DNA of 38,246 bases from Nitrospirota bacterium (GTDB lineage: Bacteria; Nitrospirota; Leptospirillia; Leptospirillales; Leptospirillaceae), in the NCBI GenBank assembly GCA_027314645.1, contig DAHVAL010000017.1, forward strand, positions 1 to 38,246, given 5' to 3'. The position numbers and the translations under genes were made by a program. The notes beneath the pieces were generated by a model. The model saw only the letters and a list, made by a program, of their open reading frames with translations. It did no database searches and was not told the origin of the DNA. Each line of letters starts with the position of its first letter. Positions within the stretch are counted from its first letter, which is position 1. Below are positions 1-38,246 of the stretch, one piece after another.

Positions 1-375
1 CTGATGCTCCAGAGTGTGGAATCCCGGTTTGGATCCAGTGATCGGCTTCTGCATCCGATCGAAGGACTCTCCGATAACGGATCGTGCTATACCGCCCAGG
101 AAACCCGCCGTTTTGCCCGAGATCTGGGATTTCGGGTGTGCCGGACTCCGATCCGGAGTCCGGAAAGCAACGGCATGGCGGAATCGTTTGTCAAAACCTT
201 CACGCGCGATTATGTGTCTCTTCATTCCTGTCCCGATGGATTGACGGTCATGAAGCAGTTGTTCCACTGGTTTGAGGATTACAATGAGCACCATCCCCAT
301 AAGGGGCTGAAGATGCGGTCCCCCAAGGAGTTCCGTAGTGCTTATCTAGCTCAAACAGGGTGTCCGATTAATTAG
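1..375 (+). CDS. IS3-family transposase (OrfB), C-terminal part, cut by window edge
   Basis: The frame is open from base 1, so the 5' part lies outside the window. What remains is the end of an rve-type integrase core. The second catalytic Asp sits in SDNGSCY and the Glu in SNGMAESF, with exactly 35 residues between them, which is the DD35E spacing of IS3-family OrfB. The tail around KGLKMRSPKEFR is also typical of the family. OrfB cuts and joins DNA during transposition and is normally made by frameshifting from orfA, which is not visible here. I could not identify a terminal inverted repeat downstream, so whether the element is intact is unknown. The next gene is a frameshifted remnant, which fits a decaying mobile-element flank. 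Confidence 0.85.
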   Translation: MMLQSVESRFGSSDRLLHPIEGLSDNGSCYTAQETRRFARDLGFRVCRTPIRSPESNGMAESFVKTFTRDYVSLHSCPDGLTVMKQLFHWFEDYNEHHPHKGLKMRSPKEFRSAYLAQTGCPIN

Positions 376-493
376 GGGCAATACCACTACCCTTAAAGCT
401 GCCAGAGAAATCCACAATCAAATTTGGAGTAGATCAACGACAATTATCTAGGGTTTAGGGATTTTCTGGGGCTAACAACGCCGGGGAGGAAAA

Positions 494-933
494 ATGCCGG
501 AGAATAACAACAACATTCGTCACCAGACTCAATGGGCTGCCCAATTTGCAGTCGCAAGCGAATTGTGCAAACGAGGATATGAGGTTTCATTTACGCTTGG
601 AAACAACACCCACTCGCAGATCTGATGGTCATAAGTCCCCAAAAACATCAAATGTTTTTAATCGATGTAAAGGACCTCAAATATGAGAATTATTGGCAGA
701 TACGGCGACAAGAGCGTCGTGACGATCTTTACTACATTCTTGCCCTCGTACCTCCCGGAAAAACCAATCGATTTTTCGTTTTAACCCAATCTGAAGTAAA
801 CGCAAATATTGATGATGAGTTTGAACGACTCCCTGCTGAAAAGAAACCATTGGGTGAAAATGCTAATCGTCTTGGAATGCGGTGGGGAAATTCTCAGAAA
901 TTCGAAAATCGCTGGGAAGTTTTACCTCAATGA
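494..933 (+). pseudogene. Frameshifted PD-(D/E)XK nuclease-like protein
   Basis: A GGAGG ribosome site precedes the ATG at 494. The first frame runs for 43 codons and stops at the TGA near 623. A second frame, shifted by -1, continues smoothly from about 610 to the stop at 933. Restoring one C in the C-run at 609-611 would join them into about 146 residues. The joined product has an ADLMV strand with one Asp and then FLIDVK (Asp-x-Lys), the arrangement of the PD-(D/E)XK endonuclease fold, followed by a Trp and a charged helix. The nuclease assignment is inference from that motif order. No methyltransferase or partner gene adjoins it. A sequencing error in the C-run is the main alternative to true gene decay. 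Confidence 0.55.
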
Positions 934-1420
934 GCACGTTAATCTTTTAATGAGGGGGGAACCCCTACCGCCTCAATTCGATCCCGCCCGCCGCCTCCAA
1001 TATTAAAGCCATGCCAGACGCAACATAGAAAATTCTCTCTTACAAAGACCGATCAAAACAAAACGACCCGCAAAATCTTTACTGGTCAGTCCGATTCTGG
1101 CCGCCCCTCCGATGGTTCTGTTTTATCTCTCAAAGACCGGCATGGGTTCTTTTTGTTCCCGAAAAGAAGTCCCGAATTTTGCGGACACCAAAGAAGGAAC
1201 GCGACACCGGAATTTTCACATGCCCCTTTGAACTCATGGATTTCCCTTAATTTTTATTTTGTGTCGATTTATGATCCAGATCATAGTGGTTCATGATTCT
1301 TTCTCATACCATTCATCCACCTTCGAGACCCTGCACCCTCCCCGGATAGAGATCTGTCATCGGACCGATCCGGAGCATCAGGGATCGGGACTCATGACAC
1401 CACATCGAAAGGGGGAGAGG
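934..1420. other. Intergenic region ahead of the nirK cluster
   Basis: This stretch is 487 bp with no credible gene. A frame open upstream of the oxidase (from 1259) lacks protein character and is better read as leader. The region holds an FNR/CRP-type palindrome (listed separately) and presumably the promoter of the copper oxidase operon. Nothing else is recognisable. Confidence 0.5.
1271..1284 (+). promoter_or_regulatory. Candidate FNR/CRP-family operator
   Basis: ATGATCCAGATCAT is a perfect palindrome whose core TGAT-N4-ATCA matches the half-sites bound by FNR/DNR/NnrR-type regulators (consensus TTGAT-N4-ATCAA). If it acts in class II geometry (centre at -41.5), transcription would start near 1319. 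The -10 hexamer position would then read TACCAT (1307-1312), 4 of 6 to consensus. The site lies 137 bp before the first gene of a nitrite reductase cluster, a usual target of this regulator family. No regulator of this type is in the window. Confidence 0.45.
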
Positions 1421-2479
1421 ATGGCCATCAGGACTTCCAAAGGATATCTTCCTTACATTTTAGGGATGATCGCTGTCGTTTCTGGAATTGTTTTCACCGA
1501 ACACCCAGCTCAAGCCACCACTCGAGAGTTCAACATGACGATTGAGGAGGTGACCATTCGCGTGGCTCCCGGCCTTACATTCAATACCTTCGCCTTCGAT
1601 GGTCAGGTCCCCGGCCCCCTGATTCATCTCCGAGAAGGGGACAATGTCATCGCCCACGTGACCAACAACACCTCCCTCCCGCACACCATCCATTGGCACG
1701 GAATCAACCAGTTGAACAATTGGAAAAACGATGGTGTCCCGGAAGTCACCCAAAAGCCGATCCAGCCGGGGGATACATTCACCTATCACTGGAAGGCGGA
1801 AAGACCTGGAACACTCTGGTATCACTGCCACGTGAACGTCAATGAACACGTGGCCATGCGGGGGATGTGGGGTCCGATCATCATCGATGCAAGGCATCCC
1901 CGCCCCCTCTCGCGCAAGGTCACAAAAGACGTGATTGCGATGTACAGCTCCTGGGAATCCCCGTACGCCCATCATTACGGACAGGGAGGGGGCCCGCATG
2001 ATTCCGCCGATTATTGGTCGGTCAATGGAAAATCCTTCCCCCTCGACATGCCGATCAGAGTGAAAAAAGGAGATGTCGTCCGTCTTCACTTCATTGGGGC
2101 GGGGGATGCGTTCCACGAAATCCATCTGCATGGCCATGACATGCTGATCGTCAGCAAAGACGGTTATCCCCTCCGCCACACCTACTACGTGGACACCGTT
2201 CCCCTGGGCCCAGGGGAACGCTATGACGCCATTGTCCAGATGAACAATCCCGGCCGTTTCGTCATGCACGACCATATCGACAAACATATGACGAATGGAG
2301 GAAAGGAAATGGGAGGGCCCATGACGGTTGTTGAATACGACGGGATTCCGAAGGAGAGCTGGTATGCGTGGAAGGACAAAGACAAGACCTACGATCCCGA
2401 TTTCTTCTATTCGAACTCCATGAAAAAGGGGTACGGAATTTTCCTGAATCCACACTTCAAGGGAACACCGGTCCAGTAA
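1421..2479 (+). CDS. Periplasmic two-domain multicopper oxidase (type C, NcgA-like)
   Basis: 352 residues. The ATG at 1421 follows a GGGGGAGAGG run and begins a clean signal peptide with cleavage after AQA (about residue 32); starts further upstream add non-protein-like sequence. Domain 1 carries HTIHWHG (His88, His91, His93), WYHCH (His135, Cys136, His137) and EHVAMRGM (His143, Met149). These supply a type 1 blue copper plus part of a trinuclear centre. Domain 2 has HEIHLHGH (232-239) and, where three-domain laccases have HCH, the sequence HDH (283-285), so it lacks the type 1 Cys. One T1 copper in domain 1 is the type C two-domain pattern known from Nitrosomonas. It probably oxidises copper or another small donor in the periplasm. 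The following three genes match the ncgBC-nirK order, supporting a role in nitrite/NO metabolism. Confidence 0.85.
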   Translation: MAIRTSKGYLPYILGMIAVVSGIVFTEHPAQATTREFNMTIEEVTIRVAPGLTFNTFAFDGQVPGPLIHLREGDNVIAHVTNNTSLPHTIHWHGINQLNNWKNDGVPEVTQKPIQPGDTFTYHWKAERPGTLWYHCHVNVNEHVAMRGMWGPIIIDARHPRPLSRKVTKDVIAMYSSWESPYAHHYGQGGGPHDSADYWSVNGKSFPLDMPIRVKKGDVVRLHFIGAGDAFHEIHLHGHDMLIVSKDGYPLRHTYYVDTVPLGPGERYDAIVQMNNPGRFVMHDHIDKHMTNGGKEMGGPMTVVEYDGIPKESWYAWKDKDKTYDPDFFYSNSMKKGYGIFLNPHFKGTPVQ

Positions 2480-2511
2480 TGCTCCGGGTTGCCCCTTCGA
2501 GGAGAGCCTCC

Positions 2512-3234
2512 ATGGATCAGCGGATCTGTCGCATTTTTTCCTTCGTTTCTGCTATCGCTCTAGCGGCCACAGTCGGGATTTCATCTGAGGCGTTGGCATC
2601 CTCCCCCCCAGGGATGGCGCTGTTGAAACAACGCTGCGCCTCCTGCCACGACCTGACGGGTCCGGCACCGACCACCCTCCATGCCTTGTGGGCGCGCAAG
2701 GGCCCGGACCTTTTTTATGCCGGAAACAAATTTCAGAGGAAATGGCTGATCGAATGGCTCCAGCATCCCATTAGGATCCGGCCGGCCGGTGAGTTCTACG
2801 CCGACCACATCACGCCAGGGTCCAAGAGGGATAGGATCGACCCCTCCACACTCAAGGATCACATGGCGCTGGACGCGGCCGACGCCCAATTAGCGGCCGA
2901 TGCCCTGATGACGCTTCACTCCCATGATGATCTGATCGCCAAGGAATCGGTTCCCAATGGAACCATCTCCCCGACGATGGGGGCTCTTGTCTTTGACAAG
3001 TTCCTCGGTTGCATGGCGTGCCATCGGGTCAAGCCGGACTTCGGCGGTCTTTCGGGGCCGGAGCTCTACACCGCCGGCAAACGTCTGCGAGCCCGGTTCA
3101 TGGCGAGCTATATCCGTTCCCCCCAGGCCTGGGATCCGAAAATCTGGATGCCGAACAAACACCTCTCCAATGCCCGGATTGTTCAGCTTGTCCATTATCT
3201 ACAGGCACTTTCCGAGGGAGAATCCAATGAATAG
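2512..3234 (+). CDS. Periplasmic diheme cytochrome c (NcgB-like)
   Basis: 240 residues from the ATG at 2512, chosen because GGAGAG lies at proper spacing and a signal peptide ending in EALA follows directly. An in-frame ATG at 2479 overlapping the stop of the oxidase gene is possible but would lengthen the n-region. Two CxxCH heme sites are visible: CASCH near residue 43 and CMACH near residue 169. Each is followed by a Met/Pro-rich cytochrome c fold, so this is a fusion of two class I domains. It should carry electrons in the periplasm, probably between the quinol pool or bc1 side and the copper enzymes encoded on either side. It starts 32 bp after the oxidase stop and overlaps the next gene by 8 bp, so co-transcription is very likely. 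Confidence 0.85.
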   Translation: MDQRICRIFSFVSAIALAATVGISSEALASSPPGMALLKQRCASCHDLTGPAPTTLHALWARKGPDLFYAGNKFQRKWLIEWLQHPIRIRPAGEFYADHITPGSKRDRIDPSTLKDHMALDAADAQLAADALMTLHSHDDLIAKESVPNGTISPTMGALVFDKFLGCMACHRVKPDFGGLSGPELYTAGKRLRARFMASYIRSPQAWDPKIWMPNKHLSNARIVQLVHYLQALSEGESNE

Positions 3235-3601
3235 AAGATTAGTCACAATGTTGTCACTCGTTTGGATTGCGGGCTCGATCTCTTTCCTTCCAAGACCGGC
3301 CTGGTCCGCCTCTGCCAAGGACAACTATCGAACCTACTGCGCTCAGTGCCATGGGCTTATGGGCAATGGGCAGGGGGTCAATATCCGGGATATGTCCGTC
3401 CAGCCCAGAAACCATACCGATGGCGAATACATGTCCCAACGGTCCGACGCCGACCTTGCCAAGACCGACCGGGAAGGCGGCCTTGCCATCGATAAATCTG
3501 TCCTGATGCCTCCCTGGGGTGACACCCTTTCCCCGGCGGAAATCCGGGACATGGTGCAGTATCTCCGCACCCTTTGCCACTGCCGATACAACGCCCAATA
3601 G
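3227..3601 (+). CDS. Periplasmic monoheme cytochrome c (NcgC-like)
   Basis: 124 residues. The ATG at 3227 has GAGGGAG upstream and overlaps the end of the diheme gene. An N-terminal signal peptide (about residues 1-27, ending PAWSASA) leads to one heme site, CAQCHG. After it come GNGQG and a late Met (VLMPPWG), the usual axial ligand position of class I cytochrome c. It is probably a small electron shuttle to the nitrite reductase encoded 119 bp downstream. The gap to that gene holds a perfect anti-Shine-Dalgarno-like AAGGAGGTGA (near 3617) with no convincing frame behind it, so a second promoter or leader may be present there. Confidence 0.85.
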   Translation: MNRRLVTMLSLVWIAGSISFLPRPAWSASAKDNYRTYCAQCHGLMGNGQGVNIRDMSVQPRNHTDGEYMSQRSDADLAKTDREGGLAIDKSVLMPPWGDTLSPAEIRDMVQYLRTLCHCRYNAQ

Positions 3602-3720
3602 GGCCCTTATCCCGAAAAGGAGGTGAGCTCCGGCACAGTTGTTTCCATGTTCGTTTTACGGGTAAGGCAAGAATACACCCTTCGGGGCACTTACACTCAT
3701 TTCTTACAAAAGAGGGACTT

Positions 3721-4674
3721 ATGCGACCTGCACAAAAGACACTGATCACGATACTGGCCGGAGCGGCTCTGGGAGGACTTCTTGCCGGCGAAGCTCAGGC
3801 AAAGACGGTGAAGGTGGTCATGACCGCAAAAGAGGTCAACATTCCTATCGACAACAAGGGAACCCTGTATCCCGCCTGGACCTTCAATGGAGCCATTCCT
3901 GGTCCCGTCGTCCGGGTCCGGCAAGGGGATACCGTTGACTTCACGCTGATCAATCCGTCGTCAAACAAAAACTCCCATGCAATGGACTTTCATGCGGCTC
4001 AAGTCGATGTCCTCAAGGAATTCGCTCCGATCAAACCCGGATCGAAAGAGCATTGGAAGTTCGTGGCCAAGGTGCCAGGCGTCTTCATGTACCATTGCGG
4101 CGCGTCTCCCATGGTCGAGCATATCGCTCGGGGAATGTACGGGGTCATCATCGTGGATCCGAAGGGGGGGTATTCACGTAAGTTTCCCAGGCCGGACAGG
4201 GAGTATGTCCTGATCCAGGGACAGCTCTTCCAGGATCCCGATGATTATGCGGCCATGCTCAAGAACAAGCATTGGACCAACTCGTTGATCAACGGCAAGA
4301 TCTTCCACTACGATCCCGTTCACGACCCTAACGCCAAACAGGCTCTTGTGGCAAAGCCGGGAGAACGCGTCCGCATTTATTTCGTCAACGCGAACGTCAA
4401 CATGCCTGTGGCCTTTCACCCGATCGCCGGGATCTGGGACCGCGTCTATCTTAATGGGAATCCGAGGAACGTTCTTTACGGGATTCAGACCCAGAATGTG
4501 GCTCCAGCCGAGGCGGACATCTTCGACATCGTCTCCCCCAAAAACCACCCCACCAACAACGCGATCGTGGACCACACGATGGGGGCGGCTCTGCGTGGGG
4601 CAATCACGGTGCTCATGAACACTCCCGATGCCGATCCCAGCGCAGGAAAGGGAAAAAATCTCGTTCTCAAATAA
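3721..4674 (+). CDS. nirK: Copper-containing nitrite reductase (NirK)
   Basis: 317 residues. The ATG at 3721 follows AGAGGGA and starts a signal peptide ending GEAQA. NirK reduces nitrite to nitric oxide in the periplasm. All expected ligands can be placed: type 1 copper by His86, Cys126, His134 and Met139; type 2 copper by His91, His125 and His285. The catalytic Asp is Asp89 (in HAMDFH) and the catalytic His is His233 (in VAFHPIAG). The protein is a two-cupredoxin-domain trimer type, slightly short for the family (usually 340-380 with signal peptide). It is the last gene of the cluster, ending 20 bp before a strong hairpin. Together with the oxidase and two cytochromes it reproduces the ncgABC-nirK arrangement, so tolerance to nitrite is a likely role alongside NO formation. 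Confidence 0.9.
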   Translation: MRPAQKTLITILAGAALGGLLAGEAQAKTVKVVMTAKEVNIPIDNKGTLYPAWTFNGAIPGPVVRVRQGDTVDFTLINPSSNKNSHAMDFHAAQVDVLKEFAPIKPGSKEHWKFVAKVPGVFMYHCGASPMVEHIARGMYGVIIVDPKGGYSRKFPRPDREYVLIQGQLFQDPDDYAAMLKNKHWTNSLINGKIFHYDPVHDPNAKQALVAKPGERVRIYFVNANVNMPVAFHPIAGIWDRVYLNGNPRNVLYGIQTQNVAPAEADIFDIVSPKNHPTNNAIVDHTMGAALRGAITVLMNTPDADPSAGKGKNLVLK

Positions 4675-4694
4675 GTCGCGTGGTCAATTCGACA

Positions 4695-4723
4695 GGAATG
4701 GAGGATCAAAGATCCTCCATTCC
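4695..4723 (+). terminator. Perfect 13-bp hairpin after nirK
   Basis: GGAATGGAGGATC, a 3-nt AAA loop, then the exact complement. It lies 20 bp after the nirK stop. There is no T-run behind it, so it may stop transcription only with help, or protect the 3' end of the message. Confidence 0.55.
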
Positions 4724-4862
4724 ACCTATCAGGGTGGCTCCAGTATCCCCTTTTGGCCCATTTGGTTTTGGGGAGGGCTTTTCCTCGTGCTTGCCGGATT
4801 CTGCCGATGTTTTTTGACACCCTTGCTTGCTCAAGGACACCCGAAGCAATTGGGGAAGACTG

Positions 4863-5525
4863 ATGAAGCCGGCCATATTGTCCTCGTTGATCCTTGTATC
4901 GGGATTGTGTTTCGCGTGCGATCTGTCATTTGCAAAAACCATCACAGCGCCATGCAGGGACATCACCTGCAATAAAAACATTCATCATATAGATGGACAT
5001 TTATACACGGTTCAAATTCCCCAAAACGAATTCAACCTCGTCTTGAACTCTCCCGATCAGGAAAAAAGTCACTGGTGCTGGGCCGCCTCACTTCAGATGG
5101 TCCTTAAATTGATCGGCTCACATATGAACCAGGCGGACATTGTCAGAAAAGTCCACCAGAAAGTGGACAACACACCGGCCACACCCAAGGAAATGGTGAA
5201 GTTTATCAATGGCTGGCACAAAAACGACAATGGTCAAAACATATTGCTCTTTAGCTATATCGAATACTTTATCCCTCAGATCATATTCGATTTAGCGAAC
5301 GGATTTCCCGTCATCTTAGACATGAAGGTCGATCGGAAGAGCAACCATTCCTATCTCATCACCGGTGCAAAATTTCTTTATTTTGACAACAAACCCCCGA
5401 TTTTAACGTCGGTGACTGCCAGAGATCCATGGAAAGGAAATCCGAAATTCAAAATCTTCAATTTTGACACTCTATCGGGACACGCCCATCTGATCATCGG
5501 AGTCCGAGAATATATCCCACAATAA
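4863..5525 (+). CDS. Secreted papain-like (C39/C70-type) cysteine protease
   Basis: 220 residues from the ATG at 4863, preceded by GGGGAAG; the frame extends to a TTG at 4827, but the ATG opens the signal peptide (ending DLSFA). The mature part has the catalytic Cys in SHWCWAASLQMVL. A helix-rich segment follows, then NHSYLITG with the probable catalytic His, and TARDPWKG with the Asp. This is the C-W-A-A...H...D/N order of papain-like peptidases of the C39_2/C70 kind. Several extra Cys (CRDITC near residue 31) suggest disulfides in an exported protein. Base composition is more AT-rich than the neighbouring operons. It may cleave peptides outside the cytoplasm or act as an effector or toxin; the substrate is unknown. 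It is not clearly part of the nirK operon, since a hairpin lies between. Confidence 0.7.
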   Translation: MKPAILSSLILVSGLCFACDLSFAKTITAPCRDITCNKNIHHIDGHLYTVQIPQNEFNLVLNSPDQEKSHWCWAASLQMVLKLIGSHMNQADIVRKVHQKVDNTPATPKEMVKFINGWHKNDNGQNILLFSYIEYFIPQIIFDLANGFPVILDMKVDRKSNHSYLITGAKFLYFDNKPPILTSVTARDPWKGNPKFKIFNFDTLSGHAHLIIGVREYIPQ

Positions 5526-6130
5526 TTGCTTGGCACGGACATAACGGCCTCGGGCATGTTCCTCCATGCGCCTGCTGGACGAACACACTCGTTCGGAGCG
5601 CGTGATCCTCGCCTTATGTTTTTTTTGAACGACATGCCGACACCTCGAGGAAACGCTTGTGGACGGGGAAAAAAGGTCTCCTTTGAAAAAGGACTGGTTG
5701 GGTTAGAGTTTGTCGTACTGTCCGGTCTTTTGCTTTGGAATGTCTGATCGAAAAACAAAAAAAACCTCCTTTGGAAAAAACAGTCTCTCCTCCAAAAACA
5801 ACTTGTCGAACTTGGCAGGATGCTCTCAAACTCTTCGATGGATTCTGGAATCCGAGAACACTCTCGTCTCAATACACAGGACCATTTTAGACCTGATGGA
5901 TCATCGCTCCCTCTTTTGGGGGAGCATGGGGGTCACCGTCTTCTTTCTATTTGTTGCCTTCGTCATCGTTCCACGTCAATCAGACAAAAGGCCCAGATGG
6001 GGGGAGCATTCCAGAATTTACGTACAGCATCCCGCTTTGATCGAATATTTTTTAATCAGTATCAAAATTTTGACCTAATGCTTTTTAAGCGATTCCCATC
6101 GATATTTGACAGGACATCTGGGCGTGATAT

Positions 6131-6142
6131 TTTGATATCAAA
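6131..6142. promoter_or_regulatory. 12-bp perfect palindrome
   Basis: TTTGATATCAAA, 15 bp before a much longer inverted repeat and about 230 bp before the regulator start. It could be a binding site for a dimeric regulator. Only its symmetry supports it. Confidence 0.3.
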
Positions 6143-6156
6143 TCAATATCAGGTGG

Positions 6157-6189
6157 ATCAAAATGACATCACAGTGATGTCATTTTGAT
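6157..6189. promoter_or_regulatory. 33-bp perfect inverted repeat upstream of the sigma-54 activator gene
   Basis: Arms of 16 bp (ATCAAAATGACATCAC and its exact complement) are separated by one base. It lies 185 bp before the GTG of the activator gene. Near-zero loop and exact symmetry fit an operator or enhancer for a dimer, possibly autoregulation. A terminator is less likely because no T-run follows and no gene ends close before it. Confidence 0.45.
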
Positions 6190-6374
6190 GTCCAGAGAAA
6201 AAGAGATCCTGTTTGATTTCGAATCCCTTGAGACGCCTTCGGCATATTTGATTTTTGGTATTTGCTCCAAAATTTTATGAATCTTTGAATATTCGCCCAC
6301 CCCTGGCCGGGTCGCCGTCGATTTTGATCGGATTAAAGATCTTGCCCAGGGTGGGCCACCTGCGAGGAGTCGCC

Positions 6375-7748
6375 GTGAGCCTGCCTCAATTCTCCTGGTC
6401 GCGTGAATGGACGGCCATGGCCGATGCCATCGCCGGCTCGGAAGGGTCTGCCCTTTTATTTATCGGAAACGATTTCCGCATCCAGTGGATCTCTCCGGAA
6501 GCCCGCCAGCTTCTGGGGCTCGAACACCTTCCCGATGCGCTGTTTTGCCATGAGCTTCTGCGGGGGGCCGTCTGCGAGGAGGCGTGTTCGGCCGCGCTCC
6601 GGTCCCCGTCGAACTCCGACCCCCGGAAGGATTTCTCGACCTGCTGCTTCACCCCCATGCAGTCTCCCTTCATTATCCGGACCGAAACGGTCCGGGACCG
6701 GGACGGCCGTGTCCTGGGTCTTTTGAAAAACGTGCGGCTCGGGGGATCGCATACGCCGGAGAAGCCGCTGCCCTCCATGGCGCCGACGCGGACGTGGACG
6801 GAAGAGCTTCGCCCCATCATCCCGAAGGTTGCCCGGACGGACATCCCGATCCTTCTGATCGGGGAAACGGGCACCGGAAAGGAGTGCATCGCGCAGCTGA
6901 TCCACGAGGAGAGCGAGCGCCGCAACGGGCCGTTCGTCATCCTCGACCTGGCCCTGATTCCCGAGACGCTGGTTGAAAACGCCCTGTTCGGCCATGTCAA
7001 AGGAGCCTTTACGGGGGCGGTGAAGGACGAGTCCGGGAAGCTCTTTCAGGCGGACGGCGGAACGCTGTTTATCGACGAGATCCAGAATGTGTCCTACCCT
7101 GCCCAGATGAAGCTTCTGCGGTTTTTGGAACAGGGGACCTTCGAACCCGTGGGGTCCTTGAAGACCCAGCGGGTCAACGTGCGGATCATCGCGGCGACGA
7201 ACGAGCCGCCCGAGGACCTTCTCAAGGACCACCGCCTGCGGCCGGATCTGTACTACCGGCTCAACGGATTGTCGCTTGAGCTTCCGCCGCTTCGGACGCG
7301 CCCCCAGGACACGCTCATTCTCATCGAGCATTTCCGGGCCCAATGGAGCCACCGCATCGGGCGCCCGGCGCCAAGGCTTTCTGACGGGCTCCTGGACATC
7401 CTGGCGCAGTATAGGTTTCCCGGAAACATCCGGGAGCTTCGCCACCTGATGGAAGCGCTTCTCTCCTTTTCAAGCGATGCGTCCGAACTGTCGATCGAGC
7501 ACGCGCCCCCCTCCATTCAAAAGCAGTTGATGGGCCGGGGGGACCCCCGGGGAACGCCTTTCGAGCCGCCAGTTCCGCCCACCCCTGAAACCGCCATCCA
7601 GGAGTTCGAGCGTCACCGCATCGAAAAAGCCCTGGTCAAAGCCCGCTGGCGCATCGCCGAGGCCTCGAAGGCCCTCGGCATCAGCCGCGTCACTCTCTGG
7701 CGCAAAATGAAACTCTTGGGACTCTCCCCCAAGATATTTACCACGTAA
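6375..7748 (+). CDS. Sigma-54-dependent transcriptional activator with PAS domain
   Basis: 457 residues. The GTG at 6375 is chosen because GAGGAG precedes it at 6 nt; the frame runs further up to a TTG at 6255 without protein character. Residues about 20-120 form a PAS-like sensor with Cys58, Cys67 and Cys71 (C-x8-C-x3-C) and a Cys90-Cys91 pair. The AAA+ domain has Walker A GETGTGKE (163-170), an intact GAFTGA loop (210-215), which contacts sigma-54, Walker B LFIDE and the RLRPDLYYRL arginine finger. A Fis-type helix-turn-helix ends the protein (AEASKALGISRVTLWRKMK). There is no response-regulator receiver domain, so the signal probably enters through the PAS part, perhaps redox or metal via the cysteines. 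A sigma-54 promoter lies 122 bp after the stop, ahead of an unknown gene that is its most obvious target. Confidence 0.9.
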   Translation: MSLPQFSWSREWTAMADAIAGSEGSALLFIGNDFRIQWISPEARQLLGLEHLPDALFCHELLRGAVCEEACSAALRSPSNSDPRKDFSTCCFTPMQSPFIIRTETVRDRDGRVLGLLKNVRLGGSHTPEKPLPSMAPTRTWTEELRPIIPKVARTDIPILLIGETGTGKECIAQLIHEESERRNGPFVILDLALIPETLVENALFGHVKGAFTGAVKDESGKLFQADGGTLFIDEIQNVSYPAQMKLLRFLEQGTFEPVGSLKTQRVNVRIIAATNEPPEDLLKDHRLRPDLYYRLNGLSLELPPLRTRPQDTLILIEHFRAQWSHRIGRPAPRLSDGLLDILAQYRFPGNIRELRHLMEALLSFSSDASELSIEHAPPSIQKQLMGRGDPRGTPFEPPVPPTPETAIQEFERHRIEKALVKARWRIAEASKALGISRVTLWRKMKLLGLSPKIFTT

Positions 7749-7776
7749 CATCCGGTTGCAGAATTGTCTTGATTCT

Positions 7777-7793
7777 TGAAACTGTTGGTTTCA
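7777..7793. promoter_or_regulatory. Possible enhancer site for the sigma-54 activator
   Basis: TGAAAC-TGTTG-GTTTCA, 6-bp arms with 5-bp spacer, 77-93 bp before the sigma-54 promoter. Activators of this type bind such repeats about 80-150 bp upstream. It touches the terminator hairpin by two bases. The assignment rests on position and symmetry only. Confidence 0.25.
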
Positions 7794-7832
7794 CGGGGTT
7801 GTTCAAAATACAGAACGATCCCGTGCGATTTT
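7792..7832 (+). terminator. Terminator of the sigma-54 activator gene
   Basis: A 13-bp stem (7792-7804 with 7813-7825) has two G-U pairs valid only in plus-strand RNA and an 8-nt loop, followed after three bases by TTTT. It lies 43 bp after the activator stop. Confidence 0.55.
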
Positions 7833-7869
7833 CTGGCCGATGCCGCCTTCCAAGGAGACCATGCGCGTT

Positions 7870-7884
7870 TGGCAAGAAGCTTGC
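7870..7884 (+). promoter_or_regulatory. Sigma-54 (-24/-12) promoter
   Basis: TGGCAAGAAGCTTGC matches the consensus TGGCAC-G-N4-TTGC at every fixed position except one (A for C at the sixth base), with the required 10 nt between GG and GC. It sits just downstream of a sigma-54 activator gene and about 185 bp before the next start codon. It should drive the gene at 8069. Confidence 0.75.
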
Positions 7885-8068
7885 TTTCGACTCCACGAAG
7901 AATTCGGGGATGGGAAAGGATGGGGGAAAGTTTTTTTTAATTTTTTGAAAGGTGCGCATGATTGGAATGGGGCCCGCAGGAGTGGACACACCCGTCTCGG
8001 ACGGCGAAAACGCGTGGGCATGGGGAAGCAGTCAAAAACTCACATCTCCATCGAAGCGAGGATGAGCG

Positions 8069-8758
8069 ATGATTCGTCTCAGAGGGCAAGAGGCCTACAA
8101 ACAAGCATGCTCCATGACCATCAAAGAAGGCCGTCATTCCAATCCCGCGACCTTTTTTTTTGAGAACACCGATCTCATGATCCCGCTCTTGCCCGAGGAT
8201 GCTCTCAAAAGAATCAAGGACGGAATGTTAAATCTTGACAACCTTGCCTGCGAAGTCCCCTCCGTCTGGGACCTTCTTCTTCAGGAAGAGAAAGATGGCA
8301 CCTTAACCGTTTATCCCTGTCAGAAAACGGTCCTTTTTTTCAATCGAGACTTTGGGCCTGATTTGGGCAATGGAGTCCGGGTTTTCGGGGTTCTTCCCCC
8401 CGTCTTTGTCAATGCCATGATTTGGGCGATGCAGTCTCCCGTCATCGAAAAAGAATTCGACCTCGACAAGTTTTTCCTCAAGCTCTATCCCCGCATGATC
8501 CTCAAAAAGGGCAATTGGCAGAATGACAGCGATCTTTTGAGCCGTTCCCTCGAAATCGCCTATGAGCTGATCCGGATCTTCAAGCTGAAATCCGGAAAAC
8601 CCTGGAGCCTGTGGGGAGAGCTTCTCAGAAATCATCCTTCCCTCATGAGCGGGGAAGAATCGATGTTTCAGGGCGGGAAAATGCTCGATCTTGTCCTGGA
8701 CAAAATTTTCGAAGACCTCGCCGGGAAGGTCCCGGCAAGCACAAAAGAGACCGCCTGA
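8069..8758 (+). CDS. Protein of unknown function, paralogue 1 of a pair
   Basis: 229 residues; the ATG at 8069 follows GCGAGGATGAGCG. I do not recognise the family. No signal peptide or membrane segment is seen, so it is probably cytoplasmic. It aligns along its whole length with the product of 9923-10627. Shared blocks are GQEA near the start, then a CE..SVWD.LL..EKDG block near residues 60-78, a WAMQ.PVIE block near residue 119 and D.DKF. The second half adds EIA.EL.RIF. About a third of positions match by eye. The gene stands behind a near-consensus sigma-54 promoter and directly follows the activator gene, so it is probably induced on demand rather than constitutively. Long GC-clamped codons and a good start support expression. 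The function is open. Confidence 0.75.
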   Translation: MIRLRGQEAYKQACSMTIKEGRHSNPATFFFENTDLMIPLLPEDALKRIKDGMLNLDNLACEVPSVWDLLLQEEKDGTLTVYPCQKTVLFFNRDFGPDLGNGVRVFGVLPPVFVNAMIWAMQSPVIEKEFDLDKFFLKLYPRMILKKGNWQNDSDLLSRSLEIAYELIRIFKLKSGKPWSLWGELLRNHPSLMSGEESMFQGGKMLDLVLDKIFEDLAGKVPASTKETA

Positions 8759-9922
8759 GAGGCCAAGATTTCCTTCCCTTGAGTGTATTGGATAAAATCC
8801 TCACGGCTCTCATCCTCAAACCGGAGCCGATCCCCGCGATATGTCGGGATTCCCCCTCGATCCAAATGACGCCTGCGGCGGACGCATCCCCTTGAGGGGT
8901 CCCTGGGCCAAAGTGAGCCAGCCGGTCGAAGACCGTTGGGAAAGATCAACGCCTCCCCCTTCCTCCGGCAAGACATCTGGGCGGAGATCTTGGGCAAGGG
9001 GGCTTTTCCAATACTTTCTGGCACTCGAAATAAAAAGAGAAGAGGGCACGATCGTTCCAAGATTCTTGAGCCAAAAAATTAAAAAAATTATTTATTTAAT
9101 AATACAATTTATCTATTAAAAAATTTTTAATTAGATTAATTTTTATTTTTTCCCGTACATTTATTGGATTGATTATTTATTAAAAATCATTACAATGGAT
9201 TTTGCATTATTCATGAAAAGATCCGCGGAACATGCTGGCGGGATGTTCTTCTCAGGATATTCTTCTGAATGGGCTGGCCGGATTTCCCTTTTCCACACCA
9301 CACATTGCCTCGATTCTTGGATCCAAAGGGAGTTTTCAAGGACCCTCTCCGAACACCCCGGTGTTTTCGCCGCGCAGCACACGAGGGGGAACGATAAAAA
9401 AAGGTCGACCGGAGACTCTATACGAATATATGTGAATTCAAGGATGATCAATTTATTGACATTTAACAATATTAATGATAACAAAGAATTAGTATAAATT
9501 ATTTTTTAATGGTAAAATAAATTAATGCTCATTATGCGAGAGAGACGCCAAAGAAGACCGAGGGATCAAGGAGGGGTCACGAAGCTCAATCTTTCCCGGG
9601 AGAGGCATCGAAAGGCAGAAATCATCCGGTTCCCCCGGAAGAGAGATGAACACGAGGATTGCCCTAATGCAAAAATAGGCCAAGAATGCGGCCGGGAAGC
9701 CATGGCTTTGGCGGACGGACCGCCTCTGAGAAGGGTCCCGCCGGGAATCCACTGAAGCGGGAAGAGGCTTGGGGGGGGAACTTCCTGACCCTTTTCCTAC
9801 GTTTTTGCCAAGACCAGATCTTCCCCCCAGGTTCGGGGAACGAACGCTGAGGGTGCTCCTTTCGGGGAGTGGGGAGGGATTTTTATATTCGTCTCGGGAC
9901 TTGTCTCCACGGAGGGAGTACG
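8759..9922. other. 1.16-kb AT-rich gap between the two paralogues
   Basis: No credible gene. Two very AT-rich stretches (about 9064-9190 and 9465-9530) bracket an ordinary-GC block. A frame at 9195-9497 (100 codons) and one at 9525-9755 (76 codons) are open but show no recognisable protein and no good ribosome site. The AT-rich blocks could be binding sites for a silencer or IHF-type bender, or scars of inserted DNA. Confidence 0.45.
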
Positions 9923-10627
9923 ATGATCCAAATGAAAGGCCAAGAAGCGGTTAATCAAGCCTATTACGTCATGAACAACAAGGATCTTTTTCGGGACGGC
10001 TCCTTTTTCACCATCGAAAGAGAGACCCTTAAAGAGCCTGTTACTCCCGAAAGAGCGCTTGCGGATCTCAAGAGCGGAACGCTCCGGATCGATGAATTGA
10101 CTTGCGAAATCCTCTCGGTGTGGGACGTCCTGCTTCTGGCCGAGAAAGACGGTCGATTGGCCATTCATCCCGCCCAGAATGTGGTGTTGATATTCAACCA
10201 TGTCCATGGAAACGAAGTGAAAAAGGGCATCCGTGCCTTTGTCACTCCCATCTCCGCCTTCGAAGCCGCCGTCAGCTGGGCCATGCAGTGTCCTGTCATC
10301 GAACAAGACCATGATTTCGACAAGTTCATCCTGAACCTCAGGCCCGGGATGGTTCTCCGGAAAGAAGCGTGGAAGGAAAAGGGAGAACTCCTTCGGTATT
10401 CCTTTGAGATTGCGAACGAACTCATGCGGATCTTCGAACTGGATTCCCCCGCGATTTGGGAAAACCTCATCAAAAGAGATGCCTCGCTCTGCGCCGAGGA
10501 CGAGCCACCCATACACGGGGGAATTCTCCTCGATGAGGTTTTGGAGAAGATCCGATGCTCCCATCCGTGCAGTCCCCCCATCCTCCCGCTGGAAAATGGA
10601 TTGTCGACGTCGGAGAAATCTGCGTAA
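9923..10627 (+). CDS. Protein of unknown function, paralogue 2 of a pair
   Basis: 234 residues. The ATG at 9923 has GGAGGG 7 nt upstream; a frame extension to 9869 is not needed. The sequence parallels the product of 8069-8758 (MI.MKGQEA start, CEILSVWDVLLLAEKDG, WAMQCPVIE, FDKF, EIANELMRIF), showing an old duplication. The C-terminal 25 residues differ and contain CSHPCSPP. It has no signal peptide, no membrane segment and no known catalytic motif. I found no sigma-54 promoter with correct 10-nt spacing before it, so the two copies may be expressed under different conditions. The diacylglycerol kinase gene follows after 256 bp that hold nothing recognisable. Confidence 0.75.
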   Translation: MIQMKGQEAVNQAYYVMNNKDLFRDGSFFTIERETLKEPVTPERALADLKSGTLRIDELTCEILSVWDVLLLAEKDGRLAIHPAQNVVLIFNHVHGNEVKKGIRAFVTPISAFEAAVSWAMQCPVIEQDHDFDKFILNLRPGMVLRKEAWKEKGELLRYSFEIANELMRIFELDSPAIWENLIKRDASLCAEDEPPIHGGILLDEVLEKIRCSHPCSPPILPLENGLSTSEKSA

Positions 10628-10883
10628 GCGTCCCTTAAGGTCGTTCCTTCGATCCGATCACCATAAGGGCGGGGCACTCCCAGAAGGACTGACATGTGCG
10701 GGAGAAATTTTTACTCAGGTTCCCCCGCGAATTCGTCTGGATTGTCCGATCTCGGGCAAAGAAGCGCACCGGAACCCACCCATTCCGGGCACCTCTTTCC
10801 CTACGCCACGACATTTGGGAGGGCGCCAAGGTTCGCTGTTCCCAACATCCACCCCAACCGCCGCACGAGGAAAGGATCCAGGC

Positions 10884-11270
10884 ATGAGAAATAAATTCCT
10901 CGGAACCGGGGAACACGGGTACAATCCGGTCCGCAAGATCAAAACGGTATTGTCCGGCTTGCATTACGCGGTCCTCTACGACTTCAGCGTGACCTACAAA
11001 CTGGTCCTTTCCATCCTCGTCCTGGCCGCCACATTGGTCCTTCACAAATGGGTGGACCTCCTGCTCCTTCTCCTCGCGACCGGACTTGTCCTGATCACGG
11101 AAATCGTCAACAGCGCGATTGAAGCCCTGTGCGACTTCGTCGAAGAGGCTCCCAACGAAAAGATCAAGACCATCAAGGATATCTCTGCTGCCGCCGTCGG
11201 AATCAGCATCGTCGTCTGGGTGGTTGTCCTCGCGATGGAAATCCTGGATTTGTCGACCGACCTCCGGTAA
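10884..11270 (+). CDS. dgkA: Diacylglycerol kinase (DgkA), integral membrane
   Basis: 128 residues; the ATG at 10884 is the first in a frame that only becomes protein-like there, with AGGAAAGGA upstream. DgkA phosphorylates diacylglycerol to phosphatidic acid at the inner membrane, recycling lipid released by envelope glycan synthesis. Three hydrophobic helices are seen (about 37-54, 57-74, 102-121). Signature residues fit the prokaryotic family: Glu73 and Glu80 in EIVNSAIE, Asp84, and Lys98-Asp99 before SAAAVGIS, matching the catalytic E69/E76/D95 region of the E. coli enzyme. The basic N-terminus is slightly longer than in E. coli. It stands alone between two intergenic stretches. Confidence 0.9.
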   Translation: MRNKFLGTGEHGYNPVRKIKTVLSGLHYAVLYDFSVTYKLVLSILVLAATLVLHKWVDLLLLLLATGLVLITEIVNSAIEALCDFVEEAPNEKIKTIKDISAAAVGISIVVWVVVLAMEILDLSTDLR

Positions 11271-11556
11271 GGGATGGAGTCCCAAAATCATGCCCTGGCT
11301 TCGTCATCCGACCTCTCCCCTGGAAACGCAACCTTGATTTGACGCGACAAAAAAGGGATCGCTAAATGAGGGGCAGGACAAGGCCCGGAGGAGGGACGTG
11401 TCTGGGAAAAAGGTCCTTGGGAGTGGGCCAAATCGCTCTCCGTCTCCGTCAAGAAAAGGGGGAAAGATTGTCTTCTGCCTCCGAATAGGCTGGATTGGCG
11501 GCCGGAAGAGGACCCGGTCCACAAAAACCTCACGGGGCCACCGCCACGGAGCGGGG

Positions 11557-11663
11557 GGGAGAACGACCCGGTTGAGACAGAGGAAGCTTGGCCCGGGTGA
11601 TAAGCGAGCGGAAGACGAAGGAAAAAGGGAGAACGACCCGGTTGAGACAGAGGAAGCTTGGCC
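11557..11663. repeat. 37-bp direct repeat, two copies with 33-bp spacer
   Basis: Copies at 11557-11593 and 11627-11663 are identical (beginning GGGAGAACGACCCGG, ending GAAGCTTGGCC). No third copy is found at the same 70-bp period on either side. It overlaps the minus-strand lipoprotein-like remnant, so a local duplication within old coding DNA is the simplest reading. Confidence 0.85.
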
Positions 11664-11795
11664 TGTCAGAACCCCCGTGCTGGCAGTGTAGCTGTAAGTG
11701 GTCAGCGCGCCCCCGGTGGTGCCTCCGCTGGCAGCGAAAACGAGAGGTGAAGATCCCCCTCCAGACCCTCCTCCGGATCCCCTCCCGCACCCCAA
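11600..11795 (-). pseudogene. Remnant of a secreted lipoprotein gene
   Basis: Read on the minus strand, ALVFFLGC resembles a lipobox. It is followed by a Gly/Ser linker (GRGSGGGSGGGSS), then GALTTYSYTASTGVLTG, a phrase typical of beta-propeller or Ig-like repeats in exported proteins. A stop lies a few codons before the lipobox, and protein character ends in the direct repeat, so start and body are both broken. The family is not identified. Confidence 0.35.
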
Positions 11796-11828
11796 GAAAA
11801 AGACAAGGGCGATTCACAGAACCGCGAT

Positions 11829-12176
11829 CCTGAAGGCGTTTCGCAAAGGATCTTTTATCAAACTTACCCTCTTTATAATGGTTCTTCCGGAAATCGCCTG
11901 GAGCAAAAAGATGCCATCAGGATTGATCCGAAGTCAGGCGGGGGAGAGGTCTCACCCGTCACAACGAAAGACCTGACTATCCATGATCCTCAGCCAGCTT
12001 TGCAAGCCGGTAAAAAAGGGGCGACGTTCTGGCCGCAACAGACACACACCTGGGAAGGAGTTCCTCCAGTTGGAACCTCAACCCCTTCTGACATTGAACC
12101 CGATTCTTGGCCATCATCCCTCCGCGATGGAAGTCTTTATCGATCCAGGGCAATATTCTATCACAAGAAAGATTAA
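11829..12176 (+). pseudogene. Coding-like frame without start codon
   Basis: This frame is open from before 11760 to the TAA at 12174-12176 but has no ATG, GTG or TTG. The translation is protein-like over about 115 codons, rich in Pro, Gly and Thr, with phrases such as QRIFYQTYPLYNG, AIRIDPKSGGGEV and GATFWPQQTHTWEG. It may be the surviving C-terminus of a gene whose 5' part was lost. I do not recognise the family. It partly faces the lipoprotein remnant on the other strand, so at most one was real in the overlap. Confidence 0.35.
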
Positions 12177-12477
12177 CTCTCATAGTTAATTAGGTAAATT
12201 TTGATCCGGAGAGGACCACCGGCCTCACCCTCCCCCATTTGATCCCCCATGAGAAAAAATGGACAAATACCATTTGACGATATTGAAAATGCGTCATCCA
12301 ATGGTTCGAAGCCGATTGCTCCTTCTCGTAGGATCAGCGACTCCGCCCACTGAACCTTTCGACGGCCGTCCCGTCTTATCCGGGAGAAAAATCCGGAACG
12401 GAAATGTGGTAAATTTAGGGTAGGGATTGAGGGCGCTGGAGAGATACGGCCATGCTTCTCGGGTGAAAGGGGTTCCG

Positions 12478-13512
12478 ATGACGCCTCTCAAAATCGGATT
12501 TGTTTCCCGTCTTCGAACCATTCTGCATCCATCCCGTACTCGGGCCCTTCTTCTTGGACTGTTTCTCCTCGCCTCTGCCGTCATCGGGTACTCCTTCAAA
12601 GGTCCTCTCGAACGAATGATGGGCCTATGGACTCCCTACCGAACCCTCCTCGTTTCCGGCAACATCGAAGCCCATGAAAGCATTCTTGCCTTCAAGACGG
12701 TCCAGTCTCGCATCGTCGCCCTTCCTTTTGATGAAGGCCAATCCGTGAAAGCCGGGGCCTTGATCGCTCGCGTCGAGGACTCCGATTACCAGCAGCAGGT
12801 TCGGATTTCCCAGGCCAACCTCGAGGTCCAGAAACGGCAGCTTTCCTCCTCCGAGCAGAACTATGTGGCCTCCGTGAAGACGGTGTTGAGCGACCAGGCC
12901 GACCTTACCATGAAAAAGCTTTCCTACGGGAGGAATCAGTTTCTCCTAAGCCACGACTATGTCACCACCAACGATCGGGATCTGGCCCTTACCGCGCTCC
13001 GCCAGTCCGCCGCCAATCTCGAGCGGGACCAAGCCCTCGAACGAACCGCTGAGCGGAACATCCGCCTGGCCCGCGCGAATGTGAAGGCCGCCAAGGCGTC
13101 GCTCGCAATGTCCCAGATCGTTCTGGGCTACACGACCCTGGTCGCCCCTTACGACGGAGTCATTCTCGTGCGTCAGGCGGAAATCGGGGAAATCGCCCAG
13201 CCGGGAACCCCCATCGTCACCCTGGCCGACCTCGATCATGTGTGGCTCCGGGCCTATATCAATGAAACCGATATCGCCCGCGTGCGTCTCGGCGCCCCCG
13301 TGGCTGTCACGACCGATACCTACCCCGGGAAAAAATACCAAGGCCGCGTTTCTTCCATCGCATCGAGCGCCGAATTTACGCCCAAGACGGTGGAAACCCA
13401 TGAGGAGCGCGTCACACTGGTGTACCGGATCAAAGTCGACATCTACAACCCGACCCACGAACTGGTCCCTGGACTTCCCGCCGACGGCCGCATCGCGGTG
13501 GCCCCTCCATGA
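12478..13512 (+). CDS. HlyD/YbhG-type membrane fusion protein
   Basis: 344 residues. The ATG at 12478 has AAAGGGG upstream and avoids a poor N-terminal extension from 12427. One membrane anchor (about 22-38) is followed by the first lipoyl half (IVALPFDEGQSVKAG), a long coiled coil (about 103-212), the second lipoyl half (LVAPYDGVILVRQAEIGEIAQ) and a beta-barrel domain. It is a periplasmic adaptor linking an inner-membrane ABC transporter to an outer-membrane channel. Its stop overlaps the next start (ATGA), and the order adaptor, ATPases, permeases, TolC is the YbhGFSR type of drug or small-molecule exporter. It is the first gene of a six-gene operon. Confidence 0.9.
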   Translation: MTPLKIGFVSRLRTILHPSRTRALLLGLFLLASAVIGYSFKGPLERMMGLWTPYRTLLVSGNIEAHESILAFKTVQSRIVALPFDEGQSVKAGALIARVEDSDYQQQVRISQANLEVQKRQLSSSEQNYVASVKTVLSDQADLTMKKLSYGRNQFLLSHDYVTTNDRDLALTALRQSAANLERDQALERTAERNIRLARANVKAAKASLAMSQIVLGYTTLVAPYDGVILVRQAEIGEIAQPGTPIVTLADLDHVWLRAYINETDIARVRLGAPVAVTTDTYPGKKYQGRVSSIASSAEFTPKTVETHEERVTLVYRIKVDIYNPTHELVPGLPADGRIAVAPP

Positions 13513-14447
13513 ACCCTGGCGAAGACACTCTTGTCGAAGCCTCCCACCTCGACAAGAGTTTTCCAGGGGTGATCGCCGTCAATGACCTAAGCTTCACCGT
13601 CCAAAAAGGAGAAATCTTTGGACTCGTCGGTCCCGACGGAGCCGGCAAAACGACGGTCATTCGGCTCCTGGCGGGGGTGATGGCCCCGGACAAGGGGACG
13701 GTCGTCATCGATGGGATCGATGTCGTCCGGGACCCGGAAAGGGCGAAGGAGCATTTAAGCTATATGCCGCAACGGTTCGGGCTTTACGAAGACCTGACCG
13801 TCGACGAGAATATCCAGTTCTATGCCGACATCTTCGAAATCCCGCCCTCCCTCCGGCAGGAAAGGATCGTCCCTCTTTTGACATCCTTCGGAATGGAGGA
13901 GTTCAGAAGGCGGCTTGCAGGACAACTCTCCGGGGGGATGAAGCAGAAGCTCGGACTCATGTGCGCCCTCATCCATACCCCCAAAGTGCTCCTCCTGGAT
14001 GAACCAACAACCGGAGTCGACCCCGTCTCCCGAAGGGATTTCTGGAAAATTCTTTACTCGCTCCGGGAAGAAGGGGTCTCCATCGTCATTTCGACCGCCT
14101 ACCTCGAGGAGGCCGCGCGTTGCCACCGGCTGGCGCTCATGTACAAGGGACGTATCGAACACTGCGATACCCCGGACAATCTCAAAAAACTCATGCCCGG
14201 GACTCTCCTCAATATCGAATCCTCCCAGGCCCGCAAGGTTCAGAAGGCCCTCCAGGGGCAAGCAGGGATCCTGGGGGTGCTTTTAATGGGAGACCGCGTC
14301 CATGTGACCGTGGACGATCCCCGCCGGAAGGCCGAGATCGACCGGGCCCTTCGGGAGGAGGGCATCGAGGCCCATCCCGCGGTTCCCACCGAACCCTCCA
14401 TGGAGGATTTATTCGTCGAGCTTCTGAAGAAGGAGGAGAGGGGATGA
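13509..14447 (+). CDS. ABC exporter ATPase, YbhF N-half type
   Basis: 312 residues, start overlapping the previous stop by 4 bp. Walker A is GPDGAGKTT (41-49, Asp where most have Asn), the signature is LSGGMKQKLG and Walker B is VLLLDEPTTGVD. The switch (H-loop) position reads STAYLEEA, with Ala instead of His. From memory the same GPDGAGKTT and STAY variants occur in the N-terminal half of E. coli YbhF, so this is probably a normal asymmetric partner rather than a damaged enzyme. It should pair with the next gene's product to form one active and one degenerate ATP site. The accessory C-terminal 80 residues are typical of ABC-2 ATPases. Confidence 0.9.
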   Translation: MNPGEDTLVEASHLDKSFPGVIAVNDLSFTVQKGEIFGLVGPDGAGKTTVIRLLAGVMAPDKGTVVIDGIDVVRDPERAKEHLSYMPQRFGLYEDLTVDENIQFYADIFEIPPSLRQERIVPLLTSFGMEEFRRRLAGQLSGGMKQKLGLMCALIHTPKVLLLDEPTTGVDPVSRRDFWKILYSLREEGVSIVISTAYLEEAARCHRLALMYKGRIEHCDTPDNLKKLMPGTLLNIESSQARKVQKALQGQAGILGVLLMGDRVHVTVDDPRRKAEIDRALREEGIEAHPAVPTEPSMEDLFVELLKKEERG

Positions 14448-15412
14448 GGGATCCCGCCGTGTCGGACGAGGTGGCCATCCGGGTCGACAACCTGGTCAAG
14501 AGATTCGGGGATTTCGTCGCCATCGACCATATCAGCTTTCAGGTGGAGCGGGGCAAAATCATCGGATTCCTGGGTCCCAACGGCGCGGGAAAGTCCACCA
14601 CCATCCGGATTCTCTGCGGTCTCCTCCGGCCGACCGAAGGACGTGTCTTCGTCGCGGGGATCGACGTCGCGCGGGACCCCGAGTCGGTCCGCCAGCATAT
14701 CGGCTACATGTCCCAGAAGTTTTCCCTGTACTCCGACCTGACCGTCCTGGAAAATCTCCAGTTCTTCGGGGGAATTTACCGGGTTCCGAAGAATCTCCTT
14801 CCGGAGAGGATCCATTTCGCCCTCGAGATGGCCGGCCTCCTCGGGCGGGAAAACGCCCTGGTGTCGACGCTCGCGGGCGGATGGAAACAGCGCCTGGGGT
14901 TGGGATGCGCCATCCTCCATCGCCCTCCCATCCTCTTTCTCGATGAGCCGACATCGGGGGTGGATCCGGAATCGCGCCGCCGGTTCTGGGACCTGATCCA
15001 TTCCCTGTCGGATGCGAACGTCACGATCGTGGTGTCGACCCATTACATGGACGAAGCCGAATACTGTAACGAGATCGCCCTGATCGACCGGGGCCGCCTC
15101 CTGGCCCTCGAAAGCCCGTCCACCTTAAAAGCGCGCAACATCGGGGGGGACCTCCTCGCTCTCGAGTGCGACGATATCGGAAAAGCCATCAGGCTTCTCA
15201 AGGGACATCCGGGCGTCCGCGATGTCGCGGCCTTCGGGAACAGGCTCCACATTATCGTCGACCGGGACAAGGGCGCGAGCAGCGCCATCGCCAACACCCT
15301 GGCTCAGCATACGGTCCTGGTGAAGAGACTCGACCAGATCGAGCCCACCATCGACGACATCTTCGTCCAGATGGTGGGAGCCGAGCGGGACTCCCGGAGG
15401 GCCAATCCATGA
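14444..15412 (+). CDS. ABC exporter ATPase, YbhF C-half type
   Basis: 322 residues from the ATG at 14444 (AGGAGAGGGG upstream, ATGA overlap with the preceding stop). Walker A is GPNGAGKST (44-52), the signature is LAGGWKQRLG (Ala for the usual Ser) and Walker B is ILFLDEPTSGVDPESRR. The H-loop is canonical (VVSTHYMDEAE). It energises export together with the 13509 product; in E. coli the two domains are fused as YbhF, here they are two genes. The C-terminal region (about 235-322) is the regulatory domain often seen in ABC-2 systems. It overlaps the first permease gene by 4 bp. Confidence 0.9.
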   Translation: MRDPAVSDEVAIRVDNLVKRFGDFVAIDHISFQVERGKIIGFLGPNGAGKSTTIRILCGLLRPTEGRVFVAGIDVARDPESVRQHIGYMSQKFSLYSDLTVLENLQFFGGIYRVPKNLLPERIHFALEMAGLLGRENALVSTLAGGWKQRLGLGCAILHRPPILFLDEPTSGVDPESRRRFWDLIHSLSDANVTIVVSTHYMDEAEYCNEIALIDRGRLLALESPSTLKARNIGGDLLALECDDIGKAIRLLKGHPGVRDVAAFGNRLHIIVDRDKGASSAIANTLAQHTVLVKRLDQIEPTIDDIFVQMVGAERDSRRANP

Positions 15413-16542
15413 GGTGGAAGCGCATCCGGGCGATTGCCGTGAAAGAGATGATCCAGATCAGGCGGGACACCCGGAGCCTCATCATCGCGCTCTTCATGCC
15501 GTTGATGCAGCTGATTCTCCTGGGATACGGCGTGAGCCTCGACATCAAGCACGTTCCCATCTGCGTCTACGACCAGGAGGGAAGCCAGAACAGCCAGGCC
15601 TTGCTCAAGCACTTCCAGGCGTCGGACTACTTTTCCATCACCGCCCTTCTCGGAAACTACCGGCAGGTGAAACGGGCCTTGGATTCAGATCTTTGCCGGG
15701 TGGCGATCGTCGTTCCCCACGATTTCTCGGAGCGCCTTTCCGATCAGGGATCTTCCACGGTCTCCCTCCTTGCCGATGCGAGCGACGACAATACGGCCAA
15801 TATCGCGATCGGATACGCTCAGGCAGTGGTCGCCACCTTCTCCGGCAACGTCCAGCTGGAAGCCGCAGGATTTGGGGGAAATCCGCCCCCACAGGGCGGC
15901 GTACTCCTTCAGGAACGGGTCTGGTTCAACGAGGGACTGGATTCGCGCTACTTCATCATTCCGGGGGTCATCGCCCTGATCATGGCCTTGGTCGGCGCCC
16001 TCCTGACCTCCCTGACCATCTCCCGTGAGTGGGAACGGGGGACGATGGAGCTGTTGATCTCGACGCCGGTCTCATCCAACGAAGTCATGGCGGGAAAGCT
16101 GATTCCCTATTTTGTGATCGGGCTCGCCGACGCAGTGTTCTGCCTGGTCTTCGCCGTCTTCTGGTTTCATGTCCCGTTTCGGGGAACGCTCTTCACGCTC
16201 TTTTTCACCACCTCCCTCTTTCTCGTCGTCGTTCTCGGTGTGGGATTTTTGATCTCAGCGGGCATCAAGAGCCAGATTGGAGCGACCCAGATCGCCGTCC
16301 TCGTCACGCTTCTCCCCACGTCGATCCTTTCGGGCTATGCCTTTCCCATCGACCAGATGCCGCCGGTCGTGCAGACGATCACCTATCTCGTATTCGCGCG
16401 CTATTACGTCACCATCTTGAAGGCCCTCTTTCTCAAGGGATCGGGGATCCTCGACCTCGCCTCCCCGATCTTCGCCATGATCATTTACGCGTCGGTGGTA
16501 GCCTTTCTGGCCGGACGAGCGTTCAAGAAAACGCTGGACTAG
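15409..16542 (+). CDS. ABC-2 type permease (YbhS/YbhR-like), first of two
   Basis: 377 residues, start overlapping the previous stop (ATGA). An amphipathic basic N-terminus and one membrane helix (about 22-42) are followed by a large periplasmic domain (to about 185). Five further helices come after (PGVIALIMALVGALLTSL, YFVIGLADAVFCLVFAVF and later). WERGTMELL after the second helix is the ABC-2 coupling motif. It forms the transmembrane path with the equally long product of the next gene, and the two are paralogous. The large periplasmic domain should meet the HlyD-type adaptor. Confidence 0.9.
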   Translation: MRWKRIRAIAVKEMIQIRRDTRSLIIALFMPLMQLILLGYGVSLDIKHVPICVYDQEGSQNSQALLKHFQASDYFSITALLGNYRQVKRALDSDLCRVAIVVPHDFSERLSDQGSSTVSLLADASDDNTANIAIGYAQAVVATFSGNVQLEAAGFGGNPPPQGGVLLQERVWFNEGLDSRYFIIPGVIALIMALVGALLTSLTISREWERGTMELLISTPVSSNEVMAGKLIPYFVIGLADAVFCLVFAVFWFHVPFRGTLFTLFFTTSLFLVVVLGVGFLISAGIKSQIGATQIAVLVTLLPTSILSGYAFPIDQMPPVVQTITYLVFARYYVTILKALFLKGSGILDLASPIFAMIIYASVVAFLAGRAFKKTLD

Positions 16543-16546
16543 AGCC

Positions 16547-17680
16547 ATGTTCGAACGGATCATCCGCATCGTCGTCAAAGAACTGATCGAGATCAGGCGG
16601 GACCCCTGGGCGGTCTTCCGGCTCACCTTCCCGCCCATTTTCCAGATGCTGATTTTTGGCTATGCCGTCACCTTCGAGGTGTCCCACGTGACGACCGTCG
16701 TTCTCGACCGTGACCATTCCCAGGAGAGCCGCGAACTCCTGTCGCACTTTTCCGCGAACACCCGCTTCACGATCGTTCGTGTGGCCCAGAACGAACACGA
16801 GCTCAGGCGCGCCATCGACAATGGCGAGGCGACGGTCGGAATCACCATTCACCCCCGCTTTGCCGCCGATCTTCTGAAAGGGCAGCCCGCTCCCCTCCAA
16901 GTGGTGGTGGATGGAACGAACTCCAACACCGCATTGATCGCCCTGGGATACGTGGGCCAGATCGTCGCGACGTATTCGAGCCAGACAAACGTCTCCCTCA
17001 CGCATCGGATTCCCGGAGGGGCGGGCCCGCGATTCGTGACCGTCGACCTGTCCCAGCGCCCCTGGTTCAACCCCAACCTCGACAGCCGCTGGTTCTTCAT
17101 TCCAGGCACGGTGGGGACGCTTTCCTTTATTCTGATCGTTTCCTTGACGGCCTCGGCGATCGTCCGGGAGAGGGAAATCGGAACCCTCGAACAGATCATG
17201 GTTTCTCCGATCCGTCCCTACGAATTCATTCTCGGGAAGACGATCCCCTTTTTCCTGATCGGATTTATCGAAACGTCCCTGGTGGCCCTCTTCGGGGTCC
17301 TCTGGTTTAAGGTCCCGTTCGTCGGGAGCCCCTTGGTGCTTTTGTTGGGAACCAGCCTCTTTCTTCTAAGCTCGCTGGGATTGGGCATTTTGATCTCGAC
17401 CCTCGTGAAAACCCAGCAGCAGGCGTTCGGATCGAACTTTTTCGTTTCGAACCCCATGTTTACCCTGTCCGGGTTCAGCTTTCCCATCGCGAGCATGCCG
17501 AAGCCGATGCAGTGGCTTACCTATCTCGATCCCCTCAGGTACTATCTCGTGGTGATCCGGGATACCTTCCTCAAAGGGGTGGGCCTGGAGGTGCTGTGGC
17601 CCCAGATGCTGGCGATGGCGGCCCTCGGGGTCGGCCTGCTCTCCATCAGCATCCTCCGATTCCGGAAGGCGCTCGACTGA
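16547..17680 (+). CDS. ABC-2 type permease (YbhS/YbhR-like), second of two
   Basis: 377 residues, starting 4 bp after the first permease stop. It has the same architecture: helix near residues 25-45, periplasmic domain with RPWFNPNLDSRWFFIPG, then five helices with REREIGTLEQIMVSP as the coupling motif. The N-terminal KELIEIRRDPWAV parallels KEMIQIRRDTRSL of its neighbour, so the pair arose by duplication. It completes the inner-membrane heterodimer. The TolC-like gene begins 58 bp later and is probably in the same transcript. Confidence 0.9.
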   Translation: MFERIIRIVVKELIEIRRDPWAVFRLTFPPIFQMLIFGYAVTFEVSHVTTVVLDRDHSQESRELLSHFSANTRFTIVRVAQNEHELRRAIDNGEATVGITIHPRFAADLLKGQPAPLQVVVDGTNSNTALIALGYVGQIVATYSSQTNVSLTHRIPGGAGPRFVTVDLSQRPWFNPNLDSRWFFIPGTVGTLSFILIVSLTASAIVREREIGTLEQIMVSPIRPYEFILGKTIPFFLIGFIETSLVALFGVLWFKVPFVGSPLVLLLGTSLFLLSSLGLGILISTLVKTQQQAFGSNFFVSNPMFTLSGFSFPIASMPKPMQWLTYLDPLRYYLVVIRDTFLKGVGLEVLWPQMLAMAALGVGLLSISILRFRKALD

Positions 17681-17738
17681 CCCGGCCGGCCTGTTCCGGC
17701 GCGGCCCCGACGAACCGTGTAGCGATGAAAGGCGTTGA

Positions 17739-19196
17739 ATGACTTCAGGCAGAGCGAAGACCCCAAGAAACCTCTCCATGACCGGGTGGACTCCCAGCGA
17801 ATGTCGGCGCGCCGATCTGTTCTCCCCCGCCTTTAGGCCCCGTGGCGTCCTTGTGGTCGCCGCCTTCCTCCTCCTGCCGCTTCTTGCCGGAAGGGCCGCT
17901 CTCGCGGCAGATTCCTCCACATTCGTGGATCCGGCTCCCACCCTGATGGAGGGAACCCCGATCACCATGCACGACGCGGTTCTCCGCGCCTTAAAGTTCC
18001 GGCCGCTCAGAAAGATCGACCGAGACCGCCTGAAGCAGCTGAGGGAAACCGAAACCCAGGCCCGTGCCGGACTGTTTCCCCAGGTCTCGGCCACCTACCA
18101 GAATTCCTACAGCAACTCCCTGTTCGGCTTCTTTCTCTTTCCCGCATCCCAGTTTTTCGACACCCAGCTGACCACGGTGACGGTGAACCAGCTGATTTTC
18201 GATTTCGGGCGGACCGGCTCCCAACTGGGGCAGGCCAAATGGGCCACAAAGGCCCAAAAAGAGACGTACGAGCTGACCTCACAGGGGATCATTCGGGATG
18301 TGGAGACCGCCTACTACACCATTCTTCAGGCGATCGAGCAGGAGAGCGTCACGCATCTGAACGTGATCAATGCACGCAATCATCTGGATGCCGCCATTCT
18401 CCGCCTCCGGGCCGGAATGGGGCTCAAGGCGGACGTGACCCAGGCCAAGGTCAACCTTTCAAACGCCATTCTCGAGCGGATCCAGTCGGTCAATCAGCGG
18501 AAGAAGGACCAGATCATTCTTGCGACGACGATCGGGGATCCGGACAGGGTCCATTATGTGCCCCTTCTTGATTTTCCGCTCCCGGACGGCTCCTTCGTGC
18601 ATTTGAGAGGGGACCTCGAGAAGGCGCGCCGGCAAAATCCAGGGCTGCTCTCCGCCCAGCACCAGGTAATGTCCTCGAAGGACCGCTTGAAGGCCGCGTG
18701 GCGCCAGAACTATCCGACCATCAACGGACAGGCCCAGTACTTCCTGGCGCAGATTCCTCCCCAAGCCCTGGGAATTCCGAATCTCCCGAATTATCCGTTC
18801 TCCTCCTTCGCCTTTTCCGGTCTGGTCAACATTCCGATTTTCGAAGGCGGGAGCACCATGGCCCAGGTCCATCAGGCAAGGGCGATGCTGAATGCCTCCA
18901 TTCATCAGGAGGCGGAAACGACATTGAATGTGATCTCTCAAGTCCGCCAGGCGTATCTTGACATTCAAGAAGCCCGCCAGGCGTTGGCCGAAACCCGCAC
19001 CGAACTCGAAAACGCGGAAGAATACGACAACCTCGAGGAGGGCTCCTATCAAGCGGGCAAGGCCACGGCCCTCGACGTGATCGATGCCCAGACCTCCCTT
19101 CGGAAGGCCCGTGCGGACTTTGTCAGCGCCAAATACGCCCTGGCCCTCCGGGTGGTCCTCTATCACTACGCCGTGGGAGACCTGACCCCCCCGTGA
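17739..19196 (+). CDS. TolC-family outer-membrane efflux protein
   Basis: 485 residues from the ATG at 17739. The ribosome site is weak (AAAGGCG), so the start is less certain. A signal peptide core (VLVVAAFLLLPLLAG) ends near ALAADSS, after an unusually long n-region of about 35 residues. Two OEP repeats with long helices follow, each with the Ala/Gln-rich heptads and LRAGMGLKADVTQAKVNL or GSYQAGKATALDVIDAQ phrases that mark the family. It forms the trimeric outer-membrane duct for the exporter encoded upstream. There is no terminator before polX, 33 bp downstream. Confidence 0.9.
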   Translation: MTSGRAKTPRNLSMTGWTPSECRRADLFSPAFRPRGVLVVAAFLLLPLLAGRAALAADSSTFVDPAPTLMEGTPITMHDAVLRALKFRPLRKIDRDRLKQLRETETQARAGLFPQVSATYQNSYSNSLFGFFLFPASQFFDTQLTTVTVNQLIFDFGRTGSQLGQAKWATKAQKETYELTSQGIIRDVETAYYTILQAIEQESVTHLNVINARNHLDAAILRLRAGMGLKADVTQAKVNLSNAILERIQSVNQRKKDQIILATTIGDPDRVHYVPLLDFPLPDGSFVHLRGDLEKARRQNPGLLSAQHQVMSSKDRLKAAWRQNYPTINGQAQYFLAQIPPQALGIPNLPNYPFSSFAFSGLVNIPIFEGGSTMAQVHQARAMLNASIHQEAETTLNVISQVRQAYLDIQEARQALAETRTELENAEEYDNLEEGSYQAGKATALDVIDAQTSLRKARADFVSAKYALALRVVLYHYAVGDLTPP

Positions 19197-19229
19197 CGCC
19201 CTGAACCCCGGTAGGTTGGGAGAATTCCA

Positions 19230-20963
19230 ATGCTCGTCCACAATGCCGATGTCGCGGCCATCTTCGATCAGATTGCCGATCTTCTGGAAATCCGCGGGGA
19301 CAACCCCTTCAGGATCCGGGCCTACCGAAATGCCGCCCGGATCGTGGGGGAATGGGGCACCAGTCTCCAGGAGACCGTGAAGAATTCGGGGGCCCTGCCC
19401 CGGATCCCGGGGGTCGGAAAGGACCTCGACGGAAAGATCCGGGAGATTCTGGAAACGGGACATTGCGCCCTCTTGGACCGGCTCAAATCGGAATTTCCCC
19501 CCCATCTGACCGATCTTTTGGAAATTCCCGGACTTGGCCCCAAAAAGGTCCGGACCTTCTACAAGAACCTGGGGATCCATGACGTCAACGGGCTGTACCG
19601 GGCCCTGGTCGACCATCGGGTGGCGGGACTCCCGGGGTTCGGTCCGCACTCCGAGGAGCGCCTCAGGCAGTCGGTCGAAGCCCGCCTGGGAAAAGTTCGA
19701 CGATACAAGCTCGTGACCGCCGCCGAGTACGCCCGGCCGATCCTGCTCGCGCTCAAAAAAGTGACGGGGGTGAGAGAGGCGGTCATTGCCGGAAGCTTCC
19801 GGAGGATGCGGGACACGGTGGGGGACCTCGACGTTCTCGTGGCCTCGGACAATCCCGGACCGGTCCTCACACGCTTTGTCGCCTCCGAGGGCGTGGAGCG
19901 GGTCCTGGCCCAGGGGCCGACGAAATCCAGCATCGTGCTTCGATCCGGGCTTCAGGTCGACCTCCGGGTCATCCCGGTCGTCTCGCTGGGGGCGGCGCTC
20001 GTGTACTTCACCGGATCCAAGGCCCACAACATCGCCCTTCGAACGCTCGCCCAGGAGAAGGGCCTCAAGATCAACGAGTATGGCGTCTTCAGAGGAGACA
20101 CTCCCATCGCCGGCACCACCGAAGAGTCCGTGTATCAGGCGCTGGGACTTTCCTTTATCCCGCCCGAGCTTCGGGAAGACCGGGGAGAAATCCAGCGGGC
20201 CGCACAGGGACCGCTCCCTCCTCTCGTCAGGGTGGAAGACCTGAAGGGCGACCTTCATTCCCATACCCGGCGCACCGACGGAAAAAATTCCCTGCGGGAA
20301 ATGGCCGAAGCGGCCCAGGGGAAGGGATTCGAGTATCTTGCGATCACCGATCATTCCAGGCGTCTGACCATGGTCCATGGCCTCGCCCCCGAGGATCTCC
20401 TGGATCAGGCGAATGAGATCGAGCGCATTCGGAGAAATGTTCCAGGACTTTGTCTCTTGAAGGGGATCGAGGTGGACATCCTCGAGGACGGGACGCTGGA
20501 TCTCCCTGACGACGCACTTTCGGGACTCGATGTGGTCGTGGGGGCGATCCACAGCAAGTTCGGGCTGTCCCGGTCGGATCAGACCACCCGGATTCTCCGG
20601 GCCATGGAGCGTCCACACTTCAACATTTTCGCCCATCCCACCGGGCGCCTCATCGGTGCGCGCGAGCCCTACGATATCGATCTCTTGAGAGTTCTCCGAA
20701 AGGCCCGGGAACGCCACGTGGCCTTCGAGGTCAACGCCCACCCGGAACGGCTCGACATCAACGAGGTCGCCTGCAAGATGGCAAAGGACGAGGGGGTGCT
20801 TCTGGCGATCGACTCCGATGCGCACACCACCGGAGAGTTCGACAATCTCCGCTTCGGGGTCGGGCAGGCCCGGCGGGGGTGGGCTGAAAAGAAGGATGTG
20901 TTAAATGCCCGCTCCCTTGAGGATGTCCTCTCCTTTCTCGGCAAGACGCCACAAAGGGGCTGA
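19230..20963 (+). CDS. polX: DNA polymerase X with PHP 3'-5' exonuclease domain
   Basis: 577 residues, ATG preceded by GGGAG. The domain order is an 8-kDa-like HhH region with IPGVGKDLDGKI and IPGLGPKKV, then the polymerase core with GSFRRM and catalytic GDLD (198-201) plus Asp244. A PHP domain follows from residue 340 with DLHSHT (His343, His345), AITDHS and FAHPTGR. It fills short gaps in base excision repair; the PHP domain gives Mn-dependent exonuclease or end-trimming activity. Length is standard for bacterial PolX (about 570). It is close behind the exporter operon but functionally unrelated. Confidence 0.92.
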   Translation: MLVHNADVAAIFDQIADLLEIRGDNPFRIRAYRNAARIVGEWGTSLQETVKNSGALPRIPGVGKDLDGKIREILETGHCALLDRLKSEFPPHLTDLLEIPGLGPKKVRTFYKNLGIHDVNGLYRALVDHRVAGLPGFGPHSEERLRQSVEARLGKVRRYKLVTAAEYARPILLALKKVTGVREAVIAGSFRRMRDTVGDLDVLVASDNPGPVLTRFVASEGVERVLAQGPTKSSIVLRSGLQVDLRVIPVVSLGAALVYFTGSKAHNIALRTLAQEKGLKINEYGVFRGDTPIAGTTEESVYQALGLSFIPPELREDRGEIQRAAQGPLPPLVRVEDLKGDLHSHTRRTDGKNSLREMAEAAQGKGFEYLAITDHSRRLTMVHGLAPEDLLDQANEIERIRRNVPGLCLLKGIEVDILEDGTLDLPDDALSGLDVVVGAIHSKFGLSRSDQTTRILRAMERPHFNIFAHPTGRLIGAREPYDIDLLRVLRKARERHVAFEVNAHPERLDINEVACKMAKDEGVLLAIDSDAHTTGEFDNLRFGVGQARRGWAEKKDVLNARSLEDVLSFLGKTPQRG

Positions 20964-21293
20964 GGGCCGGAGTTCCCGGGACGGGCTCGTTCGATCCGGC
21001 AAGGTTGATGATTCTGACCATCGCATCGCGTTTCGGCCCATGGCCGTCCTCCTCAAAGTTTGACGTGGTCATAAGAGTTGAGAGGCCTATGCCCACCAGG
21101 ACAGTGATGAGAGGCCCCTATTCCCCGGAATCGGCTCATCTTGTCCGACTGTCCACAAAAGGAAGAGCCATTCCGTCGGCATCATGAGGCAAGGGAAACG
21201 GATATAAGGGCTTGTCTTTATGGAAAACGGCCTTACACTTCAAGAGGATCGATTGGTGTTAGACATACGAATTCGCATAGGAGGAACAGTGGT
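20964..21293. other. Intergenic region between polX and the disulfide reductase
   Basis: 330 bp. I see no gene and no clear terminator. The reductase promoter should lie here, but no boxes are convincing. Confidence 0.4.
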
Positions 21294-22679
21294 GTGAGAG
21301 AGACATCCTTCGATGTCGTGACCATCGGAGCGGGCGGCGGGGCCTACCCCGCGGCATTCCGGCTGGCTCGGGCCGGGATGAAAGTCCTGATGACCGATCC
21401 CAAAGGGATGATGAGCGGCAACTGTCTGGCCGAAGGCTGCGTCCCCTCGAAGGCCGTCAGGGAAATCGCCCACCATTGGGAACGACACCAGCGTTTCTCG
21501 GAGTTTGGCATAACAAGCCCGGGAACGGTGGATTACCACAGGGTCGTGGCCCACAAAGATACGGTCCAGCGCAAGAGGTACGCGCAACACGCAACAGAGC
21601 TTTCATCGGCGCCCAACATCACCCTTTTGAAGGGGGAGGCGCGATTCACGGATCCGAACACCGTCGTCGTCGAGACGGAGGGGGGGACACAACGTTTCAG
21701 AGCGCGCCACATCATCATCGCAAGCGGTGCGGATGTCGTCATCCCGAAGATTCCGGGTGCGGACCTATGTCTTACCAGCCGGGATCTGTACAAGCTCGAT
21801 CCCGGCTTAAAACAGCTTCCCTCGTCCCTGGTGGTCATCGGCGGCGGTTACATCGGCCTTGAGACCGCCTCTTTCTTCGCCGCCTTTGGCACAAACGTCA
21901 CGCTGCTGCAAAGAGGTCCGCGGGTCCTGGCCGGGATGGACTCCGATATCGTCAACACTCTCCTTCCCCTCCTTCATCCTCGGATAAAGATTATTCCGAA
22001 TGCGGAGGTTCTGGGCGTGGAAAAGAACACGGGGGGCCTTGCCGTCAATTTCCGGGTGGAGGGTGCGGCGAAACGGATCGAAGCCCCCGTGATTCTCTCA
22101 GCTGTCGGGAGACACCCCGTCATCCCCGAGGGGGTGTCGGCCCTGGGGCTCGAGATTGATCGTCGGGGGATCGTCGTGAGGGAAACGATGCAAACCGGGA
22201 TCCCGAACATCTATGCATGCGGGGATGTCAATGGCAAGCTCCCTCTTTTTCACGCCGCCGTACGCCAGGCTTTGGTGGCGGCCCACAATATCCTTTCTGG
22301 GGATGTCCCCTGCGACTACATGGACTTCGAATCGGTGCCGACCACCATTTTCACTCTTCCTTCTGCGGCTTATGTAGGAGTGACACCGGATCTTGCCAAG
22401 ACACGGGGGATTCGCCTCATGAAGGGCGCATACGAGTTCAGAGAAGATTCCCGTGCGCAGATCCTGAGAGAACCCGGGGGAGGAATCCGCCTCTTTTTCG
22501 AGCCAGGCAGCTTACGCCTTCTGGGGGGCTGGGTGGTCGGAGTGGATGCCGAAAACCTCATCGGGGAAATCGGCCAGGCGGTCGCGAACGGCCTGACGGC
22601 CAGGCAGATCGCGGCCTTTGCCGACCAACATCCCATGGCATCGGAGGGTATTTCAAAGGCCGCCCGGTCTCTGTTTTGA
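21294..22679 (+). CDS. Class I pyridine nucleotide-disulfide oxidoreductase (Lpd/MerA-like)
   Basis: 461 residues. The GTG at 21294 follows GGAGG and opens directly into the FAD fold (FDVVTIGAGGGAYPA); the frame continues up to 21141 without protein character. The redox disulfide is Cys44/Cys49 (GNCLAEGCVPSKA). The NAD(P) fold shows VVIGGGYIGLE, followed by ACGDVN for FAD, and the C-terminus has DQHPMASE with the catalytic His. Dihydrolipoamide dehydrogenase, mercuric reductase and glutathione reductase share this layout. No 2-oxoacid dehydrogenase, mer or thiol genes adjoin, there is no N-terminal heavy-metal domain, and the CLAEGC spacer differs from the usual CxNVGC. I therefore name only the class. 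Dihydrolipoyl dehydrogenase is the likeliest specific role. Confidence 0.8.
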   Translation: MRETSFDVVTIGAGGGAYPAAFRLARAGMKVLMTDPKGMMSGNCLAEGCVPSKAVREIAHHWERHQRFSEFGITSPGTVDYHRVVAHKDTVQRKRYAQHATELSSAPNITLLKGEARFTDPNTVVVETEGGTQRFRARHIIIASGADVVIPKIPGADLCLTSRDLYKLDPGLKQLPSSLVVIGGGYIGLETASFFAAFGTNVTLLQRGPRVLAGMDSDIVNTLLPLLHPRIKIIPNAEVLGVEKNTGGLAVNFRVEGAAKRIEAPVILSAVGRHPVIPEGVSALGLEIDRRGIVVRETMQTGIPNIYACGDVNGKLPLFHAAVRQALVAAHNILSGDVPCDYMDFESVPTTIFTLPSAAYVGVTPDLAKTRGIRLMKGAYEFREDSRAQILREPGGGIRLFFEPGSLRLLGGWVVGVDAENLIGEIGQAVANGLTARQIAAFADQHPMASEGISKAARSLF

Positions 22680-22751
22680 CGGAATTTGGGAAAAGAATGC
22701 GACTTTGTTCCGCAAGGGTCAGAACAGAACTAACGAGAAAGAGTGCGGGTC

Positions 22752-22770
22752 CTCTTCGAAGGAGTTTTTT
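22752..22770 (+). terminator. Weak terminator after the disulfide reductase gene
   Basis: A 5-bp stem around TTCGAA (22752-22764) is followed at once by TTTTTT. It lies between convergent genes. The short stem keeps confidence low. Confidence 0.35.
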
Positions 22771-22801
22771 CCACCTCAAGGCCGTTCTCGCGAAGAAAAG
22801 G

Positions 22802-25030
22802 TCACCTCTCCCGATGGGCCCGGATGTCCAAAGGAACGATCAGCATGGGAAAAGAGGTGAGTTTTTTGGCGATCTTTTCGGCGGTGGACTCGGTTCCGGG
22901 ATGCCAGGCGGACTGGCCCAGGAGAACCATGGCCGGACGAATCTCCCGGCAGCGCTCAATGAAGTGCTCTTCCCAGGACGGGCTCCGTTCGACCCGGAAC
23001 TCTCCGCCCAGGCGCCCGACGAGATCCTCGAGGCCATCCGGCTTCCCCCCTTCGTCCCTTTCCCCCTGCTGGATCTTGAAGGCGACAAGGCGGAGCCCCA
23101 GGCGTTCCGAGAGCCGTGCGCCCCGCCGGATGAGGGCCGCGTCTTCCGGACGGCTCGAGACCCCGATCAAAAGGATTCCGCCCCGCACCGGATACGGTCC
23201 GGCGCCCACGCCCGGGCGAAGAACCGAGGTGAAGGCGAACTCCCTGAGGGCCGTCAGGTTTTTCACCGTGAAGAAATTCTCCAGGGAATGCTCCACCTTT
23301 TCCGCCGGATAGACCTTCCCCTCCAGGAGCCGTTTTTGAAGTTCCTCGGGGGTGAGATCCACCAGGACGAGATCGTCGGCCATCGCCACCACCCCGTCGG
23401 GAACGGTCTCCCGGACGCGGATGCCGGTCTGAAGCTCGACCAGGTCGTTTAAGCTTTCGATATGCTGCACGTTGAGGGTGGAGAAGACATCGATCCCCGT
23501 GGCAAGGATCCGGGACACATCCTTGTAGCGCTTGTCCGATGCGAAGCCGGACGGGTTGGTATGGGCGAGCTCATCGATTAACACCAGCTCCGGGCGGACG
23601 GAAAGAACCGCGTCCACGTCCAGCTCTTCCAACAGAAGCCCCCGGTAGGGCACCCGTTTTCTGGGAAGGATCGGAAGCCCCCGGGCCATCGCCTCCGTCT
23701 CGCGCCGCCCGTGTGTTTCGAGATAACCGATCACGACCCGGACGCCCTCCTCCTGGCGATCTCGGGCGATCTGGAGCATTCGGTACGTTTTCCCGATGCC
23801 GGCCGCCGCCCCCAGAAACAGCGTGAATCGCCCCCGTCTCTCCCTGTCCATCGCCGGCATCCCCTCCAAAGGGCCCTGGGAGGGTTTTTCGAGGTCCGGC
23901 ATCACAAAGTCGATGGTGGGAACCAGGTTGACCTCGACATCGATCCGGGGAAAGTGGTGGAGCACCGAGCGGACGAGCGAGGAGCGCCAGGGATGGAGTG
24001 TGCCCGCATGCCCCAGGACGATCCGGGTGGTCCGGGTCCGCTCGATAAACCGCCACAGTGTCAGGGCGATGTTTCGGGTGTGGATGACCGACAGCTTTCC
24101 CCCCGCCTCGGACACCGCCTTCCGGTGATCCTCGAGAAAGGTCCGGGACGCGTGGGATCGTCGGCGCCAGAAGGGAATTTTTTCAAGATGCAGGACGAAG
24201 AGCTCTCCGCCCAGGTGCCGGGCCAGGGTGCTCCCGTAGGCCAGCAGAGTCCGGAAGGATTCCGGATGGCTTGAAACGAGGACGGTGACGCGCTCGAATA
24301 TGCCTTTCTCGCCTCCTTGGCGCGTAAGCCTGGTATCGAGGACCTTGGCCGCAAAGGTCAAGGTCATCTCCCGAAGCCGTTCCAGATTGGCTTCGGTAAA
24401 AGGGCCGGGCAGAAACCTCTCCCCCGCCTTTTTGCGGAAGACCCCTCCGGCCTGGATCCGGGCCAAAAGTTCGGCGGGGGGAATGTCGACCAGAACCAGC
24501 TCGTCTGCGCGCTGGACGAACTCCACCGGCACCGTCTCCTGGACGGGGTGTCCGAGGATCTGCGACGCGGGGCCGGAAAGAGCCGAAATCTGGATCCCGT
24601 TTAAGGTGGTGATGACGCTGATTCCCTCTTCGAGGAGATCTTCCACCATCTGCCAGAGTTTTTGACCTTCGGCCTTCCCCCCGGGATTTCCGGCCAGCTC
24701 GTCGATGAAGAGCGTGGCCGGTCGGCGGTTTAGAATGGCAGCCAGATCGAGCTCGTGGATCGGCGTTCCCGATCGGAGATGGACCGTCGGCGGGATCCGC
24801 TCAAGTCCTTCGGCGATTTCGACTAGGTCGGGACGGGATTTCTCCTCCAGCCACCCGAGAACCACGTCGACCCCCTGGCCGGAAAGCGCCCGAAGATCGA
24901 GGAGGGCGCGGCGGGTCTTTCCCACTCCAGGAGCCCACCCGAGATAGATCTTGAGGCGGCCCCGGCCGACTCCTCTGATTCCGTGAAGGTCCGGGCCTAT
25001 CAGGGATTTCTCCTCTTTCCCTCGCTCCAT
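22802..25030 (-). CDS. Tandem double KdpD sensor module protein, no histidine kinase
   Basis: 742 residues. The ATG at 25030 has GGAGGGGGCG before it; an extension to 25147 is possible but unlike protein. The protein holds the KdpD N-terminal part twice. Module 1: KdpD ATP-binding domain (about 25-230; Walker A GWAPGVGKT, Walker B LFIDEL) plus Usp-like domain (245-375). Module 2: KdpD domain (400-605; GAAAGIGKT, LVLIDELAHTNP, STLNVQHIESLND) plus Usp-like domain (615-735). Module 2 keeps the family consensus; module 1 is diverged (DELAGNPGG). KdpD senses potassium or turgor and normally continues into four membrane helices, GAF, HisKA and HATPase; all are absent, so it cannot phosphorylate KdpE by itself. 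It is divergent from kdpB, with 196 bp between the start codons, and probably acts as a soluble sensor for Kdp control or activity. Confidence 0.9.
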   Translation of the reverse strand: MERGKEEKSLIGPDLHGIRGVGRGRLKIYLGWAPGVGKTRRALLDLRALSGQGVDVVLGWLEEKSRPDLVEIAEGLERIPPTVHLRSGTPIHELDLAAILNRRPATLFIDELAGNPGGKAEGQKLWQMVEDLLEEGISVITTLNGIQISALSGPASQILGHPVQETVPVEFVQRADELVLVDIPPAELLARIQAGGVFRKKAGERFLPGPFTEANLERLREMTLTFAAKVLDTRLTRQGGEKGIFERVTVLVSSHPESFRTLLAYGSTLARHLGGELFVLHLEKIPFWRRRSHASRTFLEDHRKAVSEAGGKLSVIHTRNIALTLWRFIERTRTTRIVLGHAGTLHPWRSSLVRSVLHHFPRIDVEVNLVPTIDFVMPDLEKPSQGPLEGMPAMDRERRGRFTLFLGAAAGIGKTYRMLQIARDRQEEGVRVVIGYLETHGRRETEAMARGLPILPRKRVPYRGLLLEELDVDAVLSVRPELVLIDELAHTNPSGFASDKRYKDVSRILATGIDVFSTLNVQHIESLNDLVELQTGIRVRETVPDGVVAMADDLVLVDLTPEELQKRLLEGKVYPAEKVEHSLENFFTVKNLTALREFAFTSVLRPGVGAGPYPVRGGILLIGVSSRPEDAALIRRGARLSERLGLRLVAFKIQQGERDEGGKPDGLEDLVGRLGGEFRVERSPSWEEHFIERCREIRPAMVLLGQSAWHPGTESTAEKIAKKLTSFPMLIVPLDIRAHRER

Positions 25031-25085
25031 CGCCCCCTCCGGGCAAAGCCAAGATCCTCGTTTCCTCTCTCGCGGTCCCCCACAC

Positions 25086-25243
25086 GATGATACCTGAAAG
25101 GGAGGAGGACGTTCGACCTGGCCGGTTGGCCATCGGATCTGGTCCATCCGGCCGATTGTCCGGGGGATGGAAATGCCTTAGGATCGGGGCATGGACCGGA
25201 TCGAATGTTGACCCCGAGGATTGTCGATGAAAAAAAAGACTCC
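25086..25243 (+). repeat. kdpB promoter/start region, copy A of a 158-bp duplication
   Basis: Conserved blocks shared with 32763-32920 at nearly the same offsets: GATGATACC (offset 0), CCTGGCCGGTTGGCCATC (31 here, 30 there), CTTAGGATCGG (91 in both), and the start codon with MKKKTP (141 in both). It includes the kdpB ribosome site and its first codons, and lies in the divergent gap between kdpB and the KdpD-like gene. Confidence 0.75.
25119..25132. promoter_or_regulatory. Candidate Kdp-linked operator, copy A
   Basis: TGGCC-GGTT-GGCCA, a perfect 5+5 palindrome, conserved base for base at 32795-32808. It lies 95 bp before the kdpB ATG. It could be the site for a regulator of both transcription units. 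Confidence 0.4.
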
Positions 25244-27245
25244 TGAGTTTTCACGCTCTCTCATACTGCGGGCCCTCAAACAGTCCCTGGTGATGTTAAA
25301 CCCGTTGGGGCTGATCAAAAACCCCGTCATGTTCATTGTCGAGGTGGGAAGCGTCCTGACCGCCGGGTTCACCGTGTGGGAGCTCGCATCTCATACGGGG
25401 GCGGTGTTCTTTACGGGGTTCATTTCCTTCTGGCTCTGGGCCACGATCATTTTCGCCAATTTCTCGGAAGCCTTGGCCGAACTTCAGGGAAAGGCCCAGG
25501 CGGAAAGTCTCCGGGCGACCCGCGCCGAGACCATGGCCCGTCTCGTCGTGGGAGATGATATCCGCACGGTTCGAGGGTCGTCTTTAAAAAAATGGGATGT
25601 CTTCGTTCTCTCCGCCGGCGAGACCGTTCCCACCGACGGGGAGATCGTCGAAGGGGTGGCGAGCATCGACGAATCGGCCATCACCGGCGAATCGGCCCCC
25701 GTGATCCGGGAGGCCGGCGGCGACCGCTCGGGAGTGACCGGCGGAACCCGGATTCTTGCGGGGGACATCAAAGTCGCGGTCACCTCCAACCCGGGAGAAA
25801 CCTTCCTTGACCGGATGATCGGCCTGGTCGAAGGAGCCAAGCGGAAAAAATCCCCGAACGAGATCGCCCTCTCGATCCTTCTGATCGGGCTCACCCTGAT
25901 CTTTCTCGTGGTGGTGGTGACGCTCCCGGCCTTTTCCTCCTACGCCAAGACTCCCGTCAGTCCGACCGTGCTGATCGCCCTTCTGGTGTGTCTCATTCCG
26001 ACCACCATCGCGGGCCTTCTTCCGGCCATCGGGATCGCCGGCATCGACCGGGCCTTTGGGGCCAATGTCATCGCCAAATCGGGAAAAGCCGTGGAGGTCG
26101 CGGGGGACATCGACCTTCTCCTCCTGGACAAGACCGGGACCATCACCTTCGGAAATCGCCAGGCGGTTCAGCTGCTCCCGGCCGCGGGCCTCTCCCAGGA
26201 GACCCTGGCTCAGGCCACACGGCTCGCCTCTCTTCACGACACCACCCCGGAAGGCAAGAGCGCCCTGGCCTTGGCCGAGGGCATGCTGCCGACCCTTCCG
26301 AAGGTCGAAGAGATCGCCCCGGTTCCCTTTTCCCCCGATACCCGCATGAGCGGAGCCGATACGCCCGAAGGAGCGTTCCGGAAAGGCTCGGACGATGCCA
26401 TCGAGTCCTTCATCGGACGCCCTCTCCCTCAAGATGTCCGCCATGCCGTCACGGGCATCGGCCAATCCGGAGGAACTCCCCTCATTGTCGTCCGGGACAA
26501 AGAGGTTCTGGGAGTGATCCATTTAAAGGACGTGATCAAGCCGGGACTCCAAGAGCGGTTCGCGCGCCTCCGGAAAATGGGCGTGGAAACGGTCATGGTG
26601 ACGGGGGACAACCCGCTGACGGCCCAGGCGATCGCCCGGGAGGCGGGCCTCGACGACTTCTTCGCCCAGGCCAAGCCCGAGGACAAGATGGCCCTGATCA
26701 AAAAGGAGCAGGACAAGGGGCGGCTCGTTGCCATGAGCGGGGACGGGACCAATGATGCCCCGTCCTTGGCCCAGGCCGACGTGGCCCTGGCCATGAACTC
26801 GGGGACCCAGGCGGCCAAGGAAGCGGGAAACATGGTCGATCTCGACTCCGACCCCACCAAGATCATCGAGGTGGTGGAGATCGGCAAGCAGCTCCTGATC
26901 ACGCGGGGAGCGCTCACGACCTTTTCGGTGGCGAATGATGTCGCCAAGTACTTCGCCATTCTTCCGGCCATCTTCGTCGTGAGCTTTCCCTCGCTGGAGG
27001 TCCTCAACGTGATGAAGCTCGCCACTCCGGAAACGGCGGTCACTTCGGCGATCATCTTCAACGCCCTGATCATCCCCGCCCTGATTCCGCTCGCGCTGAA
27101 GGGGGTGGCCTACCGTCCCATCGGAGCTTCCGCCCTTTTGCGGAGGAATCTCCTGATCTATGGGCTCGGCGGGATCATCGTCCCCTTTGTCGGGATCAAA
27201 CTGATCGACATGATCCTGGTGTTCATGCTCACCCATGTCCGCTGA
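25227..27245 (+). CDS. kdpB: K+-transporting P-type ATPase, catalytic subunit KdpB
   Basis: 672 residues; the ATG at 25227 follows CGAGGA, and the TTG at 25221 is not needed. KdpB hydrolyses ATP to drive high-affinity K+ uptake by KdpFABC in the inner membrane. It has the phosphorylation loop DKTGT with Asp301, the actuator TGES (153-156; the Ser is the inhibitory phosphorylation site in E. coli), MVTGDN and [21 protein letters not shown], plus seven membrane helices. Length is normal for the family (about 680). The order is unusual: kdpB comes first, ahead of a microprotein, kdpF, kdpA and kdpC. Its promoter region occurs in a second copy before a porin gene. Confidence 0.96.
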
Positions 27246-27290
27246 ACCGGGATCTCTTTATCCATGCCCCATGAAGGAAAGGAACTGTCC

Positions 27291-27371
27291 ATGATGACGG
27301 GTCACCTGATCTTAGGCCTGGGACTCTTCGCGCTTTTTGGCCTGTACGTCCTCGCCATAGCGCGGATATAG
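27291..27371 (+). CDS. 26-residue membrane microprotein in the kdp operon
   Basis: MMTGHLILGLGLFALFGLYV, then six more residues ending ARI. Almost the whole peptide is one membrane helix with a positive C-terminal end. AAGGAAAGGAA precedes the ATG, and its TAG runs into the GGAGG of kdpF, so translation is probably coupled. It is distinct from the clear KdpF that follows, but may be a second KdpF-like lipid-facing stabiliser or a regulator of the complex. An in-frame ATG at 27264 would add nine residues. I know no named family for it. Confidence 0.55.
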   Translation: MMTGHLILGLGLFALFGLYVLAIARI

Positions 27372-27379
27372 GAGGAAAC

Positions 27380-27466
27380 ATGACGCTTTGGATCGCCCTG
27401 GGTACCCTTTCGGGATCCCTCACCCTCTATCTGTTCTGGACCCTTTTGAACGCGGAGAAACTGTGA
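27380..27466 (+). CDS. kdpF: KdpF, small stabilising subunit of the Kdp complex
   Basis: 28 residues with GGAGG 4 nt before the ATG. One helix is followed by YLFWTLLNAEKL, which matches the E. coli KdpF ending (YLVYALINAEAF) in pattern. KdpF sits against KdpA/KdpB and stabilises the complex. The kdpA start follows its stop by one base. Confidence 0.85.
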   Translation: MTLWIALGTLSGSLTLYLFWTLLNAEKL

Positions 27467-27467
27467 T

Positions 27468-29171
27468 ATGACAGCCCAAGACTGGATTCAGATCGTCCTT
27501 GTCGCCTTCCTCATCGGCGGGGCGGCCCCCTTCGTGGGCCATTACCTGGCCTGGGTCTTCGAGAGCCCCCGGATCGCCCCGGAGAGGCTCATTCACCGTC
27601 TCATCGGAACCGATCCGGACAAGGGGATGGATTGGCGGGAGTATGCCGGAGCCCTTCTCCTGTCGAACGGGATCTTCTTCGCGGCAGGGTTCGTTCTCCT
27701 CTGGGCCCAGCGGATCCTTCCATTAAACCCCCGCCACCTGTCCGCCATGAGTCCGGAGGTCACCTTCAACACGGCCGCCTCCTTCGTGACCAACACCAAT
27801 TGGCAGGCCTATGTCGGGGAATCCCAGTTGTCGAACTTCTCCCAGATGGTCCCCATCACCTTCCTGATGTTCGTGGGAGCCAACACAGGGATGGCGGCGC
27901 TGATCGCCATCATCCGGGGATTCGTCCGCTCGGGCACCCAGTCGCTCGGAAATTACTGGGACGACTTCTTCCGCTTTTTCGTCCGGGCCTTCCTCCCCGC
28001 CTGCGTCGTGATGGCCACCGTGCTTGTCTGGCAGGGCGTTCCCCAGACGCTTGCGACCTCGGTCGTGGCCCATCCCCTCGAAGGAGGAACCCAGACCCTG
28101 ATCCTGGGCCCGGTGGCCTCCATCGAGGCCGTCAAGAACCTCGGGACGAACGGGGGCGGGTTTTACAACGCCAACGCCGCCCACCCCTTCGAGAACCCGA
28201 CGCCGTTCACGAACACGCTGGAGCTTCTCGGGATGCTCACCTTCACCGCCTCGCTGCCCTTCCTCTTTGGACGCCTCTCGCGACGACCCCGCCAGGGATG
28301 GGCCCTGTTCGCGGCGATCATGATCCTGTTCGGCCTGGGCTTCGGGGCGATCGAGATTTCCGAAAAAGCCAAGAATCCCCTCTTCGCCTCCGCCGGGATC
28401 GCCCAGGCGACGACGCCCTTTCTCGATGGAGGCAACACCGAAGGAAAGGAGATGCGCCTGGGGATCACCCAGACGAGCCTGTTCTCGAACACCACCATTG
28501 CCGCCACCACCGGCGCAGTGGACGCCGCCATGGACAGCATGAACCCCCTGGCCCTCATGGTCGCCTTCTCGCATATGTGGCTCAACGAGGAGCCTGGAGG
28601 GAAGGGCGTGGGCTTTGCCGGCCTCTTGAAAGAGGTGGTGCTCGCGATCTTCATTGCCGGTCTCATGGTCGGCCGGACCCCGGAATTTCTGGGAAAGAAG
28701 CTTGAAGCGCGGGAGGTCAAGCTCGCGGCGCTCTCTCTGATCGTCACCCCTTTCCTGGTCCTTCTCCTGACCGCGCTTGGGGTGACCGCCTCCTTTGGCA
28801 CAAGCTCCATGGACAACCCCGGACCCCACGGCTTCGAGGAGGTCCTGTACGCCTATTCCTCGGGGAATGCCAACAACGGCTCCGCCATGGCCGGCCTCAA
28901 CGCGGCCACGCCGTTCTATGCCGATTCCATCGGGATCGAGATGCTGCTATCGCGGTATCTTCCAATGCTTCCCCTCCTGGCCCTGGCGGGAGCCCTGATA
29001 AGAAAACGGATCCACCCCGACACCGCCGGAACGCTTCCCACCGATACCCCGCTCTTTGTCGGGCTGCTTGTGGGCTTCATGCTGCTGGTGGGGCTTCTGA
29101 CCTTCTTTCCGGCGCTGATGCTGGGACCGATTCTGGAACAGCTGTCGATGATGCACGGAGTATCGTTCTAA
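27468..29171 (+). CDS. kdpA: K+-transporting ATPase, channel-like subunit KdpA
   Basis: 567 residues, ten hydrophobic helices. The ATG comes one base after the kdpF stop, with GGAG inside kdpF as ribosome site. KdpA binds and selects K+; it is related to TrkH/KtrB with four pore loops. Recognisable loops are TNTNWQAYVGE, GTNGGGFYNANAAHPFENP and NNGSAMAGL, carrying the selectivity-filter glycines, and the C-terminal loop with PFYADSIGIEMLLSRY. Length is usual for the family (about 557). It works with KdpB, KdpC and KdpF made from the same transcript. A small GGCCGA/TCGGCC hairpin (29176-29190) follows, before kdpC. Confidence 0.96.
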   Translation: MTAQDWIQIVLVAFLIGGAAPFVGHYLAWVFESPRIAPERLIHRLIGTDPDKGMDWREYAGALLLSNGIFFAAGFVLLWAQRILPLNPRHLSAMSPEVTFNTAASFVTNTNWQAYVGESQLSNFSQMVPITFLMFVGANTGMAALIAIIRGFVRSGTQSLGNYWDDFFRFFVRAFLPACVVMATVLVWQGVPQTLATSVVAHPLEGGTQTLILGPVASIEAVKNLGTNGGGFYNANAAHPFENPTPFTNTLELLGMLTFTASLPFLFGRLSRRPRQGWALFAAIMILFGLGFGAIEISEKAKNPLFASAGIAQATTPFLDGGNTEGKEMRLGITQTSLFSNTTIAATTGAVDAAMDSMNPLALMVAFSHMWLNEEPGGKGVGFAGLLKEVVLAIFIAGLMVGRTPEFLGKKLEAREVKLAALSLIVTPFLVLLLTALGVTASFGTSSMDNPGPHGFEEVLYAYSSGNANNGSAMAGLNAATPFYADSIGIEMLLSRYLPMLPLLALAGALIRKRIHPDTAGTLPTDTPLFVGLLVGFMLLVGLLTFFPALMLGPILEQLSMMHGVSF

Positions 29172-29262
29172 GACCGGCCGATCTTCGGCCAATGTTCACC
29201 GCGGGAGCCGGGATCCGAACGCTGGATCTTGGGCGCCCCGTCCTGATGAAAGAAAGGGTGCC

Positions 29263-29856
29263 ATGAAAAGTCTCACGACGTCGCTTCGGGCGACGCTTCT
29301 TCTCTTGCTGATCACCGGATTTGCCTATCCTTTGGCGGTCGATGCGGTCGGGCAACTGATCTTTCCTCATCAGGCGAACGGGTCTCTGATCTTGAAAAAC
29401 GGAGTCGTGATCGGCTCCTCCCTCATCGGCCAGCCCTTCAGCCAGCCCCGATATTTTCATCCAAGGCCGTCGGCGACCCCGGACCCCACCGGCTCGGGAT
29501 CGGTTCCCTACGACGCCTCCTTCTCGTCGGCGTCGAATCTCGCCCCGTCAAACGGGGCCGAGATCAAGGCCGTCCAGTCTTTTGCCCAGGCCTACCGACG
29601 TGAAAACGGCCTCCCCCCCACCGAACCCGTCCCGGTGGATGCTGTCACCGCCTCCGGCTCTGGCCTTGATCCGGACATCAGCCTGGCCAATGCCCTCCTT
29701 CAGGTCGGCCGGGTGTCCAAAGCCCGCGCTCTCGACCCGTCGACTGTGAAGAAACTCGTGATGGAGCATGCCGAAGGACCGCAGTGGGGGCTCCTCGGAG
29801 CGCGCCATGTCAATGTTCTCGGCCTCAATCTGGCGCTCGACGCCATGAAGCCCTGA
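29263..29856 (+). CDS. kdpC: K+-transporting ATPase subunit KdpC
   Basis: 197 residues. One N-terminal membrane helix (about 9-27) precedes a periplasmic domain with GQPFSQPRYFHPRPSA, then DPDISLANALLQVGRV and the closing HVNVLGLNLALDA, all typical of KdpC. It assists ion and nucleotide affinity in the Kdp complex. It lies 91 bp after kdpA, a longer gap than elsewhere in the operon. No kdpE or kinase gene follows; the next gene is on the opposite strand. This completes kdpB-x-kdpF-kdpA-kdpC. Confidence 0.95.
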   Translation: MKSLTTSLRATLLLLLITGFAYPLAVDAVGQLIFPHQANGSLILKNGVVIGSSLIGQPFSQPRYFHPRPSATPDPTGSGSVPYDASFSSASNLAPSNGAEIKAVQSFAQAYRRENGLPPTEPVPVDAVTASGSGLDPDISLANALLQVGRVSKARALDPSTVKKLVMEHAEGPQWGLLGARHVNVLGLNLALDAMKP

Positions 29857-29880
29857 CGAAGCCTCCAGCCGATCCTTCGC

Positions 29881-29895
29881 GCCTTGAGACAAGGC
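29881..29895. terminator. Small hairpin between convergent kdpC and MFS genes
   Basis: GCCTTG-AGA-CAAGGC, a perfect 6-bp stem, between two converging genes. No T-run on either strand, so termination is only a suggestion from position. Confidence 0.3.
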
Positions 29896-29957
29896 CCGAA
29901 AACACAGGACGGGCTCGCCGGGACGATTCCCCCCACCACCGTGTCTCCCCCTCCACG

Positions 29958-31169
29958 TCAGAAAACGGAATGTTCTTCCCCCGGAACGGGGGAGGACGCA
30001 TCCACCGCCCGCATCAGAAACGAGAAGATCGCAAGCGACAGGGCCGCCGAAAGAGCGGCCAGAAAGACAGGGCCGTTGGTCATGTGCCACTCCCAGAGAG
30101 CCCCGGCGATCAGGGGACCCGCGCTCTGGGACAATGCAAGGGAAGAAAGATGGAGCCCGGACGCCAGGCCCGTATGGTTCGGGCTGACGAGCAGTCCCGC
30201 GAGGGCTTGCCGGATTCCGCCGGGAGCCCGGAGAGCCCCAAATCGAAGGGCGTACAGGAGCAAGGCGGGAAGAAGGGAGGGGGCGAGCGGGAGGCAGAGA
30301 AGGGCAAGAAGGGAGAGGACCTGAAGGGCGAGGACGCTTTTTAAAAGCGCGCCGACGGAAAGGCGAACGGTGAAAAAATAGGCCAGGACCGCCGAAAACA
30401 GGAATGCGGCGGCCAGAAGGAGGCCCGTTTCCCTTATCCCGGCATGGAACTTGAGGTGCAGCCAGTAGGCGATTTGGGGATCCACGAGTCCGATGGACAG
30501 ACCCCCGAAGAGATTCCCAAGGATCATCAGGCCGATGTTGATCCGTTCCGTGCGGGAAAAATGGATCGGCTCCCCCCGGGAGATCCGGCGAGGAATGCGG
30601 AAGGAAAAGGGAGCGCGAAGGATCAGGAGCCCATTGAGTCCCGAAAGGAGAAAGAGGGCGAGCATCGGGCCCTTGAAGCCGGACAGGGCCTCGGGGAGGG
30701 AGGAGAAGGCCCCGAGGAGAGCCCCTGCGGCCATGCCGAAGAGTCCCGACGACAAATTGTGGCTGAGTCTGGGGAAGCGGGAGGACGCCTCGATATCCCG
30801 CGCCAGGAGAACCTGCTCCGCAGGGGCATAGGGACCGGGAGAGCCATTGCTCCTTTGGCCGATTCCCGCCGCCAGGGTCGCGAGTCCCATCGCCCAATAA
30901 GAAGGCTCCAGGAGAAAAAGAAGGGCCGAAAGGGCCGCGACGCCTTCACCCGCGACAAGAAGAACGCGGGGATGCTGCCGATCGCTCGCGCGCCCGAGGA
31001 TCAGGGTCAGGAGAAAGTCTGTGGCCATCGCCGCCGACAAAAGGCTTCCGAGGAAAAGCGACGAGGCGCCGAGATGATGGAGTCCCGTGAGGAACCCGAC
31101 AAGGAAGACCCCCTGGATCGCCCCTCGAAGGAATCGGGCGACGGAGAGCACGGCCGGCATCGAAGGCAT
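29958..31169 (-). CDS. Major facilitator superfamily transporter
   Basis: 403 residues, ATG at 31169 with GGAG about 9 nt upstream; a second ATG three codons later would serve as well. About twelve membrane helices are visible with a central cytoplasmic loop (about 200-215). LGRASDRQHPRVLLVAGE after helix 2 is the MFS motif A (GxxxDRxxxR). The second half keeps APGGIRQALAGLL and NHTGLASGL. The substrate cannot be told; many such carriers export drugs or small metabolites. It follows the glycosyltransferase gene by 15 bp on the same strand, so the two are probably co-transcribed. A competing frame at 29548-30897 lacks membrane character and is a shadow. Confidence 0.8.
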   Translation of the reverse strand: MPSMPAVLSVARFLRGAIQGVFLVGFLTGLHHLGASSLFLGSLLSAAMATDFLLTLILGRASDRQHPRVLLVAGEGVAALSALLFLLEPSYWAMGLATLAAGIGQRSNGSPGPYAPAEQVLLARDIEASSRFPRLSHNLSSGLFGMAAGALLGAFSSLPEALSGFKGPMLALFLLSGLNGLLILRAPFSFRIPRRISRGEPIHFSRTERINIGLMILGNLFGGLSIGLVDPQIAYWLHLKFHAGIRETGLLLAAAFLFSAVLAYFFTVRLSVGALLKSVLALQVLSLLALLCLPLAPSLLPALLLYALRFGALRAPGGIRQALAGLLVSPNHTGLASGLHLSSLALSQSAGPLIAGALWEWHMTNGPVFLAALSAALSLAIFSFLMRAVDASSPVPGEEHSVF

Positions 31170-31184
31170 TCTAGCGGCTCCGCT

Positions 31185-32510
31185 TCATGGGGTGTCCATG
31201 GGATGTTTTCTCAAGGAGGGCCTGGAACAGGAGGGGGAGACGTTCGAACGATAAAGCGCCAAGGGAGGGCTCCCGTCCGGCAGGTTTCGAGCATGCTCCC
31301 TGGGGGATGCGGACTGCGGAAGATGCGCAAGCGTCCGATGCCTCCGCTCAAGGAGCGATTCCGCCGCGCGGAGGACCGCGTCGACGGAGATCGCCTGCAT
31401 GCAAAGATTGTCTCCTCCGCACGGGGGGGCAGGGGCCAGATACACGCAGGGACTGCAGTAGAGGGGGGTATGCAGGAAAACGGTCTTGTGCGACGGCTCG
31501 GAAAAAGCCGCGAGTCCGGGATGCGTCGGCCCGAAGAGTCCGACGGTGGGGGTTCCGAGGTTCAAGGCGAGATGAAGGGGGCCGCTGTCATTGCTGATGA
31601 AAAGATTTGATCTTTTCAAGAGCGCCGCAAGGGTTCCAAAGGACAGATGTCCGGCAAGGTTGCGGATTTGTCCGGTGATCCGTGAGGGAAGCCCGTCTAA
31701 TAGTCCCTCGACATACGGCCGCTCCTCTCTCGTCCCTGTCAGAACAATGATCCTGGAAGGATCCCCTTCAAAAAGCCGTCGGCAGAGACCTCGAAAGTTC
31801 TCGAGGGGCCACCGCCGTTCATACGCCATCTCCGACGCATTGGAATTAATGGTGCAGAGGATCGTGCGGGAAGAGCACGCCTCAGGAAGGAGCGCATCAA
31901 GAGAGTCCTGGTCAGGAATGGTCCCATGAAGATCGAGGGACACGGGGGTGATCGCCGGGAGATCCAGAAGGCGGGAAACCTGGCCGAACGCCTCCCGAAC
32001 GGGCTGATGGCTGTTGAAATAGAGGGCATGGGTCAGTTTTCCAAAACGGGATCTGTCCCGGGAGTCGGTAAATCCCACACGCGTTTTGGCCCCGCTTGCC
32101 CAGGCAAGAAAGGATGACAGCCGTTTTCGGGAGTGCAGCTGCAAATCGAGATAGAGCGCGGGCGACAGGCGTCTCAGGATCGCGCTGTTGGACAGGAGGT
32201 CCATGGCCGGGACGAGGGCGGTTCTGCGCGAGGTCGAAAGATACAAGATTCGGTCGAAAAGGGTCATATGGCTGGCGAGTTCCTCATTCCTGCGATCCGT
32301 GAGGAAGACGAGGGGAGAGTCCGGGAATCGACTCCGAATCCCGGAGAGGAGCGGAAATATGTTGAGAAGACTGCCCCACCCCGAAAACTTCGACACGACG
32401 ATGGGAGCCCCCCGGGGATTGGGGATTAACGGGGAGGACGGGAAAAAACGGATCGCCGCATTTTGGGAAAAATCGGCACACGTCTCTTGTCGAAGGGGTT
32501 CCTGGGCCAT
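31185..32510 (-). CDS. Glycosyltransferase family 9 (heptosyltransferase-like)
   Basis: 441 residues; the ATG at 32510 has AGGAG 9-10 nt before it. It shows two Rossmann halves: SKFSGWGSLLNIFPLL near the start (acceptor side), and in the second half NDSGPLHLALNLGTPTVGLFGPT, the GT9 donor-site motif seen in WaaC/WaaF. These enzymes add heptose or related sugars to the lipopolysaccharide core. A Cys-rich loop (CSPCVYLAPAPPCGG, later CMQ) after the motif occurs in several GT9 members. The last 60 residues (Pro/Ser/Arg-rich) exceed the usual family length (about 350). No other LPS genes are in the window, so the exact sugar is unknown. Confidence 0.85.
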   Translation of the reverse strand: MAQEPLRQETCADFSQNAAIRFFPSSPLIPNPRGAPIVVSKFSGWGSLLNIFPLLSGIRSRFPDSPLVFLTDRRNEELASHMTLFDRILYLSTSRRTALVPAMDLLSNSAILRRLSPALYLDLQLHSRKRLSSFLAWASGAKTRVGFTDSRDRSRFGKLTHALYFNSHQPVREAFGQVSRLLDLPAITPVSLDLHGTIPDQDSLDALLPEACSSRTILCTINSNASEMAYERRWPLENFRGLCRRLFEGDPSRIIVLTGTREERPYVEGLLDGLPSRITGQIRNLAGHLSFGTLAALLKRSNLFISNDSGPLHLALNLGTPTVGLFGPTHPGLAAFSEPSHKTVFLHTPLYCSPCVYLAPAPPCGGDNLCMQAISVDAVLRAAESLLERRHRTLAHLPQSASPREHARNLPDGSPPLALYRSNVSPSCSRPSLRKHPMDTP

Positions 32511-32531
32511 TTGACCAAACTCCTAGCAGAC

Positions 32532-32571
32532 CCAATGGGTCGGAATCTTCGCGAAGATTCCGGTCCGTTGG
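32532..32571 (+). promoter_or_regulatory. 40-nt hairpin/palindrome between divergent genes
   Basis: The core GGAATCTTCGCGAAGATTCC (32542-32561) is a perfect 20-bp palindrome. Pairing extends to 32532 and 32571 with three G-U pairs that are valid only in plus-strand RNA. It could be a 5'-leader structure of a plus-strand transcript or an operator in the divergent promoter of the glycosyltransferase gene. Confidence 0.45.
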
Positions 32572-32762
32572 ATCAGGGGTGACCGGCCATGGAGGACGGT
32601 TTTTTGTGTTTGTCCATCTTACCGGGGCTCTTGGGAGAGATCAATGGTTTTCGTCGATGGGGACGAATTCTCCTCCTTGCTCCCTCCCTCGTCTTCCTCA
32701 CAGAGCCGCACGCGGGTCCGTTCCATCCGGCCGGGACTGAGACATTTTTACCATTCTACCAT

Positions 32763-32920
32763 GATGATACCGGAACGATCCCTCACGTTCATCCTGGCCG
32801 GTTGGCCATCCTCTCTCATCCGTCCGACCAATTGTCCACGATTGCGAAAATTTCTTAGGATCGGACCATCGAGACACTCAACCAATCTAACCAAGGATTT
32901 TCGATGAAAAAAAAGACTCC
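32763..32920 (+). repeat. Copy B of the kdpB promoter/start region, ahead of a porin
   Basis: Diverged copy of 25086-25243 with equal length (158 bp) and nearly identical block offsets, including the ribosome site (AAGGA), the ATG at 32904 and the codons for MKKKTP. Beyond that the protein similarity to KdpB fades within about 30 residues (a faint LG..KN match remains). Confidence 0.75.
32795..32808. promoter_or_regulatory. Candidate Kdp-linked operator, copy B
   Basis: TGGCC-GGTT-GGCCA, identical to 25119-25132, 96 bp before the ATG at 32904. Conservation of the exact palindrome inside an otherwise diverged copy suggests selection. Confidence 0.4.
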
Positions 32921-34628
32921 CGGTTCCATGTATACGATCATGAGGGAATCCTTCGCAAAACTTCTCGCCATTGTCGGACTGGGCCCGTTTCGGAAAAACC
33001 GCGCGGTCCATCCCGGATCTCCCGATCGGCCCGGGCGACGGACTTCTCCCGTGATCGCCCGCGACCCGTGCGGGGACGATCTCCCCCACGGAGGTCCGTT
33101 GTTCCGGGCTCCGGGCCGCGCTCCCTCCTTTTTCCGATTTCGGCCGCACCTTCGCCGCATGGAAGAAATGACCCGAAGAGCCGTGAGGGCGGAGGCCGAG
33201 CCCGACCGGAAAGGGACTTCGTCCTCCCCCCGAGGAACCGCCTCCGTAAGAGTGCGCCGGATCCTCCCGGCCCTCTTCTTCCTGGCCCTCTTCTTCCTGG
33301 CCCTCTCCTTCCCGCTCACGATGACCCGTTCCTATGCCGACTCCTCCCAGGCGAACCAGCCCGCCCCTTCGGCGCCCTCGACCTCGGCTCCGGCACCGGC
33401 GCCGCCCGCCGCGCCGTCCGCTCCGTCGGACCTCGTGCTTCCTGCGTTAAATATTCACCTCAAAGGGTTCGTGGACGTCTACGGCCAGTACAATCCCACC
33501 TCGGCCTCGGAAACCGATTTTCGGGCCTACGATTACGGGGCCAACTCCTTTAACCTCAACATGGCCCAGATCAAGCTCTGGCGACCGGATGACGACGGGG
33601 TCGGGTTCGTCCTCCGGACGGACTTCGGCCCCGGCGCGTATGCGTCGGGCCAGAGCTTTGCCCCAGGGTACTTCGGCGGGCTCGGAACTTCGAACACCCT
33701 GACGACCACCAATCTTCGAAGCGGCAACGCCGTCATGCCCTATTCCTCCTTCTGGCTTGAAGAGGCGTACATCAACTTCTACGTGCCGAAGACCTCCAAG
33801 GAACTTGAAGTCATCACCGGCCAGTTCCAGACCCTGGCAAACTTCGAAGTCATCCAGCCCACCGGCAACTGGATGATCTCGGAGGGCTACACCTTCTTTC
33901 TCGGGCCCTACACCCACACGGGCGTCCGTCTCCATGACACTCCCAACGCCACCACCAACCTTTACCTCGGGGTGAACAACGGATGGAACTCGAATTTCCA
34001 GGAGAATCAGGGAACCTATTTCCAGGATCTCGAGGCGGGCGTGGTGGCAAACCCCCTCTCCTGGCTCAATATCAATTTTTCCGGCTACTTCGGCCCCCAG
34101 GTCCGGTCGGTGTATTTTGATCCGCTCACCTATGGTCCCGGCGGAGCCTTGGCCGGCATGAAGACGCTCTATGCCGACGCAAACAACCCGACCTGGCGGG
34201 ATTACGGAGCCTTCGTCGTCGAGGCGGGGCCCTTTGCGCACTTCACCTTGGTGACGGACGAGTCTTACGGCTGGCAGGCCGAAGGCGCGGTCGACCCCGC
34301 CACCGGGACGCCGATCGGAAACGCCAGCTGGTATTCGAGCGAAAATTTCGTTCGATACGATCTCAACGACACCATGGATCTGGTGGCCCGATACGAGGTC
34401 TTTTACGATCCCAACGGCTTCTTCACCGGAATTCCCGGAACGGCGATCAACGACGAAACGGTGGATTTCCAATGGAACTTCATGCCGAATGTGATCAGTC
34501 GGGTCGAGTACCGGCATGACAACGCGAACACGCCCCTGTTCAACAACCCCGTGTACAATGGAGGAAACAGGGGACCGGCTCTTTACACCCAGGACACCGT
34601 CGACCTTGAGCTGATTTATGCCTTTTAA
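32904..34628 (+). CDS. Outer-membrane beta-barrel porin (BBP2/OmpL-like) with chimeric N-terminus
   Basis: 574 residues if started at 32904, which has the best ribosome site. The first ~30 residues derive from kdpB (MKKKTP start); about 85 residues of low-complexity, Arg/Pro-rich sequence follow before a typical signal peptide (RRILPALFFLALFFLAL...SYA). Real translation may therefore begin at the ATG 33159 or the GTG 33252, which has an ideal short n-region but poor ribosome site. The mature protein has a Pro/Ala linker, then alternating amphipathic strands (IHLKGFVDVYGQYNP, SFWLEEAYINFYV) and ends in aromatic LIYAF, the outer-membrane signature. It probably forms a diffusion pore. Placement behind a copy of the kdp promoter suggests a link with ion or osmotic stress. 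Confidence 0.8.
   Translation: MKKKTPGSMYTIMRESFAKLLAIVGLGPFRKNRAVHPGSPDRPGRRTSPVIARDPCGDDLPHGGPLFRAPGRAPSFFRFRPHLRRMEEMTRRAVRAEAEPDRKGTSSSPRGTASVRVRRILPALFFLALFFLALSFPLTMTRSYADSSQANQPAPSAPSTSAPAPAPPAAPSAPSDLVLPALNIHLKGFVDVYGQYNPTSASETDFRAYDYGANSFNLNMAQIKLWRPDDDGVGFVLRTDFGPGAYASGQSFAPGYFGGLGTSNTLTTTNLRSGNAVMPYSSFWLEEAYINFYVPKTSKELEVITGQFQTLANFEVIQPTGNWMISEGYTFFLGPYTHTGVRLHDTPNATTNLYLGVNNGWNSNFQENQGTYFQDLEAGVVANPLSWLNINFSGYFGPQVRSVYFDPLTYGPGGALAGMKTLYADANNPTWRDYGAFVVEAGPFAHFTLVTDESYGWQAEGAVDPATGTPIGNASWYSSENFVRYDLNDTMDLVARYEVFYDPNGFFTGIPGTAINDETVDFQWNFMPNVISRVEYRHDNANTPLFNNPVYNGGNRGPALYTQDTVDLELIYAF
33271..33300 (+). repeat. 15-bp tandem repeat in the porin signal peptide
   Basis: CCCTCTTCTTCCTGG occurs twice in a row, with a partial third copy behind it, encoding ALFFL-ALFFL-AL. 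Slippage here changes the hydrophobic core by five residues without a frameshift. Confidence 0.8.
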
Positions 34629-35065
34629 CCTCGAACCGCCGCTTTTTGCTCATCGGGGACGCGTTTCTCGAGGGGCATTCGGAAAAACCGGAAGAAGCCG
34701 TCCGCAGGGGCGCATTGACAGCAGGACGAGAATCGGGCAGTGTCGTGACAGCGATCACGGCCCTTGTCGCCGGGCGTTCGACGGGTGCTATCCTACTCGG
34801 ACCCCGCTCGCCGGGAGTCCGCAACGGTCGCGATCGTCTTCCCCGCCGCGATGTGTTCCGGACGCAGCGGCCGATGTCCGCCCCAAAGGAGCACTAGGAC
34901 AACCGCCGGACTCCGCTGCTAGAAAGGCTGCCGAGATGGACGATTTCGGAATTCGCTCACATGGATATCGATCCTCCACGCACCAACCGGCCGCGATCGC
35001 CGCAGGGACTCCGCGCCGATCATCCGGCGCGGGCAGGACCGGCCCGATGAACGGGACAGACTGAC
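34629..35065. other. Intergenic region between porin and APC permease genes
   Basis: 437 bp. A frame at 34646-34897 is open (83 codons) but not convincing. I looked for a c-di-AMP (ydaO-type) riboswitch, given the possible potassium link, and did not find its conserved segments. No terminator is clear. Confidence 0.4.
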
Positions 35066-36970
35066 ATGGCCCTTTTTCACCTCTACCACGAGACGAGACG
35101 GACAATCACCCGCTTCCAGGAATCCGTGCTCCGGCGGGTCGTCGGGGTCGGCGCGCTCTTCTCCTCCGGCTATGGGGATGTCGGATCCTCGATTTATTTC
35201 GCCCTGGGAGTCACGACGGTCTATGCGGGCGGAGCCTCCTTCGTCGCCATCTTCATTGCCGGACTCTTCTTCATCGCGACCGTGCTCTCCTACGCGGAGC
35301 TGTCGTCGGCCCTTCCCGAAGCGGGAGGAGCCTCCCTCTTTTCCCAGCGGGCCTTCGGGGACGGATGGGCCTTTTTCGCGGGATGGGCCCTCCTGCTGGA
35401 CTACGTGATCACCCTGGCGATCAGCGCCTTTTCCATCGGTCCCTACCTCGGATATTTCTTTCCGATCCTGAAGACGAGCATCCAGGCCAATGTCACCTTT
35501 ACCGGGGGAATCATTCTGGTCCTGATCCTGCTCAATGTCTTCGGCCTCCGGGAGTCTTCCTGGGTGAGCCTACTCCTGGCCGGATTCGATATTCTGACCC
35601 AGTTGTCGCTCATGATCCTGGGACTGGTCTTTCTTTTTGACGTTCCCAAGCTCCTCGGCCAGTTTTCCCTCGGCACGAACCCGACCTGGCCTCATTTCCT
35701 CTACGGCATTTCGGTGGCGATGGTGGCCTACATCGGGATCGAAGCCATCAGCCAGATGGCCTCCGAGGCCCGTGATCCGGAACGATCCGTCCCCCGCGCG
35801 ATGTTTCTCACCATGGGCACGACCGTGCTTCTGTATTCGGGGATCAGCTTGGTCGCCCTCTCCGCCATGAGCCCGAAGCTCATGTCGACCGTCTGGGTCA
35901 ACGATCCGATCGCCGGCATCGCCCACTTCATCCCCCACGTCCACCAGTATCTTGGCCCGTGGGTCGCGATCCTGGGGGCCACCATCCTTACCGTCGCCGC
36001 AAACGCGGGGCTGATCGGAGTGTCGCGCATCGCCTTTTCCATGTCCCACAATTTCCTGATCCATCCGATCTTCCGACGCACAACAAAACGGTTCAAGACC
36101 CCCGTCTACTCCATCGTCTTCTTCGGCTCGCTCGGAGCCCTGGTCGTCGCCTTCTTTCCCTACCTCGAAGTTCTGGCCGATCTCTACAATTACGGGGCGA
36201 TGCTCTCCTTTTCCATGACTCATCTGGCCCTGATCGCGCTTCGCAACAAGGAGCCGGATCTTCCCCGACCCTACAGGGTTCCCTTCTCCCTCCGTCTCGG
36301 AAAATGGGAGGTTCCCCTGCCCGCCCTCTTCGGCCTCATCGGAACCGGCGGCGTCTTTCTTATGGTGCTCCTCTTCCACAAGTACGGGAGGGTGTTCGGC
36401 ACGCTCTGGATCATCGCCGGGATCGTCTACTACTATCTCTACAGGAAAAAGTCCCGCATGCCCATCCTCGAACGCGTGACGGTCACCGAAATCCCGGACC
36501 CTCCCCAGTTCGCGGCAACCCGGCACAAGACCATCCTCGTCGCCACGTCGCCCGCCGCTCCCTCTCCCGTTCTTCGGGATATCACGAAAATCGCCCGCAT
36601 CGACGGAGCGCGCCTGATCGTGGCGACGGTGCTCGAGATTCCCGCAAGCCTTCCGATCAAGGCCCCGCTGCAGGCAGAAGAGGCGCAGGCCCGAAAGACG
36701 CTCGATCTGTGCCAGGCCATCGGGGTGGAGGAAGATGTCCTGATCGACACCCTGCTGTTGAGAAGCCGCTCCGTCGGAAAGTCCCTCGCCTCCCTCACCC
36801 GTCATGAAAAAGCCGACACCCTTGTCTTCAACGACACCGACTCGGCGGTCGCCCGATCGATCGACGCCGCTCTCCGCCACGCGCGCCTCCCCGCGGCGAT
36901 CTGGAAAATTCGTCCGCTGATCGCCTCCCCCGCCCGTCCTCAAGACCCCGCCGTCGAGTCCGGCTCCTAG
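35066..36970 (+). CDS. APC-superfamily permease with C-terminal universal-stress domain
   Basis: 634 residues from the ATG at 35066 (weak ribosome site, GGGAC). About twelve membrane helices span residues 25-460. FSSGYGDVGSSIYFALG is the unwound first helix of APC carriers, and SYAELSSALPEAGGA, YIGIEAISQMASEARDPERSVPRAM and ANAGLIGVSR are family blocks. After about residue 490 comes a soluble Usp-like domain (HKTILVATSPAAPSP...), often a nucleotide-binding regulator. APC-Usp fusions are usually called amino-acid transporters, but the GD.G.SIY motif also recalls the KUP/KimA potassium carriers. It lies between the kdp-promoter-linked porin and a sensor gene, so K+ or osmolyte transport is a reasonable guess, not shown. 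Substrate unknown. Confidence 0.85.
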   Translation: MALFHLYHETRRTITRFQESVLRRVVGVGALFSSGYGDVGSSIYFALGVTTVYAGGASFVAIFIAGLFFIATVLSYAELSSALPEAGGASLFSQRAFGDGWAFFAGWALLLDYVITLAISAFSIGPYLGYFFPILKTSIQANVTFTGGIILVLILLNVFGLRESSWVSLLLAGFDILTQLSLMILGLVFLFDVPKLLGQFSLGTNPTWPHFLYGISVAMVAYIGIEAISQMASEARDPERSVPRAMFLTMGTTVLLYSGISLVALSAMSPKLMSTVWVNDPIAGIAHFIPHVHQYLGPWVAILGATILTVAANAGLIGVSRIAFSMSHNFLIHPIFRRTTKRFKTPVYSIVFFGSLGALVVAFFPYLEVLADLYNYGAMLSFSMTHLALIALRNKEPDLPRPYRVPFSLRLGKWEVPLPALFGLIGTGGVFLMVLLFHKYGRVFGTLWIIAGIVYYYLYRKKSRMPILERVTVTEIPDPPQFAATRHKTILVATSPAAPSPVLRDITKIARIDGARLIVATVLEIPASLPIKAPLQAEEAQARKTLDLCQAIGVEEDVLIDTLLLRSRSVGKSLASLTRHEKADTLVFNDTDSAVARSIDAALRHARLPAAIWKIRPLIASPARPQDPAVESGS

Positions 36971-37417
36971 GCCAATCTTCGGGCCGTTGTCCAAGGGCAT
37001 GCCTCTCTTCGTCCCCTCTTCGGGAGGATGGAACGGAGAGAAGGCGGTGACGGCATCGCGGACCCCTTCCTCGCGATCTCTGGAACAGGACCCGTGCGCG
37101 TCAGATCCTCCTCCCGCGGAGTCGGCCCTGGAGGAGCTCGGTTCGCGCAGGCCGGGCCGAACCCGAACAATAGCCATACGGCCAGTTGCAGACGGACGGT
37201 TGGTCGGATATAAAGAAAGCTGAACCTCGCCAATGTCGGAGAAGGGAATGGTCATGGATTCTTTCATCCCCGGACGGCTGATCGGGGCGCAAACGCCCCA
37301 TCCCGAACCCCCTGCGTCTGATCCGGGGGAGCCAGCGCTCGCCGCATCCCTGTCGCGGAGGGCCGCCATGGAACGGGGTCCCGAATCGCCCGCGTCATTT
37401 TCCGCCGGACAACGGTC
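36971..37417. other. Intergenic region before the terminal sensor gene
   Basis: 447 bp with only short, unconvincing frames (36987-37223, 37233-37421). No clear promoter, terminator or repeat is seen. Confidence 0.4.
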
Positions 37418-38246
37418 GTGACCATTCCCGGCTTTGGGCGCGCACTCTTCGGATCCCACGAGTCGCAGAGGGTGGCTCCTCCCCTGTCCCGGCTACTCGT
37501 GACCCTGACCCTTTTGCTCTCTCTGGGCGTTTTCCTGCTCGACGCCCTGACCCCCCAGCGGCTGGTGGTGTCCATTCTCCAGGACGTTCCGATCGCGCTC
37601 ACCGGCTTGACGTTGAGACGGCGGTTCACCGTCCTGATGATGCTCCTGGGAATCCTCTCCAACATTCTGGCGGAGGCGATCAACGTCCATTCGGAAGGGG
37701 CGGTGAGCCCCATCGCCATCGCCAACCGTTTTTTCTCGGTGATCTCCTTTTTGCTCGTGGGCATCCTTGCAATGAAGATTCAGGATCACGCCCTCGAAGC
37801 AGGCAAGGTCCTCTCCGAGAACCGTCGGGCGGCCCGGGACCGAAAGGCGCGGGAACTGCTGGAAGAGCTTTCCCGCGAGTCCGATCCCCGCCATCTCTTG
37901 AACCGGCTCCCCTCAACCCTCCGGTCCCTGATCGGGGCAAAAGGGGTCATTCTGGCGGGAAGCCATGGAAACCGCTGGAGTTCTCCGATCCTTTCCGATC
38001 CTCCGTCGCTGTTTTTCTGGGGAGAGGGAGACCCTCTTCCCGGAGCCCTGGCCCTTCTTCTCGGGAAACCGTTCTTTCCACGCCCCATCTCCCAACTGAG
38101 CCTCAACCCGGTGCTCGAACAAAACGGCGCGGACGAAGGCGTGATCGCCCGCCTCAGGAGTCCGTTATCCGGTGAGACGGAGACGCCCACCCTGCTTCTC
38201 TTCGTCCTTGAGCCGCGCGAACCGGATGCCAGGGCGCTGATCGACG
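37418..38246 (+). CDS. Membrane sensor protein (four helices, GAF-like region), 3' end outside window
   Basis: The frame is open from the GTG at 37418 through the last base (276 codons). The start is uncertain because the ribosome site is weak, but the frame is closed by a stop near 37320. Four membrane helices (about residues 28-120) contain LDALTPQRLVVSILQDVPIA and a later SVISFLLVGILA, the layout of the small 4-helix input domain found in many sensor kinases and cyclases. A charged helix (about 120-150) and LSRESDPRHLLNRLPSTLRS lead into a GAF-like domain with IGAKGVIL. The output domain is missing, so kinase, GGDEF or phosphatase are all possible. 4TM plus GAF is also the order in the second half of KdpD, which makes this a candidate partner for the kinase-less KdpD at 22802. 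Confidence 0.7.
   Translation, partial: MTIPGFGRALFGSHESQRVAPPLSRLLVTLTLLLSLGVFLLDALTPQRLVVSILQDVPIALTGLTLRRRFTVLMMLLGILSNILAEAINVHSEGAVSPIAIANRFFSVISFLLVGILAMKIQDHALEAGKVLSENRRAARDRKARELLEELSRESDPRHLLNRLPSTLRSLIGAKGVILAGSHGNRWSSPILSDPPSLFFWGEGDPLPGALALLLGKPFFPRPISQLSLNPVLEQNGADEGVIARLRSPLSGETETPTLLLFVLEPREPDARALID

What the first reader, a model, noticed from the sequence alone, without database searches (positions are those of the whole stretch)
22802..25030. Tandem KdpD sensor modules without a kinase
One protein holds two complete KdpD-N plus Usp units, each with Walker motifs, the first diverged, and no transmembrane or histidine kinase part. KdpD-N alone is known in some bacteria as a c-di-AMP or nucleotide sensor, but a doubled form facing kdpB is unusual. 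It could form an intramolecular pair of ATP/c-di-AMP sites and regulate KdpFABC directly or through a separate kinase.
Basis: partly seen in the sequence, partly recalled or inferred. Interest (0 to 1): 0.7.

Follow-up and report, generated by a model that had tools for sequence, protein, structure and literature searches.

The report
Doubled potassium-pump serine-kinase module
In iron-oxidising Leptospirillum-type bacteria the short 'KdpD' protein that switches off the potassium pump Kdp in other bacteria has been doubled into one chain, with one half keeping every known catalytic residue and the other half conserved but altered, which suggests a one-piece kinase-plus-regulator that can be tested on the bench.

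Summary
One ORF (22802-25147 minus; probable start 25030) encodes two KdpD-N+Usp units, with no transmembrane or histidine-kinase part, divergent from kdpB. It is not a frameshift or assembly join. The doubled form occurs in 13 genomes of five genera of the same family, including a one-contig genome, and in none of the other KdpD-bearing genomes sampled in the phylum. Single-unit, kinase-less KdpD is already known: it is an atypical serine kinase that phosphorylates KdpB Ser162, and in Deinococcus it is driven by c-di-AMP. Both units here group with that short type, not with the phylum's full-length histidine kinases. Unit 2 keeps every mutationally tested catalytic residue. Unit 1 keeps the Walker A/B and R190 positions, but in every member lacks the adenine-stacking aromatic (Arg/His instead) and most motifs otherwise invariant in KdpD. 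The KdpB target TGES is intact and a CdaA-type diadenylate cyclase is present. A nearby membrane histidine kinase plus NarL-type regulator co-occurs with it; both are missing in the one relative that carries a full KdpD and a KdpE. Best reading: a dedicated post-translational Kdp switch with a catalytic and a regulatory half. Function is untested. New variant of a known kind.

The parts
22802..25030 (-). doubled KdpD-N/Usp protein (kdpD), probable start ATG 25030; ORF open to ATG 25147
24332..24964 (-). unit 1 KdpD domain; Walker A GWAPGVGKT, Walker B ..IDE; aromatic at E. coli W39 position replaced by Arg (24911-24913)
23903..24310 (-). unit 1 Usp-like domain (tends to evolve slower than the Usp of unit 2)
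   Evidence: not called by Pfam
23225..23839 (-). unit 2 KdpD domain, all tested atypical-serine-kinase residues present (Tyr at the W39 position, 23783-23785)
22805..23221 (-). unit 2 Usp-like domain
   Evidence: not called by Pfam
25119..25158 (.). conserved site TGGCCGNNNGGCCA-N16/17-CGGCCRATWG between the divergent kdpD and kdpB genes; once per kdpD/kdpB junction in the genus
25227..27245 (+). kdpB (ATG 25227; TTG 25221 also open); TGES target motif intact
27291..27371 (+). conserved 26-aa single-helix hydrophobic ORF between kdpB and the kdpF-like ORF
27380..27466 (+). kdpF-like 28-aa ORF (..LLNAEKL)
   Evidence: identity inferred from length, place and C-terminus only
27468..29171 (+). 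kdpA
29263..29856 (+). kdpC
37418..38246 (+). N-terminal part of the kdp-linked membrane histidine kinase, cut by the contig end; complete in relatives, followed by a NarL-type response regulator

Best explanation
The protein is a soluble, dedicated inhibitor-kinase of the Kdp potassium pump, made of a doubled short-KdpD module. Unit 2 is the catalytic atypical serine kinase: it binds ATP and phosphorylates the Ser of the TGES motif in the KdpB A domain (E. coli Ser162), stopping the pump when potassium is sufficient. Unit 1 keeps a nucleotide-binding P-loop but has lost the adenine-clamp aromatic and most family-invariant motifs around the site, and acts in cis as a regulatory half, its Usp domain probably reading a nucleotide such as c-di-AMP. 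Transcription of kdp is handled by a separate membrane histidine kinase and NarL-type regulator encoded nearby. Shown here: architecture, conservation, residues, relationship, gene neighbourhood and co-occurrence. Inferred: kinase activity, division of labour, ligand, and the role of the histidine kinase.
For: KdpD-N of E. coli and the short KdpD/Usp of D. geothermalis phosphorylate KdpB S162; kinase-less KdpD goes with absence of KdpE (PMC11018627). Unit 2 has G36, K37, T38, an aromatic at 39, D109, E110 and R190 in 13 of 13 proteins; unit 1 keeps all of these except position 39 (Arg in 13, His in 1 of 14; one T38S), and has lost H63, Q145, N151 and D152 in all, E148 in 13 of 14 and H113/N115 in 9 of 14, while these are near-invariant in unit 2 and in 16 reference KdpDs. 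KdpB TGES intact. Both units fall with Deinococcota short KdpDs, support 95/96. Purifying selection on all four domains: pairwise dN/dS 0.04-0.40 where defined. The KdpD domain evolves 1.9 times slower in unit 2 (tree length 2.59 vs 4.79; identity difference 0.15, none of 10000 resamples at or below zero). CdaA-type cyclase in own genome and a DAC gene in 19 of 21 family genomes. No KdpE orthologue: best matches 33-39% against 49% in G010, which has a full KdpD. Linked histidine kinase in 10 of 13 doubled-KdpD genomes plus a cut copy in the window; among the other eight genomes only in G019, whose kdp contig ends inside kdpB. L. ferriphilum kdpC and kdpD are induced together by NaCl (PMC6828654).
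Against: No biochemical data for any member. The c-di-AMP motif (A/G/C)XSXSX2N(Y/F) fails in both Usps, although it also fails in the Deinococcus relatives fetched here. The model has pTM 0.42, so the domain arrangement and any pseudo-dimer are unknown. Unit 1's difference from unit 2 could mean a new substrate instead of a regulatory role. Two doubled-KdpD genomes (G004, G007, both incomplete) show no linked histidine kinase, and in the window it is cut by the contig end.
Confidence: 0.6

Rival explanations
1. Both units are active serine kinases; unit 1 has been re-aimed at a second substrate (for instance the linked Usp-bearing permease, KdpA/KdpC or the histidine kinase).
For: Walker A, the Walker B DE pair and R190 are kept in unit 1 of all 14 proteins (one T38S), so nucleotide chemistry may persist. 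Unit 1 has its own invariant signature, GWAPGxGKT with Trp at position 31 in 14 of 14, and is under purifying selection.
Against: The adenine-stacking aromatic, needed together with R190 in E. coli (PMC11018627), is Arg/His; the segment after Walker B is variable even within the family.
Confidence: 0.2
2. A sensor only: the protein acts on the separate membrane histidine kinase and its NarL-type regulator, supplying in trans the N-terminal sensor half of a split KdpD, with little direct action on KdpB.
For: Co-occurrence and linkage with the histidine kinase and regulator; loss of both, with gain of a full KdpD and KdpE, in G010. Split KdpD systems are known (PMC11018627).
Against: Known split systems still keep the serine-kinase chain; unit 2 keeps all kinase residues and KdpB keeps its target.
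Confidence: 0.15
3. Ordinary short KdpD whose second copy adds dosage or avidity only, with no special role for unit 1.
For: Short KdpD/Usp is common (PMC11018627; NCBIfam NF038185); u1 and u2 as one clade, i.e. a simple internal duplication, is not rejected (p-AU 0.358).
Against: The two units are only 35% identical, form separate fully supported clades that predate the family's radiation, and differ at fixed positions, so they are not interchangeable copies.
Confidence: 0.04
4. Frameshift, truncation or assembly artefact of a normal KdpD histidine kinase.
For: None found.
Against: Same architecture, 738-800 aa, in 13 genomes of five genera, including one assembled as a single contig; full-length KdpDs of the phylum are mostly 885-965 aa open frames with a single KdpD domain.
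Confidence: 0.01

Closest known systems
Short KdpD/Usp atypical serine kinase (Deinococcus geothermalis DgKdpD; NCBIfam NF038185 KdpD-like non-kinase potassium sensor)
   Same: KdpD-N + Usp, no TM/GAF/HK, next to kdpABC, catalytic residues kept in unit 2, no KdpE orthologue, diadenylate cyclase in the genome; same clade as other Deinococcota short KdpDs in the tree.
   Different: One unit of about 370 aa there, two fused units of about 700 aa here; unit 1 has a diverged active-site surround; gene divergent from kdpB, not downstream of kdpC.
Full-length KdpD tandem serine/histidine kinase (E. coli)
   Same: KdpD-N and Usp domains; serine-kinase residues.
   Different: No TM, GAF or DHp/CA domains here; the units lie on another branch.
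S. aureus KdpD Usp domain bound to c-di-AMP (PDB 7ji4)
   Same: Fold match of a Usp domain, TM-score 0.79 on the target.
   Different: Binding motif not conserved in either Usp.
Tandem-type universal stress proteins (UspE, TTHA0350)
   Same: Two Usp domains in one chain; weak fold match spanning both.
   Different: Here each Usp is preceded by a KdpD P-loop domain; relative arrangement not reliable (pTM 0.42).

Membership tests
KdpD-N domain (PF02702) | profile match above the curated cut-off | tested here: met
   196 and 287.6 bits against 26.1
Short non-kinase KdpD as curated (NF038185) | match above the curated cut-off of 550 bits | tested here: not met
   472 bits over two stretches; the model describes a single 373-residue unit, so the doubled protein is a relative, not a member as curated
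Short KdpD atypical serine kinase | no TM/HK domains in the chain and no KdpE orthologue in the genome | tested here: met
Short KdpD atypical serine kinase | single KdpD/Usp unit | tested here: not met
   two units in one chain
Short KdpD atypical serine kinase | Walker A, Walker B DE, aromatic/Arg adenine pair | tested here: met
   unit 2: 13 of 13; in unit 1 the aromatic is missing in 14 of 14
Short KdpD atypical serine kinase | target Ser in KdpB TGES | tested here: met
   [26 protein letters not shown] in window KdpB
Short KdpD atypical serine kinase | phosphorylates KdpB | not testable with these tools
   needs biochemistry
c-di-AMP-binding KdpD Usp (Firmicutes type) | (A/G/C)XSXSX2N(Y/F) motif | tested here: not met
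   window: unit 1 L-S-H-S-H, unit 2 G-S-R-D-K at the five positions
c-di-AMP-responsive short KdpD | diadenylate cyclase in the genome | tested here: met
   DAC + CdaA_N in own genome, 19 of 21 family genomes with DAC
Full-length KdpD histidine kinase | DUF4118, HisKA, HATPase_c in the same chain | tested here: not met

The most novel reading that the evidence does not exclude
A family-wide, ancient fusion in which one KdpD serine-kinase unit became a cis-acting pseudokinase or sensor for the other, giving a single-chain kinase/regulator for a P-type pump; its Usp domains may read a nucleotide by a site other than the Firmicutes c-di-AMP motif.
Probability: 0.4. Interest if true: 0.65.

Novelty: new variant of a known kind. 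Interest (0 to 1): 0.5.

Why it matters
Serine phosphorylation by KdpD-N was described only in 2024, and how the Usp domain controls it is open. A natural protein with one catalytic-looking and one non-catalytic-looking unit in one soluble chain would let the regulatory and catalytic roles be separated by mutation. It also bears on how extreme acidophiles, thought to rely on an inside-positive, K+-based potential, shut potassium uptake.

Tried and rejected
Frameshift or assembly join: rejected by 13 genomes. Rfam elements, including c-di-AMP riboswitches, in the window: none. Hidden second KdpD or DUF4118 kinase in own genome: none. The claim that unit 1's Usp is clearly more conserved than unit 2's: tree length supports it (3.70 vs 5.59) but column resampling does not (p about 0.17), so it is only suggestive. 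Linked permease as a KimA-type potassium transporter: not supported; amino-acid transporters match better (98.5 vs 58.5 bits). The only solved KdpD-N relative found by sequence is 2r8r; phmmer with single Usp domains found nothing useful. Doublings outside the phylum were sampled only through one genome-collection scan (2 hits) and plasmid records (best 30 listed, none doubled). No paper describing a doubled KdpD was found in the held library.

Full report
What is there. The window is one whole contig (C8) of a 2.04-Mb draft genome. On its minus strand an open frame of 781 codons, 22802-25147, encodes a protein with two Pfam KdpD domains, each followed by a Usp-like domain. There is no histidine-kinase domain and no transmembrane helix. 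The gene is divergent from kdpB; the order is kdpB, a 26-aa ORF, a 28-aa kdpF-like ORF, kdpA, kdpC. These are the only KdpD domains in the genome.

It is not an artefact. The same doubled protein (738-800 aa where complete) is found in 13 genomes of the family, in all five genera, one of them assembled as a single contig of 2,559,538 bases. In 296 genomes of the phylum, two KdpD domains in one frame were seen only in this family; the other genomes with a match carry single-domain proteins, mostly 885-965 aa open frames, i.e. the length of full kinases. From my own knowledge the family is Leptospirillum and relatives; a published cluster description for that genus (kdpABC, BBP2 porin, permease, histidine kinase with a CitB-type regulator; PMC7231039) matches the neighbourhood here.

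The two units have different characters. In E. coli, KdpD G36/K37/T38, W39/R190 and D109/E110 are needed for serine phosphorylation of KdpB S162 (PMC11018627). Unit 2 has all of these in 13 of 13 proteins, with Tyr at 39, the usual residue there in other KdpDs. Unit 1 keeps all except the aromatic, which is Arg in 13 and His in 1 of 14 (one T38S); it has Trp at position 31 in 14 of 14. Around the site, H63, Q145, N151 and D152 are changed in all unit 1 sequences, E148 in 13 of 14, and H113 and N115 in 9 of 14, whereas these are near-invariant in unit 2 and in 16 reference KdpDs. Which of these touch KdpB is not known to me; that they concern the substrate is inference.

Evolution. Units 1 and 2 form two fully supported clades with similar internal order, so the doubling predates the family's radiation. 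Both lie in one group with Deinococcota short KdpDs (95/96), apart from the histidine-kinase KdpDs of the phylum. Whether u1 and u2 are each other's closest relatives is unresolved: the best tree separates them, holding them together is not rejected (p-AU 0.358), and unit 1 sits on a long stem. All four domains are under purifying selection (pairwise dN/dS 0.04-0.40 where defined), the linker much less so. The KdpD domain is much more constrained in unit 2 (tree length 2.59 against 4.79); the Usp shows the opposite trend (3.70 in unit 1, 5.59 in unit 2), which is suggestive only.

System. KdpB keeps the TGES target. Own genome has a CdaA-type diadenylate cyclase with neighbours that read as folP-, ybbR/cdaR- and glmM-like (sequence, neighbours named by eye; Pfam DAC and CdaA_N), and 19 of 21 family genomes have a DAC gene. 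KdpE orthologues are missing in the seven other genomes tested (best 33-39% identity) and present in G010 (49%). Beyond the Usp-bearing permease lies a membrane histidine kinase and a NarL-type regulator; the kinase is cut by the contig end in this window. The kinase is found in 10 of 13 doubled-KdpD genomes, counting full matches, and in one further genome (G019) whose kdp contig breaks within kdpB. G010 is a natural exchange: between the same flanking genes it has an A-B-C kdp cluster with a full-length KdpD, and the histidine kinase is absent between permease and glycosyltransferase. Most genomes here are drafts, so single absences are weak.

Control region. In the genus, the kdpD/kdpB junction holds TGGCCGNNNGGCCA-N16/17-CGGCCRATWG. 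It occurs in five genomes, six junctions, nowhere else in them, and the reversed control pattern never; it is not found in the other genera. The regulator that binds it is unknown.

Mechanism. The favoured model is that unit 2 is the kinase that inhibits KdpFABC, unit 1 a nucleotide-binding regulatory half. Every step past sequence is inference. c-di-AMP is a candidate signal by analogy with D. geothermalis KdpD (PMC11018627), but the Firmicutes motif (PMC8214093) fails in both Usps; it fails in the fetched Deinococcus proteins too, so it cannot decide. The AlphaFold model (mean pLDDT 74, pTM 0.42) supports the domain folds (2r8r, TM 0.91-0.92; 7ji4, 0.79), not their arrangement.

Verdict. Real, conserved, undescribed in the papers I could search, and best filed as a new variant of the short KdpD/Usp serine kinase.

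Noticed in passing
27291-27371 (+): A 26-28 aa single-helix hydrophobic ORF lies between kdpB and the kdpF-like ORF in all nine kdpB-kdpA gaps examined; possibly an extra small Kdp subunit.
   Followed up: partly
27380-27466 (+): kdpF-like 28-aa ORF placed between kdpB and kdpA, with kdpB first in the operon, unlike the E. coli order F-A-B-C.
   Followed up: partly
35066-36970 (+): APC-family permease with a weak C-terminal Usp match, linked to kdp across the family; closest solved relatives are amino-acid transporters, not KimA.
   Followed up: partly
25119-25158: Genus-wide operator-like site between kdpD and kdpB, one per junction.
   Followed up: partly
L058 (G010:C51): One relative has in place of kdp and the doubled kdpD a full-length KdpD cluster, a KdpE-like gene on another contig (G010:C113), and no linked histidine kinase.
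   Followed up: yes
L051, L052, L053 (G003): This draft genome appears to hold a second doubled kdpD: one complete copy and one seemingly split across two contigs; real paralogue or strain mixture not resolved.
   Followed up: no
L032: Contig labelled uncultured Merdimonas carries a full-length KdpD (898 aa) that groups with Listeria and Lactiplantibacillus.
   Followed up: no
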